NCBI GenBank assembly: GCA_001567085.1
Contig: LMZS01000015.1
Location: forward strand, 1 to 64,000
Direction of reading: 5' to 3'
Origin: Chloroflexi bacterium OLB15
GTDB taxonomy: Bacteria; Chloroflexota; Anaerolineae; Aggregatilineales; Phototrophicaceae
Length of the DNA: 64,000 nucleotides
A program made the translations under genes and the position numbers. Under the pieces are notes generated by a model. It was not told the origin of the DNA, ran no database searches, and worked only from the letters and a program-made list of their open reading frames with translations. This document shows positions 1-64,000 of the stretch, one piece after another. The stretch's first letter is position 1; every line of letters begins with the position of its first letter.

Positions 1-2
1 TA

Positions 3-233
3 CCTACAGCCAATTACTGCCTGGGGCTGAACGCGATCTTGCCAACGGGCGGTTTCGCGCGCAGCTTCTCGTCTGTTAGCATCTGGGATTTCCTGAAACG
101 CTCTGGAATCGGCTATTTATCAAAACAGGGCTATACTGCATTACAAGGCATCACCGCAACGCTGGCAGATTATGAGGGGTTTCCGGCACACGCTATGGCA
201 ATTCGTAAACGTAACGAAATCTTTGACCTATGA
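3..233 (+). CDS. hisD: Histidinol dehydrogenase, C-terminal fragment (5' end outside window)
   Basis: Only the last 76 residues are present; the frame is open to the left edge, so this is a truncation by the window, not a broken gene. The segment LPTGGFARSFSSVSIWDF followed by a basic tail with the pattern AxxEGxPAHAxAIRxR is characteristic of the HisD C-terminus, the part that helps form the active site across the dimer. HisD oxidises L-histidinol to L-histidine with two NAD+ in the cytoplasm. The call is supported by hisG and hisZ arriving from the opposite direction 1.2 kb away. The stop overlaps the start of the next gene by 4 bases (ATGA), so the two are probably translationally coupled. 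Confidence 0.88.
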   Translation, partial: PTANYCLGLNAILPTGGFARSFSSVSIWDFLKRSGIGYLSKQGYTALQGITATLADYEGFPAHAMAIRKRNEIFDL

Positions 234-1474
234 GCAGCGTGCTTGAGCGCGTTCAGAAGCTGCAATTTGAGGATAAAGCTGCTGCGGAAACGCTTCTGCT
301 TACCTTTCTGCGCGAAACACTAAATCTTGAGGCAACGAACGTTGAGCTGCGGCCTCTTGCGGTATCGCTCAATTCGTTCAATGGATTTTTGACGCTGAGC
401 GATGGAAAACGGCTGTTTTTCAAAACTCACACTGAGCCCGGCGGCATTATCACCGAATACTACAATGCGGGGCAGCTAGCGCAGGCTGGCTATCCGGTTT
501 TGCAGCCCGTATACAGTTCAACCGAAAGCGGGAAACAACTGCTCATTTATGAAGTGGTTGATCTGCCATCTGCCTTTGATACTGCGCGACAGATTGAAAA
601 CGGCGAAGATGCCGAGTTAGCCGCGATTACACGCGCACAAAATCGAGCAGATGACGCACTATTTGAAATTTACACGCGGACATTGGAGCAGCAAACCCCT
701 GAAGATGCCGCTAAAGCACCAGTTCACCAACTTTTCTACCACCGCCTAACCGGGGGACGGCTTCAGCAGTTTTACGGCGAAACCGGGGAAGAAGTGAGCC
801 TGCAACTGCCTGATGGCGATACGGTGACGATGGCCGATGTGCGTAAAGCCCAGTGGGAAGTTAATGGGCAGCAGTACCAGCTATCTCTGGATGAACTAAT
901 CAGCTCGGCGATCTCGCATTTAGACCCCCAGCAGGCGGGTATTTCCATCATCGGTCACGGAGATGCCCATAATGGAAACCTGTTTTTTGATGCTGCCAGC
1001 GAAAAATTGACGTATTTTGATCCGGCATTTGCCGGACGGCATCACCCTCTGATTGATCTTGCCAAGCCGTTATTTCACAACGTTTTTGCTATGTGGATGT
1101 ATTTTCCACAAGAAACGAATGATGAGCTTTTCCTTGACGTGTATCGCCACGTTGATGAATGGCAGATTGAGTACGAATTTCCATTAACGCCCGTTCGCGA
1201 GATGTTCTTTGAAAGCAAGATCGAGCGCGTGCTTAGCCCATTGATTATTGAGCTTTCACGCCAAAACGCGCTGCCATCTGATTGGAGGCAGTACTTGAAA
1301 CTGGCGCTGATGTGCTGCCCACTGCTGACCATGAATCTGGCAGATCAGCAGCGCTTCCCGCCGTCTATCTCGTTTCTGGGATTGGCAATGGCTGTTGAAA
1401 TGGGTGGCGAAAGTTACCGCCAGCGCAGCCTGATTGACCGCGCACTAGACGAAGTAGAACGGCGATTAGGCTAA
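230..1474 (+). CDS. APH-fold small-molecule kinase
   Basis: A 414-residue cytoplasmic protein of the aminoglycoside phosphotransferase / choline kinase fold. A probable ATP-binding lysine lies in FFKTH near residue 65. The Brenner-type catalytic motif HGDAHNGN is at 243-250, and the metal-binding FDPAF (the DFG equivalent) is at 263-267. The family phosphorylates hydroxyls of antibiotics, choline, homoserine, methylthioribose or fructosamine-like substrates; nothing here fixes the substrate. It starts inside the hisD stop codon (ATGA), so it is co-expressed with histidine biosynthesis, which is unusual. Its last 9 bases overlap the 3' end of the convergent hisG. Identity as an APH-like kinase is firm; an antibiotic resistance role is unlikely from this context. 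Confidence 0.8.
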   Translation: MSSVLERVQKLQFEDKAAAETLLLTFLRETLNLEATNVELRPLAVSLNSFNGFLTLSDGKRLFFKTHTEPGGIITEYYNAGQLAQAGYPVLQPVYSSTESGKQLLIYEVVDLPSAFDTARQIENGEDAELAAITRAQNRADDALFEIYTRTLEQQTPEDAAKAPVHQLFYHRLTGGRLQQFYGETGEEVSLQLPDGDTVTMADVRKAQWEVNGQQYQLSLDELISSAISHLDPQQAGISIIGHGDAHNGNLFFDAASEKLTYFDPAFAGRHHPLIDLAKPLFHNVFAMWMYFPQETNDELFLDVYRHVDEWQIEYEFPLTPVREMFFESKIERVLSPLIIELSRQNALPSDWRQYLKLALMCCPLLTMNLADQQRFPPSISFLGLAMAVEMGGESYRQRSLIDRALDEVERRLG

Positions 1475-2467
1475 CGCCGCCACAAGCCGCGCAAATGTTG
1501 GCGATTCGTTCAGGAACACATAACGCACAGGCACCGCGCTGATCTGCGTTCCACCAACAGAGCGCAGATATTCAATCGCTTCCAGAAGTGATTTGTTGGG
1601 GATAATCAACGTCACTGTAAACCACTGTGCGGCACCGCTATCTGATCCGAAAATAGGGGCAATGGTCGGCCCTTGAAGCCCGCGCGTGAGCGGGTTCAGC
1701 GAAATTTTTCGTCCGATGTCTTCGGCATTTTCGCCCGCAATGTTTACCGTGAGTTGGGTATAGGTCTTTCCTAACAGCGCCGCATCAATATGCTCTAGCA
1801 AAATACGCGCGGCATTCATCGCTTCCGGGTGTTCCTGAAGCATCTGGCGGCTGCCGATCAAACAGGCTTGCGAATTGATAATCACACCATCGGGCAGCGG
1901 TTTCAGGTGGTTTTCGCGCAGCGTCGTGCCAGTTTGCACCAGATCAACCACGATATCGGCATAACCAATGGTCGGCGCGGCTTCAATTGCGCCTTCTGCC
2001 GCCACAATGCTGAAATGGTGAATACCGTTTTTATGTAGAAATTCACGGGTTTTGTTCGGGTAGGTGGTGGCAACCCGCAAGTTTCGCAGTTTGGTTTCAC
2101 GAAAATCTAGCGCTACTTCTGCCAGATCGATCATGTTTTCAACGTCAATCCACGCTTCCGGAACTGCTACCACCAGCTTGCAGTGACCGTAATTCAAATT
2201 GTCGTGAATGACAATAACATCATCCTGACCATATTCGGCGACCACATCCAGCCCGGTAACGCCAAGCTTTGCCGTGCCATCCGCAACCTTATAAAGCACG
2301 TCAATCACGCGCTGAAATAGCACATCTACTGACGGAATTGCCGGAATAGTACCGATATACTGACGTGGATTCGGTTTGTCCACGCGCAATCCGCAGTCTT
2401 GCAGGAAATTCAGCGTCGGTTCGGCAATCGCGCCCTTGCTTGGCAGCGCAAACATCACTCTATTCAT
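1466..2467 (-). CDS. hisG: ATP phosphoribosyltransferase, long-form architecture
   Basis: HisG couples ATP and PRPP in the first step of histidine synthesis. At 333 residues it has the two periplasmic-binding-like catalytic lobes, with the PRPP-binding motif DLVQTGTTL at about 175-183. A C-terminal block follows (about 235-318, ending in TVTLIIPNKSLLEAIEYLR and SAVPVRYVF) that matches the ACT-like histidine-sensing domain of the long (HisG-L) form. The start ATG overlaps the stop of upstream hisZ (ATGA), so hisZ and hisG form one transcription unit. A long-form HisG beside a hisZ is unexpected, because HisZ normally serves the short form that lacks this domain. Confidence 0.93.
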   Translation of the reverse strand: MNRVMFALPSKGAIAEPTLNFLQDCGLRVDKPNPRQYIGTIPAIPSVDVLFQRVIDVLYKVADGTAKLGVTGLDVVAEYGQDDVIVIHDNLNYGHCKLVVAVPEAWIDVENMIDLAEVALDFRETKLRNLRVATTYPNKTREFLHKNGIHHFSIVAAEGAIEAAPTIGYADIVVDLVQTGTTLRENHLKPLPDGVIINSQACLIGSRQMLQEHPEAMNAARILLEHIDAALLGKTYTQLTVNIAGENAEDIGRKISLNPLTRGLQGPTIAPIFGSDSGAAQWFTVTLIIPNKSLLEAIEYLRSVGGTQISAVPVRYVFLNESPTFARLVAALA

Positions 2468-3837
2468 GAGGCAGATTTTTCTTTCAGCGCATCCACAAGG
2501 GTTGGTATTTCGTCCAGCCGGTACGCACGCGAATTCACCACCAGTTGATCGCCTTGCAATAGATACGAATCTGGGGATGCGGTTTCAGTCACAGCGATCT
2601 TCAGGCCAAGCGCCCGCAGTTTTTGCGCCCATAACACAGCCGCGCTGTTATCCGATGTGGGCGTAAGCTGAATTTTCAGGGTTTGTGGGGGTGCAGCTTC
2701 AATAAGTTCTTTAGCCAGGATTGTGTTATTCAGGTAAAACGCAAGACCGACGGCAGGCACTTCGCGGGGCGAGCCTAACAGTTCAGCAAAATCATCGTAG
2801 CGGCCGCCGCCGGCAAATAGAGTGCCGTTCACGCGCAACTCAAATACAATGCCGCTGTAATAATCCCAACTACGCGCCAAAGCGGGCTTGATTACCAGCT
2901 TTTGATGATCAATGCCGTAGGCCGTCACCATAGAGACCACCTGATGCATTTCGTCAACGAGCGCTTTTGCTCGCTCATCAGGCGCGGGCAGCAGGGCAGC
3001 CGTTTCCAGCCAATCTTCGCCTAGTGGCGCGGTCAATGAAGCGTAATTTGCGAGAAAATTCACCGCTTCAGACAGGCGCTCATAGGTTACAAGCCGCTGC
3101 TGTTTTCGCAGCAGGCGTTCAAGAATTTCATCGCGCGTGCGACCACTGATCGCCATAGCATCGGCATCTGTGGTTTTCATCAATGCCTGAAGCACGCGTG
3201 ATTGGTGATCTTCCGCTTCTTCGCCCGCCTGCTGTGCGGTAGGGAGTGCTACAAACTTCTCAAGCCAGTTCAAAAGTAGTTCAGCGGTCACCGGCTCGGT
3301 TTGATGATTCAAGAAATTGAGCAGCAGGCGCTGCGCGCGCGCATCCAGCCCAAATTGAGCCAACAGATGGCGTGTTAAACCTACATGGCCAATCGCGATC
3401 TCATAGCCGGCGATGCCCAGTTGTTCCGCCGCTAACCCCGCCAGCGCAATAATCTCTGCCTCAGCAAAACGGCCAGGCATGCCTAAAAGTTCCGCGCCCA
3501 CACTTTCAGTTTGCAGCGAATCTTCCGAGGGGCGATCTTCAAAGACTGGCCCGCTGAACGACCAGCGAATCACCGGCTGATCAGCGCCGTTTCGTATATA
3601 GGCGGCAACCGCCGGAGAGGTAAATTCTGGCCGCAGCGCCAATCTTTGATTCCGATAATCGAGGGTTAGCAGGTGATCTGCAATGAGATCGCCCGCGCGG
3701 GTCAGGAATAGCTCTGATGGCTGGAGGATGGGCGCATCAAAGCGCTCATAGCCGAAACCAGCAAGCACATTTTCAATGATTTCAACGCTGTGGCGAATAA
3801 ACAGAATTTCGCGCGCGCGATCCGTGATCGCAACCAC
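2464..3837 (-). CDS. hisZ: HisZ-type ATP phosphoribosyltransferase regulatory subunit (HisRS paralogue)
   Basis: A class II aminoacyl-tRNA synthetase-like protein of 457 residues. Visible landmarks are FSGPVFEDRP (motif 2), RSWDYYSGIVFE (equivalent to the HisRS RGLDYYTG loop), FAGGGRYDDF and a motif 3 region with AVGLAFYLNN. In HisRS the loop begins RGLDYY; here it reads RSWDYY, which fits a non-synthetase paralogue. HisZ forms a hetero-octamer with HisG and carries the feedback site. A tail of about 85 residues follows motif 3, resembling a decayed anticodon-binding domain. The start is GTG, as no ATG lies further upstream in frame. A divergent true HisRS cannot be excluded, but coupling to hisG favours HisZ. 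Confidence 0.82.
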   Translation of the reverse strand: MVAITDRAREILFIRHSVEIIENVLAGFGYERFDAPILQPSELFLTRAGDLIADHLLTLDYRNQRLALRPEFTSPAVAAYIRNGADQPVIRWSFSGPVFEDRPSEDSLQTESVGAELLGMPGRFAEAEIIALAGLAAEQLGIAGYEIAIGHVGLTRHLLAQFGLDARAQRLLLNFLNHQTEPVTAELLLNWLEKFVALPTAQQAGEEAEDHQSRVLQALMKTTDADAMAISGRTRDEILERLLRKQQRLVTYERLSEAVNFLANYASLTAPLGEDWLETAALLPAPDERAKALVDEMHQVVSMVTAYGIDHQKLVIKPALARSWDYYSGIVFELRVNGTLFAGGGRYDDFAELLGSPREVPAVGLAFYLNNTILAKELIEAAPPQTLKIQLTPTSDNSAAVLWAQKLRALGLKIAVTETASPDSYLLQGDQLVVNSRAYRLDEIPTLVDALKEKSAS

Positions 3838-3917
3838 TATTACACTCCAGGGCGACGCCGGGCGCTAACATGATAGCGGTTTTCCCGGCGCAATCAATGC
3901 CGGAGCAAAAAAACGGC

Positions 3918-4982
3918 CTATTCCGTTTGATCGCGATATTCACCGCTGGAATATACGTATACCGCCGCACCGGTGTCATTCGGAACTGTAAAGTCAAATT
4001 CTGCCGATGCCCAGTTATAGAGCCAGTTCGAGTCAGTGATGGATAAATTCACGCAGCCATGGCTATGCCGGTAGCCAAAGCCATCATGCCAGTAAGTGCC
4101 ATGCAAGCCAATGTCATCATCGAAATACATAGTCCAGGGCACTTCTTCCAAAAAATAGAAATCTGGCTGCCCGGCGGCACCGCTCATAATCGTGCGATCA
4201 TAGCGAATATAGACGTTAAACAGGCCTTCATTCGTCGGCCATTCAGCCAACCCCGATGAAACCAGCGTAGCAAACACGGGGAGATCGCCTTCATAAGCAA
4301 TCGCCACCTGCTCATAGAGATCAACGCTGACCCAACGTTGGGTATCTACTTCGGCGGGGCGCTCTACAGGGATCACCTTCGCGATCAAGGTTTGATGAAC
4401 CCATTGATCTACGCCTACCTGGTACCAGCGCCATCCATCAATCTCAACGTTGGCGTACAGATTTACGGTGGTATAGCGCATCAGCGGCAGATCAGTATCT
4501 AACGGATCAGCGCCGGGCGTGCGGCTGGGAACAACGTTCACCAATATCCAGCCCATAGGGTAGGGCAGCTCACCATCAGGCAGCAGTACGCCTGAAAATC
4601 GCGACGGAAGCACCTGCGTCAACACTTCTGAGCGCACCCATTCGCCAACGTTAATCTGCGTCCATTCGCCTTCAGGCGTGAAAGTGGTCAGGAAGTTGAA
4701 GCCAGCATCTAATGTGCGAACTGGCGTGCCATTAGGGGCATCGAAAATTTCGACCGCACCATTCACCCGCTGGTAAAGGCGGTCATATAGAAATTCTTCG
4801 CTGGGCGCAAGCATGGTGACGGCGGGCGCAGGGTATGCTTCAATGTCAGCCGCGCTAATCCCTGCGGCGTTAGCATCAGCGCGTGTACACTCAAGGCAAA
4901 CAACTTCCTGTGCGGCTACAGAAAATACTCCCGCCAAAATCAAAACAAACTGTGATGTAAGAAGCAGTGCTAGCCGTTTCAT
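3918..4982 (-). CDS. Secreted L,D-transpeptidase (YkuD family) with SH3-like repeats
   Basis: A 354-residue exported enzyme that would form 3-3 peptidoglycan cross-links or attach proteins to the wall. The catalytic block near the C-terminus contains an HGTYWHDGFG segment followed by SHGCVNL, the YkuD signature with the nucleophilic Cys. The N-terminus is a signal peptide (MKRLALLLTSQFVLILAGVF...AAQ). Between them lie two SH3-like stretches with the pattern 'N-x-Y-x-x-V...W-x-x-V...WV'. I place the start at the ATG at 4980-4982: the frame is open 36 codons further upstream, but that part looks non-coding and would bury the signal peptide. The neighbouring SH3b protein and LCP protein suggest an envelope gene neighbourhood. 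Confidence 0.9.
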   Translation of the reverse strand: MKRLALLLTSQFVLILAGVFSVAAQEVVCLECTRADANAAGISAADIEAYPAPAVTMLAPSEEFLYDRLYQRVNGAVEIFDAPNGTPVRTLDAGFNFLTTFTPEGEWTQINVGEWVRSEVLTQVLPSRFSGVLLPDGELPYPMGWILVNVVPSRTPGADPLDTDLPLMRYTTVNLYANVEIDGWRWYQVGVDQWVHQTLIAKVIPVERPAEVDTQRWVSVDLYEQVAIAYEGDLPVFATLVSSGLAEWPTNEGLFNVYIRYDRTIMSGAAGQPDFYFLEEVPWTMYFDDDIGLHGTYWHDGFGYRHSHGCVNLSITDSNWLYNWASAEFDFTVPNDTGAAVYVYSSGEYRDQTE

Positions 4983-5124
4983 AATCCCATCCAACTTGCC
5001 ACACCCGTCCGGTTGAACGTAGCATACCTTGCCAATATTCACGCCTACGCTTGCCTGACGATAACAGTATCCCAACCAGACGAGCGGCATTCGCCTAATT
5101 TCTCGTGAATTCTTCCGTTAATTG

Positions 5125-5155
5125 TTGGCATAAACGCGCACTCTTATTCTATACT
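5125..5155 (+). promoter_or_regulatory. Possible promoter for the SH3b protein gene
   Basis: TTGGCA at 5125-5130 and TATACT at 5150-5155 resemble sigma-70 -35 and -10 boxes, but the 19-base spacer is longer than ideal. They lie about 50 bases before the ATG at 5208, which has its own AGGAGA ribosome binding site. Confidence 0.3.
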
Positions 5156-5207
5156 TAGATTTGAAACAATTTATGTGACGAGCGGCTCAACATCAGGAGA
5201 CTGATCC

Positions 5208-5846
5208 ATGAAACGAATTTTTCGGGTTACGCTGCTTCTTGGAGTTTTCCTCCTCATCATGACGATGAGCGCCGTCGCCTTTGCTGCGCCGGCACAGCAA
5301 ACCCCAGCATTGCCAATTCTGGTCGTGAATACCGGGGCGTTAAATGTACGCAGCGGCCCTGGCCCGCAGTATACAGTAATCACTAGCGTTGTGGGTGGCA
5401 CCGAACTCCCTGTGCTTGGGACGAATCCGTCAGGCACCTGGGACCTGGTTTCAACAGCAGTAGGCAATGGTTGGGTTGATATTGCGTTCACTTTGCCGCG
5501 CGGCGATTTCCGATTTGTGCCTGTGGTTAACGTGCTAGCGCCAGCCGCGCCGGTAGTGCAACAGCCGGCAACTGTAAGTTTACCATCTTCTAACAGCGTG
5601 CCCGTTCCCGTGCTGGAACCGCCGCAAATTGTGGTCAATACTGGCCGCCTGAACGTGCGTACTGGCCCCGGCCCGCAATTTACAACGTTGGGCAGCGTGC
5701 CTGGCGGTACCATTCTTGATGGGCTAGCCACAACCCCCGATGGCCTGTGGTATTATGTTGAGAGTCCGCTAGGGCGCGGGTGGGTTTACGCAGAATTCAC
5801 TTTGCTGCGGGGCTTCTTTGATAACTTCGCGGTCATCGGCTACTAA
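5208..5846 (+). CDS. Secreted protein with two bacterial SH3 (SH3b) domains
   Basis: A 212-residue protein: a signal peptide (about 1-27, ending AFA-APA), then two SH3b repeats. Each repeat starts with VNTG-x-LNVR-x-GPGPQ and closes with a G-x-GWV segment (about 43-105 and 142-205), separated by a Pro/Val/Ser-rich linker. SH3b domains bind peptidoglycan or other wall ligands. No catalytic domain is present, so this is probably a wall-binding or adaptor protein. The start is supported by AGGAGA about 10 bases upstream. A response regulator gene follows 27 bases after the stop and may be co-transcribed. Confidence 0.85.
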   Translation: MKRIFRVTLLLGVFLLIMTMSAVAFAAPAQQTPALPILVVNTGALNVRSGPGPQYTVITSVVGGTELPVLGTNPSGTWDLVSTAVGNGWVDIAFTLPRGDFRFVPVVNVLAPAAPVVQQPATVSLPSSNSVPVPVLEPPQIVVNTGRLNVRTGPGPQFTTLGSVPGGTILDGLATTPDGLWYYVESPLGRGWVYAEFTLLRGFFDNFAVIGY

Positions 5847-5873
5847 AAGTCATAAGCAATAGGACTAGGATAA

Positions 5874-6230
5874 ATGCGCATCGTTTACGTCGAAGACAAT
5901 CTCGCCAACGTCGCTCTTATTGAGCGCATCTGCCAGATGAATGATGATCAGTTAGCTACTTACAACGATGCGGAGACGGCGCTAGCGGGAATACATCCCG
6001 GCGAGTCAGACCTGATCCTGATGGATTTGCACTTAGGCAACCGCAGTATGGATGGGCTGCAATTGACCCGGCTGCTGCGGCAAAAAGGGATCGGAGAGCC
6101 GATCGTGGCGATCACTGCATATGATACGATGGGCTTTGGCGATCAGTATGCTGCTGCCGGATGCGATGTGTATGTACGTAAACCAGTGTCTATTCGCAGC
6201 ATGCTGAACCTGATCAACCAGTACCGCTAG
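5874..6230 (+). CDS. Stand-alone response regulator receiver domain
   Basis: A 118-residue CheY-like protein with no output domain. The acidic pair is E7/D8, the phospho-acceptor is D51 in LILMDLHL, the switch Thr is T81 in AITAYD and the conserved Lys is K103 in VRKPVS. It resembles DivK/Spo0F-type single-domain regulators that act by protein-protein contact or in a phosphorelay. No histidine kinase lies nearby, so the partner is unknown. A strong stem-loop follows the gene. Confidence 0.9.
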   Translation: MRIVYVEDNLANVALIERICQMNDDQLATYNDAETALAGIHPGESDLILMDLHLGNRSMDGLQLTRLLRQKGIGEPIVAITAYDTMGFGDQYAAAGCDVYVRKPVSIRSMLNLINQYR

Positions 6231-6252
6231 CGTATTTTCCCATATATTTCTC

Positions 6253-6289
6253 AAAATACAGGGCGCCCTCAACGGGCGTCTTGTGTTTT
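6253..6289 (+). terminator. Rho-independent terminator after the response regulator
   Basis: Arms 6253-6268 and 6274-6289 pair over 16 positions, with three G-U pairs at RNA level and a 5-base loop. The 3' arm ends in TGTGTTTT, giving a U-rich tail. It closes the SH3b/response-regulator unit. Confidence 0.75.
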
Positions 6290-6393
6290 ACCCACGACAT
6301 CGCAACGCATCGCGGCTTCCCCGCCTGCGCATTGAATTTACAGCTATATGCTAGAAGTACGCTCAATTTTCAGACCTGAAATGGATCGCAACC

Positions 6394-7680
6394 ATGCAAC
6401 CGCGCCAGATTTTACCACTGATACTTTGTATTGTTTTCGTGATCAGCGTTGTGCCAAGTTGGGCGCAGGAAACAGCAGCGACGGCCAATCCTGATGAGAT
6501 TCCTGAAGCGATAACGCCAATTGACGAAGGCGAATACGATATCCTGAACTTTTTGCTGCTGGGAAGTGACACCTTTAACCCGACCAATTCAGGCCGTACA
6601 GATGTGATCATGGTTGTTTCAGTGAATCAAACGGCTGGAACGGTGGCGCTGCTCTCAATTCCGCGCGATCTATATGTATATATCCCTGAAATTGGCGTGA
6701 ACCGTATCAATACAGCTTACGGTTTTGGAGAGCAAACCTTTGGCGCAGGGGAAGGGCCGCGCAGCTTAATCAACACGATTGAATATAACCTTGGGCTGGC
6801 AATAGATTATTACGCCCGCATCAACTTTACCGACTTTCGCCAGATTATTGACGATCTCGGCGGCGTCGAAATCCCGGTTGACTGCGCTATTGAGGATTGG
6901 CGGCTGATCGAGCCGGACATGGATCCAACTGTTGAAGAAAATTGGGCTATGTATACGCTGCCAGTAGGGCTGCATCAGATGGATGGTGATCTGGCGCTGT
7001 GGTACGCACGCAGCCGCCGCACCAGCAGCGATTTGGATCGCGGACGCCGGCAGCAGGCGATATTACGCGCCGTATTAGGCAGGATTCGCCGCCTAAGCCT
7101 GCTGAATCAAATCACGGATATTTGGCCGCAGTTAATGGAAATTGTGGAGACGGATATTCCATTGGAGGTTATGCTAGGGCTGGTTCCGCTGGCGGCCACG
7201 CTGGACAGCTCACAAATTGCCTCGTATACCCTGCGCGCTAATCAGGAAGTGCGGGCATGGACATCGCCGCAGGGCGCAAGCGTGTTGGCGCCCAACCGTG
7301 ATGCAATTATTGCTTTAGAGCAGCAGATGTACCAACCGCCAACTACCTATCGTTTAGCAGCAACCAGCCCCCGTGTTCAGATTGTTAATGGCAGCGGAAT
7401 TGCCGGAATGGATCGCGTGGCAGCATCGCGCCTGGAATGGGAAGGATTCCTGGTGACTATTGGCGAACCCCTGCCTGCCTATTCCCCGCGAACCACAATT
7501 GTTGATTATACAGGGCAGTCAAAAGGCGGAAGCCTGGCGCTGCTGCAAAATGTGCTGCGGTTGGGTGACGAAGATATCTTGCCCGATCCTTCTCCGTCCC
7601 GTACTTTTGATTATCGCGTGGTTGTCGGCGGGGATTACTTCCCATGTACATACAACGTGATTCAGCCAGCAGGAAGTTAG
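6394..7680 (+). CDS. LytR-CpsA-Psr (LCP) family protein with LytR_C domain
   Basis: A 428-residue exported or membrane-anchored protein: an N-terminal hydrophobic signal (about 5-24), then the LCP domain. Motifs include FLLLGSDTF, an SGRTDVIMV Arg/Asp pair, LLSIPRDLYV and NRINTAYGFG. A later ARSRRTSSDLDRGRRQQ block supplies the conserved Arg and Asp residues that bind the pyrophosphate of a polyprenyl-linked substrate. A LytR_C domain starts at about 327 (VQIVNGSGIAGMDRVAAS...). LCP enzymes transfer glycopolymers from undecaprenyl carriers to the cell wall or to proteins. The last 4 bases overlap the stop of the convergent YigZ gene. Confidence 0.92.
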   Translation: MQPRQILPLILCIVFVISVVPSWAQETAATANPDEIPEAITPIDEGEYDILNFLLLGSDTFNPTNSGRTDVIMVVSVNQTAGTVALLSIPRDLYVYIPEIGVNRINTAYGFGEQTFGAGEGPRSLINTIEYNLGLAIDYYARINFTDFRQIIDDLGGVEIPVDCAIEDWRLIEPDMDPTVEENWAMYTLPVGLHQMDGDLALWYARSRRTSSDLDRGRRQQAILRAVLGRIRRLSLLNQITDIWPQLMEIVETDIPLEVMLGLVPLAATLDSSQIASYTLRANQEVRAWTSPQGASVLAPNRDAIIALEQQMYQPPTTYRLAATSPRVQIVNGSGIAGMDRVAASRLEWEGFLVTIGEPLPAYSPRTTIVDYTGQSKGGSLALLQNVLRLGDEDILPDPSPSRTFDYRVVVGGDYFPCTYNVIQPAGS

Positions 7681-8294
7681 TCTCTGGCTTTAAGCGCCGG
7701 CGTGACTGCGCCGTTGGATCGGTTGATGATCGTGGCAACGAAGGCGTCACCCTGATCGGCAGGGAGGATGACGGTAAGGGTGATCCCTTGGGCAAAATCT
7801 TCGCTCAGTATCTCACCCTCAAAGGCGGCGATTTCTCGCGTGGCAGCGCCGTAGAATGCGTAGCTGATGATTAGTTCATAGGTCGCACGCTCAATTTTGA
7901 CTTCAGTCGGCAGTACTGCCAGCACTTCTTTGGCCGAGTCTCCGTAAGCCTTCACTAAGCCTCCGGTTCCCAGTTTTGTGCCGCCAAAGTAGCGGGTGAC
8001 AACAATCACCGTATCTCCAAGATCGCTGCCGCGTAATACGGCCATGATCGGCGGGGCAGAAGTGCCGGAAGGCTCACCATCATCGCTCATGCCTTCCTGT
8101 ACGCTGTTGCCATAGCCAACGCGAAATGCATAAACATGATGCGCAGCATCTGGATAAAGTTTACGCTGCGCGTTGATGAATTCGCGTGCGTCAGCTACAG
8201 TGCTGGCGAAACCGGCAGCGGCAATAAAACGTGAATTTACGCGAACGATCTCGACCTGCGCCATGCTCGCGGGAATGCGATAACCGGTTGTCAT
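7677..8294 (-). CDS. YigZ/IMPACT-family protein (UPF0029)
   Basis: A 205-residue cytoplasmic protein. The N-terminal IMPACT/UPF0029 domain shows the family core: F-x-A near 23, then HHVYAFR, SDDGEPSGTSAPPI and VTRYFGGTKLGTGGLV. A small C-terminal ferredoxin-like domain follows, starting near LIISYAFYGAAT. The molecular function of bacterial YigZ is unsettled; links to translation or proline peptides have been suggested. Its ATG follows the TAA of the upstream ATPase gene without any gap (TAAATG), so the two are probably co-translated. Confidence 0.93.
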   Translation of the reverse strand: MTTGYRIPASMAQVEIVRVNSRFIAAAGFASTVADAREFINAQRKLYPDAAHHVYAFRVGYGNSVQEGMSDDGEPSGTSAPPIMAVLRGSDLGDTVIVVTRYFGGTKLGTGGLVKAYGDSAKEVLAVLPTEVKIERATYELIISYAFYGAATREIAAFEGEILSEDFAQGITLTVILPADQGDAFVATIINRSNGAVTPALKARD

Positions 8295-9422
8295 TTAGGC
8301 TGCATCAGGGTTTGAACGCACATAGAGCCGGAAAACCGGCGGCTCAATCACTAATTCCTTATCGGTGCGATTTACGCGCAGCAGGCGTTTCTGTACCAGC
8401 ATACTCACGGCTAATTCGGTTTCAGCGCTTACGGTATAGGGATGCAATTTGGCGACCGCCTTAAGCACATATTGCTCGGAACGGTTTAGCCCCGTCCAGA
8501 TGCTGGCACATTCGGCTTTCACCGCCTGATTGGCGATCAGTATTTCGGCAACACGCTCAGCATTATACGTGCCCCAATCAACGATATTGGCTTCGGCAAG
8601 CGCGTTGAAACCGCCACGCAGCAGCCCGGCAAATCTTCCTGTAGCCTCAAGCAGCAGCGCATTTGCCAGATCGGGGAGGGTTTTGTCACGGCGACGTGAG
8701 ATAGAAGCGAGCATTTGCCGACCATCGGTTTCGTTATAGGGGCCAACATAAATGATATTGTCGGTGAATAGCTCAACAAATGGTTCCATATCCAGCAGCG
8801 GCAGCCCGTATCGCTCAACCAGAACAGGGATAGGGGAGCGGCTGAACGTGGTGTAGAGGAAATTTGACTTATGGCTATCTCGCAAACCGCGCAAAATCTG
8901 GAAAAATTTAGGGGGCATTTGCCGTAAAAGCTCCTCAAATTCGTCAAAAATAAGCACGATCTTGAGGTTTTTACGCAGAAAATACTCTAGTCCAAGCTCT
9001 AAATAGCGCACGCCCATGTACGAGAAAAGCGGATTGTTCCCGTCCTGAAGCATTTGATAGGCATCGTAAAAGCGCTTCGCTTCTTCCTGTGGCAGCTGCG
9101 GAAATGGGTATAGCGCCAGGAAAATGCGATGCATGATCAATTCAAAGCCTGCCCAAACCCGAAACTGCTGACTGTCTGGTAGGCTAGGGGAGGGTAGGGG
9201 GCCGAGCATATTGGCATCAACGACCACGACGTGCGTAGAATCGGCTTGAGACCCTAGAACAGTTTGCTTTACATCTGCCCGCGTCAAATGCTGAATCAAA
9301 TTTGATTTTCCTACGCTGCCGATGCCGATCACCGACGCAGCTTCAGAGGCATCCCAGCAGCGCAGGATTTGCGTCACTTCTTCGCGCCGAAATTCAAGCG
9401 GGTATTGTCGTTTATTATTCAT
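8295..9422 (-). CDS. P-loop ATPase (AAA/STAND-like) with C-terminal winged-helix-like region
   Basis: A 375-residue cytoplasmic protein. Walker A is GIGSVGKS at 33-40 and Walker B is IVLIFDEFEE at 155-164, followed by a sensor-like segment (FLYTTFSRSP). The C-terminal 80 residues (from WTGLNRSEQYVLKAVA) look like a winged helix. The layout recalls AAA_16/STAND or archaeal-type ATPases, where the P-loop domain acts as a signalling switch and the winged helix recognises DNA or protein. No effector domain is fused. It is directly upstream of the yigZ homologue with zero spacing. The role is unknown. Confidence 0.75.
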   Translation of the reverse strand: MNNKRQYPLEFRREEVTQILRCWDASEAASVIGIGSVGKSNLIQHLTRADVKQTVLGSQADSTHVVVVDANMLGPLPSPSLPDSQQFRVWAGFELIMHRIFLALYPFPQLPQEEAKRFYDAYQMLQDGNNPLFSYMGVRYLELGLEYFLRKNLKIVLIFDEFEELLRQMPPKFFQILRGLRDSHKSNFLYTTFSRSPIPVLVERYGLPLLDMEPFVELFTDNIIYVGPYNETDGRQMLASISRRRDKTLPDLANALLLEATGRFAGLLRGGFNALAEANIVDWGTYNAERVAEILIANQAVKAECASIWTGLNRSEQYVLKAVAKLHPYTVSAETELAVSMLVQKRLLRVNRTDKELVIEPPVFRLYVRSNPDAA

Positions 9423-9513
9423 ATTGGCGATTACTCGCTTCTGCCGTATAGTTGCTTAGAACATGTGGTCAGTATAGCGCGATTTGCTTGATGTGTCATT
9501 AGGGGTCAGAAGC

Positions 9514-10221
9514 ATGCAGAAACAGTATCGTTATCTTGGTTTTATCGGAGCGATGTTTGTGACCGTGCTCATCTTGAGCAATCTGTTGAGCAGCGCCAAA
9601 ATCATTGATTTGAATGCCTCAATCGGGCCAATTCCCCTCATTTTCGATGCTGGAACTCTAATTTTCCCCATTTCCTACATTTTCGGTGATATTTTGACCG
9701 AAGTTTATGGCTATAAAGCCTCTCGCCGCGTGATCTGGACAGGCTTTTTGGCGATGGTTTTGATGGGCATTTTCGTTTGGCTGGCAGGGGTGTTGCCCGG
9801 CGAAGCTATTTGGGAAAGCTATGCCGGGCAGTCAGCTTATGATGCAATTCTTGGCGGCATTAGCGGCCTAATCGTTGCCAGTTTAATAGCATACCTTGCT
9901 GGTGAGTTCTCAAACAGTTACGTGCTTGCCAGAATGAAAGTTGCCAGCAAAGGCCGGTGGCTGCCTGCGCGCACCATAGGAAGCACGCTAGTGGGTCAAG
10001 CTGTAGATACTGTCGCCTTTATTGGTGTGGCTACTGCGCTTGGCGTTTTTCACCCCGATCAATTTCTAGGGCTGGTCGTTACCAATTATATTTTCAAAGT
10101 TGGCATTGAAGTGATCATGACGCCGATCACGATTGTCATCATCAACTGGCTGAAGAAGGCCGAGGATGAGGATTACTACGACCACAACACGCAGTTCAAT
10201 CCATTTCGCATTAACAGCTAG
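9514..10221 (+). CDS. Queuosine precursor transporter (QPTR/YhhQ family)
   Basis: A 235-residue inner-membrane protein with about six hydrophobic segments. The family landmarks are LSNLLSSAKI near the N-terminus, then DAGTLIFPISYIFGDILTEVYGY, whose charged D-x-x-TEVYGY end is diagnostic. A later segment GQAVDTVAFIG follows. Members import the 7-deazaguanine precursors preQ0 or preQ1 for queuosine tRNA modification. I use the ATG at 9514, preceded by AGGGG at a good distance, rather than an upstream TTG. No queuosine synthesis gene lies in the window. Confidence 0.9.
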   Translation: MQKQYRYLGFIGAMFVTVLILSNLLSSAKIIDLNASIGPIPLIFDAGTLIFPISYIFGDILTEVYGYKASRRVIWTGFLAMVLMGIFVWLAGVLPGEAIWESYAGQSAYDAILGGISGLIVASLIAYLAGEFSNSYVLARMKVASKGRWLPARTIGSTLVGQAVDTVAFIGVATALGVFHPDQFLGLVVTNYIFKVGIEVIMTPITIVIINWLKKAEDEDYYDHNTQFNPFRINS

Positions 10222-10289
10222 AGATTACGGCGGTATTGACGCAGCGTGCTTATAAACGATTTTAATCAACGCTGGTGATGCAACGCTCC

Positions 10290-10318
10290 GAGAATCAAAA
10301 CCAAAACTGCTGAGAATC
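10290..10318 (+). repeat. Short direct repeat upstream of the recombinase gene
   Basis: GAGAATC occurs at 10290-10296 and again at 10312-10318, a 22-base spacing equal to about two helical turns. It lies about 60 bases before the palindromic recombination site. It could be an accessory protein site or chance; the unit is short. Confidence 0.25.
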
Positions 10319-10376
10319 GATTGTAGTTGCAGCATGAAATGCAGAGTTTTTTGCTTTACCAATCTTCTTGCGATAA

Positions 10377-10410
10377 ATTACTTCGTATAATGTACCATAT
10401 ACGAAGTTAG
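10377..10410. other. lox/dif-like recombination site upstream of the tyrosine recombinase
   Basis: Perfect 10-bp inverted arms ACTTCGTATA (10380-10389) and TATACGAAGT (10398-10407) flank an 8-bp spacer ATGTACCA (10390-10397). Taken as 13-8-13, the arms are ATTACTTCGTATA and TATACGAAGTTAG. Each differs from the phage P1 loxP arm at one position, and the spacer shares its first five bases (ATGTA) with loxP, giving 29 of 34 matches. It also reads as an 11-6-11 dif-like core (arms ending in ATAA, spacer TGTACC). Its right edge is 20 bases before the ATG of the recombinase gene. I found no second full copy in the window. Confidence 0.75.
10386..10391 (+). promoter_or_regulatory. Candidate -10 box inside the recombination site
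   Basis: TATAAT at 10386-10391 spans the left arm and spacer of the lox/dif-like site, 40 bases before the ATG at 10431. No convincing -35 is present at 17 bases; TTCTTG at 10365-10370 is a weak candidate. If used, recombinase binding to its site would cover its own promoter. Confidence 0.35.
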
Positions 10411-10430
10411 AGTTCTGAGATAACCCAAAC

Positions 10431-11465
10431 ATGCTCCAGAGATTTGATCAGCAAACGGAAACAGCCTTTCTACAGTTATTGGCGGAAAAATATCAGTTAC
10501 TAGGCCAACTCGATCTGCCGTCTAAACAGCGCTCTATCACGTCGCGCAATTTTGTCAGCGCGATCAATGCGCTTGCCGAATATATGCGCGAACACAATTT
10601 GCCGATTCCTAACCGCACAGTGCTTGAACGCTTTCGTGATGACATGGCTCATGGCCGTTGGCCAAACGGTGAACAATTATCTGTTAGTACCATCAACGCG
10701 CGATTGGCAGCGGCGCGAAAATGGCTGCGCTCTGTAGCAGATGATGTGGTTGACCTGCAAATGAAAATTGCGCTGCGCGATTGGGCGAATGTTAAGGACG
10801 TGAAACGAACACTGGTGCAAGATGAAGTTGAAAGTGAGGATGTGGTTGATTATGGGCGGCGCTTTGAATTGGAGGCCGTACAGCAGTTCATGCAAAGTTT
10901 CCCGACCCATCTCAAAGGCCGCCGTGATCGCGCAGTATGTGCCCTCGCCCTAGGGGCTGGCTTGCGCGTTAGCGAAATTGTCGCGCTCACCAAAACAGAC
11001 CTGTACAGCCGCAATCGTCACGGTCAGCCGGCGATCCTGATCCGTCGCGGTAAACACAACCGCAAACGCGCTGTCGTTATGGCCGACTGGAATTCATGGG
11101 TGTATAAGGCAGTCGAATCATACTTGCGCGGTGCCCTGCCCCAGCACGAGCGAGCGCCAATTATCCGCCGTGTGAGGCGATTTGAGGGAGATTTTATCTC
11201 AGTCGAGCGTTCCATTACTGAGCGCGGACTGCAAATGATGTTTGAGGGGAAAAAGCCGTATCGCATTGAATATCGGGGCGAACTGGTGATCCCGGCATTC
11301 CACGATTTTCGCCGTACCTACGCCTTTCTATGCCGCCAATTTGGCATGGAAATGGACGCGATAAGGGAGCAATTAGGCCACTCCAGCGTGGTTACCACTG
11401 AACGCTATATCGGTCACGATGTTGATTGGTCGCATCGCGTGCCCGGTTGGAAAGTGGATATTTAG
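10431..11465 (+). CDS. Tyrosine recombinase (solo Xer/Cre-like integrase)
   Basis: A 344-residue recombinase that would cut and rejoin DNA through a 3'-phosphotyrosine. The catalytic set is complete: R179 in GAGLRVSEI, a probable K208 in RRGKHNRKR, H291 and R294 in HDFRRT, H317 in LGHSS and the nucleophile Y326 in TTERYIGHD. An N-terminal SAM-like core-binding domain occupies about 35-120. Overall sequence is Xer/phage-integrase-like rather than close to Cre, although the length equals Cre (343). No phage or transposon genes surround it and there are no visible attachment-site repeats. The palindromic site just upstream is its likely target. The layout recalls single-recombinase Xer systems such as XerS or XerH, whose dif site lies beside the gene. 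Confidence 0.9.
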   Translation: MLQRFDQQTETAFLQLLAEKYQLLGQLDLPSKQRSITSRNFVSAINALAEYMREHNLPIPNRTVLERFRDDMAHGRWPNGEQLSVSTINARLAAARKWLRSVADDVVDLQMKIALRDWANVKDVKRTLVQDEVESEDVVDYGRRFELEAVQQFMQSFPTHLKGRRDRAVCALALGAGLRVSEIVALTKTDLYSRNRHGQPAILIRRGKHNRKRAVVMADWNSWVYKAVESYLRGALPQHERAPIIRRVRRFEGDFISVERSITERGLQMMFEGKKPYRIEYRGELVIPAFHDFRRTYAFLCRQFGMEMDAIREQLGHSSVVTTERYIGHDVDWSHRVPGWKVDI

Positions 11466-11490
11466 GCTTAAACTCCCCTGCCCTCCCGTT

Positions 11491-12825
11491 CTAGGTGTTG
11501 TTATTGCGACGGCGTATCAGTTCTGCGGCATCCTTAGCCTGTTTTTGCACAGCGGCGCGGTAATCAATCGTCTGAAACTGCCGATTTCGCATCAACCATA
11601 CACCATCAACCATCGTATCGGTGACATAAGAACCGTTGATACTGTGCACCAGCGCCGTAAAAGGATCGTTGGTTGGCAGCGGCGACCAACCAATTTCGTC
11701 ACGATCTAACATGATAATATCCGCCTTTTTCCCCGGTGTGAGATCGCCAATTTCTGCCTGTAAGCCTAACGCTTTTGCGCCGTTCGCTGTGGCCATTTCT
11801 AAGACTTCACGTGCCGGCAAAGCCCCCGGCCTTCGCTCGCGGTAACATGCCAACCGCGCTACTGTACGCATCTCGATAAACAGGTCGTAGTCATTGTTAT
11901 TACAAACATTATCCGTGCCGATGGCGACATTGATACCCGCCGTGCGCATACCCACTACGGGGGCGGCATCTGCTCCCGCTCGCATACTCGCGCCAGCACA
12001 GGTAATTGCGCTGAAGGGGCGCTGCGAAAGCAACCGCCAATCCTGTTCAGGGATAGTAACCGAATGGGCTGCGATAAGCGGCTGATCGAACATGCCAAGC
12101 ATTTCCATTTGCTGCGCCGCCGTTCGGCCAAACTGGCGCTGGCAGAATTCATCTTCCTCGCCGGTGGTGGATAGATGAATATGCAGCCCTGCCCCATACT
12201 TCTGTGCCAGATTGCGCTCTGCGAGCATGGTTTCCACACTGTTATCAACAAAGAATGCGTGGGGGCCCACCCATCCTTTAATGCGCGATCCTTTTTCGCC
12301 CTGCATATCTTCAAGAAATGCATCCAAATGAGCAAGTTCGCGTTCGCGCGCCACCGGATCGTTCAACTCTACAACGCCATATGCTAGCACGGCACGCATG
12401 CCACTTTGGCGCACTACTGGCACAACCTGCTCCATGAAGAAGTATTGATCAGCGAAAGTAGTGGTTCCGGTACGGATCATCTCGGCACAGCCGATCTCCA
12501 CCGCTGCTGGCACCATATCCGGAGTCATTACCAGCTCGAGCGTGCGAATGGAGTTATACCAGCCATCCAGCGTAAACAGCGATACGCCTTCAGCTAACCC
12601 GCGAAACAGCGTCATAGGCGTATGGGTATGCGCATTAACCAGGCCGGGCATCATCAGGCGGTTTGCGCAATCAATCCGCTCATCAAATGTGCCTGACGGT
12701 AATTGCGCGGCATCACCGACTGCGATGATGCGATCATCTTCAATTAGAAGGTAGCCACGATCAAAAATTTGATCTTTTTCACCTAAACATAGAATCAAGG
12801 CGTTATATAAAAGCGTGGTTGCCAT
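11491..12825 (-). CDS. Amidohydrolase of the SAH/MTA deaminase (TrzA/MtaD) family
   Basis: A metal-dependent hydrolase of about 444 residues. After a small beta-sandwich N-terminus, the TIM-barrel metal ligands are visible as NAHTHT, HIHLSTTGEEDEF, HSVTI and the catalytic Asp in IGTDN. The family deaminates adenosine-like compounds (S-adenosylhomocysteine, methylthioadenosine), guanine or related rings. Its neighbour in the opposite direction is a PnrA/BMP-type nucleoside transporter, which supports a purine nucleoside or base substrate. I set the start at the ATG at 12823-12825 (MATTLLYNALIL); AGGA lies about 13 bases before it. The longer open frame up to 12948 looks non-coding. An ATG at 12837 is an alternative. 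Confidence 0.85.
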   Translation of the reverse strand: MATTLLYNALILCLGEKDQIFDRGYLLIEDDRIIAVGDAAQLPSGTFDERIDCANRLMMPGLVNAHTHTPMTLFRGLAEGVSLFTLDGWYNSIRTLELVMTPDMVPAAVEIGCAEMIRTGTTTFADQYFFMEQVVPVVRQSGMRAVLAYGVVELNDPVARERELAHLDAFLEDMQGEKGSRIKGWVGPHAFFVDNSVETMLAERNLAQKYGAGLHIHLSTTGEEDEFCQRQFGRTAAQQMEMLGMFDQPLIAAHSVTIPEQDWRLLSQRPFSAITCAGASMRAGADAAPVVGMRTAGINVAIGTDNVCNNNDYDLFIEMRTVARLACYRERRPGALPAREVLEMATANGAKALGLQAEIGDLTPGKKADIIMLDRDEIGWSPLPTNDPFTALVHSINGSYVTDTMVDGVWLMRNRQFQTIDYRAAVQKQAKDAAELIRRRNNNT

Positions 12826-12934
12826 ATTGGCTTGCATCCTGTAGATTGGCTTACCAGAAAGTATTACTGAAGTGTTTGATACGGCACAACGATGACCAGT
12901 TTGGATATAGCACGATAAATTACAGCGCAACTTG

Positions 12935-12963
12935 TTGATTGTAACCAAACTGTAGGTTATTTT
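12935..12963 (+). promoter_or_regulatory. Possible promoter of the nucleoside ABC transporter operon
   Basis: TTGATT (12935-12940) and TATTTT (12958-12963) with a 17-base spacer lie about 85 bases before the ATG of the substrate-binding protein. The -10 match is weak. No purine-riboswitch core was recognised in the 222-base gap. Confidence 0.35.
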
Positions 12964-13047
12964 TTACCGCATTCTCACGATAGTTCTGAGATGAGAGAAA
13001 AGTTCCAATTGATCAGGTCAGTTTTTTGAAAAAGGAGAATATTGGTA

Positions 13048-14157
13048 ATGGAACTTCGTAAATGGGTAGGAATGGCAGCGCTCGCTACGTCATTGTTGCT
13101 TGCAACAAGCGCCGTAGCTGCACAGGACACCGAATATGTAGATCCATGTCTGGACGCATCAGCTACAGCAACAGAAGCGCCAGCAGCCCCCGCAGATAAT
13201 AGCGATGTTAGCTTCTCGATCATTTTGCCGAACCCCCGTGGTGACCGTTCATTTATTGACTCGGCAGCGGCAGGCGCAGAACGCGCCATCGCTGAGCTGG
13301 GCGTTGAAGGCACGATTGTAGAAACTGCGGGCGTACAGGAACACGACGCCGCAATTCGCCGCGCGGTACAGGATGAACCCGATCTGATTATCACTATTGC
13401 GGTAGATGCCAGCACGATTGAAGAGATTGTAGACGAGTTCCCTGATCAGAACTTTGCCGCGCAGGAAACCTTCTTCTTTACACCGGTGGATTATCCGAAC
13501 CTCGCGCTGACCACCATCCTCACACACGAGAACAGCTATCTGGCAGGGATTGCAGCTGGTATGCTTTCGCGCACGGGTATCGTTGGCTCAGTTGGCGGTT
13601 TAGATACTCCCGGCATCAACCTGTTCATCGTTGGCTTTGAAGAAGGCGTTCATGCAGCCTGCCCGGATTGCCAAACTCTGCGCAGCTATGTCGGCGATTT
13701 CTCTGACCCAGTTACAGGCAAGGAACAGGCGCTGGCATTGTACGAACAAGGCGCAGACATTCTGTATCAAGTAGCAGGCCGCAGCGGTGAAGGCGTTCTG
13801 GAAGCTGCTGCTGAAACCGGCAATTTCGCTATCGGCGTAGACAGCAATCAAGACGACCTGTATCCGGGCAGCGTGATTGTTTCTGCGATGAAGCGCGTTG
13901 ATAATGCGGTTTTCGGCTTCGTCCAAAGTGTGGTTGATGGCACCTACACTGGCGGCACGGCAAACTACGGCATGGCCGAAGGTTATGCAGGCCTAAGCTG
14001 GGACGTTGGTGTTTGCTCACGCACCTTTGACGAATACGGCCCCGAAGATATGGCGGCTGAATTGCCCGCAGTACGCGCAGCGATTGACGAAGCTCGCGCC
14101 GCAATTCTGGCGGGCGATATCGTCGTAACCAATGCGTTGGAAGAAGCCAGCAGCTAA
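13048..14157 (+). CDS. BMP/PnrA-type ABC transporter substrate-binding protein
   Basis: A 369-residue secreted binding protein of the Med/PnrA (BMP) family, known for binding purine nucleosides. The signal peptide is about 1-25, with no lipobox Cys. A short Ala/Thr/Pro linker (SATATEAPAAPADN) precedes the domain, as in many Chloroflexota binding proteins. Family features are a D-RSF-DSAAAG segment, TIAVDASTIEEI, NSYLAGIAAGMLSRTG and GVDSNQDDL. GGAG at 13034-13037 sets the ATG at 13048 as start rather than the TTG at 13042. It is the first gene of a four-gene transporter unit and is separated from the ATPase gene by a stem-loop. Confidence 0.92.
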   Translation: MELRKWVGMAALATSLLLATSAVAAQDTEYVDPCLDASATATEAPAAPADNSDVSFSIILPNPRGDRSFIDSAAAGAERAIAELGVEGTIVETAGVQEHDAAIRRAVQDEPDLIITIAVDASTIEEIVDEFPDQNFAAQETFFFTPVDYPNLALTTILTHENSYLAGIAAGMLSRTGIVGSVGGLDTPGINLFIVGFEEGVHAACPDCQTLRSYVGDFSDPVTGKEQALALYEQGADILYQVAGRSGEGVLEAAAETGNFAIGVDSNQDDLYPGSVIVSAMKRVDNAVFGFVQSVVDGTYTGGTANYGMAEGYAGLSWDVGVCSRTFDEYGPEDMAAELPAVRAAIDEARAAILAGDIVVTNALEEASS

Positions 14158-14180
14158 TCTGACATCTTTTACACGAACCG

Positions 14181-14205
14181 GGGGCGGTTACTTATTCGCC
14201 GCCCC
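14181..14205 (+). terminator. Intercistronic stem-loop after the binding-protein gene
   Basis: GGGGCGG (14181-14187) pairs with CCGCCCC (14199-14205) around an 11-base loop, with only a weak U run after it. Placed between an ABC binding-protein gene and its ATPase gene, it probably acts as a partial terminator or an mRNA-stabilising hairpin that keeps binding-protein levels higher than membrane components. Confidence 0.55.
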
Positions 14206-14262
14206 TTCATACCCATACAGGTCTTCTTTGATCCCCTACCCTATCCCTCACGGTAGCAAACT

Positions 14263-15807
14263 ATGACCAACGCTGTTGAAATGCGTGGTATTCGCAAATA
14301 TTTCGCTTCTACCGATACTCTGGCGGTAGATGGTGTTGATCTTGCTGTAGCCCCAGGTGAAGTGCATGCGCTGGTTGGTGAAAACGGCGCTGGCAAAACC
14401 ACCTTGATGAGCATTTTGTACGGGATGGTTTCGCCAGATGAAGGCGAAATCCTGATCAATGGCAAGCAGGCTTCTATAAAGCATCCAAACGATGCCATTC
14501 GCAGCGGCATTGGCATGGTGCACCAGCATTTCAAATTAGTACCTTCATTTACGGTTGCCGAAAATATTATGTTGGGTGTTGAACGCAACACGGCTGGTTT
14601 TGTGAATGCGCGAGCCGAATCCAATGATGTGCGAATCCTGGCAGACGCGTTCGGGCTAGCTGTTGATCCTGACCAGAAAATAGAAGACTTGCCGGTTGGC
14701 ATGCAGCAGCGCGTCGAAATCCTTAAGACTTTGCAGCGCGAAGCCCAAATACTGATTCTAGACGAGCCTACCGCAGTGCTGACGCCGCAAGAAGTGAATG
14801 AGCTGTATACCGTCATTCGCAGACTGGCGGATTCAGGCCGAGCCGTGATTTTGATCACCCATAAATTACTTGAAGTGAAAGCTGCCGCTGATCAGGTAAC
14901 TATTATGCGACGCGGCAAGCGTGTTGGCACCTACCCGGCCGCCAACCTGACCATTAATGAAATGGCAAATCAGATGGTTGGGCGAACGGTGCTGCTTGAG
15001 GTTGAAAAGCAGCCCGCAAAGCCGGGAGAGCCGGTTATTTCTGCTAAAAACTTACTGGTAGCTGCTACCGGCGGCGTTCCAGCCGTATTTGGCGTGAGCT
15101 TTGAAGTACGCAGCGGCGAGATTCTTGGAATTGCTGGCGTGAGCGGCAACGGGCAGACAGAACTGGTGGACGCAATTGCCGGTTTACGTCCCGTCGAAAG
15201 CGGCGAGATTCACTTCTTAAACCAGCCGATCACCCATAGTTCGGTGCGTGAACGACGATCAGCAGGCATGGCGCATATCCCTGAAGATCGTATGGAAACG
15301 GGGTTAAACCTGAAAACGACGTTAGACGAGAACGTGATCTCGACATCGTATCACCGCCCGCCCTTTTCTCGCGGCTGGCGGTTCCAGTTTGATGAGGTGC
15401 GGTCATTTACCCAGCGCGTCATTGATGCATTTCAAATCAAATCTGCAAGTGTAAGTGGCAGCGTGCGCACACTTTCTGGCGGCAATCTGCAAAAGATTGT
15501 GCTTGGGCGCGAACTCAACGGACACCCTAAATTTATCATTGCTAACCAACCGACGCGCGGATTGGACGTGGGCAGCATTGAATTTGTGCATAAAACACTG
15601 ATTGCAGAACGCGATGCTGGCGCGGCTATTTTGCTGGTTTCGGTAGAACTTGAAGAAATTATGTCGCTAAGCGACCGTATCGCTGTCATGTATGAGGGGC
15701 GCATCACCGGCATCCTGGATGGGGAAACTGCCAGTGAACAAGAAATTGCAATTTTGATGGCTGGTGGGCATCTGCCTGATTCTGTACCTATGGGATCCCC
15801 CTCATGA
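14263..15807 (+). CDS. ABC transporter ATPase, tandem domains (nucleoside/BMP type)
   Basis: A 514-residue protein with two ATP-binding cassettes. The first has a good Walker A (GENGAGKTT, about 40-48), a signature-like VGMQQRVEI, and Walker B with LILDEPTAVL. The second has a degenerate Walker A (GVSGNGQTEL, lacking Lys) but a clear signature LSGGNLQK and ANQPTRGLD. This is typical of the YufO/RbsA class. It powers uptake with the two permeases that follow; its stop overlaps the next start (ATGA). Confidence 0.93.
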   Translation: MTNAVEMRGIRKYFASTDTLAVDGVDLAVAPGEVHALVGENGAGKTTLMSILYGMVSPDEGEILINGKQASIKHPNDAIRSGIGMVHQHFKLVPSFTVAENIMLGVERNTAGFVNARAESNDVRILADAFGLAVDPDQKIEDLPVGMQQRVEILKTLQREAQILILDEPTAVLTPQEVNELYTVIRRLADSGRAVILITHKLLEVKAAADQVTIMRRGKRVGTYPAANLTINEMANQMVGRTVLLEVEKQPAKPGEPVISAKNLLVAATGGVPAVFGVSFEVRSGEILGIAGVSGNGQTELVDAIAGLRPVESGEIHFLNQPITHSSVRERRSAGMAHIPEDRMETGLNLKTTLDENVISTSYHRPPFSRGWRFQFDEVRSFTQRVIDAFQIKSASVSGSVRTLSGGNLQKIVLGRELNGHPKFIIANQPTRGLDVGSIEFVHKTLIAERDAGAAILLVSVELEEIMSLSDRIAVMYEGRITGILDGETASEQEIAILMAGGHLPDSVPMGSPS

Positions 15808-17099
15808 GCGAACAAACGGGTATTCGGCGTACGTTAGAGACCATTGGCGTTGCCCTGCTGGCGATCTTTCTTGGGTTGTTGGCTAGCAGCATCTTTGTGA
15901 TTATTGCGGGCAGCAACCCTGTGGATGCCTACCAACGGCTGTTCTGCGAAGGCTTTGGCGCGAAGGGCTGCCAGACTTTTGGTGATTTGCTAATACAAAC
16001 GGTGGTTGACGAGGATACTGGCGAATCACAGGCTGTATTTAGCCTGTTTTACGGAGAAGGCGGGCATAAGCTGGCGCTGATCCTTGAACGCGCCACCCCG
16101 CTGATTTTGACGGCGCTTTCGGCTACCGTAGCCTTCAAAGCGGGCATGTTCAGCATTGGTATGGATGGGCAATTTGTATTAGGGGCTTTGGCCGCTGCTT
16201 TTCTAGGCTACTGGCTGCCTAATCAGATTTATGCTATTGCAGGGATTACTGACCCTGAGCTTGCGCCTGAAGGCCTGAAAACGATCATGCATATATTAAT
16301 GCCGGCAGCCTGTTTGGGCGCGGCAATGATAGTAGGCGCGTTTTACTCATGGATCGCGGGCTTTCTCAAAGTCAAATTGAATATCAATGTGCTGATCAGC
16401 ACCATTATCTTAAATGCGATTGCGGTGCAGTTCGTCGGCTATATGGTGAATTACCCGCTGCGTTCGGATATGAACAATATTGCCCGCACAGCCCGCATTG
16501 ACGATACTGCATGGCTGATACCCTTCAATCGCGGATTGTTCGCTAACGCGGATATTGAGTGGTTTTCAGGGTCACGTCTGGGCGTAGGCTTCATCATCGC
16601 GGTCATAGCTGCCATTCTGGTCTGGTATTTTCTATACCGCACCACCAAAGGATATGAGCAGCGGATGGTGAATGGCTCGCCCTTATTTGCTCGATTTAGC
16701 GGCATTCCCAGTTCAAGGGCGATGCTCAGGGCGATGTTGATCAGCGGCGCGCTTAGTGGCATTGCCGGGGCAATTGAGGTGATCGGGGTTGAGCGGCGCA
16801 TTGTTGACGGATTTGCCGGCGCTGGCTCCGGTTTTGATGGTGTGCTGGTCGCCATTCTTGCGCGAGAATCGATTTTTGGCATCTTGTTTGTCGCCCCATT
16901 TTTCGCCGGGTTAGAACAAGGGGCGATCAATTTCCAATTTGGCAATCTGCCGCGCCAACTTGGCAATATCATCATCGCTTTCATTATTCTGTTTAACTCG
17001 ATGGAGTATTTCCTGCGTAATCGTATTGCCGCAATCTGGCGCAAGCGGCATGTTCTATCAAGCCCAGCTGCCCCCGCACCTACGGAAGCGAGTTCATGA
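15804..17099 (+). CDS. ABC transporter permease, nucleoside type, first subunit
   Basis: A 431-residue BPD_transp_2-family permease (YufP-like) with about 8-10 hydrophobic helices. The family segment TVAFKAGMFSIGMDGQF is at about 110 and GFDGVLVAILARESIFGI near 340. It has a periplasmic insertion of about 70 residues after the first helix (the Cys-containing FCEGFGAKGCQTFGD part), longer than in many homologues. It pairs with the next permease to form the channel. The stop overlaps the next ATG by 4 bases. Confidence 0.92.
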   Translation: MSEQTGIRRTLETIGVALLAIFLGLLASSIFVIIAGSNPVDAYQRLFCEGFGAKGCQTFGDLLIQTVVDEDTGESQAVFSLFYGEGGHKLALILERATPLILTALSATVAFKAGMFSIGMDGQFVLGALAAAFLGYWLPNQIYAIAGITDPELAPEGLKTIMHILMPAACLGAAMIVGAFYSWIAGFLKVKLNINVLISTIILNAIAVQFVGYMVNYPLRSDMNNIARTARIDDTAWLIPFNRGLFANADIEWFSGSRLGVGFIIAVIAAILVWYFLYRTTKGYEQRMVNGSPLFARFSGIPSSRAMLRAMLISGALSGIAGAIEVIGVERRIVDGFAGAGSGFDGVLVAILARESIFGILFVAPFFAGLEQGAINFQFGNLPRQLGNIIIAFIILFNSMEYFLRNRIAAIWRKRHVLSSPAAPAPTEASS

Positions 17100-18226
17100 C
17101 CACAATAGCCTCCCCTACGCCAGTTGCCCAATCAAGGTCGTGGATGCGCTGGCTGCCAATACTCATAGGCGTCATTATCGTCATCATTGCGCTGGCTGTG
17201 CTGCCTTCTTCGCTGCTACAAAGCAGCATCCGACTGGCCACGCCGTACATTTTAGGGGCGCTGGCATCATTGATTGCCAGCCGCTCTGGAGTGTTGAACC
17301 TGGCGATTGAAGGCAAAATGCTGCTGGGTTCATTTGTCGCAGTGGCAACGCTGTATAGAACCGGACTTGACCCTTCAGTTGGCGTGCTTACGGCGACTCT
17401 GGCAGGCGGCGTATTGGGATTGGTATTTTCCCTGCTCTATCTCAAGCTGCGTATCAATCTGGTGATTTTAGCGCTGGCAGTGAACCTGTTCATTGAAAAT
17501 ATCACCGTATTCTTCATGCGTGTTTCGTTCGGTTCGTTCGGTACGCTGGCCGATCCCAGCATTCGTGGCCTGCCGTCTATTCAACTGCCGGTCATCGCCG
17601 ATCTTCCCGTAGCCGGGCCATTGTTAAGCGGTTACAACCTCGTAGTCTATTTTAGTTGGATTATGGTCATTGTGGTGGCGGTGATCCTGTATCGCACTCA
17701 GTTTGGGCGGCATATGCGCGCCGTTGGCGAGAATATTGGCGCTGCTGAAAGCGTGGGGATCAACGTAACTCGTGTGCAGATATTCGCGCTTACGATCAGC
17801 GGTATGCTGGCGGGCATGGCAGGCTCGTTCCTGTCTATTGGCGTTCTCAGCCAGTTTGTTGAAGGCATGGTTGATGGGCGCGGCTGGACTTCGATTGTTG
17901 TTTCGCTATTTGCATTTGAGAAACCGATACCCGCTTTCTTCACCGCGCTGTTCTTCGGCTTTTCAGAAGCCAGCTCTTTCTATCTACAAAGCCGGCCAGA
18001 AATGAGCCTTCCGCCAGATTTGCTGCTGGCATTCCCGCAGCTTGTTACGCTTGGCGCGCTGGTCGCGGTTGCCCTACGCATTCGCGGCAACGAAATATTG
18101 CGGCGGCGGCGCTTTGTAGCGCAGTTTGGGCATGAGTTGAGCAACCTGCGCAGCGGCGTAGTCGTCGGCGATGTGCCACCACCAAAAGCGATTGAAGCAG
18201 ATACTGACGGAAGTGAACACTCATGA
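17096..18226 (+). CDS. ABC transporter permease, nucleoside type, second subunit
   Basis: A 376-residue BPD_transp_2 permease (YufQ-like). Landmarks are a stretch with ASLIASRSGVLNLAIEGKML (about 60-80), NIGAAESVGINVTRVQ and GRGWTSIVVSLFAFEKP. It is the usual second membrane subunit of PnrA/BMP transporters. The C-terminal 60 residues are hydrophilic and cytoplasmic. Its stop codon overlaps the start of the following RarA-C-like gene (ATGA), tying that gene to the transporter operon. Confidence 0.92.
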   Translation: MTTIASPTPVAQSRSWMRWLPILIGVIIVIIALAVLPSSLLQSSIRLATPYILGALASLIASRSGVLNLAIEGKMLLGSFVAVATLYRTGLDPSVGVLTATLAGGVLGLVFSLLYLKLRINLVILALAVNLFIENITVFFMRVSFGSFGTLADPSIRGLPSIQLPVIADLPVAGPLLSGYNLVVYFSWIMVIVVAVILYRTQFGRHMRAVGENIGAAESVGINVTRVQIFALTISGMLAGMAGSFLSIGVLSQFVEGMVDGRGWTSIVVSLFAFEKPIPAFFTALFFGFSEASSFYLQSRPEMSLPPDLLLAFPQLVTLGALVAVALRIRGNEILRRRRFVAQFGHELSNLRSGVVVGDVPPPKAIEADTDGSEHS

Positions 18227-18804
18227 GCGTACCAGATCACCGGCAAGACCCATGGACGCGGGTTCGTACCCTGCATGATTTTCCAGCAGATGAGGTTATC
18301 TCATCGCTGCAAAAAGAGGTTCGGCGCGGCAACCTTGAAAATGCGGCGCTTTTGGCCTATGAAATGGTGACTACAAGCGCTGAGATGGAAGCGTATTTGT
18401 GGGAACGCTTGCAGGTGATTGCGGTAGAAGATGTCGGCTTTGGCGCGGTACAGGCACCGATGCTAATTGAGACCCTGTTCCAACAACACAATCGCCTTGC
18501 AAGACCGCGCCATGATCGTTATTTATTCGCAATTCACGCGGTGCGCTATTTGTGCACTTGCCAGAAAGAGCGCGGTAGTGATCATCTATTGAACTGGCTA
18601 GCACGTGTTACTGAAAGCGGCGATGTGCTGCCAACTATTCCGGATTATGCGATAGATATGCACACGCGGCGTGGTCAAGAGATGGGACGCAGTGTAGAAC
18701 ATTTCCTGAAAGAAGCGTCACAAGTTGCGCCACAACTGCCTGACAGCGATACAGTCTATTACCATCGCCTGATAGAACTTTTGAGAAACTCGACTGAAAC
18801 ATAG
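18223..18804 (+). CDS. Stand-alone RarA/MgsA C-terminal-like domain protein
   Basis: A 193-residue cytoplasmic, mostly helical protein. The pattern EVISSLQKEVRRGNLENAALLAYEM, then LWERLQVIAVEDVGFG and later HAVRYLCTCQKERGSDHLLNW, follows the C-terminal domain of the RarA/MgsA AAA ATPases (there ISALHKSxRGSDPDAALYWLARM and ASEDIG). The AAA motor is missing. In RarA this domain mediates tetramer formation. Its start overlaps the permease stop, so it is translated with the transporter. Its last 46 bases overlap the convergent peptidase gene. Function unknown. Confidence 0.6.
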   Translation: MSVPDHRQDPWTRVRTLHDFPADEVISSLQKEVRRGNLENAALLAYEMVTTSAEMEAYLWERLQVIAVEDVGFGAVQAPMLIETLFQQHNRLARPRHDRYLFAIHAVRYLCTCQKERGSDHLLNWLARVTESGDVLPTIPDYAIDMHTRRGQEMGRSVEHFLKEASQVAPQLPDSDTVYYHRLIELLRNSTET

Positions 18805-20033
18805 GTTGGCGGTATCACGCACTCTGCCGGTCTAGCCGTGCTGCGGTGAGTGCAAAAAATTTGCGCAGCCTGTACTAATCCCTGAAGTTCCACATACTCA
18901 TCTGGCGCGTGAGCATTCGCGCCAGATGGGCCAAGCCCGCAAATGGTGGGTATGCCCTGCCCTATCAGCAAATAGCCTTCATTAGCCGGGCCAGCGACGG
19001 TGCGTTTAGCTGTTAAGCCTTTAACGGCGTAAATAGCGCTTTCGACAGCGGCAATTAAGGGCGCAGTTTCATCTGAAATCACCGCCGGCACATCATTGAT
19101 ACAAGTGACAGTAAATTGCAATTTTGGCGCTGTTAAGCGCGCAATTTCGGCATTCAGGATGTGCTCGAACGCGGGGCGATCCAATTCGGGTGTTAGGCGC
19201 ACGTCCAACCATGACTCGCAGTAATCGGGCACAATATTAACCGCAGTGCCGCCGCTAATCATCGTGCCGGCTGAAACAACTGATTTGTACGGCTCAAAAT
19301 AACGCGCGCTGGAATACGGGAATTGCAGCGCATCTAACGCCGCGATCAATCGTGCCATACCCGCAACCGCATTTGCGCCAGATATACGGTCTTGCCATGC
19401 TGGCGATCCGGAATGTACGGATTCGCCATGGCATTCCAAACGGTAGCGCAGCAGCCCTCGATGCCCAAGATTGATCTCATCACCGGAATACGCATAAATT
19501 GCGCCTAAGCCGCTCAATAACCCGTGCCGCGCCAGGTAACGAATACCCAGCGTGCCTGTTGCACCGGACTCCTCATCTGGCACGCCAATGAACTGAGCGC
19601 GGCCATTTTGCAGGGCATTACATTCCAGCAGTGCTTTTATGGCATAAATGGAAGCTGCCATTCCGCCTTTAGTGTCAATTGCGCCTCGCCCGTAGATACG
19701 ATCATTGGCGATATGCGCGTCAAAAGGGGGGTAGCTCCACTGGGATGCGTCACCGGCTGGAACGGTATCCAGATGACCAACCAGCAGCAGTCCAGTTGCG
19801 CCCTGTTCAGAAGAACTAACGATCACATTTGGCCGCTCTGGCTGATCGCCAACGATAGAAAATGGCAAACCTAATAATTGCGCTTCTTGCGCGATTACTT
19901 CTGCCAGAAGGCGCTCAGGGTTTTCGCCGTTGACTGAGGGGGTTTGGATCAAGCGGCGGCAGAAATCAACGATTTGATCTTGATGGGCGGCCAGCCACTC
20001 CAGCGCGAATGATTCCTGAATATTGGTGGTCAT
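18759..20033 (-). CDS. M20-family metallopeptidase (ArgE/DapE/CPG2-like)
   Basis: A 424-residue cytoplasmic zinc hydrolase. Metal-site motifs are GHLDTVPAGD (first His and Asp), YGRGAIDTKGGMAAS (bridging Asp), PDEESGATG (catalytic Glu and metal Glu) and a late GANAHAPDEYV His. Family members remove N-acyl groups or cleave dipeptides or carboxyl-terminal glutamate; the exact substrate cannot be told. Its ATG overlaps the stop of the upstream P450 gene (TGATG), so both are co-transcribed. The final 46 bases overlap the RarA-C-like gene from the other strand. Confidence 0.9.
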   Translation of the reverse strand: MTTNIQESFALEWLAAHQDQIVDFCRRLIQTPSVNGENPERLLAEVIAQEAQLLGLPFSIVGDQPERPNVIVSSSEQGATGLLLVGHLDTVPAGDASQWSYPPFDAHIANDRIYGRGAIDTKGGMAASIYAIKALLECNALQNGRAQFIGVPDEESGATGTLGIRYLARHGLLSGLGAIYAYSGDEINLGHRGLLRYRLECHGESVHSGSPAWQDRISGANAVAGMARLIAALDALQFPYSSARYFEPYKSVVSAGTMISGGTAVNIVPDYCESWLDVRLTPELDRPAFEHILNAEIARLTAPKLQFTVTCINDVPAVISDETAPLIAAVESAIYAVKGLTAKRTVAGPANEGYLLIGQGIPTICGLGPSGANAHAPDEYVELQGLVQAAQIFCTHRSTARPAECVIPPTYVSVEFLKSSIRRW

Positions 20034-21253
20034 CAGAAGTTTACCTGTAAGGATTCAAGGCCGCGAATGACGACAGAGTCGCGATATTGGGGTTCCTGTG
20101 CCAGCACCAGATCAGGAAACCTGCGCATCAATGTGGCAAAAGCGATCTGCAATTCCATACGCGCTAATGGCGCACCGAGACAGTAATGAACGCCTAAGCT
20201 AAAGGCGATATGGGGATTCTCGCTTCGGGAGATATCAACCGCATCAGGATTTGGAAAACGATCAGGATCACGGTTGGCAGAGCCAAAAAGCAGCGCGATT
20301 TCCTGCCCCTGTCGGAAGGTCACATCGCCAAACAGAACATCTTCCAGCGCAAAGCGGCGGAATAATTGCACCGGCGTATCATAACGCAGCAGTTCTTCAA
20401 CCGCGCTGGTATTTAGTGACGGGTTTTCCTGCAATAAGCGAAGCTGATCAGGATTGCGGAACAACGCATACAGGCCGTTTCCGATAACATTCACCGTCGC
20501 TTCATGGCCTGCATTCAACAGCAAGATGCAGGTAGCGATCAACTCATCTTCGCTTAGGCGGTCACCGGCTTCTTCTGCTTCAACCAGTGCGGTCATCAGA
20601 TCATCTTTGGGCTGCTGGCGCCGTTGTGCCGCTAGCTTGTGGAGATATTCTGTGAATTCGGTAGCCGCCTGAATAGCCGCGCGTTCCTGATCTGCTGTTG
20701 GCGCGAGTTCATACATAGCGACAATCGTTTGCGACCAGTTTCGCAGCGGGCCGCGCTCTTCTTCAGGGACGCCCAACAGCTCGGCAATGACCGTCACCGG
20801 CAAAGGCACAGCAAAATCTGCCAGTACATCCATTGAGCCTTTAGACTGAACTTCATCTAACAGCATATCGGCAGTTGATTGAACCGCTTCGCGCAGGTTT
20901 TCTACACGGCGTGGCGTAAAGGCTTTGTGCACCAAACCGCGCAGCCGGGTATGATCGGGCGGTTCCTTGTCAAACATTGAGTTTTCACTCAACATGTCGA
21001 AGGCGCGGCGGTACTGCGGCTTGGGGGGCAAGCCGCGCTGTTCGCGAGTTAACACATGATCAATGGTTCGCCCAAAACGCCGGTCACGTAAGATAGCGGT
21101 GACATCAGCATAACGGCTAACCACCCACATGTTGAGTTCATCGCGGAATACAACCGGCGCATATTGGCGCAGCAGGTCATAAATAGGATACGGGTCTACG
21201 CGAAATTCACGCGAACGTAAATCTATTTCACTGAGCAAATTTTGAGCAGACAT
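20033..21253 (-). CDS. Cytochrome P450 (soluble bacterial type)
   Basis: A 406-residue soluble P450. The I-helix oxygen-binding motif is AGHEAT at 248-253, the K-helix E-x-x-R is E287-R290, and the heme loop FSLGVHYCLGAPLARME carries the axial Cys358. Overall it resembles CYP107/CYP105-like class I enzymes that need separate ferredoxin and reductase, neither of which lies nearby. The substrate is unknown. It overlaps the M20 peptidase start downstream; a 34-base gap separates it from the rhaM stop upstream, so rhaM-P450-M20 may be one unit. Confidence 0.95.
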   Translation of the reverse strand: MSAQNLLSEIDLRSREFRVDPYPIYDLLRQYAPVVFRDELNMWVVSRYADVTAILRDRRFGRTIDHVLTREQRGLPPKPQYRRAFDMLSENSMFDKEPPDHTRLRGLVHKAFTPRRVENLREAVQSTADMLLDEVQSKGSMDVLADFAVPLPVTVIAELLGVPEEERGPLRNWSQTIVAMYELAPTADQERAAIQAATEFTEYLHKLAAQRRQQPKDDLMTALVEAEEAGDRLSEDELIATCILLLNAGHEATVNVIGNGLYALFRNPDQLRLLQENPSLNTSAVEELLRYDTPVQLFRRFALEDVLFGDVTFRQGQEIALLFGSANRDPDRFPNPDAVDISRSENPHIAFSLGVHYCLGAPLARMELQIAFATLMRRFPDLVLAQEPQYRDSVVIRGLESLQVNF

Positions 21254-21287
21254 TCAAATCCTGTGGCGAAAAATACAATTAAACGGG

Positions 21288-21614
21288 TCAATCCAGATGG
21301 AATACTTCTTCTAGTGGCAGCAGCAGCTCATCAGCCTTGCCGCCCTCAGGAAACTCAAAAAATGGCGACATCATCGTTTGCCAACGCTCATTTACTTCGG
21401 TCACAGCCATCGCCGCTTGAGCAGCCTCAAGGCTTTCCGGCGTTTCAAAGTAACCAAACAATAAGCCGTCATCACACAGAAATAGAGAATAATTATGCCA
21501 GCCTGCCGCGCTCAGCGCATTTAACATTTCAGGCCACACAGCCGCGTGAATTTGCTTGTACTCTTCGATGCGATCTGGCCTAACCTTGAGCAGAAACCCT
21601 ACACGCCGCATCAT
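21288..21614 (-). CDS. rhaM: L-rhamnose mutarotase
   Basis: A 108-residue dimeric alpha/beta-barrel protein that interconverts the anomers of L-rhamnose. RRVGFLLKVRPDRIEEYKQ at the start, then HAAVWPEML with the conserved His and WPE, and a central GYFET followed later by MSPFFE are typical of the RhaM/DUF718 family. No other rhamnose genes (rhaA, B or D) are adjacent, but an aldo-keto reductase and a PfkB kinase lie just across the divergent promoter region. Two adjacent ATGs (21612-21614 and 21609-21611) are both possible starts. Confidence 0.9.
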   Translation of the reverse strand: MMRRVGFLLKVRPDRIEEYKQIHAAVWPEMLNALSAAGWHNYSLFLCDDGLLFGYFETPESLEAAQAAMAVTEVNERWQTMMSPFFEFPEGGKADELLLPLEEVFHLD

Positions 21615-21749
21615 TTCACCTGTCTATAGCTGCTTAAGCGCTTGATTTTAACGTGCATTGGCGCAATATAGCGACGAATTTGCACGAACGTGGTATAAAA
21701 ACGCGCGCTGTTCAGTGAGACATATACAAATTGAGGAAGGAAATTCTCG

Positions 21750-22760
21750 ATGCAATTCCGGCGTTTAGGCAAATCTGGCTTGCAAGTAAGTGTGCTGTCT
21801 TTCGGCGCGTGGGTTACATTTGGCACTCAGCTAGATGCCAATGCCGCATTGGCGCTTATGTCCACCGCTTACGACGCCGGATGTAACTTCTTTGACAACG
21901 CTGAAGTGTACGCGCGCGGTCAGGCAGAAACGATCATGGGTGAAGCGCTGGCAAAGTCTGGATGGCGGCGGGATAGCTACGTTGTCTCCAGTAAGGTCTT
22001 TGGCGGATCGCTGGAAAAACCTTCAAAGCTTCAGCGCGGTCTTTCCCGTAAGCATATCGTTGAGGCTTGCCATCAAGCGATTCAACGCCTGCAATGCGAG
22101 TATCTTGATCTGTATTTTTGCCACCGCCCAGATGCCAGAGTACCGATTGAAGAGACAGTACGGGCGATGACAGAACTGATATGGCGCGGGGATGTGCTGT
22201 ATTGGGGCACAAGTGAATGGTCTGCTCAGCAGTTGATGGAAGCCTATGCCGTCGCCCGCCAATATAACCTGATCCCTCCAACGATGGAACAACCTGAGTA
22301 CAATATGTTTCATCGTTATCGCGTGGAAGTTGAATACGCTCGCCTTTACCACGAAGACACAATTGGGCTGGGAACCACCATCTGGTCTCCGCTGGCAAGC
22401 GGACTATTAACCGGTAAGTACAATGACGGTATTCCGGAAGACAGCCGCTTCAATTTGCCCGGTTATGAATGGATGAAAGAGAAAATTACGGGCGAGCGTG
22501 GAGAGCGCAACCTGCAAATAGTTAAAGAGCTTGCGGCTGTTGCCGCCGAACTCGATACCTCGCTGTCGCGATTAGCAATTGCATGGTGTGTAAAAAATCC
22601 AAATGTGAGCACAGTGATCACTGGCGCTTCAAAAGTCTCGCAAGTGCAGGAAAATTTTGCGGCGCTGGACGTGCTTCCAAGCCTAACCGACGATGTTATG
22701 GATCGCATTGAGACTATCCTCGGCAATAAGGAAACTAAACTATACGGGGCAAATATCTAG
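21750..22760 (+). CDS. Aldo/keto reductase (Kv-beta/YghZ-like)
   Basis: A 336-residue NADPH-dependent oxidoreductase with the complete catalytic tetrad: D49 and Y54 in [11 protein letters not shown]82 in VVSSKV and H125 in YFCHRPD. The C-terminal cofactor region ([14 protein letters not shown]) matches the potassium-channel beta-subunit-like branch. AGGAAGG lies 10 bases before the ATG. The substrate is unknown; proximity to rhaM and a sugar kinase suggests a sugar or aldehyde. It converges with the PfkB gene. Confidence 0.93.
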
Positions 22761-22775
22761 CGGTATTTTAGCTGT

Positions 22776-23867
22776 TTAGAACAGCGGCGGTCTGGTTTGC
22801 CAGCCAGAGGCAATACGCATCTGTATTGTCTTTGCGTCTGGCAACCCTGCCGCCGAATCCGGCGCTTCTACGCACCATGCTCCAGCCGCGCAGGCAAAGC
22901 GCGCCGCTGCCTCAAAATCGAAATTGTTCGCCAGCGCATATAGAAATGCGGCATACGCAGAGTCCCCTGCTCCGGTTGTTCCATTGGCGATCACCTCAAA
23001 CGCTGGTTGATAAATCACCTTTCCGGCAAACTGCGTGTCAGGAAAGCCTAACGCCCTGATTCGCTGCTGCTCGGCCAATTTGAGGATCATTCCGCCCTCG
23101 CCAAGCTTAACGCCCGCGATAGCGACGCCACATTCGATAAATTCATCTAACAGCGAGATGAGAAACCCATCATCAATGTTCTGCCCACGCTGTAGATCAT
23201 CAAATGCCTCGCGGCGCAGCATATAGACGATTTCTTCAAGGCTCGGAATGAAGATATCAACGTGCGGCAGCACCGAATGAAGCAGAAGCCGCCAATCTAT
23301 TCCATGTGAAAATATGTCGGGCATGGCCAAATCCATTGCGGCTACAGCACCTTTTTCTTTAGCGCGGCGCATAATGATGCTTAATTCGATGCCTTCATCT
23401 GCGTACAAATGCGGCAGCACCGTTGGATAGCCAAAATGAAAAATTGATCCCGGCAAAATCGCGTCAAAACTGACATCGTTGATGCCAAAAGATTGGTTTA
23501 AACCGGCGCTGTGCAAAAACATCCGGTCAATATTCGAGGGGGAAAGCACAATCGTATACGGGCTGGTTTCACCATGCTTTATCCGTAAACCTGCCTCTAG
23601 TTGTGCGCTATGGGAACGGATGATCTGGCGGGTCAATGTACCCAGCATGTCATCGCCAACGCACGCCATTAAGCGAACATTCGCGCCTAAATAATGCAGC
23701 GCGATACTTGTGTTGCCGACGCACCCACCTGCGCTGAATTTGAGGGCGCCAGCCGGGGAAAAGCTGCCCGGTATTTGCAGATTTGAGAGGGGAACTTTGC
23801 TCAAATCAGGAATTAGATCGAGCGTTAACTGGCCGCAAACAATAATTTCGCGCTGACTGGTCATCAA
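22776..23867 (-). CDS. PfkB-family (ribokinase-like) carbohydrate kinase
   Basis: A 363-residue kinase. The PfkB fold is shown by an N-terminal GQLTLDLIPD start, the sugar-binding KFSAGGCVGNTSIALHYLGA segment and the C-terminal ATP/catalytic motif NGTTGAGDSAYAAF with the catalytic Asp in GAGD. The family phosphorylates sugars, nucleosides or ADP-linked sugars; the substrate is not evident. The two adjacent ATGs at the 5' end leave the exact start open by one codon. It is monocistronic, with a 132-base upstream gap shared with the divergent LON-domain gene. Confidence 0.9.
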   Translation of the reverse strand: MMTSQREIIVCGQLTLDLIPDLSKVPLSNLQIPGSFSPAGALKFSAGGCVGNTSIALHYLGANVRLMACVGDDMLGTLTRQIIRSHSAQLEAGLRIKHGETSPYTIVLSPSNIDRMFLHSAGLNQSFGINDVSFDAILPGSIFHFGYPTVLPHLYADEGIELSIIMRRAKEKGAVAAMDLAMPDIFSHGIDWRLLLHSVLPHVDIFIPSLEEIVYMLRREAFDDLQRGQNIDDGFLISLLDEFIECGVAIAGVKLGEGGMILKLAEQQRIRALGFPDTQFAGKVIYQPAFEVIANGTTGAGDSAYAAFLYALANNFDFEAAARFACAAGAWCVEAPDSAAGLPDAKTIQMRIASGWQTRPPLF

Positions 23868-23999
23868 TTACGCTTTCCTGATGTATTTTGGGGATATTAG
23901 AGAACCTGTAGAGTTCGGCGATCCCTGTGTAACAGACGGTACGCAAATCTCATTTTCAGCGTATCATCTTAGCAGCGCAAACTCCCAAAGCTCTCAGGT

Positions 24000-24662
24000 A
24001 TGAAACGACTGCCGCTCTTCCCCCTAAACACAGTGCTTTTTCCGGGCATGCCGCTCACGCTGCATATCTTTGAAGACCGGTATAAGCTGCTCGTTGGCCG
24101 CTGCCTTGCTGAAAAACAGCCGTTCGGCGTTTTGCTACTGCAAGAAGGCACACCGGAGCACCGCGCCGGGCAGAAGATAACGACTTATCGAACAGGATGC
24201 ACCGCTTCTATCATGCAGGTTCAACCCGTCGGGCTAGGCCGGATGAATATTTTGGCCTTTGGCAAAGATCGCTTCAATGTGCTGGCTTATGATCACTCTG
24301 AGCCTTATTTAACTGGCGAAATTGACCTGCTGCAACTTGAACCGCCGCTTGATAGCAGCCATACCCTCCAAGATCTAGATCAGCTGCGATATTGGATTAA
24401 ACGATATATCACGCTACTTGGTAAAAGTGAAAATGCACCAGCCGAAGTAAAGAATTTACCCTCTGACCCCGCCAAACTTGCCTATTTCGGCGCTTCGCTG
24501 CTCAAAATTGACCTCGTAAAAAAGCAAAGTTTGCTTGAAGAAGATCATGTTGACAGTCTGGTTCAGGAAGTGAGCAAGCAGTATCGTAAGGAAGTGACGC
24601 TGCTTTCGATGATGTCAGAAGACCATTTCGAGGAATCTAATCCCCCGTTTTCTCTGAACTAA
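24000..24662 (+). CDS. LON peptidase N-terminal (substrate-binding) domain protein
   Basis: A 220-residue protein that is only the LON-NTD fold: LPLFPLNTVLFPGMPLTLHI at 4-23, then EDRYKLLV and FGVLLLQEG. No AAA or Ser-Lys protease domain follows. Stand-alone LON-NTD proteins are common, and their role in proteolysis or substrate delivery is poorly known. The C-terminal helical part (about 140-205) is longer than in the shortest homologues. The last 4 bases overlap the convergent methyltransferase gene. Confidence 0.9.
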   Translation: MKRLPLFPLNTVLFPGMPLTLHIFEDRYKLLVGRCLAEKQPFGVLLLQEGTPEHRAGQKITTYRTGCTASIMQVQPVGLGRMNILAFGKDRFNVLAYDHSEPYLTGEIDLLQLEPPLDSSHTLQDLDQLRYWIKRYITLLGKSENAPAEVKNLPSDPAKLAYFGASLLKIDLVKKQSLLEEDHVDSLVQEVSKQYRKEVTLLSMMSEDHFEESNPPFSLN

Positions 24663-25678
24663 ATGCGGTGTAATACGTAAATTCGAGGGTGTAGGCCTCG
24701 CAGATTAATCGGTATCGCCCGATCCAAATGCCAAAGCTTATTCGCCTGAAGCACCTGATCCATGAGCCGTATTTCGTGTGTCAGCACGCTCAATATGGCG
24801 CCAGATTGGGCGATACGGCCTGCCTCAAAAAGAAATGCTGGATACAGGTCAAGATTTTCACTGTGCTTGCCCACGCGCTGCCCAAACGGCAAATCTGCAA
24901 TGAGCGCCGTAGCTGAATTTGCCTTCAGCGGGGCGCGGCGTATATCTGCCAACAGCGATATTGTATTAACCTTTGCAGCTTCTGCATTTTGCAATCCACA
25001 GCGCAGTACCTCCGGTGAGTTTTCGATGCCAATAATCGCGCTGGCCGAATTGAGCATTGCGCGTTCGATCATCAATGAAGCTGAGCCGCTAAAGAAATTT
25101 ACGAATACGTCATCAGGGCGAGGTTTCGTCAATCCGGCCATCACTGCGGCAACAGTTGCGTTCAACGCGCCTTCGTAATTACATACCCGCCATTTACGCG
25201 CGGAAAGCGGCCTTGGTGTTAGGCGTACCAGGCTCTCCCACCCGCCAGTATCTCGCGAAGGGATCAGGCGAATTTGCAAATCACCCGATTCACTATCTAT
25301 CAGGCCGGTACGTGCCGCGATTTCCGCGCGGATACGCTGCATGACGCTGGAGTCTGAACCGGCAGCCGAAATATAGAAACTTCTGAACAGAAGCTTCCCT
25401 GTTTTTAGCACCTTCTCAATCTGGGCAATCAGCCGCTTAAAGTGAGCATCGCCAAGAAATGCTTTGGGTCGGGGTATATCGAACTGCTCGACCAGGAAGA
25501 TCGACTCTACGGTGCGAAGCTGAAACAAGACGCGCACGTCTCCAACCATTTCAAAACGCAGCGCGCCTTTATCTCTGCTCCCTTTTAGAAAGCGCGTGTG
25601 GCGGTTCGTGCGTTGGCTGATTTCTTCGCGGGCGAACGATTCCAGCCCTTCGGTCACTTCGACTTCAATGAGCATCAA
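24659..25678 (-). CDS. THUMP-domain RNA N2-guanine methyltransferase (Trm14/TrmG10-like)
   Basis: A 339-residue protein: an N-terminal THUMP-like RNA-binding part (about 1-155), then a Rossmann SAM-binding domain with FVNFFSGSASLMIERA (193-208). The catalytic loop is ADLPFGQR (261-268). The D-L-P-F-G-x-R form, rather than NPPYG, points to tRNA guanine-N2 methylases of the Trm11/Trm14 group. Its ATG overlaps the stop of the SUV3-like helicase upstream (ATGA), so the two RNA-acting proteins are probably produced together. Confidence 0.88.
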   Translation of the reverse strand: MMLIEVEVTEGLESFAREEISQRTNRHTRFLKGSRDKGALRFEMVGDVRVLFQLRTVESIFLVEQFDIPRPKAFLGDAHFKRLIAQIEKVLKTGKLLFRSFYISAAGSDSSVMQRIRAEIAARTGLIDSESGDLQIRLIPSRDTGGWESLVRLTPRPLSARKWRVCNYEGALNATVAAVMAGLTKPRPDDVFVNFFSGSASLMIERAMLNSASAIIGIENSPEVLRCGLQNAEAAKVNTISLLADIRRAPLKANSATALIADLPFGQRVGKHSENLDLYPAFLFEAGRIAQSGAILSVLTHEIRLMDQVLQANKLWHLDRAIPINLRGLHPRIYVLHRI

Positions 25679-28425
25679 GTATTCTCACGGCGTGGTCTGC
25701 GGGTTTTTAAGCGGCGTAAAAGCGCGCGGTCAATTGCTTCAGACCATTCTGCCCGCTGAAACCGCACATCATGCGCATCCGGCGCATATTCTTCAAATTC
25801 GCGGCGCTGTGAAAGCCACAGGTAAATATCAGCGTATGAGATATACATTTCCAGCCGATCCAGATCAATACTGTCTGTGACGTGGCTAGAAGAAACTGGC
25901 GGCACCGGAAGAGATTTTCGCTCGATAATTGCGCGCGCGCATTGCTGCCAGTAATCGCGGCTGTTCTGCCTTGTAGGCGCATTGACTAGTTGATAGGCAG
26001 CGGCTAACCCTAATATCGCCTCATCGTGCCGCGTTAACATCTTAGCCAGCTCAACACGCTCTGCAAGCTCTGCTACTTCCAACGCCCCGCGCAAGCTTTG
26101 CGGGATAGATTTCAGCGCTGCCCACTCAGAAAGTTTTTCAGCTAAGGTGCCAGGTATCATTTCCAGGTCGGTTACGGTTGGCGCAACCCGCGCGTGCGTC
26201 AATACTGCTGGAGCGGCAAAGAACAGCCTTCGCACCTGATTTAAGTCTTCGCGGCGCAGCGCCCCCACCTGCCCTGACTGGCTTAAGCCAAAACGCCCGG
26301 CACGGCCGCCAATCTGCTGCACTTCACCTGGCGAAAGTAAGCGCACATTGCGCCCGTCAAATTTGCGCACTTCATAAAAACACACATTATCTGCGGGTAG
26401 GTTCAATCCCATCCCTACTGCATCGGTGGCAATGCAAATCTCGGTTTGCCCTTCGGCAAAACGGTCTGCCTGCTTACGGCGAACTTCAGGCGGCAGGCTT
26501 CCATATACGACAGATACGCGCCGCCGCCAGTTCTCCAGGGTGGTCTTGAGTTCTAAAACGTTCTGGCGAGAGAAAGCAACTAGAATTGTGCGTTCTGGCA
26601 GGTCGCGCAAATTCCAGGGACGCTCAATGACTTCAATCGGGGCAAGCCGCTCGTGTTTACGCACAACGATTGGAATTGCCGCAGAAGCTGCCATCTGCTC
26701 TATCAGGGAGCGCGCGGTAGACGGCGAGACAACATGAATCACTGGCGATTGAGCTTCCATTAAAGCCCGTGTCCATGCCCAGCCACGATCCGGGTCAGCC
26801 AGCATTTGCGCCTCATCAATGACCACACAATCACCACTGCGAGTTGGATTGAACATTTCAATTGTCGCTGCAGTAATGGTTGCGCCATCTACATCAACAT
26901 GCTCTTCACCCGTAAGCAAATTGCAGCGCACGCCCATTCGATTCAGACGTTCAAATACTTCAAATGCCAGCAATCGTAAGGGAGCTAAATACCATCCTGC
27001 CGAAGCGTTCGCTAATACCTGCAGCGCGTCATGCGTTTTGCCGCTGTTTGGCGGGCCAACATGCAGCACAATTTGCTGATCGCTGCGCCCCTCATGCTGC
27101 CACGTAGGGAATGCTGCTACTAGCCGTTCCTGCAATTCGCGGCGGCGCTGGCGATCCAGTTCGAGTTGTTCCGCCTCAGCCCGGCGCTTTTCTTCCTTGA
27201 TGCGCTGCGCTTCGGCAATTTTCGTCCGCAAAGTCTGCCGAAATTCGTGGTAGGTGGCAGGAAGACCCCATTTCCCTTTGATAAGGCTCCACGCTATACG
27301 AGGCTGCCGTAAGCCAACCTTTCGCAGCTTGCGCAGCATCTTAGGGAACGGGATATTGAGTACCAGCGCAATATCCCGCGCACGCACCATTTCAAAATCT
27401 GCGAGTACGGTATAGCGCACTTCACTCGTCGCGACGGCTTCGATCTCAGCGGCTGGAATCCGCTGGGTATTTTCAGGATCAACAAAGGAAGGCAGCAGCT
27501 TCTGATTTACTGCCTGAGCGATTGTTTCCGGGCGCAATTGCAGACGTTTGGCAGCACCAGCTACAGTATAAGTGCGCGCAATAACTTGCCCGCGCACTGT
27601 TTCTCCCGGCTTCGTCGGATCGCGTAGAATATCGCCAGCCTGAAGAATAAAATCTCCCCACGCTGCATCGTCTACACGTGTAGCGGCCAATGCGGCAGCC
27701 TGCGCCGCTTGAAAATCACCCGTTTTCAGCCTTACCCATGTGTCGGAATATGGGGGCGTTCTCAGCGGCACGCTGAAGCGAGAAACTGCCCCAAAACTGA
27801 GCATTTCTTTTAAGCCATCTTCACCCACCAGGCTGATCACTTCCTGTTGGGGCGCAGTCCAACCCGGCCGCTCCTGAAGCCGCTGGGTGACGAGATCGCT
27901 CATTTCACGAATACGCCTGCGCCGGGCAGCTTCCAATATGCTGGTTTCGCTAAACTTCAACGGGTCATAATAGTAGCTGCCGTTGTTGCGTAAAAAACCC
28001 GCCTCAAATAAGCGATCTAACGACTGATGGGTTAACTCGCTGTTCGAGATATCGAAGTAAGGCGGATCGCTATTTAGGGAATCGACAACGTACTTCTCAG
28101 CCTTTGTGAATCGCTTCGGTTTACCTGCTTTGCGCAAAACAATCAGGTCAGCAATTGTTTCTCCAGTAACCAGGCCGTCATTCCGGATATTAGGCAACTG
28201 TGGGCGTGCCCATGACCGGATGCTGGCAATATCCTCAGGCGTCACGGATTCTTTGAGATAGAAATATTCGCCATCAAAGCCAACAGCTTCATTGGTTAAA
28301 TGTTCAAGCTGCCGGCGTTGCAGCCCGCGAAAATGCTGCATGAGCGTGCTAACGTGGACAAAACCTTCAGGAATGCGCCTCAAAAGCGCTTCCAGAAGCG
28401 GTGAATTTAAGATAAGCGGTGGCAT
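25675..28425 (-). CDS. SUV3-like superfamily 2 RNA helicase with extended N-terminus
   Basis: A 916-residue helicase. Motif I is GPPNSGKT (457-464), motif II DEAQ (537-540), and motif VI QIGGRAGRFG (704-713), after TDAVGMGLNLP. The PxNSGKT form and the IGGRAGRFG motif are characteristic of SUV3, the mitochondrial degradosome helicase. The end carries a short segment (LDRLEMYISYADIYLWLSQR) resembling the SUV3 C-terminal helix. The first 440 residues are unusual: several helical HTH-like stretches, including an excisionase-like one (about 283-330, TVAGAAKRLQLRPETIAQAV), and a charged coiled coil at 395-435. It probably unwinds RNA in decay or processing. Confidence 0.82.
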   Translation of the reverse strand: MPPLILNSPLLEALLRRIPEGFVHVSTLMQHFRGLQRRQLEHLTNEAVGFDGEYFYLKESVTPEDIASIRSWARPQLPNIRNDGLVTGETIADLIVLRKAGKPKRFTKAEKYVVDSLNSDPPYFDISNSELTHQSLDRLFEAGFLRNNGSYYYDPLKFSETSILEAARRRRIREMSDLVTQRLQERPGWTAPQQEVISLVGEDGLKEMLSFGAVSRFSVPLRTPPYSDTWVRLKTGDFQAAQAAALAATRVDDAAWGDFILQAGDILRDPTKPGETVRGQVIARTYTVAGAAKRLQLRPETIAQAVNQKLLPSFVDPENTQRIPAAEIEAVATSEVRYTVLADFEMVRARDIALVLNIPFPKMLRKLRKVGLRQPRIAWSLIKGKWGLPATYHEFRQTLRTKIAEAQRIKEEKRRAEAEQLELDRQRRRELQERLVAAFPTWQHEGRSDQQIVLHVGPPNSGKTHDALQVLANASAGWYLAPLRLLAFEVFERLNRMGVRCNLLTGEEHVDVDGATITAATIEMFNPTRSGDCVVIDEAQMLADPDRGWAWTRALMEAQSPVIHVVSPSTARSLIEQMAASAAIPIVVRKHERLAPIEVIERPWNLRDLPERTILVAFSRQNVLELKTTLENWRRRVSVVYGSLPPEVRRKQADRFAEGQTEICIATDAVGMGLNLPADNVCFYEVRKFDGRNVRLLSPGEVQQIGGRAGRFGLSQSGQVGALRREDLNQVRRLFFAAPAVLTHARVAPTVTDLEMIPGTLAEKLSEWAALKSIPQSLRGALEVAELAERVELAKMLTRHDEAILGLAAAYQLVNAPTRQNSRDYWQQCARAIIERKSLPVPPVSSSHVTDSIDLDRLEMYISYADIYLWLSQRREFEEYAPDAHDVRFQRAEWSEAIDRALLRRLKTRRPRRENT

Positions 28426-28445
28426 AGATCAGTATTTCGGAATGT

Positions 28446-28474
28446 TTGACAGCGCTAGAATAGCGGAGTTTAAT
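28446..28474 (+). promoter_or_regulatory. Sigma-70 promoter for the alpha/beta hydrolase gene
   Basis: A consensus TTGACA at 28446-28451, a 17-base spacer and TTTAAT at 28469-28474. It lies about 45 bases before the ATG at 28522, which is preceded by a strong AAGGGGG ribosome binding site. Confidence 0.65.
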
Positions 28475-28521
28475 GCGTGCAGGCAATACACAACAGTATA
28501 TATTCTGGATAAGGGGGAAGC

Positions 28522-29370
28522 ATGGGGCGCAAAATTGCGGTTATGGTGATTCATGGGATCGGCAAACAAACCCCCGATTTTGCCGCCCGATTGACAGATT
28601 TGCTGATCGAGCGCTGCCGTCCGGAATGCGGGGATGATGTCATTATTGAATCTGCCTACTGGGCGCCCGTCACTCAGATTGAAGAAGATCGCTTGTGGCA
28701 GCGGGTGCTTGAAGGCGGTGAACTAGATTTCATCAAGTTTCGCCGCTTTCTGGTAGATTTCATGGCCGACGGTATTGCCTACCAGCCAACCCCCAATGAT
28801 CGCAGAATGTACGACGCCGTTCATGCCGTGATCGCTGAAACGATGCATCTGCTGGCGGTAGAAGCGGGGGCTGACGCTCCATTGATCGTGGTCGGTCACA
28901 GCCTGGGAACAATAATCGCCAGCAATTTCATTTATGATTTGCAAATGGATGCGGAACGACACCTGATCAGCGAGCAAGTGCGCGCCTTAATGACGGACAC
29001 TCCGCTTGAAAAGGGGGAAACGCTGTCAAGTTTATATACGATGGGCAGCCCAATAGCATTGTGGAGTTTGCGCTATCGCGATTTTGGGCGACCGGTGACG
29101 ATTCCTTCACCGATGCTGCGTAATCATTTCGCCTTTTTGCCGGGGGAATGGCTCAATTTCTACGATGCCGATGATGTTGTCGCCTATCCACTGAAATCGC
29201 TAAATACGCACTATAACGCGGCAGTTACAGAAGATTTAGAAGTAAATGTTGGGGGATTTTTACAAAGCTGGAATCCGTTATCTCACCTGTGTTATTGGAC
29301 TGATAAAGATGTGATCCAGCGCATTGCCGCGAACCTGATTGCAACATGGCGCTATCTTAACCTGACTTAG
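28522..29370 (+). CDS. Alpha/beta-fold serine hydrolase (lipase/PGAP1-like)
   Basis: A 282-residue cytoplasmic hydrolase without signal peptide. It opens with VMVIHGIGKQ (oxyanion strand), has the nucleophile elbow GHSLG with S127, a possible acid in YDADDVVAYPL and a late His in NPLSHLCYW. The pattern resembles lipase-like or PGAP1-like hydrolases that act on acyl esters. A clear promoter and ribosome binding site precede it, so it is transcribed on its own. Its end overlaps the convergent CorC gene by 14 bases. Confidence 0.8.
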   Translation: MGRKIAVMVIHGIGKQTPDFAARLTDLLIERCRPECGDDVIIESAYWAPVTQIEEDRLWQRVLEGGELDFIKFRRFLVDFMADGIAYQPTPNDRRMYDAVHAVIAETMHLLAVEAGADAPLIVVGHSLGTIIASNFIYDLQMDAERHLISEQVRALMTDTPLEKGETLSSLYTMGSPIALWSLRYRDFGRPVTIPSPMLRNHFAFLPGEWLNFYDADDVVAYPLKSLNTHYNAAVTEDLEVNVGGFLQSWNPLSHLCYWTDKDVIQRIAANLIATWRYLNLT

Positions 29371-30697
29371 CGCTCTCCGGGATAATCTGTATTTTTTCGA
29401 CGCGCATGCCGTCCATCTCAATGACTTTTAGCGTATAGCTGCCAAACAGCACCTCATCGCCCACCGTAGCAATGCGATCAAGCGCCTCCCCTATGAAACC
29501 GCCTACGGTGACTGATTCGTAATCACGGTCTGGATCGCCATACAAATCTACCATTTCGCTCATGCTCATTGAACCATCAAGCAGCATATCGCCGCCGCCG
29601 GCATTTTTAGGCGTCTCGTCAATATCGAATTCGTCCTGTACATCTCCTACAATCTGTTCAAGTATATCTTCTAGGGTAACTATCCCCGCCATCCCTCCAT
29701 ACTCGTCTGCCACGATCACCAGATGGGTTTTGGATCGGCGCATCAATTCCAACACTCTGTCCAAACTGCTGCTTTGCGGAACGAACATTGGCCTGCGCAT
29801 CACAGTATTCAGATCAAAGGGCTGCGGGTGGCTAAGAATGGACGGGTCTTGCAGCAATACCTCAAACAAATCTTTGGTGTGCAAAATGCCCACAACACGA
29901 TCAATCTCTTCTTCATACACCGGGTAGCGGGTGTGATGCTGCGCCCTCACCTGTTCTATCAGTTCAGCAATGGCAACCTTACGCGGGAATGCATCCACGT
30001 CTACACGTGGTCGCATAATTTCTTCCACTTTGCTATCGCTGAAGTCAAATACCCGGCGTAATAGCTGCTCCTCGCTCTGCTGCAAGATTCCTGCTTCGGT
30101 GCTGGAATGTACCAGCATTTCTAGCTCTTCGGCAGAGTGGACACGGGCATGTTCGCCAGCAGGCTCAAACCCTAGCACGCGAACAACTGCATTACCAATA
30201 GCATTCATCAGCATAATCACTGGCCGAAAGAACAGATAAAACCAGGTCGTTGGGCGGGCAACAACCAGCGCCGTTGCTTCTGGGCGTTGTAATGCTATTG
30301 CCTTGGGTGCTAGTTCTCCCAAGACGATGTGCAGCATTGTGACCAGCGCAAAAGCGAAAGCGACTGAAATTGTTCTGCTCAGAGTCTCCGCCGCTTCACC
30401 AGGAATGATTGAACCCAGCAGCGGCTCAATCATGTGGGCGATAACGGGTTCGCCCAGCCAGCCCAGCGCTAAACTGGCAAGCGTGATGCCAAGCTGAGTC
30501 GCGGCGATATAGTTATCCAGATGCCCTATCGCTTTTTCTGCGGCGATAGCATTTGCATTCCCCTCCTCAGCAAGCTGCGTGATGCGTGTGCGCCGCGCAC
30601 CGACAAAAGCAAACTCTGCTGCGACGAAGAATCCATTTACAAAAACGAATAAGAAAATCGCCATAATTCCGATGAGCGATTCCATAATTACGACCAC
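29357..30697 (-). CDS. CNNM/CorC-type membrane protein (DUF21-CBS-CorC_HlyC)
   Basis: A 446-residue inner-membrane protein. The DUF21/CNNM domain (about 1-190) has hydrophobic helices and FFVAAEFAFVGARRTRI. It is followed by two CBS domains (about 210-330, with VEEIMRPRVDV, YPVYEEEIDRVVGILHTKDL and TLEDILEQIVGDVQDEFD). A C-terminal CorC/HlyC domain closes the protein (about 355-440). The family is implicated in Mg2+/Co2+ export or cation homeostasis; the older label 'hemolysin' is misleading. Confidence 0.95.
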   Translation of the reverse strand: MVVIMESLIGIMAIFLFVFVNGFFVAAEFAFVGARRTRITQLAEEGNANAIAAEKAIGHLDNYIAATQLGITLASLALGWLGEPVIAHMIEPLLGSIIPGEAAETLSRTISVAFAFALVTMLHIVLGELAPKAIALQRPEATALVVARPTTWFYLFFRPVIMLMNAIGNAVVRVLGFEPAGEHARVHSAEELEMLVHSSTEAGILQQSEEQLLRRVFDFSDSKVEEIMRPRVDVDAFPRKVAIAELIEQVRAQHHTRYPVYEEEIDRVVGILHTKDLFEVLLQDPSILSHPQPFDLNTVMRRPMFVPQSSSLDRVLELMRRSKTHLVIVADEYGGMAGIVTLEDILEQIVGDVQDEFDIDETPKNAGGGDMLLDGSMSMSEMVDLYGDPDRDYESVTVGGFIGEALDRIATVGDEVLFGSYTLKVIEMDGMRVEKIQIIPESAKSG

Positions 30698-30822
30698 CTT
30701 ATACCTGAGAAGCTTGATGCTAAATCATATTAGCCGGAAATTTATAGTTTTATCAACGAAACAAGCCGGCGTTTGCAGTTATAATCATTGAAGTTTGGTC
30801 AAATTGAAACTGAAAGAACACT

Positions 30823-31212
30823 GTGAAAACGCAATCTAGCCCGAACGATCCCACCATTGGCCAAGAATATCTGATCCGGCATGTCATTCTTGAGGCTGCT
30901 GGATGTCCGTTTGACATCATAAACGATCTCGAACTGATTGAAACACTTCTCTCTGAAATTGCCGACATAATCCGTACAGAAATCTTCAAGCAAATCTCTC
31001 ACCAATTTCACCCGCAGGGTATTACCGCGATGGTCATCGTAGGTGCGTCCCATCTGTCAGTGCATACATGGCCTGAATATGGCTTCGCAACCGTTGATCT
31101 TGTGGTGTGCACCGATGATTTTGAAACTACGGATGTGATGGCGCTGGTCAAGAATCGGCTTAACGCAGCAACCGTTAGTCAAATTGAGTTTCGCCGGGGT
31201 CTGATCAAGTAA
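30823..31212 (+). CDS. speH: S-adenosylmethionine decarboxylase proenzyme
   Basis: A 129-residue class 1B AdoMet decarboxylase, which makes decarboxylated SAM for spermidine synthesis. It self-cleaves to create a pyruvoyl group. The processing region reads GASHLSVHTWPEYG: S76 is the serine that becomes pyruvoyl, and H81 and C96 are the expected catalytic residues. In Bacillus and Thermotoga enzymes the residue before that serine is Glu; here it is Ala75, a notable change. The start is GTG. It is the first gene of a long forward run, with the transporter gene 4 bases downstream. Confidence 0.93.
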   Translation: MKTQSSPNDPTIGQEYLIRHVILEAAGCPFDIINDLELIETLLSEIADIIRTEIFKQISHQFHPQGITAMVIVGASHLSVHTWPEYGFATVDLVVCTDDFETTDVMALVKNRLNAATVSQIEFRRGLIK

Positions 31213-31216
31213 TCTC

Positions 31217-32824
31217 ATGGCAGCCTTCAACCGCATCATGCCTGACGAACGCGGTAGGTTTCTGCTGCTTGCTGTTTTGTTTTTCCTGAATTCAATGGTT
31301 CTCGAATCCAATGAGGTGGTAGCCACCAGCGGCTTTATCAGCAATATCGGCGCGCCTCAAATTGTGGTCGTCTGGGCGATTGACATGGCAATCGTCATTG
31401 TCACCTCCGGCATCTATTCCCTGTTTGTAGATAGAACGCGACGGGGACGATTAGCCGTCATTATGTATTTTTTGTTTGCGGCAGTCTACCTTGCGCTTTT
31501 CGGGCTGTTTACAACCGAGCAAGGCGCCTTTGGCTACGGCTTACTGCTGGTCATTAACGATCAACAATGGCTGCTCTTCCCCCTGCTTATCTGGGCGCTG
31601 GCAAACGATATGTTTTCGGTTGCATCGGCAAAGCGCTTATTTCCATTATTGGGTATCGCTATATTTACCGGCGGCATTGTAGGGAACGGCATCGCTGCCG
31701 GTATGGCGCAAATCGCAGGAACCAGTTACCGGCTGCTGTTATTCAATATGGCCGTGATTCTGGGTGCTGGAATACTCTTGATGCTTTCGCTAAATCGCAT
31801 TCAGGTGACGAATAGGCAGGCTCGTGTTGACGAAAAACTGCTGGACTCTTTGCGTGAAGGGATCGCCTTTATCCGCGAAGTGCCGATCTTCCGCTACCTA
31901 ACGTTGGCAATGGTTCTGTTGGGCATTGGCTTGAACGCTATAGAGTTTGATTTCCTGTTCAACGTTTCAAATCATTTCACCACAGGCAGCGATATTCAAA
32001 CGTTTTACGGTACTTTCAAAATTGCTGTTGCCATAGGACTGCTGCTCGTTCAGGGGTTTGTGGCCGTCTGGTTGCTAAATAACCTCGGCTTTAAGCATAT
32101 ATTTCTGTCCTTGCCAACGGCCATGCTTTCGGGCTTAACCCTTGCCTTCATGTTTCCGAGCATCATTGGGGTGATCATTGGCAATTATCTGGTGCGCGTC
32201 ACCAAGATCGGCATTGATGAGCCTTCGATCAAAGCCTTTCAGGGATTGGTTCCAGATGAACGGCGCGGCCGCGTAAGCGCGTTTATGGATGGTTATCTAT
32301 ATCCTCTTGGTTCCATCCTGAGCTGCATTGTCATCGGTAGTACGATGATTGCCGTCGGCAATGGCATGATCTCGATGGATGGTGCCCGCAATGTTTATCT
32401 GGGTATCGCTATTCTTGCGGCATGCATCGCCCTGATTTCAGCATCACGGATCGCGTCATCCTATGACAAGAGCATGTTGAACTGGCGGTTGAAACGCCGC
32501 AAGCGTGACTCGGCAAGCGCTTTGGGGGAACAGTCTTCGGGCACAGTGCGACGGCGTGGAAGCAGCTTGCTAGATACGCTTATTGATGACAGCGTCAAAC
32601 AGACTGCGCCAGGTAAGGCGCTGGAACAGTCTATTTCTGAAGATGCAGAGCCAGGTTCTGCGGTGGTAAGCAAATCGTTGACACCTCCGTTGCAAAATGA
32701 TGATGCTATAGATTCGCTGCTGGTCGGAATCCCGCGTCGCCATAAGCCCGATCCACTTGGTGCGCTGCTGGAGTCTGACGCATCAAAGGATGATTCAACG
32801 AGTGACCTCCCTCCAAAGGATTGA
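31217..32824 (+). CDS. 12-TM transporter of the NTT/MFS type
   Basis: A 535-residue integral membrane protein with about 12 hydrophobic helices in the first 415 residues, then a hydrophilic tail of about 120 residues rich in Ser/Asp/Lys. The segments FPLLGIAIFTGGIVGNGIAA and DEPSIKAFQGLVPDERRGRV resemble the bacterial Npt1-type ATP/ADP translocase-like superfamily, a branch of MFS. It follows speH by 4 bases, so polyamine-linked transport is conceivable, but no substrate is shown. The 3' end overlaps the next gene. Confidence 0.7.
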   Translation: MAAFNRIMPDERGRFLLLAVLFFLNSMVLESNEVVATSGFISNIGAPQIVVVWAIDMAIVIVTSGIYSLFVDRTRRGRLAVIMYFLFAAVYLALFGLFTTEQGAFGYGLLLVINDQQWLLFPLLIWALANDMFSVASAKRLFPLLGIAIFTGGIVGNGIAAGMAQIAGTSYRLLLFNMAVILGAGILLMLSLNRIQVTNRQARVDEKLLDSLREGIAFIREVPIFRYLTLAMVLLGIGLNAIEFDFLFNVSNHFTTGSDIQTFYGTFKIAVAIGLLLVQGFVAVWLLNNLGFKHIFLSLPTAMLSGLTLAFMFPSIIGVIIGNYLVRVTKIGIDEPSIKAFQGLVPDERRGRVSAFMDGYLYPLGSILSCIVIGSTMIAVGNGMISMDGARNVYLGIAILAACIALISASRIASSYDKSMLNWRLKRRKRDSASALGEQSSGTVRRRGSSLLDTLIDDSVKQTAPGKALEQSISEDAEPGSAVVSKSLTPPLQNDDAIDSLLVGIPRRHKPDPLGALLESDASKDDSTSDLPPKD

Positions 32825-33542
32825 TCAATATTGGGCTGCATTTCTAGGTTGCAGCACAGCACAGTTAAACACCACAAAACCAATCGTTTTTAGAACTTCG
32901 CGTATCAAGGGCATTGCCGCCGTTAAGAAGCGGGCCTGGGTTATAGCCCTTAACGATGCCCTTCCCCAACATGTTGGCTTTGATTTCATTGCTATTGCAG
33001 ATGACCCTGATCTAAATGATGCGGATCGCGAAGACAGATTACATCGTCTTTGCCATAACCTGCATTTGGCAGCCCCTTATGGCCCCAGCATTTTGCATTA
33101 TTTGGGCAGCGGGGGGCTATCTCAATTAGCTTATGAATTTGAGAGCAGGGTTCTAAGTGTTGATGACGAGCCGATATTACAGGCATTTAAGCAGAAGCTG
33201 GCTTTTTCGCCTGAATATACCCTGACGATGCCCGATCTCTTTCCTTATGCGCTTGGTTACTTTGACAAGGATACGCTGGTTGCTGTGGGTACGGTGCGCG
33301 TATGGGAAGATTTACTAGCTGAAGTGTTCATAGATACGCTTGATGAGTACCGCGCACAGGGAATTGGCAGCTGCCTGGCGTTCAACATTACGCAGTGGAT
33401 ACTGAATGCAACATCATGGATTCCGCAGTACGACTCGGAGGCAACAAACCTTGCATCTTTAACAATAGCGGCTCGGCTGGGCTTTTCCCCATACGGAAAA
33501 TTTTTTGTTACGGGAAGCGGTCTTATGATTACGACAGCGTAA
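32802..33542 (+). CDS. GNAT-family N-acetyltransferase
   Basis: A protein of about 246 residues with a C-terminal GNAT fold. AEVFIDTLDEYRAQGIGSCL is the acetyl-CoA binding motif A (the Q/R-x-x-G-x-G/A loop as RAQGIGS). The later ATNLASLTIAARLGFSPYG is the usual N-x-x-S-x-x-x-x-x-x-x-GF end. The N-terminal half (about 1-120) has no recognised fold. I favour GTG at 32802, because AAAGGA at 32785-32790 is well spaced for it; ATG at 32790 is the alternative. It overlaps the transporter gene by 23 bases. Confidence 0.75.
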   Translation: MTSLQRIDQYWAAFLGCSTAQLNTTKPIVFRTSRIKGIAAVKKRAWVIALNDALPQHVGFDFIAIADDPDLNDADREDRLHRLCHNLHLAAPYGPSILHYLGSGGLSQLAYEFESRVLSVDDEPILQAFKQKLAFSPEYTLTMPDLFPYALGYFDKDTLVAVGTVRVWEDLLAEVFIDTLDEYRAQGIGSCLAFNITQWILNATSWIPQYDSEATNLASLTIAARLGFSPYGKFFVTGSGLMITTA

Positions 33543-33617
33543 TTGTGTTATGATTTCCTTTAGAAGGGGATATCTCCGCAATTCAGCCTGTTGAACGTCA
33601 TGGGGGTAAGTAGCTTT

Positions 33618-34982
33618 ATGACCAGCCGTAAAAATGCGACCTGGAAGGTAGGTCGGCGCGAATTAATCGCAATGGTCGCCGGCATCGTCCTTTATGCTGT
33701 GCTCTCTCGTTCAACATTTTTCGCTAACTTCGCCGGCGCGGACATTCGCCCAGCAGTAGCAATCCCCGTTTTATTTGGCTTTATATTTGGCCCGGTTGTT
33801 GGCTTTGCCACCGGCATGTTTGGCAATCTGGTTTTCGATTTTTGGGCAGGCAATATCCCGTCTCCTCCTGAGGCGGGCAGTGTATACGATACGACGCTGG
33901 CAATAACGGCGGCGACATACTTTCTAAACTGGCAAATCGGGAATGGGCTAAGCGGTCTCATTCCGGGCGTGATGGCGCTGTATCACCGCAGGTATACATC
34001 TAATCTGGCTGATGTTTTGCACATGATTGCGTATATTGTGGGTGGTACTGCCATTGGCGTAGGGTTTGCGTGTCTTACTGATTCATTCATCTTCGTTGAC
34101 TACCCGATACAAGCATCATTTGAAGCTTATTTCGTCTCGATATTTCAGCATAACTTATTGAGCGTGATGCTGTTCGTTCCGATTCTGCTGTTTAACTATG
34201 AACGGCTGGATTTGAAATATCTACTATCGGGAACATGGTTACAATCGGGGCTGTTAAGGCGGCTTACGGTGCTCATTGTTATTTCAGCAGCCATACCGAC
34301 GATCCTGCTGAGCTTCTTTCTGATTCAGGAAGATTCTTCGGTGCAGCAGGAAGTTGTGGCGCTAGAGCAGCAAGTAGCAGAGCTTCAGGCGTTCATTCAA
34401 ACCGGGCAGACGCAATCAGATGAGCTGCCTGTTGCGGCCACTGAAGCACCTGATATGGATGGCGATTCGGTGCTTATTGGGCAGCTCGTTTTGACGATTG
34501 TGTTAACGCTGGTAGTAACCATTATCAACTCCGTGCTTGCATCGCAAAGCATCTCTCGCCCACTCTTAAAACTTACAGATGCTGCGCGGCAAATGGAACG
34601 TGGCGAGCTTTCGCTAGAAGGCGCAAAAGCGCTTGAGGAAACCGTTGGCACCGATGAAGTCAGTCAGCTAAGCAGTATGTTTGGCTCGATGGCATCGGAA
34701 GTAATTTCACGTGAGGCGGCACTGAAGCAGCAGGTCGAATCTTTGAAGATTGAAGTTGATCTGGTTAAACAGCAGCGCGCTGTGAGCGAAATTACGGACT
34801 CCGATTTCTTTAAGGATTTGCAGAGCAAAGCCCGGCATTTGCGTTATCGCGATCAAGTCAACACTGGGCAGATCAATATCAGCAAAATGCTCCCGCAAAC
34901 GGATGTAGAGGAAACGCACCCGCCAACCAGCGTTGATAATTTTATTTCCAGTGAAGATGAGCCAGCCTCATTCAGCGATTGA
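33618..34982 (+). CDS. Membrane protein: ECF-transporter S-component-like domain fused to HAMP and coiled coil
   Basis: A 454-residue membrane protein. The first 195 residues hold about six hydrophobic helices resembling substrate-binding S components of ECF vitamin transporters (DIRPAVAIPVLFGFIFGPVVG, then FGNLVFDFWAG). A second part has a TM helix (LTVLIVISAAIPTILLSFFL), a short extracytoplasmic coiled coil (about 240-270), another TM helix, a HAMP domain (about 314-365: SRPLLKLTDAARQMERGEL) and a cytoplasmic coiled coil. No kinase, cyclase or MCP output follows. I chose the ATG at 33618 because GGGGG lies 11 bases upstream; in-frame starts exist at 33591 and 33600. Confidence 0.6.
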   Translation: MTSRKNATWKVGRRELIAMVAGIVLYAVLSRSTFFANFAGADIRPAVAIPVLFGFIFGPVVGFATGMFGNLVFDFWAGNIPSPPEAGSVYDTTLAITAATYFLNWQIGNGLSGLIPGVMALYHRRYTSNLADVLHMIAYIVGGTAIGVGFACLTDSFIFVDYPIQASFEAYFVSIFQHNLLSVMLFVPILLFNYERLDLKYLLSGTWLQSGLLRRLTVLIVISAAIPTILLSFFLIQEDSSVQQEVVALEQQVAELQAFIQTGQTQSDELPVAATEAPDMDGDSVLIGQLVLTIVLTLVVTIINSVLASQSISRPLLKLTDAARQMERGELSLEGAKALEETVGTDEVSQLSSMFGSMASEVISREAALKQQVESLKIEVDLVKQQRAVSEITDSDFFKDLQSKARHLRYRDQVNTGQINISKMLPQTDVEETHPPTSVDNFISSEDEPASFSD

Positions 34983-34984
34983 TT

Positions 34985-36442
34985 ATGGATGCGATAGGCT
35001 TGAGGTCATTTGCGGATATTCCCGCACCTGCGCCCGATCCAGAAGGTTGGAAAGGTAATGCGCTTCGCTTTACGCTTGATCCCCTTCCCTATATGGACGA
35101 CCTTCTACAAAGCTATGGCCGGGTTTCGGCTTTAGTACAGGGCGGTAACGAAGGAATTATGTTTCCGGGACAAGATTGCCCCGGAACTGTTTTTTGCTTC
35201 GGAGCCGATTTAAACCGCGAGATTCTTACGCGAACCGATATTTTTCATTCGGGGCCAATCATCGGGCCGATATATGGCACCTGGCAGGACGATCCGCGCC
35301 GCGCAGTACTGCGGCGTGTGGGTACAGGTCTCTTTAGTTTGAATGGTGAGGTGCATCAACGTCATCGCCGTTTGATACAACCATCATTTCACCGTAAACG
35401 AATTGAGACGTATTTAGATACGATGGTTTCGATTGCTGAGCGTACACTTGATCGTTGGGAGTCCGGGCAGTCATTGGATTTTCAGCGCGAGATGTTCCAG
35501 CATACGCTTACTGTGGCGGGTAGGCTGTTATTCGGCCAAGATTTTTCAGGCACAGCGGATCATCTTGGAAGTATTATCCAGCGCTGGCTTGAACTGATTC
35601 CTATTGTGAGCATTGAAGCCGCCCCGGAACAATATGAAGCATTTTTCGATCTATCTCAGCAGATTGACGATCAGATTCGGGCGTTGATCGCCTGGAAACG
35701 CGAATTTGGTGATGGTCAAGCTGATGTGCTGGCTGAACTGATCAGTGCGCGAGACGAGTCTGGAGATTCGCTTACTGAGGATGAATTGATCGGGCATATC
35801 AATATTTTGCTGACTGCCGGACATGAGACAACGGCTAACGCGCTTTCATGGACGGTGTTTTTGCTTGCTCAGCACCCGCAGGTTATGCAGCAGTTGTACG
35901 ATGAGTTACAGACGGTTTGTGGCGGAAATCCCCCTACTGTTGAGCACATTGGCAGGCTGCAAGTATTGGATCGGGTGATTAAGGAAAGTATGCGCTTATT
36001 ACCGCCGGTCACAATGGGAACGCGGGTTACTGCGATGGAGACTATGATTGATGATTATCAGCTTCCGGTTGGGACGGAAGTTGTGTTCAGCCATTATCAT
36101 ACTCATCATGACCCGCTGATTTATGATCAGCCGCGCAGGTTTATGCCTGACCGGTGGTTGACGATTGACCCTACCCCATATCAGTATTTGCCGTTTAGCG
36201 CCGGTACAAGGATGTGTATTGGGGCGCCTTTTGCGATGATGGAAATTAAGGTTACGCTTGCGATGATGTTACAGCGGTACCGCCTTGCGTTTCAGTCTGG
36301 CGCTTGTGTGGATAGGTTTGTCTGGGTACCTTTGCGCCCGGAATTCATGCCGTTGGTCGTTTATTCTCAGGATGGGCGGTTTGATTTGAGCGCAGCGCCT
36401 GTTTCCGGGTCTATTCTGGAGATGGTTGATTTTGTGGTGTAG
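34985..36442 (+). CDS. Cytochrome P450 (CYP110/eukaryote-like type)
   Basis: A 485-residue P450, longer than the one at 20-21 kb and of a different class. The I-helix motif is AGHETT (278-283), E-x-x-R is E334-R337 in KESMRLLPP, and a PDRW motif at 388-391 corresponds to PERF. The heme loop FSAGTRMCIGAPFA has axial Cys411. The layout recalls cyanobacterial CYP110 and fatty-acid or alkane hydroxylases. It starts 2 bases after the HAMP-protein stop, so it belongs to the same run. No reductase partner is nearby. Confidence 0.95.
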   Translation: MDAIGLRSFADIPAPAPDPEGWKGNALRFTLDPLPYMDDLLQSYGRVSALVQGGNEGIMFPGQDCPGTVFCFGADLNREILTRTDIFHSGPIIGPIYGTWQDDPRRAVLRRVGTGLFSLNGEVHQRHRRLIQPSFHRKRIETYLDTMVSIAERTLDRWESGQSLDFQREMFQHTLTVAGRLLFGQDFSGTADHLGSIIQRWLELIPIVSIEAAPEQYEAFFDLSQQIDDQIRALIAWKREFGDGQADVLAELISARDESGDSLTEDELIGHINILLTAGHETTANALSWTVFLLAQHPQVMQQLYDELQTVCGGNPPTVEHIGRLQVLDRVIKESMRLLPPVTMGTRVTAMETMIDDYQLPVGTEVVFSHYHTHHDPLIYDQPRRFMPDRWLTIDPTPYQYLPFSAGTRMCIGAPFAMMEIKVTLAMMLQRYRLAFQSGACVDRFVWVPLRPEFMPLVVYSQDGRFDLSAAPVSGSILEMVDFVV

Positions 36443-36490
36443 TTTGTCGCTTATGACTATGCGAATTTATTCCCCTAAGAAACTGACACT

Positions 36491-37420
36491 GTGGCGATTC
36501 TAACGGTCACCCCGAATGCTGCTATTGATAGAACCCTGCTGGTGCCGGGCTTTCGCACAAACGGCGTATTTCGCGAGACGCAGCGTGATATTCGTGCGGG
36601 TGGCAAGGGCATCAACGTAGCGCGTGCAGTGGCTTCGCTGGGCAAACAGGCGGAATGCTGCGGTTTCCTTGGCGGATGGACTGGCAAATATATTGCTGAA
36701 CTTGCTCAGCGGGATCACTTGCCGTCTCATTGGACATGGATCGAGGGAGAATCCCGCAGCTGCACAATCATTGTTGATTCCGAAACGCGAGACAATACGG
36801 TTATCAACGAACGCGGCACGCCGATAACGTCGCAGGATTGGGAGCGGCTTACAGAAGAAGTGCGCCAGCATGTAACGAACAAGTATGTGTGCTTCTCCGG
36901 CAGTTTACCGCCTGGCTCACCCTTGGATAAATACAATGAGCTGCTCGGCTATTGCGTTGAAAACAGCCGTTGTGTGTGGGTAGATGCCAGCGGCAACATA
37001 CTTGAATCTGCCCTAAAGGTGCCAGGTATCAAGGCTAAAGTGAATCATCACGAAATTGGGACGATTATCGGTCGTACGATTCCCGGCCCTTCATACTTAA
37101 GCTCTGCGATTCCGCTGCTGCGCGCTTTAGGCTTACAAGAGCTAGTCATCACTTTCGGCTCCAGGGGGGCTGCATTCCTCACGCAAGGAGAGGTTTGGTT
37201 CGCCGCCTCACCGCCCGTAGATGCCCTTTGCGCCGTAGGAAGTGGCGATTCCTTTTTTGCCGGATTACTGGTCGGGCAGGCATCCGGGCTGCCAGTTCCC
37301 GATCAACTGAAAATGGCGACGGCAGCAGGTGCAGCCAATACGCTTACGTTAGGGGCAGGTTTCTTCACCTTACCCGATTACGAAAACATTCTTGCTCAGG
37401 TTCACGTAGAGCAACTCTAG
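36491..37420 (+). CDS. 1-phosphofructokinase / tagatose-6-phosphate kinase-type PfkB kinase
   Basis: A 309-residue kinase of the FruK/LacC subgroup: LTVTPNAAIDRTLLVPGF at the start, RAGGKGINVARAVASLG for sugar-phosphate binding, FSGSLPPGSP, and AVGSGDSFFAGLL carrying the catalytic Asp near 254. This group phosphorylates fructose-1-phosphate or tagatose-6-phosphate to bisphosphates. The start is GTG. It meets the oxidoreductase/ABC sugar operon tail to tail with a 4-base gap, and a role in the same sugar pathway is plausible. Confidence 0.85.
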   Translation: MAILTVTPNAAIDRTLLVPGFRTNGVFRETQRDIRAGGKGINVARAVASLGKQAECCGFLGGWTGKYIAELAQRDHLPSHWTWIEGESRSCTIIVDSETRDNTVINERGTPITSQDWERLTEEVRQHVTNKYVCFSGSLPPGSPLDKYNELLGYCVENSRCVWVDASGNILESALKVPGIKAKVNHHEIGTIIGRTIPGPSYLSSAIPLLRALGLQELVITFGSRGAAFLTQGEVWFAASPPVDALCAVGSGDSFFAGLLVGQASGLPVPDQLKMATAAGAANTLTLGAGFFTLPDYENILAQVHVEQL

Positions 37421-37424
37421 CGCC

Positions 37425-38438
37425 CTACCCCACCAGGATTTCTTCCGGCTTTCCGCTTTTAACAGAGCGAAACGCGGCTTCTACAATTTCTACTGCTCTC
37501 AGGCCATCAACACCGGTGACCGCTGGCGAGCGATTTTCAAGAATCGCATTGATAAATTCATTGATCATGCCCTGATCAGCATCTGATCCCCAAAAATCCC
37601 AGCGCGGCCGTTTTGTTTGGGCGTTAAATACGGTCAACATTTGCTTGAAAGCATTGAAATTCGCCACACCTTCGTCACCGACAAGGCTCATCGTCAAGCC
37701 CCCCCACGTGGGGTAATACGGCGGCTTACTCCAACTACAATCAATGGTTGCAAAGACGCCATTTGCAAATTCCAGGCTGACCAGACCGCCAGTTTCCACC
37801 AGCGGGGCTTCCTGCGCGTAGAGAATATGGTTGGCCTGTGCGTAGACACGCCGCGCTTCACTGCCCAAATACCATCGCAGTAAGTCTGCCGCATGGACAA
37901 TGTGATCCGCCATCGCCCCACCACCAGCAAGCAGTGGATCAACAAACCAGCTTCGGTGATAGTAGGGGCACTCGCCCTGATTAGTAGCAGCACAGGCGAT
38001 GATCTCGCCCAGCTTCCCCTGCTCAATAGCCCATTTTACGTCTATCGCGGGGGCGTTAAAACGCATCGGGAAAGCCGTCATTAACACCACCCCGGCACGC
38101 TGGCAGGCTTCAGTCATCAAATACGCATCTGCGACCGTCGTAGCAAGGGGCTTTTCGCATAACACGTGAATCCCGGCTTCCGCTGCCATCACTACCAGAG
38201 GCGCGTGGCGACTGTTTTCGCTGCATACGACAACCGCATCCGGGCGGGATTCAATCAACGCCTCATGCGTCGGGAAATATCTGGCTTCATAGTGGTGCGA
38301 TACGCGCTGCCCGCGTTCGGCATCCTCATCAGAAAAGCCGATCAATTCCACCAGCGGGTTCCCGCGCAAATTGGAAATGTAGGCGTCAGCATGTAAATGC
38401 GCGAAACTAAGAATGCCAACGCGAAGTTTAACAGCCAC
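37425..38438 (-). CDS. Gfo/Idh/MocA-family oxidoreductase
   Basis: A 337-residue NAD(P)-dependent sugar dehydrogenase. The N-terminal Rossmann fold (LRVGILSFAHLHADAY) has an atypical nucleotide loop: FAHLH replaces GxGxxG. It is followed by CEKPLATTVADAY with the conserved E-K-P Lys, and a C-terminal alpha/beta domain with DHIVHAADLLRW supplying the catalytic Asp/His. It is the last gene of the minus-strand sugar operon, 3 bases after the preceding oxidoreductase. Acts on an unknown sugar or inositol-like substrate. Confidence 0.9.
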   Translation of the reverse strand: MAVKLRVGILSFAHLHADAYISNLRGNPLVELIGFSDEDAERGQRVSHHYEARYFPTHEALIESRPDAVVVCSENSRHAPLVVMAAEAGIHVLCEKPLATTVADAYLMTEACQRAGVVLMTAFPMRFNAPAIDVKWAIEQGKLGEIIACAATNQGECPYYHRSWFVDPLLAGGGAMADHIVHAADLLRWYLGSEARRVYAQANHILYAQEAPLVETGGLVSLEFANGVFATIDCSWSKPPYYPTWGGLTMSLVGDEGVANFNAFKQMLTVFNAQTKRPRWDFWGSDADQGMINEFINAILENRSPAVTGVDGLRAVEIVEAAFRSVKSGKPEEILVG

Positions 38439-38441
38439 GCC

Positions 38442-39434
38442 CTACCCTCTCAGTTGCACTGCGTTACCAGTGCGCGCAGATTCGCGAGCAGCAAGCGCAA
38501 TTCTCAACGCTGCCAACCCATCTTCCGCGGTTACACGGGGCACGATGCCCTCAGTCAAAACTTTGTAAAAATGCTGCATTTCCAGTGTGTATGGGTCTTC
38601 AATCAATGAGCTTCTCGGCAAGCCGGTCATTTGCGCAGAAGATTCTGTGCTTCGCAAATACATTTCTATGGCATTGGCGTTACCAGCAGGATGTTCAATT
38701 AGCCCTTCGCTGCCAGCTATTTCTAGCGCGGTGCGGAACAATGGCGGTGGATATGCCCAGCTGCCTTCAATATGCGAGAGTGCGCCATTATGATGCCGCA
38801 AAATGGCAAGCCCGTGATCGAGCGGGGCGGTTGCATTAGCGCCGGTGGCGCTTCGGGCATACACGCTTTCCACCTCACCCGCTACCCAGCGAGCATAGTC
38901 AAAATCGTGAATCATTAAATCAAGCATCATCCCGCCCGATTTTTCGGGATCGTGAAACCACGAGTCAGGAATATTGGCTGCTGGCTTGAAACCGCAGCGC
39001 GAAAGGCGCACCACGGCAACCTGTCCGATTTCTCCGCTATCAACAATTGCTTTAGCGCGCGCATATTCGGGAAAGAACCGTACTACATGCGCGATCAGCA
39101 GTTGTACGCCTGCATCTCGGCAAATACGGATCATTTCCTCGCCCTGCTCTAATGTGCGCGCAATCGGTTTCTCACAAATCACATGCTTTCCAGCATGGGC
39201 AGCGGCGATCACGTGCCCCATATGCAGGTATGTAGGGGTGCACACATCTACTACATCTACTTGATCGATCAGCGCTTGCAACGAGTTAAACGCCTGACAA
39301 CCAAAATCCCTGACAAAGGCTTCTTCGCCTGATGAATCCAGGGTATGAACGCCTACCAATGTCGCCGGTGTATTCGCCCACGCGGCCGCGTGGGTTCGCG
39401 CCATGAAGCCACTGCCTACAATACCAACACGCAT
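38442..39434 (-). CDS. Gfo/Idh/MocA-family oxidoreductase
   Basis: A 330-residue paralogue of the next gene. The Rossmann motif is canonical here (RVGIVGSGFMARTHA, GxGxxA type). The catalytic lysine is in ICEKPIART (about 95), and the second-domain residues are in MLDLMIHDFDYARW. Two such enzymes in series often oxidise and re-reduce or epimerise a sugar ring. It lies directly after the two ABC permease genes (no intergenic bases), so uptake and oxidation are co-expressed. Confidence 0.92.
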   Translation of the reverse strand: MRVGIVGSGFMARTHAAAWANTPATLVGVHTLDSSGEEAFVRDFGCQAFNSLQALIDQVDVVDVCTPTYLHMGHVIAAAHAGKHVICEKPIARTLEQGEEMIRICRDAGVQLLIAHVVRFFPEYARAKAIVDSGEIGQVAVVRLSRCGFKPAANIPDSWFHDPEKSGGMMLDLMIHDFDYARWVAGEVESVYARSATGANATAPLDHGLAILRHHNGALSHIEGSWAYPPPLFRTALEIAGSEGLIEHPAGNANAIEMYLRSTESSAQMTGLPRSSLIEDPYTLEMQHFYKVLTEGIVPRVTAEDGLAALRIALAARESARTGNAVQLRG

Positions 39435-40325
39435 TTACTTGATCGCTCCTGCCGTTAAACCACGTATGAGCTGCCGTGATAACAGTATGTAAAGAGTGAT
39501 GATTGGCGCCATCGCCAGCGTCAACGAGGCTAATACCGCATTCCAGTCGTTAACAAACTGTCCTAAAAAGGTCTGTGCGCCAAGCGTAACCGTTTTTACG
39601 GTTTCCGCAGGAGCGAGAATGAGCGGGAACCAAAGATCATTCCAGATTGGGATCATGTTAAAAACCAGCACTGTGCCTAAGGCTGGCCGCACCAGCGGCA
39701 GTACCATCCAGAAGATACGATATTCGCTTGCGCCATCAACCCGCGCCGCGTCCTTCAAATCTCGCGGCACCTGTCGCATAAAATTGCTCAACACGAAAAC
39801 TGCTAAAGGCAGCCCGGAAGCCGTATAGACCAGTATTAGCCCGATATGGGTATTGATCAAACTTAGGCTCACGATGATACGCAGCAGGCTTACCGTACCC
39901 AACCGGATAGGGATCATGATGCCCAGCGCAAAATACAGGCCAAGAAGTGTATTGCCCGGGAAGCGATACTCGCTAAGCGCGAAGGCAACCATCGCCCCGC
40001 AGAGAATGATCAAGAACATGGAGCCTAACGTAACAATCAGGCTATTTACGAAGTAAAGCGGAAAGTTGCCCCGCGAAAATACAGTTTCATAGCCGATAAG
40101 GCTGAAGGTTTCAGGTGTTGGCAGTGCGTATGGGTTGCGAAAGATTGCCTGCCTGCCCTTGAATGAGTTCATGATAACCAGGATCACTGGAAAAACAGCG
40201 ATCAGCAGATAGGTCAGCAAAATCAGGTGTGCGCCAGCGGATTGTATTCGCGAGCCAATCCGGTAGCGATGCCAGATACTCTGTCCAGCAGGCGCCACGT
40301 TAGAATGCGTGATTGTCGTCATCAT
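39435..40325 (-). CDS. CUT1 sugar ABC transporter permease (MalG-like)
   Basis: A 296-residue membrane protein with six hydrophobic helices and the coupling EAA motif DAARVDGASEYRIFWMVLPL near 200. TVTLGAQTFLGQFVNDWNAV near the end is typical of the MalG side. It forms the import channel with the preceding permease. The two genes touch without a gap. No ABC ATPase gene lies in the window, so a shared MsmX-type ATPase encoded elsewhere must serve it. Confidence 0.95.
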   Translation of the reverse strand: MMTTITHSNVAPAGQSIWHRYRIGSRIQSAGAHLILLTYLLIAVFPVILVIMNSFKGRQAIFRNPYALPTPETFSLIGYETVFSRGNFPLYFVNSLIVTLGSMFLIILCGAMVAFALSEYRFPGNTLLGLYFALGIMIPIRLGTVSLLRIIVSLSLINTHIGLILVYTASGLPLAVFVLSNFMRQVPRDLKDAARVDGASEYRIFWMVLPLVRPALGTVLVFNMIPIWNDLWFPLILAPAETVKTVTLGAQTFLGQFVNDWNAVLASLTLAMAPIITLYILLSRQLIRGLTAGAIK

Positions 40326-41279
40326 CTATAGCTCATATTGGGTAATACGGCGCTGCCAACCAACTAAATACAGCACAACACCAAGCATAATGATCAAAAA
40401 CATCACTCCCGCTACCGCAGCGCCCATCGTCGGGTTACCCGGCTGAAGCTGGAAACCGAAAAAGGTGCGGTAAAAGAAAGTGCCGAGTAAGTCAGTAGCG
40501 AAGTTCGGGCCAGCAAGGCTGCCCTGCACAGTGTAAACCAGATCGAAGGCGTTGAAGTTACCAACAAAGGTCAAGATCGCTACGATACCGACCGTGGGCA
40601 AAATAAGCGGAAATTTAATTGACCAGAATACGCGCCATGCCGAAGCCCCATCTACCCGCCCGGCCTCAATCAACTCTTCAGGAATACCGATCAAGGCGAC
40701 GAGGAACAGCATCATAGGGATGCCGACGAACTGCCACACCGAAATCAGCGACAACGTAGGCAAAGCCGTTCCCGGCAGGCCCAGCCACGGCTGGCTTTCC
40801 AGGCCAAAGATACCCAGAACGTCATCTGCAATTCCCCATAGAGGGTTTAAGATGATTTGCCAGATGAACCCCACCAGAACAAACGAGAGTACCGTAGGAG
40901 TGAAAATCAGAGTTCGATACACGGCACTAGAGCGCTTCCCGACGGAAGCAAGCAGCGTCGCTAACACCAACGCAATCGGGTTTTGAACGAACATGTGAAC
41001 GATGAAAAACACGAAATTGTTGCCTATCGCGCCGGTCAAGCGGGGTGACAGTAAGGGATCGGTGAGCAAACGCTGATAGTTTGCCAGCCCCACAAATTCT
41101 TCAACCCGGCTATTTCCTGCCGATGGTGCGTACAAACTTAACCGAAGCGAGTCAAACAGAGGGTACACCATAAATACGGTGTAAATGACAATAGCAGGCC
41201 CCAGGAAAACCAGTAGGTGTGTCGGAAATTTCTTGCGCGACGTACTACTTTTAGCCGGGTTTTTCATAGAAATCCCCAC
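40326..41279 (-). CDS. CUT1 sugar ABC transporter permease (MalF-like)
   Basis: A 317-residue membrane protein with about six helices and the EAA loop EAGRVDGASAWRVFWSIKFP at about 206-225. Segments such as VFLGPAIVIYTVFMVYPLFD are typical for MalF/UgpA-type subunits. It is the second gene of the operon, following the binding-protein gene after a stem-loop. Confidence 0.95.
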   Translation of the reverse strand: MGISMKNPAKSSTSRKKFPTHLLVFLGPAIVIYTVFMVYPLFDSLRLSLYAPSAGNSRVEEFVGLANYQRLLTDPLLSPRLTGAIGNNFVFFIVHMFVQNPIALVLATLLASVGKRSSAVYRTLIFTPTVLSFVLVGFIWQIILNPLWGIADDVLGIFGLESQPWLGLPGTALPTLSLISVWQFVGIPMMLFLVALIGIPEELIEAGRVDGASAWRVFWSIKFPLILPTVGIVAILTFVGNFNAFDLVYTVQGSLAGPNFATDLLGTFFYRTFFGFQLQPGNPTMGAAVAGVMFLIIMLGVVLYLVGWQRRITQYEL

Positions 41280-41297
41280 CAGATTAAGGCGGCAAAG

Positions 41298-41333
41298 AAA
41301 CCGGGGCGGGCAGTTTGCCGCTCGCCCCGGTTT
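41298..41333 (-). terminator. Intercistronic stem-loop between sugar-binding protein and permease genes
   Basis: Arms 41298-41311 and 41320-41333 pair over 14 positions (one G-U) around an 8-base loop. Read on the minus strand it is followed by CTTTG, a weak U tract. As at 14181-14205, it sits right after an ABC binding-protein gene, consistent with partial termination or 3'-end protection of the binding-protein mRNA. Confidence 0.7.
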
Positions 41334-41357
41334 ACAACCAGAAAAACACTTGCTGAT

Positions 41358-42647
41358 TTAGCTGTTCGCCTGCTGCGGTTCGTACCAGGCTTCAAGACCA
41401 GCCTGTACGGTATCTGCCGCTTCCTGAGCGGTAATTTCACCATTAAGCAAGCGCGCGCTGTTCACCCACAAATCGGTTTCATTGTTCGGCTCACCACGTG
41501 AGAGAATCTGGTAAGACGAACGTATCGTAGATTCACACTCATCACGCCAGGATACCATTTCCTGCGCCAGCGGGTTATCCAGCGCAACCGGCTCATTAGA
41601 AAGCGAGAAGAATCCCGGCAGTGCGTTGGAATAGAGTGAGGCAAATTCCGAAGTGGTCATCCAATTCAAGAAGGTCCATGCCGCTTCACGGCGGGCTTCA
41701 TCTTCGATATGGTTGTTCATACCCATTGCAATATCGGTGTGGTCACTGATATAGCATTGGTCGCTACCTTCAGGCAGCGGCGGCATGAAAGCGCCAATCG
41801 GGAAATCCGCAGTCGCTTCAAAACCAGAGATTTCCCATGAGCCGGTCGGGTAAATCGCGCCCAAGCCGAGCGTAAACGCGCTTTGCGCATCCGGATAGGA
41901 AATACCCTGATAGCCTTCAATCAGATACGGCTGCCAACGAGCCAAGGCTTCAAAGGCCGCCAGGAATCCACCTTCATTATATTTCGCGGTGCCATCAATC
42001 AGCCCCAAACGGCCTTCTTCACCGTGCCAGTAATTGGGGCCAATGTTCTGATAGCCCATTGTTGCGGCTTCCCACTGATCAGCCGTACCCATGACTAGTG
42101 GCGCGTAATTGCCATCTGCTTGAATGGCATCCAGCACCGCGTAGAACTCTGCCTCAGTGGTTGGTTCTTCAAGACCTAGCAGATCAAACACATCCTGATT
42201 GTAGAAGAAGCCATGAATTACCGAAGCCATTGGCACACAGAAAACATCTGAGCCGTCATCAGTAATCCAGGCGCTCTTGGCGACATCGCCGAAATTCGCC
42301 ATACCTTCAAGATCATTTAGCGAGGCCAGATGCCCCTGATTAAATAAATCGAGAGAAAGGTCAAAGGGGCGGCAGGTGATCAGATCGCCCGCAGTGCCAC
42401 CTTCAAAACGGGCATTTAGGGCAGCATTATATTCGGTTGGTGCAGATGGAGAGAAAACAACGGGAATATCAGGATACTGCGCGTTAAAAGCCGGGATGAT
42501 GACATCTTGCCAGATCGTAAGGTCATCGTTTCGCCAGCTTTCAATCACCAGTGGTTCCATCTGCGCGACAGTCATCGCCGCTGGCGCAAGAGTTAGCGCC
42601 ATCAGCCCTGCCGCAGCAGCAATACCTATAAGCTTTGCCTTTTTCAT
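41358..42647 (-). CDS. CUT1-type sugar ABC transporter substrate-binding protein
   Basis: A 429-residue secreted protein with signal peptide (MKKAKLIGIAAAAGLMALTLAPAA, no lipobox). The binding-protein fold is shown by VIESWRNDDLTIWQDVIIPAFNAQYPDI, GDLITCRPFDLSLDLFNQG, AIYPTGSWEISGF and WTFLNWMTTSEFAS. The family binds mono- or oligosaccharides outside the cell. It is the first gene of the operon binding protein - permease - permease - oxidoreductase - oxidoreductase. The neighbouring divergent SIS isomerase suggests an amino sugar. Confidence 0.93.
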   Translation of the reverse strand: MKKAKLIGIAAAAGLMALTLAPAAMTVAQMEPLVIESWRNDDLTIWQDVIIPAFNAQYPDIPVVFSPSAPTEYNAALNARFEGGTAGDLITCRPFDLSLDLFNQGHLASLNDLEGMANFGDVAKSAWITDDGSDVFCVPMASVIHGFFYNQDVFDLLGLEEPTTEAEFYAVLDAIQADGNYAPLVMGTADQWEAATMGYQNIGPNYWHGEEGRLGLIDGTAKYNEGGFLAAFEALARWQPYLIEGYQGISYPDAQSAFTLGLGAIYPTGSWEISGFEATADFPIGAFMPPLPEGSDQCYISDHTDIAMGMNNHIEDEARREAAWTFLNWMTTSEFASLYSNALPGFFSLSNEPVALDNPLAQEMVSWRDECESTIRSSYQILSRGEPNNETDLWVNSARLLNGEITAQEAADTVQAGLEAWYEPQQANS

Positions 42648-42741
42648 GGTTTTACCTCATCCTATGTCAATCAAATTTAATAGAATAGACATCAAAAAAA
42701 GAATCATCCATACCGCCACTACACCTCCTTTGCTCCAAGAG

Positions 42742-42777
42742 TGCGATAAACTATAACGTTCTACTAAGTTATCGCAA
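42742..42777 (-). promoter_or_regulatory. Promoter with embedded palindromic operator for the sugar operon
   Basis: Read on the minus strand, TTGCGA (42777-42772) and TATAGT (about 42755-42750) form -35 and -10 boxes with a 16-base spacer. A perfect 8-bp inverted repeat TGCGATAA (42742-42749) / TTATCGCA (42769-42776) overlaps the -35 box and the bases just after the -10 box. This fits a repressor operator enclosing the promoter. The regulator is not in the window. Confidence 0.55.
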
Positions 42778-42936
42778 CTACCTAAATGCGGGTGGGATTG
42801 TCTTTCGTGCAGATACTCGTCTAAAATTTGGATACTCTACATAATCTCTATCCATTGGGCAGTTCCCTGTCAGATCGGCTACACTGGCAGGCGAGCAGTT
42901 GTTATGAAGCTCAATACACATTTGAGAGAAGGCACG

Positions 42937-43968
42937 ATGTCTCATCTTGAAACTGAAATTTATGAACAACCCCAGGTGATCGGCAATTTGCTGGAAAGCG
43001 AAGCCGGGCATATCAGCGATATTGCAGAAGCAATTCGGGAATTTCAGCCAGCGTTTGTATGTATCGCCGCACGCGGCACTTCAGATAATGCCGCACGTTA
43101 CGCGCAGTACGCGCTAGGCATTCACGCGCGTATGCCTGTTGCGCTGGCCACCCCATCTATTCATACGCTGTATAACGCCGCGCCCAATCTTTCGCAGGCG
43201 TTGGTTATCGGAATCTCCCAATCTGGCATGGCCGCAGACGTAACGCAAGTCGTGAGTGATGCGCGCATGCAGGGCGCACTAACGCTGAGCATCACCAATA
43301 ACCCAAATTCGCCGCTAGCACAATCTGCTGCTCATCACATCTCCCTTCACGCAGGGGAAGAGATCAGCGTTGCCGCTACCAAAACTTATACGGCGCAGTT
43401 GACCGTAATTGCCATGCTGGTTGCGGCGCTAGCAAACAACCCTACCCTCAATGCTGATTTGCTTCAACTGCCTGCACAGATCACACAAACATTAGAGCTT
43501 TCATCACCAGTTCAGGAATTTGCCGTTCGCCACGCCGATTTAGAGAGCTTTGCAGCGTTAGGCCGCGCCTATAACTACTGTACGGCTATCGAGACTTGCC
43601 TTAAGGTACAGGAGCTTTGCTACATCATTGGGCAGGGCTACAGTGAAGCAGATTTCCTGCACGGCCCCATCGCCATCGTGAAGCCAGAATTCCCCGTAAT
43701 CGTGATCGCCCCGAAGGGCAAAAGCAGCGCTAATTTCGCAACGCTGCTGTCAAAGCTTCGCGAACGCAGCGCCGCCACGATGCTGATTACGAATGACGAT
43801 AATTTTGGCGAAGATGTGTGGGTACGCCTGCCAGAAGCGCTGCCGGAATGGCTTTCCCCGATTGCAGCTATCATTCCCGGTCAGCTTTTTGGCATGCACC
43901 TTGCTCTGGCAAAAGGGAATCCGATAGATAAGCCGAAAGGCTTGAGCAAAGTGACAGTCACAATGTAG
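42937..43968 (+). CDS. SIS-domain sugar-phosphate isomerase/deaminase (GlmS C-terminal-like, NagB-II type)
   Basis: A 343-residue cytoplasmic protein with two SIS domains, equivalent to the isomerase half of GlmS without the glutamine amidotransferase domain. First-domain motifs: IAARGTSDNAARYAQY and ISQSGMAADV; then EISVAATKTYTAQL, and LKVQELCYI plus FLHGPIAIV in the second. The C-terminal segment ends in NPIDKPKGLSKVT. Such proteins deaminate or isomerise amino-sugar phosphates. I chose the ATG at 42937 because GAGAAGG lies 6 bases upstream, over an ATG at 42904 without a ribosome binding site. It is divergent from the sugar ABC operon and probably acts on the imported sugar. Confidence 0.88.
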   Translation: MSHLETEIYEQPQVIGNLLESEAGHISDIAEAIREFQPAFVCIAARGTSDNAARYAQYALGIHARMPVALATPSIHTLYNAAPNLSQALVIGISQSGMAADVTQVVSDARMQGALTLSITNNPNSPLAQSAAHHISLHAGEEISVAATKTYTAQLTVIAMLVAALANNPTLNADLLQLPAQITQTLELSSPVQEFAVRHADLESFAALGRAYNYCTAIETCLKVQELCYIIGQGYSEADFLHGPIAIVKPEFPVIVIAPKGKSSANFATLLSKLRERSAATMLITNDDNFGEDVWVRLPEALPEWLSPIAAIIPGQLFGMHLALAKGNPIDKPKGLSKVTVTM

Positions 43969-44021
43969 GAACAACCGCTTAAGAACAAAAGAGAAACCTC
44001 TTAAGGAACACGCCCATTTTC

Positions 44022-44047
44022 AGTCAATCTGTTCAATCTGATTGACT
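44022..44047 (+). other. Stem-loop in the gap before the phosphoribosyltransferase gene
   Basis: AGTCAATC (44022-44029) and GATTGACT (44040-44047) form a perfect 8-bp stem with a 10-base loop, about 125 bases before the ATG at 44174. A CTTAAG pair lies just upstream. There is no U run, so it is not an obvious terminator; it could be a leader structure. I could not match it to a known riboswitch class. Confidence 0.35.
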
Positions 44048-44173
44048 ACTGGCAGGGATGATATAGAGCCTGTCATCCTCAAAAGCCGCAAAGGTTTACT
44101 CTTGAAAGTTTAGGTTGTTGTCAGGAAAATTCGTCGGTTTGTTCACTGCCCTTTTTGAAAAAGGTGTTTGTTT

Positions 44174-44929
44174 ATGTTGTCACACCATGACCTTGTTGAT
44201 TTAGCAGATGCTTTGCCGCTTGAATACTGGCGCAATCCTCAGGGAATCCCGGTTCAGGGAGATAATCTGAAGTTCCTGTATATTCCGGATTACGCTGAGC
44301 ACATGATCGCCTCATGGCAGGCGAAAGAAGTGTTCCGCTACCAGCATGACCATGCGCACGACGGCAGGCAAATCACCAAGATGGTCATGATTACGATGGG
44401 TGCGTTGCTTCCCGGCGTACTACTGCATGATGCGGTAAGCTGGGGCGCTGGATCCGAACTGCCAGATGTGGAATTTGGCACGTTTGGCGTCAAGTTCTAT
44501 CACGGCCCCGGTCAGCCATTGGCACAACCAAAAATCGTGCAACCGCTCTCAATTGATGTGCGCGGCCATGTGACGGCCATTGTTGAAGACCTTGCCGATC
44601 TGGGGCGAACCGCGAAATATGTGCAGGAAGTCTTATGCTCAGAACAGCACGGCGCGCGCGAAACAGTGCTGATTGCCACTTATCGCAAATCGCACACCAC
44701 TAATTTCAATATGGACGTAATCGCCTTTGGCGTGGTGCCACAAGACACATGGATCATTACTCCGCGCGAGCGCATCGAGACCATGATGAAGCGCGTGCCA
44801 TACTGGGCAGCACAGGGGCAGTCTAAAGATGCATCCTATAACAATTTGTGGACTATCGGCTATCCGAAATATCTGCTGGATGAATGGTTCGATATTGCGT
44901 GGGATCGGCGCGACGAAGCCGAACTTTAG
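44174..44929 (+). CDS. Phosphoribosyltransferase-fold protein
   Basis: A 251-residue cytoplasmic protein of the type I PRTase fold. The PRPP-binding motif is VTAIVEDLADLGRTAKYV (about 133-150), the equivalent of VLIVDDVVDTGRT with the acidic pair E138/D139. Two-strand features include MVMITMGALLPGVLL. It could be a purine or xanthine phosphoribosyltransferase or a regulatory relative; the substrate loop does not tell. AAAGGTG precedes the ATG at 44174. Transcribed alone; its stop overlaps the convergent menE stop by 4 bases. Confidence 0.65.
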   Translation: MLSHHDLVDLADALPLEYWRNPQGIPVQGDNLKFLYIPDYAEHMIASWQAKEVFRYQHDHAHDGRQITKMVMITMGALLPGVLLHDAVSWGAGSELPDVEFGTFGVKFYHGPGQPLAQPKIVQPLSIDVRGHVTAIVEDLADLGRTAKYVQEVLCSEQHGARETVLIATYRKSHTTNFNMDVIAFGVVPQDTWIITPRERIETMMKRVPYWAAQGQSKDASYNNLWTIGYPKYLLDEWFDIAWDRRDEAEL

Positions 44930-46383
44930 CGGCTAAATAACTGCGTAACTGCCCGACGATCCACTTTCCCTGAAGCAGTGAGCGGAAACGCGTTAACAAA
45001 TAGATACGCGCGCGGGCATTTATAACGCGCAAGTTTATCGGCGCAGAATGCCGCTGCCTGTTCATGCGTTAGCGCGCTTCCCTCTCGCGCTATGACTACG
45101 GCGGCAACCTTCTGCCCCCATTCTACATCAGGAATCCCCACCACAATCACATCTTGAACATCTGGGTGTGCACGCAGGGCGCTCTCTATTTCCGCAGGAT
45201 AAATATTTTCCCCGCCGCTGATGATCAGATCGCTTCGGCGCTGCATGATATACAAATCGCCGTCCTCATCCTGATAGCCGATGTCACCCGTTTTGAACCC
45301 GCCATCTGGCGCTATATCAGGATGCCCCAGATAACCGCGCATAAGTGTTGGCCCGCTCACGCAAACTTCACCTATTTCCCCCGTTGGCCGCGTATTCCCA
45401 GCTTCATCAACGATGCGAACGGTAGTAAACGGGAGTGGCCGTCCCACAGTTCCCGGCTTTGCATAGGTTTGTTCAGGGGGTGCTGTGGCCACCTGCGAGG
45501 CAGCTTCAGTTAAACCGTATGTCGCCGCAAGATTCAGGTTATGTTGTCGCGCTTGTGCGAGAAGTTCGGGCGTTCCCGGTGCTCCTCCCAATAATATCAG
45601 GCGAAGTTTAGCGAGGTTTCCATCGTCAGCCTGCAACAGCCTGTAAAGCTGAGTGGGGACGACTGAGAGCATCGTAACCTGATCGCGTTCAGTTTGCCTG
45701 ACTATACGAAGCGCGTCAAATGAACCTTCGGATAACACTACCGTAGTGTTATAAAGGCTCGCGCGGTGCAGGATAGATAGCCCACCCACATGAAACATGG
45801 GTAGGCAGATCAGCCAACGATCCTGAGGCGCCGTGCCCAGCCGGTAAGCTGAAGCCATCGCGCTATATAGGAAATTGGCATAGGTTAGCTGCGCGCCCTT
45901 CGGCTTACCTGATGTGCCAGAAGTAAATACAATCGCGCAAACGGCATTCAGTTCGATGGCGACTGCGGGGCAAGAAGTGTCACCGCCGGGCAGACTTTGC
46001 CATTCGCCGTCACATTCGATCAGCGTACACTGGCTAGAGCCAAGCAGTTCAGCCGTCTGACGATGACGCGCATCAAAACAAAGAAAGGCTGCGGCACACG
46101 CCTCAAGCTGATAACGAAGTTCTTCAGGGGTTAGGCGCGTATTCAATGGGATCAGCACTGCGCCAAGCCGCATTATGGCGTGAACCAAGACAACATAACG
46201 CAGGCTGTTTTCCATAAGCACCGCGATGCGGTCGCCCTGCCCCACCCCACAGGCGACCAAAATCACCACTTGCGCTGCGCACAAATTCTGCAATTCAGCA
46301 TAAGTGATGTGCTTGCCATCGGAAAGAATAACAGCTGCCCCCTCTGGCCTTGAGATAGCAGCAGCCGAAAGCCAGTCTTTCAT
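44926..46383 (-). CDS. menE: o-Succinylbenzoate-CoA ligase
   Basis: A 485-residue acyl-CoA synthetase of the ANL family. The ATP-binding P-loop is IVFTSGTSGKPKGAQLTY (about 150-167). Later motifs are LILLGGAPG, TYGLTEAASQ, FKTGDIGYQDEDGDLYI and the C-terminal SGKVDRRAV carrying the catalytic Lys of the adenylation step. It activates o-succinylbenzoate for menaquinone synthesis. The specific menE call rests on its place at the end of the men operon, 31 bases after menB; alone it could be another acyl-CoA ligase. Confidence 0.9.
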   Translation of the reverse strand: MKDWLSAAAISRPEGAAVILSDGKHITYAELQNLCAAQVVILVACGVGQGDRIAVLMENSLRYVVLVHAIMRLGAVLIPLNTRLTPEELRYQLEACAAAFLCFDARHRQTAELLGSSQCTLIECDGEWQSLPGGDTSCPAVAIELNAVCAIVFTSGTSGKPKGAQLTYANFLYSAMASAYRLGTAPQDRWLICLPMFHVGGLSILHRASLYNTTVVLSEGSFDALRIVRQTERDQVTMLSVVPTQLYRLLQADDGNLAKLRLILLGGAPGTPELLAQARQHNLNLAATYGLTEAASQVATAPPEQTYAKPGTVGRPLPFTTVRIVDEAGNTRPTGEIGEVCVSGPTLMRGYLGHPDIAPDGGFKTGDIGYQDEDGDLYIMQRRSDLIISGGENIYPAEIESALRAHPDVQDVIVVGIPDVEWGQKVAAVVIAREGSALTHEQAAAFCADKLARYKCPRAYLFVNAFPLTASGKVDRRAVTQLFSR

Positions 46384-46414
46384 CAGCTTCTTAAGATTTC
46401 ACAGCCTGCTTTGC

Positions 46415-47245
46415 TCATGGCCGCCAGGGATATTTACCAAAATCAGGCTTGCGCTTCTGGACGTAGGCATCACGGCCTTCCTGCCCCTCTTCGGTCATGT
46501 AGAAAAGCATCGTGGCATCGCCTGCAAGCTGCTGCAAGCCAGTTTGACCATCCACATCGGCATTCATCGCCGCCTTAAGAATGCGGATTGCCAGCGGGCT
46601 GTGTTGCAAAATCTGCTGCGCCCATTCCACGCCTTCAGTTTCAAGCTGATCTACTGGCACTACCTTGTTGATCAACCCCATATCCAGCGCTTCCTGCGCG
46701 TTATATTGACGACACAGATACCAGATTTCACGCGCCTTCTTCTGGCCGATAATGCGCGCCAGATAGCTGCTGCCGTATCCCCCGTCAAAACTGCCTACGC
46801 GCGGGCCGGTTTGCCCGAAAATCGCGTTATCAGCAGCGATAGTCAGATCGCATACCACATGCAGGACGTGCCCACCGCCGACAGCATAGCCTGCCACCAG
46901 CGCAATCACCGGCTTGGGCATAGTGCGGATAATCCGCTGTAACCCCAGCACATTCAGGCGGTGCACGCCATCTTTACCGACATAACCAGCATCACCCCGC
47001 ACTTTCTGGTCGCCGCCAGAGCAGAACGCATACTTACCATCTTTAGCAGGGCCGTTGCCCGTCAGCAGTACCACGCCGACGGAAGAATCTTCCCACGCGT
47101 CCATAAAGGCTTCGGTCATTTCCTGAATGGTCTCTGGCCGAAACGCGTTACGTACCTCAGGGCGATTAAAGGCAATGCGCGCCATGCCGTCGGCTTTATG
47201 ATAAGTAATATCCTCAAACGACTTCACTTCAACCCAATTCGTCAT
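46415..47245 (-). CDS. menB: 1,4-Dihydroxy-2-naphthoyl-CoA synthase
   Basis: A 276-residue crotonase-fold enzyme that cyclises o-succinylbenzoyl-CoA. Diagnostic segments are [26 protein letters not shown] (oxyanion hole), [19 protein letters not shown] and [15 protein letters not shown], the last matching the bicarbonate-dependent MenB type. Its ATG lies inside the end of the frame-corrected menD, overlapping by 17 bases, which implies that intact menD normally couples to menB translation. Confidence 0.96.
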
Positions 47246-49027
47246 ATGTATCCTCCTGTAATGCGGCTAAACGTTCTTCCTGCAGCCGCGCTGTGACCAT
47301 TTCCAGAAACTGCTTGCGCCGCGCCAGATCATTTTCTGAATGCGTTGGAACTTCAATGATTGTGCTGTTCTGGCTTCCAAAACTGGCGGAAAAAGCGGCA
47401 TCAAATTCTGCACGAGAGCCAGCCAACACATAATCCATACCAAATAGCCGCGCAGCACCCTCAAACTGAAGCCATGCGGCGTTAAGAAAAGATCGGTGAA
47501 TATCGGCTCAAAGTGTGACACTGGCAAACGCCGAAAGATGCCGCCGCCATCATTATTGACCACAACAATCGTGGCTCTTATGCCAGCGCGCGTAAAAGTA
47601 AGCAGACTGTTGAGATCGTGATAGAACGCAAGATCGCCCAGCACAGCGATCAGCGGCTTATCTGCATGGGCGGCACCGATACCGGCCGCGCTTGCGAGCG
47701 TGCCATCAATGCCACTTGCGCCGCGATTGGCATAAGCAAAGGCCGTTTCAGGCATTGTTAGCGCGAATTGATCCAGATTCCGCACTGGCAGGCTGCTGCC
47801 GATCATCAACTGTGCGTTTTCCGGGGCAAGCGCGGCGACGCGTTCTAGAACGGCACCATCAAACCAATGATCGGCCATGTATCTTTGCGTCTCCTGCACC
47901 ACCGCCGCATTCGCCTTACACCAATAACTCAGCCAGTTTTGCTGCGCGCCTGGCGGCGTATGGTGTTCCAGCCGATCCGCAAGCCTGCCAGCCAATGCAG
48001 TTGGATCTGCCCAGATCATTTCGGTAGACAAGAAATTCGGGTCTTGCCAGCGGCCATCTTCGCTAACCTGTATCCAGATTCGTGGCGATTGCGCGGTCAG
48101 GTAACTTTCAAGCGCCGGTGAAGTTAATGGCGCACCAAACTGGATCACAACGTCAGGCGTTTGCAATTCCCGATCCACGCTGGTGATGGTTTCCAGGCTG
48201 CTGATGACATTCCCCGATTGCGAATAACGAACACCCGAAAGCGCGTCAGCCAAGATTGGAAAACTTGTTGCGCGGCTTAAGTTCTCAATTGCTTCCGAAA
48301 AATCGGCTCGCGGGCAGCGTGGCCCGCATAAAATCAGTCCCTGATTCGCCGTTTGAACGACATCAACCAGCCAGTCAATCTGTTGAGTCGTTGGCAGCAT
48401 CACCCCCCTAGAGATTTTTACAAGCGATGCATGATTGGCTCTGGAGTCTGTAGATACGGCAGCGATGCCGGAACCTGTGGTTGGCTCCAGCGGCTTACGA
48501 AACGGGAAATTGAGATGTACAACCCCTTTGGGATGCCCCATCGCCGCCGCATAAGCCCGATTGGCTAAAGCGCGCAAGTTTCGCAGTGCGATTGCGGGCG
48601 GTTGGCCTTCAGGTAATGCGACTTCGTAAAACCAGTTCACGTGATCGCCATACAGCTTGATCTGATCAACCGTCTGATTTGCGCCGCTCTCTCGCAATTC
48701 ATGCGCGCGATCTGCGGTAAGCACGATCAGCGGAACAGCGGAATAATGCGCTTCAATAACGGCCGGGTAAAATTCCGCTGCCGCTGTGCCTGACGTGCAA
48801 AGCAGCGCTACAGGTTGCTCTAGCGCGTTCGCCAGACCTAGAGCAAAAAAGCTTGCACCGCGTTCATCAATTTGCGAATAGACCTGAATTTCTGGCTGCC
48901 TCGCAAAGGCAAATACTAACGGCGTTGAGCGCGATCCCGGCGCGATCACTACATGGCGAAGCCCGGCACGCGCCAACTCTTCAACAAACGTCTGTGCCCA
49001 TAAGGTATTGGGGGTAATGTCAGTCAT
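47229..49027 (-). CDS. menD: SEPHCHC synthase, frameshifted near the 3' end
   Basis: MenD is a thiamine-diphosphate enzyme that joins isochorismate and 2-oxoglutarate. Residues 1-518 read well: [31 protein letters not shown] (with the catalytic-type Glu further on), [20 protein letters not shown] and [14 protein letters not shown]. At codon 519 (about 47471-47473) the frame slips. The uncorrected reading continues as nonsense to a stop at 47267 (586 residues). One missing base after CATGG restores [17 protein letters not shown]...IIEVPT and a proper end at 47229, about 599 residues, overlapping menB as expected. A sequencing error or a recent mutation are both possible. Confidence 0.9.
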
Positions 49028-50355
49028 AGCTCAACGCCAAGCCCATACGCCAGCGGTTTGAACTTCAACTGCGTTTCTGCCCATTCTGCCTGCCAGTCAG
49101 ACTTAGCAACGATACCCGCGCCTGCATATAACCTCACGCTCTCATTTTGAGCAACTGCCGATCTGATAGCCACAGCAAAGGTGCCGTCGCCATAGCGATC
49201 AAACCAGCCTACAGGTGAGGCATACCAACCGCGCGCTTCGGCTTCAACGCCCATAATCGCTTTCATTGCAGCGCTGCGCGGGTAGCCGCCTAACGCCGGG
49301 GTTGGATGCAGTTCACGTACAAGCTGAAGAATGTGCGTATCTTGCTCAAGGCGAGCCTGCATGGGTGTATATAAATGCTGAATACTTTTCAGGCGCAGAA
49401 TTTCAGGCTCTGCTGGAGCTGCAACTTCGGTGACATAAGGCTCAAGGTATTCTTGCAGCGCTTTTACAACAAATTCATGCTCTTGCCGTTCTTTCTGGCT
49501 TAAGAAAAGATCGTCGGCTAAGACCTCATCAGCAAGCGGGGATTGGCCTCTAGGTCGCGTCCCGGCCAGCGCAGCCGAGCGAAGTTCCAAATAGGATTTA
49601 TCCAGTAAAAGTTCGGGTGTAGCACCAAAGAAAGAAGATTGTTCGACAGGCTGAAGCAGGAAAAGATGGCAATCCTGATAATTAGGCTCAAGCCGGGTTA
49701 ACGCGCGCACTACTTCAGGCGATGCTGAAAATTGGAGATCCAACGCCCGTGCCAGCACAACCTTATCCAATTCACCACTCTTGATCTGCCTGATTGCTTC
49801 AGTAACCATTGCTTGCCAGCGCATTTGATCAGTCGCCAGCGTGCGCTTAACAAGCTGCCCTCTACTCCGAGGATGCCTTCCCGTTCTATAGGCAGGCTGG
49901 TCAAAATCTATCACCTCATTTTCGAAAGCCGAGATCGTAAGCCACGTCTCACCATCAGGAAACTGCGCGAACATCAGCTTAGGCAGCACAAACTGAGCAT
50001 CTCCAAACTGCGACCAGATACCGGTGGAAACGCCCGGCAAAAATGCGAAGCCGCCGAAAAATCGCGGCTCCAGCGACGGATCAACGTCTTCAATCTGTGC
50101 TTCATTGAAGATACTTTGCGCCTGCCGCTGAATCAGCTCAAAGCGTTCATCCCCTTCTGCCGTAATGCTTGCAGCGACGCCCAGCCCGGCATAGGTAACT
50201 CCGCGATGAGGGCTGCGCCAGAAAATGCGCGGCATTTCAGGGTTCGCGAGTAGTAGTTTCAACAGATCAAGCGGCTCGATCTGGCTTGTGCGGCTAATAA
50301 GCCTTCCGTTCCCCGCCACAACGGGGTGCGCCGAATCGACTGTATAGACCATCAT
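49024..50355 (-). CDS. menF: Isochorismate synthase
   Basis: A chorismate-utilising enzyme of about 444 residues. The MenF/EntC core is clear: KSGELDKVVLARALDL with the catalytic Lys, FFGATPELLL, AALAGTRPRG, QEHEFVVKALQEYL, HPTPALGGYPRSAAM and YASPVGWFDRYGDGTFAVAIRSA. It converts chorismate to isochorismate, the entry to menaquinone. I start it at the ATG at 50353-50355, right after the tetR stop; the longer open frame to 50487 runs through the tetR tail. The stop overlaps the menD ATG (ATGA). Confidence 0.94.
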   Translation of the reverse strand: MMVYTVDSAHPVVAGNGRLISRTSQIEPLDLLKLLLANPEMPRIFWRSPHRGVTYAGLGVAASITAEGDERFELIQRQAQSIFNEAQIEDVDPSLEPRFFGGFAFLPGVSTGIWSQFGDAQFVLPKLMFAQFPDGETWLTISAFENEVIDFDQPAYRTGRHPRSRGQLVKRTLATDQMRWQAMVTEAIRQIKSGELDKVVLARALDLQFSASPEVVRALTRLEPNYQDCHLFLLQPVEQSSFFGATPELLLDKSYLELRSAALAGTRPRGQSPLADEVLADDLFLSQKERQEHEFVVKALQEYLEPYVTEVAAPAEPEILRLKSIQHLYTPMQARLEQDTHILQLVRELHPTPALGGYPRSAAMKAIMGVEAEARGWYASPVGWFDRYGDGTFAVAIRSAVAQNESVRLYAGAGIVAKSDWQAEWAETQLKFKPLAYGLGVEL

Positions 50356-50357
50356 GA

Positions 50358-50981
50358 CTAAATCCGATCTTCCTGAACGCCAACGCTGCGGAGCAGCATC
50401 GGGCGCAAAGTTTCCATAATGCGCTTCGGGCTGGATTCGCCAGTCATGACCCAATGCATTACAACTTCGTTGATAGCGCCCATCCATGCGCGGGAAACGA
50501 TATTCGTATCCACAGGAGCAATTTCACCCAGCGCAACAGCTTGATCCAGATAGACCTTGATGAGTGTGGCAAAGCGGTTGTGTACTTCCATCAGCTTTTG
50601 CTCAAAAGCCGTCCCCAACCCCATCGCCTGCACCAGCATCACTTTGGCGAGAGGACGATATTGCCCAAAGGTTTCTAAACAGGCAGTGAGGGCAGCATCA
50701 ACCTGCGCTATACCCTCCTCTTCCTGCGAGATAGCTTCTTTTATGCGGCGTTCCAGCAAATTGGAAAACTTATCCACCAGCGAGAGGAACAGGGTCTGCT
50801 TATTTGGAAAATGAAAATAAACCGAGCCTTTGGAGGTTTGCGATTCTTCGACGATCTCATCTACACTCGCTTCGTGGTATCCCTTTTCTGCGAATACCTC
50901 AAGCGCCGCATCCAGAATACGCCCCCGCGTTGTCTCAGGGTCTTTTGGCGTGCCTACACGCCTGTTATTGGGGTCAGACAT
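50358..50981 (-). CDS. TetR-family transcriptional regulator of the men locus
   Basis: A 207-residue repressor-type protein. The N-terminal HTH is canonical: TRGRILDAALEVFAEKGYHEASVDEIVEESQTSKGSVYFHFPNKQTL (about 16-62). The C-terminal ligand domain is all helical with no known ligand. I use the ATG at 50979-50981 (MSDPNNRRVG); an upstream start at 50999 would overlap the operator. It is the first gene of the menaquinone operon, with menF starting 2 bases after its stop, so it probably autoregulates and controls men gene expression on both sides of the divergent region. Confidence 0.93.
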   Translation of the reverse strand: MSDPNNRRVGTPKDPETTRGRILDAALEVFAEKGYHEASVDEIVEESQTSKGSVYFHFPNKQTLFLSLVDKFSNLLERRIKEAISQEEEGIAQVDAALTACLETFGQYRPLAKVMLVQAMGLGTAFEQKLMEVHNRFATLIKVYLDQAVALGEIAPVDTNIVSRAWMGAINEVVMHWVMTGESSPKRIMETLRPMLLRSVGVQEDRI

Positions 50982-50997
50982 TCTAAAATCACAACTC

Positions 50998-51015
50998 AAA
51001 CCGACTAGTCAGTCT
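50998..51015. promoter_or_regulatory. Candidate TetR operator between tetR-men operon and menH
   Basis: An imperfect palindrome centred at 51006/51007 with a perfect GACTAGTC core (51003-51010) and outer pairs matching at most positions; on the minus strand it reads GACTGACTAGTCGGTT. The size and sequence fit TetR-family operators. It lies 17 bases before the tetR start and 79 bases before menH, so one site could control both directions. Confidence 0.55.
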
Positions 51016-51093
51016 AATGATAACAGAAAATTCCCGACGATCCTATGAATCTTTGTTAAGATTGCCACAAAGCGCACCGCGTCAGGGAATATC

Positions 51094-51903
51094 ATGCCAG
51101 AGTTCAAGGTAAATGAGGCAGTCTACCACTTCACTGAACAGGGAGATGGCGATCCCCTTATTCTGCTGCATGGCTTCATCGGCAGTACCCAAAACTGGAG
51201 CGCAGTTACCCCTACCTTCGCAAGCGCTTACAGGGTGATCGCCATTGATATATTGGGGCATGGCCTATCCTCATCTCTGGCTGAACCCCAGCGTTATCAC
51301 ATCGGAGCAGTTGCTAACGACCTCGACCTCATGCTGGCAGCGATCACGACAAAGCCTGTCCATTTAATCGGTTACTCGATGGGCGCGCGCCTTGCCCTGT
51401 ATTTCGCCCTCACCTACCCCCAATTCATCAGAAAACTGGTGCTGGAAAGTGGATCGCCGGGACTGGAAACTCCAGAGGAACAAAGCAGCAGGGTTGAAAG
51501 TGATGATCAACTTGCCGGATGGCTGCTTGAAAATGGAATTACAGCATTTATTGACCGCTGGGAACGCCTGCCTCTTTTCGAATCGCAGGCGAGGCTCTCC
51601 GCAGAAATACTGGCGGAACAGCGCGCGCAGCGCTTGCTAAGCAATCCAACTGGCCTCGCTAACAGCTTGCGCGGAATGGGCGCCGGAAGCCAGCCTTCGT
51701 TGTGGGGAAAGTTGAATGCGCTAAGTGCGCCAACGCTGCTGATCACCGGAGCGCTAGATTACAAATACTGCGCGATTATGCAGCGAATGGCACAAATGAT
51801 ACCGGATGCGACATTACAAATTGTGCCGGATGCAGGGCATAACGTGCATTTGGAGCAGGCAGAAATCTACCTACAGATTACTAAAAGTTTCCTGCAAGGA
51901 TAA
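51094..51903 (+). CDS. menH: SHCHC synthase (MenH-type alpha/beta hydrolase)
   Basis: A 269-residue alpha/beta-fold enzyme that removes pyruvate from the MenD product. LILLHGFIGSTQNWSAV at 23-39, then GHGLSSS, and the nucleophile motif LIGYSMGARLALYFAL carry the MenH-specific GYSMGAR signature. The acid Asp is in TGALDYKY and the His in DAGHNVHLEQ. It is divergent from tetR-menFDBE across the putative operator. menC, the enzyme for the next step, is absent from the window. AGGGA precedes the ATG. Confidence 0.92.
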   Translation: MPEFKVNEAVYHFTEQGDGDPLILLHGFIGSTQNWSAVTPTFASAYRVIAIDILGHGLSSSLAEPQRYHIGAVANDLDLMLAAITTKPVHLIGYSMGARLALYFALTYPQFIRKLVLESGSPGLETPEEQSSRVESDDQLAGWLLENGITAFIDRWERLPLFESQARLSAEILAEQRAQRLLSNPTGLANSLRGMGAGSQPSLWGKLNALSAPTLLITGALDYKYCAIMQRMAQMIPDATLQIVPDAGHNVHLEQAEIYLQITKSFLQG

Positions 51904-51907
51904 AAAT

Positions 51908-52489
51908 ATGACCAGTATTCAGCGCTGCGGTTGGGTTAACCTGAACGATCCGCTTTACGTGGCCTATCACGATCAAGAATGGGGCGTGCCGTTGAAAGAT
52001 AACGACAACGCCCTATTTGAGCGCATTGTGCTGGAAGGCGCACAGGCAGGTTTAAGCTGGATCACCGTCTTACGTAAGCGAGAGCACTACCGTCAGGTGT
52101 TTGATAATTTCGACCCCGCAAAAGTAGCAGCATACGATGGGGCTAAAATTGACGAGCTTATGAATGACAGCGGGATCATTCGCAACCGTGCCAAAATTCT
52201 GGCGGCAATTAACAATGCTCAGCAATTTTTGAAAGTCCAGCAGGAATTTGGCAGCTTTTCAAACTATCTATGGGCATTTGTGGGCGGCCAACCGATTCAC
52301 AATACGTGGAGCAGTTTACGCGAAATCCCGCCAGAATCTGAAATTTCAAAGCAGATGAGCAAAGATTTGAAGAAGCGCGGTTTCAAATTCACTGGTTCTA
52401 CAATCTGCTATGCGATGATGCAAGCTTGCGGGCTGGTCAACGATCATACCGTTGACTGTTTCAGGCATGCTGAGGTTAAGGCGTTATAA
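51908..52489 (+). CDS. tag: DNA-3-methyladenine glycosylase I
   Basis: A 193-residue repair enzyme that removes 3-methyladenine. The Tag family pattern is strong: RCGWVNLNDPLYVAYHDQEWG (N-terminal zinc Cys and the conserved YHDxEWG), FERIVLEGAQAGLSWITVLRKRE, and a C-terminal DHTVDCFRH with the second zinc ligands. The start at 51908 follows AAGGA and lies 4 bases after the menH stop, so it is co-transcribed with menH. The longer open frame overlapping menH is not the gene. Confidence 0.96.
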   Translation: MTSIQRCGWVNLNDPLYVAYHDQEWGVPLKDNDNALFERIVLEGAQAGLSWITVLRKREHYRQVFDNFDPAKVAAYDGAKIDELMNDSGIIRNRAKILAAINNAQQFLKVQQEFGSFSNYLWAFVGGQPIHNTWSSLREIPPESEISKQMSKDLKKRGFKFTGSTICYAMMQACGLVNDHTVDCFRHAEVKAL

Positions 52490-53632
52490 GGCGCTTTCCA
52501 GAATTGCCGCTAATTTATGCGCGTCGAATGGAACCGGGTTGCCTTGCATTGAGCTTGCTAATGCCGCACGTTCAGCAATAGTAGGAATATCGGCAGCCAA
52601 TACGCCGAGTTCAGACAAGCCCGGCACTTCAAGACGACGAGCCAAATCAGCTATCCATGCAGCGCCATCTTCGGGGCGAGAATCAGCAACACCAATCAGC
52701 ATCGCCGCAATTTCCTGATAGCGATCAATGGCGTGATGCCCTGGAGCGTGCGCGCGCAGCGCTTCAATATTGGCTTGCATCACCGGGCTAAGCAGTGCGG
52801 CACAAATTGCGCCATGCGGGGCGCCAGTCATCCCCCCGATTACCCCGGCAAAGCCATGCACCGCGCCAAGTTTGGCATTGGCCAGCGCCATCCCACTGAG
52901 CAGCGCAACCAACGCCATATTGCTGCGGGCGTCAAGATTATCAGGCTGTTCAGCCGCAATCAGCAGTGACTTGCCAGCGCGGATGATCCCCTCATTACAC
53001 AGCGCATCTGTAATCGGATTAGCCTTCCTGGAAACATACGGCTCGATAACCTGCGTCAGCGCATCCATACCCGAAAATACTGTTGCCTGCTTAGGGAGAG
53101 TAAGAGTTAAGGACGGATCTACAATAGCCGCGCGCGGCTGCATGTACGGACTCCGCAAACTGATCTTCAGCCGCGCTTCAGGGGATGTGACCACTGCATT
53201 AGCCGTCACTTCTGAGCCAGTTCCGGCAGTCGTCGGCACAGCGATCACCGGCAATGAAGGTTCAGTGAGCGCACGCCCCCGCCCGATCACCTCAACATAA
53301 TCCAGAGTTTCCCCCTTATGCACAGCCAGAATAGCCGCTGCTTTCGCCAGATCAAGCGCGCTACCGCCGCCGCAAGCGATCACCAGTTCCGCACGTGTCT
53401 CCCGGATCAGCGAAACGCATTGATCAACTATAGCTATAGTTGGCTCGCCTTCAGGCGTAAAAGCAGCGCACGCAATATCGCTGGCTTCAAGGGCTTCGAT
53501 AATTCCCCGATTGCGTTCAGGATTACCGACAAATACGGCATGATGACCAAACGGCGCCCCGATCTTACCAATATCTGCCGACAATCCTTCCCCAAAATAG
53601 ATACGGGTCGCAGTTGCAAATTCAAAACGCAT
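52484..53632 (-). CDS. Iron-containing (type III) alcohol dehydrogenase
   Basis: A 382-residue Fe-ADH family enzyme. The NAD-binding segment CGGGSALDLAKAAA is at about 88-101, followed by PTTAGTGSEVT, and metal-ligand regions SGMDALTQVIEPYVS, AVHGFAGVIGG and GAPHGAICAALL. It reduces aldehydes or oxidises alcohols; the substrate is unknown. A monooxygenase-fold gene lies 8 bases upstream and a response regulator before that, forming a three-gene minus-strand unit. The 3' end overlaps the tag stop by 6 bases. Confidence 0.94.
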   Translation of the reverse strand: MRFEFATATRIYFGEGLSADIGKIGAPFGHHAVFVGNPERNRGIIEALEASDIACAAFTPEGEPTIAIVDQCVSLIRETRAELVIACGGGSALDLAKAAAILAVHKGETLDYVEVIGRGRALTEPSLPVIAVPTTAGTGSEVTANAVVTSPEARLKISLRSPYMQPRAAIVDPSLTLTLPKQATVFSGMDALTQVIEPYVSRKANPITDALCNEGIIRAGKSLLIAAEQPDNLDARSNMALVALLSGMALANAKLGAVHGFAGVIGGMTGAPHGAICAALLSPVMQANIEALRAHAPGHHAIDRYQEIAAMLIGVADSRPEDGAAWIADLARRLEVPGLSELGVLAADIPTIAERAALASSMQGNPVPFDAHKLAAILESAL

Positions 53633-53640
53633 CAGGATTC

Positions 53641-53931
53641 CTACGGGGAGAGAATGTCATACTTCACCGCAAAACGCGGCTCTTCCATCATCCCTTCAAC
53701 CGTTTCACGCCATCTCAAATAATGCGCTGTTTCGCGATGATCAAGCTGCGCCTGCGGCGTGCGATAGGTTTCATAAAGCACAAAGCGGGTAGGATCATCT
53801 TTCTGCTGAAGCATGTCAAATGCCAGTATGCCCGGCTCCTGCTGACTATTACGGGCATTATCTAAAGTGGCTTCAATGAATCCCTCTAGATATTCTTGTT
53901 TGACATGAATATACACAATTGCGGTAAACAT
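53641..53931 (-). CDS. Antibiotic-biosynthesis-monooxygenase-fold protein (LsrG/YgiN-like)
   Basis: A 96-residue ferredoxin-like ABM-domain protein. IHVKQEYLEGFIEATLDNARNS, LAFDMLQQKDDPTRFVLYETY and the following H-E-T/H-Y-x-W residues resemble LsrG (AI-2-phosphate isomerase) and quinol monooxygenases. These small dimeric enzymes work without cofactors. Its ATG overlaps the stop of the response regulator (TGATG), and the Fe-ADH follows 8 bases later. Confidence 0.85.
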   Translation of the reverse strand: MFTAIVYIHVKQEYLEGFIEATLDNARNSQQEPGILAFDMLQQKDDPTRFVLYETYRTPQAQLDHRETAHYLRWRETVEGMMEEPRFAVKYDILSP

Positions 53932-54371
53932 CAGAGATTATCTTTCTTACGCCTACGCGCGCGGCGTTTGCGCTTGGCTAAACCGTCCTGTAAAAGCTGA
54001 TTGAGCGCTTTGATGCCGGGCAGGGGTTTGTAGATTAGAAAATCAGCGCGAGACTTGCGTAATAGCGAGCGTTCATCTTTCGCAGAGAAGTGATAGGCTG
54101 TCATGAGTATGATCACCATATCCCCTAATACTGGGCTGCTGCGCAGGCGAGCGCTAACGCCCACGCCATCTATTTCACCGGGCAGGCGAATATCCAACAG
54201 CGCCAATTCAGGGTGGTCACCATTAATGCGATTGGCATCAACATCGTCTATCCACGAAACAGTATCTTCACCGTTGGTGAAAGCGACTCCGCTTACGCCC
54301 ATCGTTTCGGTCATTGCCATCAGCATTTCGTAAAGATCAGGTTCGTCTTCAACAACCATCCAGCTAGCCAT
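53931..54371 (-). CDS. Response regulator receiver protein with basic tail
   Basis: A 146-residue receiver domain: acidic residues at E8, D9 and E10, phospho-acceptor Asp in LALLDIRLPG (about D60), a switch Thr in LMTAYH and the conserved Lys in IYKPLPG. The last 15 residues are almost all Arg/Lys (AKRKRRARRRKKDNL), which could bind nucleic acid. No HTH output domain. It heads the unit with the LsrG-like protein and Fe-ADH and is divergent from the ECF sigma gene. Confidence 0.88.
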   Translation of the reverse strand: MASWMVVEDEPDLYEMLMAMTETMGVSGVAFTNGEDTVSWIDDVDANRINGDHPELALLDIRLPGEIDGVGVSARLRSSPVLGDMVIILMTAYHFSAKDERSLLRKSRADFLIYKPLPGIKALNQLLQDGLAKRKRRARRRKKDNL

Positions 54372-54464
54372 ATCCCGTCCCGTCGTTTGCGGAAACAGAA
54401 GTGAAATGTGGTGTTTTGAACAAAGCTCCTACAAACTCCGTATTAAGCAACAGGAGCTGAGGTA

Positions 54465-55067
54465 ATGCCCGAATTAGAAACGCTGCTTTTAGAGCGCGCA
54501 TGCCAAGGTGATTTCGAGGCATTCGCTCAACTTCAAGAGCTTTTAGAGCCATCATTGCGCCGGTTTATCCGTCGTTTGATTGGTTCTCACGATTCGGAAG
54601 ACGATATCGTACAAACAGTATTTATCTCATTATATAGAAACATGCACAAAATCTCGCCACCTGAGAATTTACGACCTTACGTTTTCCGAATGGTACGCAA
54701 TCGCTGTTACGACGAACTGCGCGCCGCTGGAAAGTGGAAGAGCGTTTCTATGGATGACGATGCAGTTGAAGTGTACGTGTCCTTTAATGCATCTGCAAGC
54801 GAACCACAGCCTGAAGATGTGAGTCACTGGCTGTTATTACAACTGGAAGTACGCGAAGCGATGGAGAAATTACCCGAACTTCAGAGACAAACACTAATTC
54901 TTTTCGCGGAGGAAGAAATGAGCTATGCCGAAATAGCAGAGGCGATGGACACGAGTATTGGAACCGTGAAATCGCGTTTACATCACGCTAAAAAGACGCT
55001 GCGCGGGCTGTTGAAGCCAGAAACATTACAAGCTATCGAATCATCGTTAGGCATAGATGAAGAATAA
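54465..55067 (+). CDS. ECF-type RNA polymerase sigma factor
   Basis: A 200-residue sigma-70 family protein with region 2 (FEAFAQLQELLEPSLRRFIRRL, then SEDDIVQTVFISLYRNM) and region 4 (LPELQRQTLILFAEEEMSYAEIAEAMDTSIGTVKSRLHHAKKTL). GAGGT precedes the ATG. There is no linked membrane anti-sigma factor; the next gene encodes a soluble protein of unknown function that may be its partner or regulator. Confidence 0.95.
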   Translation: MPELETLLLERACQGDFEAFAQLQELLEPSLRRFIRRLIGSHDSEDDIVQTVFISLYRNMHKISPPENLRPYVFRMVRNRCYDELRAAGKWKSVSMDDDAVEVYVSFNASASEPQPEDVSHWLLLQLEVREAMEKLPELQRQTLILFAEEEMSYAEIAEAMDTSIGTVKSRLHHAKKTLRGLLKPETLQAIESSLGIDEE

Positions 55068-55094
55068 TCGCTACGGCGACAGGGAGGGAAGATC

Positions 55095-55661
55095 ATGGAT
55101 GAAAATCTGAACAAGACAGTGCAGCAACTTTTACTGGCGTTCAAATCGCTGCAAAAATCGGTTGAAAAAAGCCTGCTTACCGGCATTGCCGATGGCACAG
55201 GAGCAACGGCTATACGCGGCTATCAGCGGCTGCAAGCGCGGGCGAAAGAGCTTATGCCCGACGATTTCTTCATCACCGAAGTGCTGGTTCTTGATGTTGA
55301 AGAAGATGCCGATGACGACAAAAATCTGGCACAGGTGAATTTGTTGTCCTCACAGGCAGTAGACTATCTTGAGGGGCTGTATAAAGCACAGGCAAAAGCG
55401 GCGGCAAAAGCAGACTTTGAAGAAATCGGCTATAGCCTCCGCGATCTGGGGCAGGAAATTCAAGAGCAGGTCATGAATATGACTCGCAAAACGCTGAAGC
55501 GTGCGGTCGCGAATATTGACATCAGCGTAGACCCACGCAAAGACCCATTCCCGCCCATGCCACCCACCCCACCGGAACCGCCAGAACCGCCTCAGCCACC
55601 GGCGCCGCCGTCTACCGGGCCAAGCGTGGAAGACCCGATGGCCGACGACAACTTAATCTAG
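55095..55661 (+). CDS. Uncharacterised soluble protein with proline-rich tail, linked to the ECF sigma gene
   Basis: Not recognised. A 188-residue protein: a helical N-terminal part (1-60, with VQQLLLAFKSLQKSVEKSL), an acidic stretch (LDVEEDADDDKN near 77-88), another helical region (about 90-145) and a C-terminal tail of Pro/Glu repeats (PPTPPEPPEPPQPPAPP). No signal peptide or membrane segment. It begins 27 bases after the sigma gene with a GGGAGG-type ribosome binding site, so the two form an operon. A role as a sigma regulator is a guess from position only. Confidence 0.6.
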   Translation: MDENLNKTVQQLLLAFKSLQKSVEKSLLTGIADGTGATAIRGYQRLQARAKELMPDDFFITEVLVLDVEEDADDDKNLAQVNLLSSQAVDYLEGLYKAQAKAAAKADFEEIGYSLRDLGQEIQEQVMNMTRKTLKRAVANIDISVDPRKDPFPPMPPTPPEPPEPPQPPAPPSTGPSVEDPMADDNLI

Positions 55662-55670
55662 CGCCAGCGA

Positions 55671-55738
55671 TGGCACGAGCTTTGAGTGAGAGGTGTTATC
55701 TACAAGACACTCTCGCCGCCATGTCAGCGTAAGTGCCA
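55671..55738 (+). other. Structured element in the 55.66-55.97 kb gap
   Basis: TGGCAC (55671-55676) can pair with GTGCCA (55733-55738), enclosing a second stem GAGAGGTGT (55688-55696) / ACACTCTC (55707-55714, one bulge). It starts 9 bases after the sigma-operon stop, so it may be a 3'-UTR structure. No known RNA family recognised. The rest of this 311-base gap holds a terminator at 55778-55813 and otherwise shows nothing clear. Confidence 0.3.
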
Positions 55739-55777
55739 GAAGCGTGCTCATCAGCTACAATTCACGTTAATCTGACA

Positions 55778-55813
55778 AAATAGGGAAGTGTCTTGAAAGG
55801 TACTTCCCTATTT
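55778..55813 (+). terminator. Rho-independent terminator after the sigma-factor operon
   Basis: Perfect 12-bp arms AAATAGGGAAGT (55778-55789) and ACTTCCCTATTT (55802-55813) around a 12-base loop, followed by further T residues. The A-rich 5' flank means it could also work on the minus strand. Confidence 0.85.
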
Positions 55814-55972
55814 TTGCTTCACCTCTGCATCCAATCGCAAATGATCCAAAGCGGTTTTGGATACAATGAATTGTTTCAACTCACAAAGCCTCTGATAATG
55901 TAAACAGTGATATTTGTCATGATTATGCTATGATTAAGCGCTAAGGAACGTAGAAGATAAAGGTGGTGCACC

Positions 55973-56689
55973 ATAAAACCACTCATTGGTATTCCCACAT
56001 TTCATGACACCACGCTGCCCGGCCAAATGCCGGAACGCTTTGCCATGAGCCGGCCTTATCTCATTGCGTTAGAGGCCGCTGGAGCAGCGCCAATTTTACT
56101 GCCGCTCGCGCTAGGTAAAGACACCCTGAAAGACCTGTTTAGCCGTCTGGATGGGCTGTTTCTAGGGGGTGGAGGCGATGTAAACCCCGCCTGTTACGAT
56201 CGGGTGCAGCATCCAAAAACCGAGGGCATTGACAGCCTTAGGGATGAAACCGAGCTGCTGCTTACCAAATGGGCGCTGGAGGCCGATCTCCCACTGCTTG
56301 GAGTATGCCGGGGCACGCAAACCCTGAATGTGGCTGCTGGCGGCACGCTGATTCAAGATGTAAGCGATCAGGTGCCAAACGCGATTCGCCACCAATATTC
56401 TCCTGAGAAACCGCGTGATTTCGTCGCGCATGGGGTGGAGACTGTACAGGGAACCCGCTTACGCCAGATTTTAGGCCCTACAGCACGGGTGAACAGCTTC
56501 CATCATCAAGCGGTAGAGACCACAGCGCCGGGATTCGCCGTTTCAGCAATTGCCTCAGATGGCGTGGTTGAAGCGATTGAACTTCCGTCAAACCGCTTTG
56601 TGGTTGGCGTACAGTGGCATCCCGAAAGCCTGATCTCCTTTGATCCGGGCATGTTGTCGCTGTTCAAATCGTTTATCCAGGCAGCGTAA
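55973..56689 (+). CDS. Class I glutamine amidotransferase-like gamma-glutamyl hydrolase (PuuD/peptidase C26 type), with an AUA start
   Basis: A 238-residue hydrolase. The nucleophile is in GVCRGTQTLNVAAGG (C112) and the catalytic His-x-Glu in VQWHPES. Family members hydrolyse gamma-glutamyl amides. The conserved N-terminus KPLIGIPTF lies upstream of the first ATG (56027). The only sensible start for it is ATA at 55973, which sits 5 bases after an excellent AAAGGTGGT ribosome binding site and just after an in-frame stop at 55958. So this gene has an AUA start, an ATG-to-ATA mutation or a base-call error. It heads the five-gene ATP-grasp cluster. Confidence 0.82.
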   Translation: MKPLIGIPTFHDTTLPGQMPERFAMSRPYLIALEAAGAAPILLPLALGKDTLKDLFSRLDGLFLGGGGDVNPACYDRVQHPKTEGIDSLRDETELLLTKWALEADLPLLGVCRGTQTLNVAAGGTLIQDVSDQVPNAIRHQYSPEKPRDFVAHGVETVQGTRLRQILGPTARVNSFHHQAVETTAPGFAVSAIASDGVVEAIELPSNRFVVGVQWHPESLISFDPGMLSLFKSFIQAA

Positions 56690-56704
56690 CTCGGCGGAGC
56701 GAGA

Positions 56705-57853
56705 ATGCTGCTCCCGACATACCCTCAATACCCTGAATGCCCTACCCTGCTGCCAACCCCGGTGCGGATGCATGCATCCAATCAATATACGGGGCGCGGC
56801 GTGGTTATTGCATTTATTGATTCCGGGTTTTATCCGCATCCAGATATTGCCAGTCGCGTTCTATGCCACGCAGATGCTACAACGGCTGCGGTCACTGAAG
56901 GCACACGCTATGGAAAACCAGCCTGGTATAGCTGGCACGGGCAAATGACCAGCGTGATCGCGGCTGGCGATGGGCACATGAGTAACGGTCAATATCAGGG
57001 GCTTGCGCCAGATGCCAGGCTAGTGCTGGTGAAGGTTTCCAACCCACGCAAGCGCATCAAAGAAACTGATATCCTGCGTGGCCTGCGGTGGGTGATTCAT
57101 AACGCCGAACGTTTCAATATTCGCATCGTCAACCTCTCGGTGGGTGGCGACTTTCCAAGTAACGACCCTGACCATCCGATTCACCAGGCGGTGCGCACAC
57201 TCACGCAGATGCAGGTTGTCGTTGTAGCAGCGGCAGGTAACAAAGGGCTGCCCTTACTTACACCGCCTGCAAGCGCCGCTGAGGCTATCACAGTGGGTGG
57301 AATAAATGACCACAACTCGCTAAATCCGGCGTTGTGGCGCCTGTATCCTAACAACTGGGGGCAGGCGCTCGATGGCGGGCACAAGCCTGAAGTGCTGGCG
57401 CCTGCCGCGTGGATTGCCTCCCCCTTTCTGCCCGGCACAAAAATTGCCCGTGAAGCCTACTGGCTTGGGCAAATTTTAAATGCAGGGGATAATGAGCGTG
57501 AAGTTCAGCGATTGATCCGCTCCGGCCGTCAGGATTTAGGCCTTAGCACGAAAGCGGCAGCAACCCCTACTCAACAAGTCTATACGTCACTTCAAGCGCA
57601 GGTTGCGTCTCATAAAGTAGTTGATGCAAACTATCAATTTGTAGACGGCACTTCTGTAGCCGCGGCAATCATCAGCTCAGTAGCCGCGCAAATGCTGGAA
57701 GCAAACCCACGCCTTTCACCCCAAGAGGTAAAGTATTTAATGATGACAACAGCGAAGCCGTTACCAGATGAACCCGAAGAAATGCAAGGCGCAGGCTTAG
57801 TTGACGCGCGGGCGGCGGTGCAACTGGCCGCGATGACGGCAACCCCCTCATGA
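56705..57853 (+). CDS. Subtilisin-family (S8) serine protease, cytoplasmic
   Basis: A 382-residue S8 peptidase with a full catalytic set: D39 in FIDSGFYPHPD, H78 in WHGQMTSVIAAG, oxyanion N179 in AAAGNKG and S317 in VDGTSVAAAI. There is no signal peptide and almost no prodomain, so it acts inside the cell. A 60-residue insertion lies before the Ser region (about 240-305). It begins 15 bases after the amidotransferase-type gene and overlaps the esterase gene by 4 bases (ATGA). In this cluster it may process a peptide substrate of the two ATP-grasp ligases. Confidence 0.93.
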   Translation: MLLPTYPQYPECPTLLPTPVRMHASNQYTGRGVVIAFIDSGFYPHPDIASRVLCHADATTAAVTEGTRYGKPAWYSWHGQMTSVIAAGDGHMSNGQYQGLAPDARLVLVKVSNPRKRIKETDILRGLRWVIHNAERFNIRIVNLSVGGDFPSNDPDHPIHQAVRTLTQMQVVVVAAAGNKGLPLLTPPASAAEAITVGGINDHNSLNPALWRLYPNNWGQALDGGHKPEVLAPAAWIASPFLPGTKIAREAYWLGQILNAGDNEREVQRLIRSGRQDLGLSTKAAATPTQQVYTSLQAQVASHKVVDANYQFVDGTSVAAAIISSVAAQMLEANPRLSPQEVKYLMMTTAKPLPDEPEEMQGAGLVDARAAVQLAAMTATPS

Positions 57854-58569
57854 ACCGCGAATATCACCGCTGGTACAGCCCGGCGCTTAACCGGGATATG
57901 GAGTTATTGGTATTCGGGCACTCTGGCGCGCGGGCGCTGATATTTCCGACATCAAAAGGCAAGTTCTACGAGTGGGAAGATCGCGGCATGATCAACGCGC
58001 TCGCTGAATCTATCAACAATGGTTGGTTACAGCTTTATTGTGTAGACAGCGTAGATGAGGAAAGCTGGTATTGTTACTGGGCGCATCCTTCCGGCAGAGC
58101 GCAGCGCCACCAGGCTTATGATCATTATCTGCGTAATGAAGTGCTGCCTTTTAGCGAAAGAAAGAATGGCAACCCGTTTCTAATAAGCATGGGCGCCAGT
58201 TTTGGCGGCTACCACGCTATGAATTTTGGCCTGCGTTATCCGCAGCAGGTAAGCCGCATTTTGGCTATGAGCGGGCTATACGATATTCGGCGCTTTGCAG
58301 CCGGGTATTACGACGATAATGTGTACTTCAATAACCCTGTAGACTATATTCCTAACGAGAATAACCCTGAGCGGCTTTACTGGCTGCAACGACAGGATAT
58401 TATTATCGCTTGTGGGCGTGAAGATTCGCTAATGCCCAATGGGCGCACGCTCTCAGAGAAATTATGGCAAAAAGGGATTGGCAACGCCCTGCGTGAATGG
58501 GACGGTTGGGCGCACGATTGGCCCTTCTGGCAGCAGATGGTATTACACTATATTTCCGGTCATGATTAG
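57850..58569 (+). CDS. Esterase-D/putative-esterase family alpha/beta hydrolase
   Basis: A 239-residue cytoplasmic hydrolase with nucleophile S117 in SMGASFGGYHAMNF, a likely acid in CGREDSLMPN and a His in WDGWAHDWPFW. It lacks a signal peptide, unlike mycolyl-transferase relatives. The family cleaves small esters or thioesters, or acts as an acyl-transferase. It is translationally coupled to the subtilase gene upstream and lies 27 bases before the ATP-grasp gene, so it belongs to the same pathway. Confidence 0.88.
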   Translation: MNREYHRWYSPALNRDMELLVFGHSGARALIFPTSKGKFYEWEDRGMINALAESINNGWLQLYCVDSVDEESWYCYWAHPSGRAQRHQAYDHYLRNEVLPFSERKNGNPFLISMGASFGGYHAMNFGLRYPQQVSRILAMSGLYDIRRFAAGYYDDNVYFNNPVDYIPNENNPERLYWLQRQDIIIACGREDSLMPNGRTLSEKLWQKGIGNALREWDGWAHDWPFWQQMVLHYISGHD

Positions 58570-58596
58570 AGATTTTCTGGAATAGAAGGGTTTACG

Positions 58597-59547
58597 ATGC
58601 CAGGCAAACAGGCTGAACCACTGAAAGTAGGAGTCATTGTTGGCCGCGAATGGTCATGGCCACCCGCCTTCATAAACGAAGTCAATCTGCGCGGCGAAGG
58701 TGTAACTGCCGAGTACGTACAGCTTGGCGGCACGCGCATGGATGAATTGGTACCTTATCGGGTAATTGTGGATCGCATCTCGCATGAAGTGCCTTATTAC
58801 CGCGCGTATTTGAAGTATGCCGCGCTGCAAGGCGTGAAGGTGATTAACGATCCCTTTATGTGGGCATCAGATGATAAGTTTTTTGATGCCGCGCTGGCTA
58901 CAAAGCTCGGCGTGGTATCACCGAAAACATTGGTGCTGCCCAATAAAGATTACATTCCTGGCATCGTTCCAAATGAAAGCCTGCGTAACCTGATTTACCC
59001 GATGGATTGGGGATGGATAGCCGAGTATGTAGGCGTTCCCTGTATCCTGAAAGACGCGCACGGCGGCGGATGGCGTGATGTTTATGTAGTGCGTTCGATA
59101 GACGAACTCATTTCCCAGTTCAACCAATCTGGCCTGCTGACCATGATTGTCCAAGAATTTATCGAGTGGGAAAATTACGCGCGCTGCATGGTTTTAGGGC
59201 AAGAAGAAGTTCACGTCATGAAGTACGATCCCCGTGAGCGCAGATACCATGACGAGCATGATTTTTCGCCAACCCTTGAAAAAAGGATCATCGAAGACGC
59301 TCTAAAACTTTGCCGCGCGTTAGGCTACGACATGAATACGGTTGAGTTTGCTATTCGCGATGGCATCCCTTACGCTATTGATTTCATGAATCCAGCGCCA
59401 GATATGGATGTGAATTCGTTGGGCAGCCGCCATTTCCAATGGATGGTGGAACACATGGCCGATCTGGTGATTAAGCTGGCAAAATCCGAAAAGACGACCC
59501 GCGAACGTTACGTTTGGGGAAGCCTAACCCAAAAAGCTGGCAAATAA
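58597..59547 (+). CDS. ATP-grasp ligase (RimK-like)
   Basis: A 316-residue enzyme of the ATP-grasp fold that would join a carboxylate to an amine via an acyl phosphate. ATP-binding segments are VPCILKDAHGGGWRDVYVV (about 149-167) and IVQEFIEWENYARCMVLG. The metal-binding end is NTVEFAIRDGIPYAIDFMNP, with Glu and Asn at the usual places. The N-terminal 110 residues form a pre-ATP-grasp domain (VGVIVGREWSWPPAFINEV). Substrates are unknown. The next gene encodes a second ligase 3 bases away. Confidence 0.88.
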   Translation: MPGKQAEPLKVGVIVGREWSWPPAFINEVNLRGEGVTAEYVQLGGTRMDELVPYRVIVDRISHEVPYYRAYLKYAALQGVKVINDPFMWASDDKFFDAALATKLGVVSPKTLVLPNKDYIPGIVPNESLRNLIYPMDWGWIAEYVGVPCILKDAHGGGWRDVYVVRSIDELISQFNQSGLLTMIVQEFIEWENYARCMVLGQEEVHVMKYDPRERRYHDEHDFSPTLEKRIIEDALKLCRALGYDMNTVEFAIRDGIPYAIDFMNPAPDMDVNSLGSRHFQWMVEHMADLVIKLAKSEKTTRERYVWGSLTQKAGK

Positions 59548-59550
59548 ATC

Positions 59551-60903
59551 ATGTCTAGCGAAGTTGTCGAACGCTATCACAGTTTGCTCACGAACGATAC
59601 CGCAGCGCACGCTGTTGAGCAGATGAATGCCGGGCTAAAGAAGCGTAAATGCTTCTTTGGCGAACGCCCCCTGTGTACAGTATTACGCCCAAATTTCTAT
59701 ACGCCAGAGCAGTGGGCATACTTGAAATCAGAGACCGAGATTCTGCTTGGCGCATTCCGTAAAGCCCATTCAGCCTGCATCACCGATATGAGTTTCAGGT
59801 CTCAGCTCGATCTTGAATCCTATGAAGAAGAATTGTTTAGCCTGGCGATTGGCTTTGAAGTTCCCTGGACAACATCACGCCTGGACTCGTTTTTCATCTT
59901 AGAAGACCTATCGCTCAAATTTGTTGAGTACAACGCCGAAACGCCAGCAGGCATCGCCTATGATGATGCGGTTGCTGATACCTTCATGGAACTCGACATT
60001 TTCAAACAGTTCAATGAGTATTACCACACACGCACCTTCCCTGTCCGGCAAGGGCTGTATACGTCGTTGGCTGAGGCTTATCGCCAATGGGGGGGCACCA
60101 ATAAGCCCAATATTGCAATTGTGGATTGGGCAGATGTTCCTACGCTGAACGAACATGAACTGTGCAAGCAGCATTTTGAAGCTGAAGGTTCAGCGGTTGT
60201 GCTGGCTGATCCGCGCAGTCTTGAATATCGCTCCGGCAAACTTTATTCCGAACACGGCTTCCCTATTGACCTGATCTATAAACGCGTGCTATCCAGCGAA
60301 TTGATCGAGCGCATGGGCATAGATAATCCAATTGTGCATGCGCTTCGCGACCAGGCCGTTTGCATGTCGAATGCATTTAGCGCCAAGCTGATGGCAAAAA
60401 AGGCAAGTTTCGCGCTGCTTAGTGACGAGCGTAACCACTCGTTATTCTCTGCTGAAGAATTACGGGCCATAGAGGCGCATATTCCCTGGACACGGCGGGT
60501 TAGTGAGCGGAATACGCATTTTCACGGACGCGCAGTTGATCTGGTGCCATTTATCGCTGAAAACAAAGACCGGTTGGTCTTGAAGCCGAATGATGAATAT
60601 GGCGGCAAAGGTGTCGTAATCGGATGGGAAACCAGTCCGGAAAATTGGGGCGAAACCATCCTCTCGGCGCTCAGAAATCCCTATGTCGTGCAAGAGCGCG
60701 TGAGAATCGCTTATGACGACTATCCTGCGTTTATAGACGGTCAGATAGACATTAGCCCCCGTTTGGTGGACGCTGATCCCTTTGTCTTTTTTGGTCGCAC
60801 AACCAGCGGGTGCATGACCCGCTTGTCATCGTCATCGCTGCTCAATGTAACCGCTGGCGGTGGCTCGATTGTGCCCTCATTTATCATCTACAAACGCACC
60901 TGA
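59551..60903 (+). CDS. Circularly permuted ATP-grasp protein (glutathionylspermidine-synthase-like)
   Basis: A 450-residue ligase-like protein. KFVEYNAETPAGIAYDD (about 128-144) corresponds to the metal-binding end of ATP-grasp, appearing before the ATP-binding LKPNDEYGGKGVVIGWE (about 346-362). This order shows the circular permutation seen in glutathionylspermidine synthase and related peptide ligases. There is no CHAP amidase domain. The C-terminus (TRLSSSSLLNVTAGGGSIVPSFII) closes the fold. It ends the cluster and is followed by a strong terminator. Confidence 0.87.
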   Translation: MSSEVVERYHSLLTNDTAAHAVEQMNAGLKKRKCFFGERPLCTVLRPNFYTPEQWAYLKSETEILLGAFRKAHSACITDMSFRSQLDLESYEEELFSLAIGFEVPWTTSRLDSFFILEDLSLKFVEYNAETPAGIAYDDAVADTFMELDIFKQFNEYYHTRTFPVRQGLYTSLAEAYRQWGGTNKPNIAIVDWADVPTLNEHELCKQHFEAEGSAVVLADPRSLEYRSGKLYSEHGFPIDLIYKRVLSSELIERMGIDNPIVHALRDQAVCMSNAFSAKLMAKKASFALLSDERNHSLFSAEELRAIEAHIPWTRRVSERNTHFHGRAVDLVPFIAENKDRLVLKPNDEYGGKGVVIGWETSPENWGETILSALRNPYVVQERVRIAYDDYPAFIDGQIDISPRLVDADPFVFFGRTTSGCMTRLSSSSLLNVTAGGGSIVPSFIIYKRT

Positions 60904-60934
60904 TCCTACAAAGTTATTCACCGCATAGATAAAC

Positions 60935-60970
60935 AAAAGCGGCGCTGCCAAACTGAACAGCGCCGCTTTT
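60935..60970. terminator. Bidirectional rho-independent terminator
   Basis: A perfect 13-bp stem AAAAGCGGCGCTG (60935-60947) / CAGCGCCGCTTTT (60958-60970) with a 10-base loop. A and T runs on both flanks let it work in both directions between the convergent ATP-grasp operon and the PKD/WD40 gene. A second 8-bp hairpin lies just beyond, at 60986-60993 / 61003-61010, towards the PKD gene. Confidence 0.9.
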
Positions 60971-61026
60971 CATACACTATGACGAATGGCGCGCTACATC
61001 AACGCGCCATCCCAGGAAAGTAACAA

Positions 61027-64000
61027 CTAGGGCTGCCACACCAGAATATTGCTGCCCGTTGTCGCGCTAGCCACATATGCCCCATCAGCGCTCCATGCCA
61101 CAGAAGTGACCGACTGGCCTGCAGGTCTGGATGGCGCCTGCTCCGTGCCGGTGAAAGCATCCCATAATTTCAGTTCGCCATCTTCAGAGCCTGTGGCGAT
61201 GGTGATGCTGCTGGGGCTATACACAAGGCTAGTGATTGCCTGTGAATGCCCTGTCAGCACGGCAACAGGTGACCAGCCAATGGTCTCATAGACGGTGGCG
61301 GTAGAGTCTGAGTTGCCAACTGCCAAACGCGCTCCATCTATGCTCCACGACAGCGCAGTCGCCGCGCCACCAACCGAGAAGTTGAAGAACGGCTGCTGAG
61401 TAGTCACGTTATAGATATTAACCGAGCCATCATCTGCGCCGTAGGCAATCTGTGATCCATCTGGCTTCCACGCAAGTGAGCGCACATAGTCGCTGGCCTG
61501 TAACTGCCCTACAGGCTGGAATGTCGCTACATCCCAGAAGATGATGCCGCCATCGGCGCTGGCGCTGGCCAACGTTGTGCCCGACGGATTGAAGGCTAAC
61601 GCCGTCACGCTCCCTGCGGCGGTCAATGTGGTTACAGGCTGCCAGCCACTGGTTTCCCAGATGATGATTGCGTTGTCACCGCCACCCGAAGCAACATAGG
61701 CGCCATCTGAACGCCATGCAACCGCGTTCACCCCGCTGCTATGCCCGTTTAACGTCGTGAACTGAGATTGGCTAGTCACATCCCAGATAGTAACGCTGCC
61801 ATTGGCATTACCAGAGGCCATGAGGTACCCGCTTGGACTCCAAACGATGCTGTTAGCGCTGGTGCCGGGCAAGCTCAGCGTGAAGGCTGGCGTAGGCGCC
61901 GATGTCGTCGGCGTTGCCTGCGCAGCAATATCAATCGTTTGCTGGGTAGAGTTATTGTTCGCCGGATCGCTGCCAGTGACCGTGAGAATCACCAGATACT
62001 GCTGGCCAGGCGCAAATGTATGCTGAGGGTTCACATCGGTGCTAAATGCGCCATCGCCAAAGTCCCAGTAATAAGAAGCTATTGGCCCTGTTGAAGACGA
62101 TGCAAAGTTGATGGTTGCCGGGTCGCCAGGATCGGCAGTGTAGCTAAAGTTGGCGATCACCGGCTCCGGCGGCACCGTAGGTTCTGCCGTTGGCGCGGTA
62201 ATCACGGCTGTATCGTTAGCTGTATTCTGCGTCACGCCGTCCGTGCCAATAGCTAGTAAGGTAACAGGGTAATTTCCCGGCGAGCCATAAGTATGGATCG
62301 GGTTTGCATCAGCGCTATTCTGCCCATCACCAAAATCCCAGATATACTGACCAATCGGGCCAGTTGAAGCATTCATGAACTGAACGCTGTACGGATCATT
62401 AGGCACAGGCACGATACTGAAGGCCGCTACAATCGGTTCTGTAATGTTCACCGGGAAGAAGATGCTGCTAGGCGTTGAGCCAGGCTGCCCGGTAACCGTC
62501 AGCGTAACCTGATAATTTCCGGGAGCGGCATAAGTATGAACCGGACTCTGTTCATTACTGGCCTGGCCGTCACCAAAATCCCAGCTCCACAGCGTGATCG
62601 GGCCGGTAGAAGTATCCGTAAACTGAATGCTCTGCGGGTTACCCGGAATCGGCGTGAAAATGAAGTTGGCGCTTACCGGCTGAACCACTGATACCTGCTG
62701 CTGCGCCGAGCTCTGCCCGCCTGCGCCGGTCACGGTCAAGGTCACTGTGTACGTGCCACCAGCGGCATAAGTATGGGCAGGATTGGCTTCGCTGCTGCCT
62801 TGCCCGTCGCCAAAATCCCAGGCTGTGCTGCTGATACCCTCACCAGCAGATAAGTTCGTAAACGATACCGTCATCGGATTTGACAGCGGATCAAGAACAA
62901 CAGCGCTGAAATTAGCCGTCGGCGGCGCAACTGTGGGGGTTGCGGTTGGCAACGCGGTCACGGTAACCTGCTGCTGGGCTGAACTTGCCCCACCTGCGCC
63001 GGTTACGGTCAAGGTCACCGTGTACGTGCCACCAGCGGCATAAGTATGGATAGGATTGGTTTCGCTGCTGGCCTGACCGTCGCCAAAGTCCCAGGCTCGG
63101 CTAAATATCCCCTCGCCCAGCGAGAGATCCGTAAAGGCTACCGTCAATGGATTACCTCACAGGATCAGCCACAATCGCCGAGAAATTCACTACCGGCGCT
63201 TCTGGCGTGAAGGTCGCGGTTGGCGGCGCAGTCACGGTAACCTGCTGCTGGGCTGAGCTTGCTCCACCTGCGCCAGTCACGGTCAAGGTCACCGTGTATG
63301 TACCGCCAGCGGCATAGGTATGAATAGGATTGGTTTCGCTGCTGGCCTGACCGTCGCCAAAGTCCCAGGCTCGGCTGAATATCCCCTCACCCAGCGAGAG
63401 ATCCGTAAAGGCTACCGTCAATGGATTGCCCACAGGATCGGTCACAGTTGGCGAGAAGTTAACGATTGGCGGAGTCGACGTAGCCGTCTCCGTAGGCGGG
63501 GGGGGCTCCGTGAAAGTCGCGCTCGGCGGAATTAGCGTCTCTGTCGGCGTGAATGTAGCTGTTGGCGGCAGTGCCGTCTCGGTGTTCGTTGGCACAACCA
63601 CGATTTCGGTCGGCGCAGAGGTTTCAGTCGAGGTTGCCGTAGAGGTCGGCGTCTCTGTAAACGTCTCGGTCGGCAGCAAAGTCTCGGTCGAAGTTGCCGT
63701 AGAGGTTAACGTTGCAGAAGGCAACACCGAAGTTTCAGTTGCCGTGAAGGTATGCGTCGCTGTTGGTGGCACCGTCGTATTGGTAAAGGTCGCTGTTGGC
63801 GGAACCTGCGATGGTGTTAAGGTCGGCGTTGCGCTCGGCGCAATCACCACCAGCGAAGACTGAGCGGCGCTTTGCCCACCGGGGCCGGTCACAATCAGAG
63901 TAACCGTATAGGTTCCCGGATGGGTGAATACATGCGTCGGATCTTCAATTGTGCTTAATGAGCCATCGCCAAAGTTCCAGCTATAGGCAGTGATATTGCC
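61027..64000 (-). CDS. Giant secreted PKD-repeat and WD40 protein, frameshifted and open at the window edge
   Basis: The reading frame is open at 64000, so the N-terminus is outside. In order: one PKD domain ([11 protein letters not shown]), a Thr/Pro/Glu-rich low-complexity linker of about 100 residues, then at least six PKD domains with WDFGDG cores, then a seven-bladed WD40 propeller over the last 280 residues ([18 protein letters not shown] ... NILVWQP). PKD repeats are surface spacers in adhesins and glycoside-binding proteins. An extra base at about 63157 (GTGAGG in place of GTGGG) puts a stop in the frame at 63152-63154; removing it restores [13 protein letters not shown]. No catalytic domain is visible. 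Confidence 0.85.
62959..63424 (-). repeat. Recent tandem duplication of a PKD-repeat segment
   Basis: Bases 62959-63150 and 63233-63424 are nearly identical over about 190 bases at a constant offset of 274, with only scattered single-base differences. A more diverged third copy lies at about 62697-62876. The near identity indicates a recent duplication or gene conversion within the PKD array. The probable frameshift lies just outside the first copy. Confidence 0.85.

Follow-up and report, generated by a model that had tools for sequence, protein, structure and literature searches.

Genetic organization of the locus

The window, a 64,000-nucleotide stretch analysed at full length, belongs to the 3.8-Mb Anaerolineae genome G000 and contains a 34-bp site of 13-8-13 layout with near-palindromic arms (ATTACTTCGTATA-ATGTACCA-TATACGAAGTTAG, 10377-10410). 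The site ends 20 bases before the ATG of a tyrosine recombinase gene, and the genes around this pair are ordinary chromosomal genes. The features are as follows.

10377..10389, + strand: left arm of the lox-like site, ATTACTTCGTATA, 12/13 to loxP; its core is kept in the G010 orthologue
10390..10397, + strand: asymmetric 8-bp spacer, ATGTACCA, 5/8 to loxP
10391-10396, within the spacer: 6-bp centre in dif numbering, TGTACC
10398..10410, + strand: right arm of the lox-like site, TATACGAAGTTAG, 12/13 to loxP; in G010, a G/C exchange here compensates for that in the left arm
10380..10407, no strand assigned: 28-bp core of dif geometry (11-6-11), ACTTCGTATAA-TGTACC-ATATACGAAGT, with two XerC-type arms; it includes a TATAAT, a putative -10 element of a promoter
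10431..11465, + strand: tyrosine recombinase of 344 aa with a predicted Cre-like two-domain architecture; catalytic R179, K208, H291, R294, H317 and Y326
11223..11225, + strand: codon of R265, the equivalent of Cre Arg259 in an alignment to Cre

The original prediction had described a 34-base site with arms each one mismatch from loxP and five of eight spacer bases shared, followed 20 bases downstream by a 344-residue recombinase with a full R-K-H-R-H-Y set, and the sequence agrees with it in coordinates and residues alike. The loxP letters used here (spacer ATGTATGC) agree with P1-type sites from viral contigs. The 20 core arm bases had one match without mismatches in the window versus 0.00 expected from 100 shuffles, and the genome-wide count that had been proposed as a check returned a single copy at up to three mismatches in the 190-contig assembly of G000. 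With one site copy in the whole genome, attL/attR copies flanking an integrated element were not found. Inverted repeats of 10-12 bp are not rare per se, with 10/12 reached in about 7% of 610-bp stretches; what lies beyond chance is the lox core, its position and the conservation of the site across species, not the inverted repeat by itself.

A remote relative of Cre

All six catalytic residues are invariant across seven orthologues. Single-sequence searches with the window protein reach only XerA, and XerA of P. abyssi is the best single solved-structure match by sequence. With a profile built from 60 related recombinases, the match to Cre spans its whole length (residues 24-332, E 1e-20); XerD and XerA score above Cre with this profile, but essentially in the catalytic domain only, and a profile restricted to the seven orthologues of the window's own clade (clade B) matched Cre in the catalytic domain only. 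The fold model reached a pLDDT of 50 when derived from 7 sequences and of 91 (pTM 0.76) when derived from 60, and its best solved-structure matches were IntI4, Cre and Tre (a Cre derivative), with Tre giving the highest TM-score among them (0.58). Scores against curated Xer models were far lower than required: 47.7 bits versus a cut-off of 267 for XerS, 61.6 versus 335 for XerC and 40.1 versus 330 for XerD, with XerA also far under its cut-off, and a profile match to XerH was partial and confined to the catalytic domain. Judged by family profile and predicted fold, the window protein is a remote, full-length relative of Cre with a Cre-like two-domain build, which corrects the earlier statement that it is not Cre-like in sequence.

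Conservation of the site with the gene

The closest orthologue, in Anaerolineae isolate CH4 (G010; 91% amino acid identity), has the site CTAGTTCGTATA-atgtgcga-TATACGAACTAG at the same distance from the gene as in G000. Between these two genomes, synonymous sites are saturated and intergenic DNA aligns poorly; despite this divergence, TTCGTATAATGT.C.ATATACGAA is preserved, and a C to G change in the left arm of G010 is matched by a compensatory G to C change in its right arm. The recombinase has a dN/dS of about 0.03 (approximate, dS being saturated), a value indicative of very strong purifying selection. In a different genus, the G468 orthologue has GATTGCCATCGTATA-atgtataa-TATACGCTGGCAATC at -53, and one in G053 has a weak site at about -50. 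The idea that the palindrome would recur upstream of homologous genes thus held for G010, G468 and, weakly, G053, but not for four of the eight full-length orthologues, which have no adjacent site (G020, G057, G019 and G039). Two of these, G019 and G039, have core-perfect sites elsewhere in the genome, apparently intergenic, in 2-3 copies per genome that differ in spacer, unlike a single dif. An ATGT at the start of the spacer is common to the sites of the window, G010, G468 and G039. Because the G010 and G468 orthologues keep the palindrome, the former with a matched change in both arms, we consider the pairing of gene and palindrome to be real on comparative grounds.

The surroundings of the gene differ among genomes. 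Its flanks in G000 and G010 are housekeeping genes conserved between both species, and the G468 copy (L283, G468:C16:1272127) has TIR and SIR2-like genes as neighbours, along with a gene for a PHP-domain protein, surroundings that resemble a mobile or defence island. In G019, three dispersed lox-like sites (L347 3500, L349 6177 and L351 10083) have a common right arm, TATACGACAGGAAT, and different spacers, and one of them is about 10 kb away from a region that carries a primase, a repressor and another recombinase, which suggests that these sites are element ends.

Distribution of sites and recombinases in the class

Searching 396 genomes of the class for TTCGTATA-N8-TATACGAA returned 20 places. 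Eight were rejected as a coding artefact, given that they encode the FVYPSLYEGFG motif of GT4 glycosyltransferases; the underlying string TTYGTATAYCCNTCNCTNTAYGAAGG (L076, L079, L084, L088-L090, L312 and L313) is a recurrent false positive in searches for lox sites. Of the 12 places that remained, seven lie next to a tyrosine recombinase gene and an eighth within 0.8 kb of one; G000 and G010 are recombinase-associated places already known before the search. A broader survey, in which 28-mers of 11-6-11 geometry near gene starts were scored against a threshold, detected a site at the start of 20 out of 65 recombinase genes versus 3 out of 1204 other genes of the class (Fisher p about 1e-24, a value that ignores the relatedness of the genes). 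At the four outer arm positions, where species differ, the bases were in dyad in 68/80 cases versus 35.6 +/- 4.6 with shuffled arms, and in 42/48 among 12 distinct site types; such covariation of the arms has the look of a symmetric, protein-bound site.

The exact pattern recovered essentially only P1-type loxP from viral contigs (75/78) and a collection of phages gave one weak match, while no lox-like site was found upstream of plasmid homologues of the recombinase in Deinococcus and Paludibaculum. Related modules in other genomes look mobile. One further palindrome (L082, G029:C138:15075) has perfect 12-bp arms, TACCTTCGTATA-gcagtaaa-TATACGAAGGTA, and lies about 90 bp upstream of a gene for a 369-aa recombinase with His, not Arg, at the position of Cre Arg259. 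We found no earlier description of a co-evolving site family in Anaerolineae in the literature searched.

A specificity residue that tracks the site

In the HMMER alignment, Cre LSTR259ALE262G corresponds to SITER265GLQ268M of the window protein. Of these Cre residues, Arg259 bonds the C-G pair at position 10 of the half-site and Glu262 makes contact with position 9 (PMC6486577; see also PMC4957104). Position 10 is C-G in 40/40 arms of the 20 sites, and arginine occupies position 265 in 19/20 site-bearing enzymes versus 8/37 site-less enzymes, which mostly have Trp, Asp or Glu there. Conservation in at least 19/20 site-bearing enzymes is seen at 29 columns, and R265 is the only one of them not also common in site-less enzymes, the next-lowest still being present in 22/37. 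At two loci (L033 and L109), the site has A-T for G-C at position 9 and the enzyme has Asn for Gln/Glu at 268. Phylogeny confounds some of the association, but this pattern of residues and sites is what a Cre-like reading predicts, and R265 probably reads the C-G pair in the manner of Arg259.

Proposed mechanism and biological role

The sequences support a paired site and gene, co-varying dyad arms, an intact catalytic set and a specificity residue that tracks the site, and it is very likely that the enzyme acts on the window site. We infer cleavage, strand exchange and a biological role as follows. A recombinase dimer would bind the palindrome with one monomer per arm and would read the TCGTATA core as Cre does on loxP; two copies of the site, for example on sister chromosomes joined as a dimer, would then be brought into a tetramer, and strands would be exchanged across the asymmetric 6-8 bp centre using Y326. 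Overall, we interpret the locus as a resident single-enzyme site-specific recombination module of the Cre/Xer type, an explanation to which we assign a probability of roughly 0.6; dimer resolution, at lower odds, is the likeliest of its candidate roles. A resident single-recombinase module with a lox- or dif-like site in cis had been predicted, and this has been borne out insofar as the site is kept in the nearest orthologue, is unique in the genome and is laid out as in XerS/difSL and XerH/difH.

Chromosome dimer resolution in a lineage devoid of the usual recombinase of its genus is the best single candidate for the role, one we advance tentatively. G000 has two tyrosine-recombinase-like genes, of which that in the window is the only catalytically intact one detected. 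The other (L002, G000:C133, ORF 1009-2004; also L066-L073) is a paralogue conserved genus-wide, and all nine examined members of its clade (9/9) have lost the catalytic Arg (R1), both His positions (His, His/Trp) and the nucleophilic Tyr, so that it appears to be a retained, catalytically dead recombinase. All other genomes of the genus (13/13) have a further intact recombinase that is lacking from G000 (91% complete) and from its sister species G010 (96% complete), and no other functional XerC/XerD was found in these two assemblies, although another Xer could be missing from the G000 data because this is a MAG of 190 contigs. FtsK is present in G000, and a layout of one enzyme with an adjacent site has been described as potentially characteristic of single Xer systems (PMC5357621). 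The missing genus enzyme, the presence of FtsK and this layout favour dimer resolution; against it stand the modules of relatives, which are multi-copy or island-borne, and the one-contig genome G041, where a site-bearing relative is located at 0.37 Mb, away from the skew maximum near 3.65 Mb.

By GC skew, replication in G041 (contig C1) starts near 0.85 Mb and ends near 3.65 Mb. The recombinase nearest the terminus is not the site-bearing one but L093 (3.546 Mb), which would be the Xer candidate of that genome. Around the window site, local GC skew had no clear switch and tracked gene direction, and it was noisy on the 1.74-Mb contig of G468. Placing the terminus through six relatives of the genus yielded no usable synteny: a clear orthologue of the downstream neighbour was present in 2/6, on a contig other than that of the upstream neighbour.

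A different origin for the module has to be weighed, namely that it is what remains of, or the core of, a mobile element (integrative or plasmid-like) whose recombinase, domesticated or still mobile, was captured by the chromosome, the palindrome being an attachment or multimer-resolution site. Relatives with sites of their own occur in multiple copies per genome (G022, G037 and G079), the gene is patchily distributed (about 9/98 genomes of the family) and distant homologues reside on plasmids of Deinococcus and Acidobacteriota; the G468 copy in its defence-type island and the three G019 sites with different spacers, one near a primase-bearing region with another recombinase, are in line with this as well. 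Nonetheless, the conserved housekeeping flanks in G000 and G010, the lack of a second genomic site to delimit an element and the very strong purifying selection on the gene argue against it, and we regard this origin as a real possibility at somewhat unfavourable odds. A role other than dimer resolution or mobile-element recombination is unlikely.

The palindrome could also be an operator only, at which the recombinase or another dimeric protein represses a promoter with its TATAAT -10 box in the left arm and spacer. This box lies about 40 bp before the ATG, and wherever a clade-B gene has an adjacent site, that site is immediately upstream. Across the family, however, the site may precede, cover or follow the likely -10 and in some cases overlaps the start codon, leaving no fixed relation to the promoter, its geometry and core are of the lox/dif type, and the G019 and G039 sites are away from the gene, making a purely regulatory function improbable; a recombination module could still repress its own gene as a side effect. 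That an unremarkable inverted repeat, for instance a terminator, looks like loxP by chance could be argued from how common repeats of such length are and from the chance lox-like strings encoded by glycosyltransferase genes, but we give this almost no credence in view of the shuffling result (0 expected), the compensatory change in a site kept inside a diverged intergenic region, the enrichment at recombinase genes (20/65 vs 3/1204) and the specificity residue that tracks the site.

Relation to known recombination systems

Cre-type systems have been found through lox-like sites beside the gene, including Dre/rox, VCre/loxV, Vika/vox, Nigri/nox and Panto/pox (PMC4957104). The window module resembles Cre/loxP of phage P1 in having a 34-bp site (13-bp arms on either side of an 8-bp spacer) beside the gene, in arms identical to loxP at 24/26 bases, in the size of the enzyme (344 aa versus 343 aa for Cre), its whole-length profile match and Cre-like predicted fold, and in the retained equivalent of Arg259. 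Unlike in Cre, identity to which is only about 18%, H317 takes the place of Trp315, and the module belongs to an Anaerolineae host in which it is chromosomal among housekeeping genes rather than on a plasmid or phage.

With XerS/difSL and XerH/difH it has in common one recombinase of about 350 aa, a cis site beside the gene, no XerC/XerD pair found and the presence of FtsK; in contrast to them, its site is a near-perfect palindrome with arms of the lox/dif type, not those of difSL or difH, and its enzyme is outside both sequence families (under the XerS cut-off, matching XerH in the catalytic domain only). A single recombinase and a nearly symmetric 28-bp site are also features of archaeal XerA/dif, whereas XerA is about 290 aa and is matched in its catalytic domain only, and the site of the window enzyme lies beside its gene.

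The 28-bp core has the 11-6-11 geometry of XerCD/dif, and 13 consecutive bases, TTCGTATAATGTA, are identical to the XerC arm and centre of the Nitrosomonas europaea dif (ATTTCGTATAATGTATATTATGTTAAAT; PMC2731167). The predicted overlap of lox-like and dif-like sequences is thereby seen letter for letter in the left half of the window site. The right arm, in contrast, is a second XerC-type arm and not the TTATGTTAAAT XerD arm, and one enzyme takes the place of two, with the XerC and XerD curated models far under cut-off. In effect, the window site appears as two facing XerC-type arms, as expected for one enzyme serving both, a description that loxP fits too, and the common TTCGTATAATGTA core points to lox sites as symmetrised dif sites. 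A fuller scenario, in which a Cre-type recombinase replaced Xer dimer resolution on a palindromic dif of two XerC-type arms, such that Cre/lox would be chromosomal housekeeping and loxP a symmetrised dif, is doubtful at present.

Implications

The window module is lox-like in both site and enzyme, is chromosomal, and represents a variant of Cre/lox and single-Xer systems that joins lox to dif through the TTCGTATAATGTA core. If dimer resolution is indeed its role, it would be, to our knowledge, the first Cre-type system shown to perform it. The module is one member of a family of Cre-like recombinases that occurs naturally on chromosomes and has about a dozen arm types; across this family, the site and the residues predicted to read it change together. 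The Cre specificity code may thus be tested by comparison instead of laboratory evolution, and the family offers new pairs of recombinase and site.
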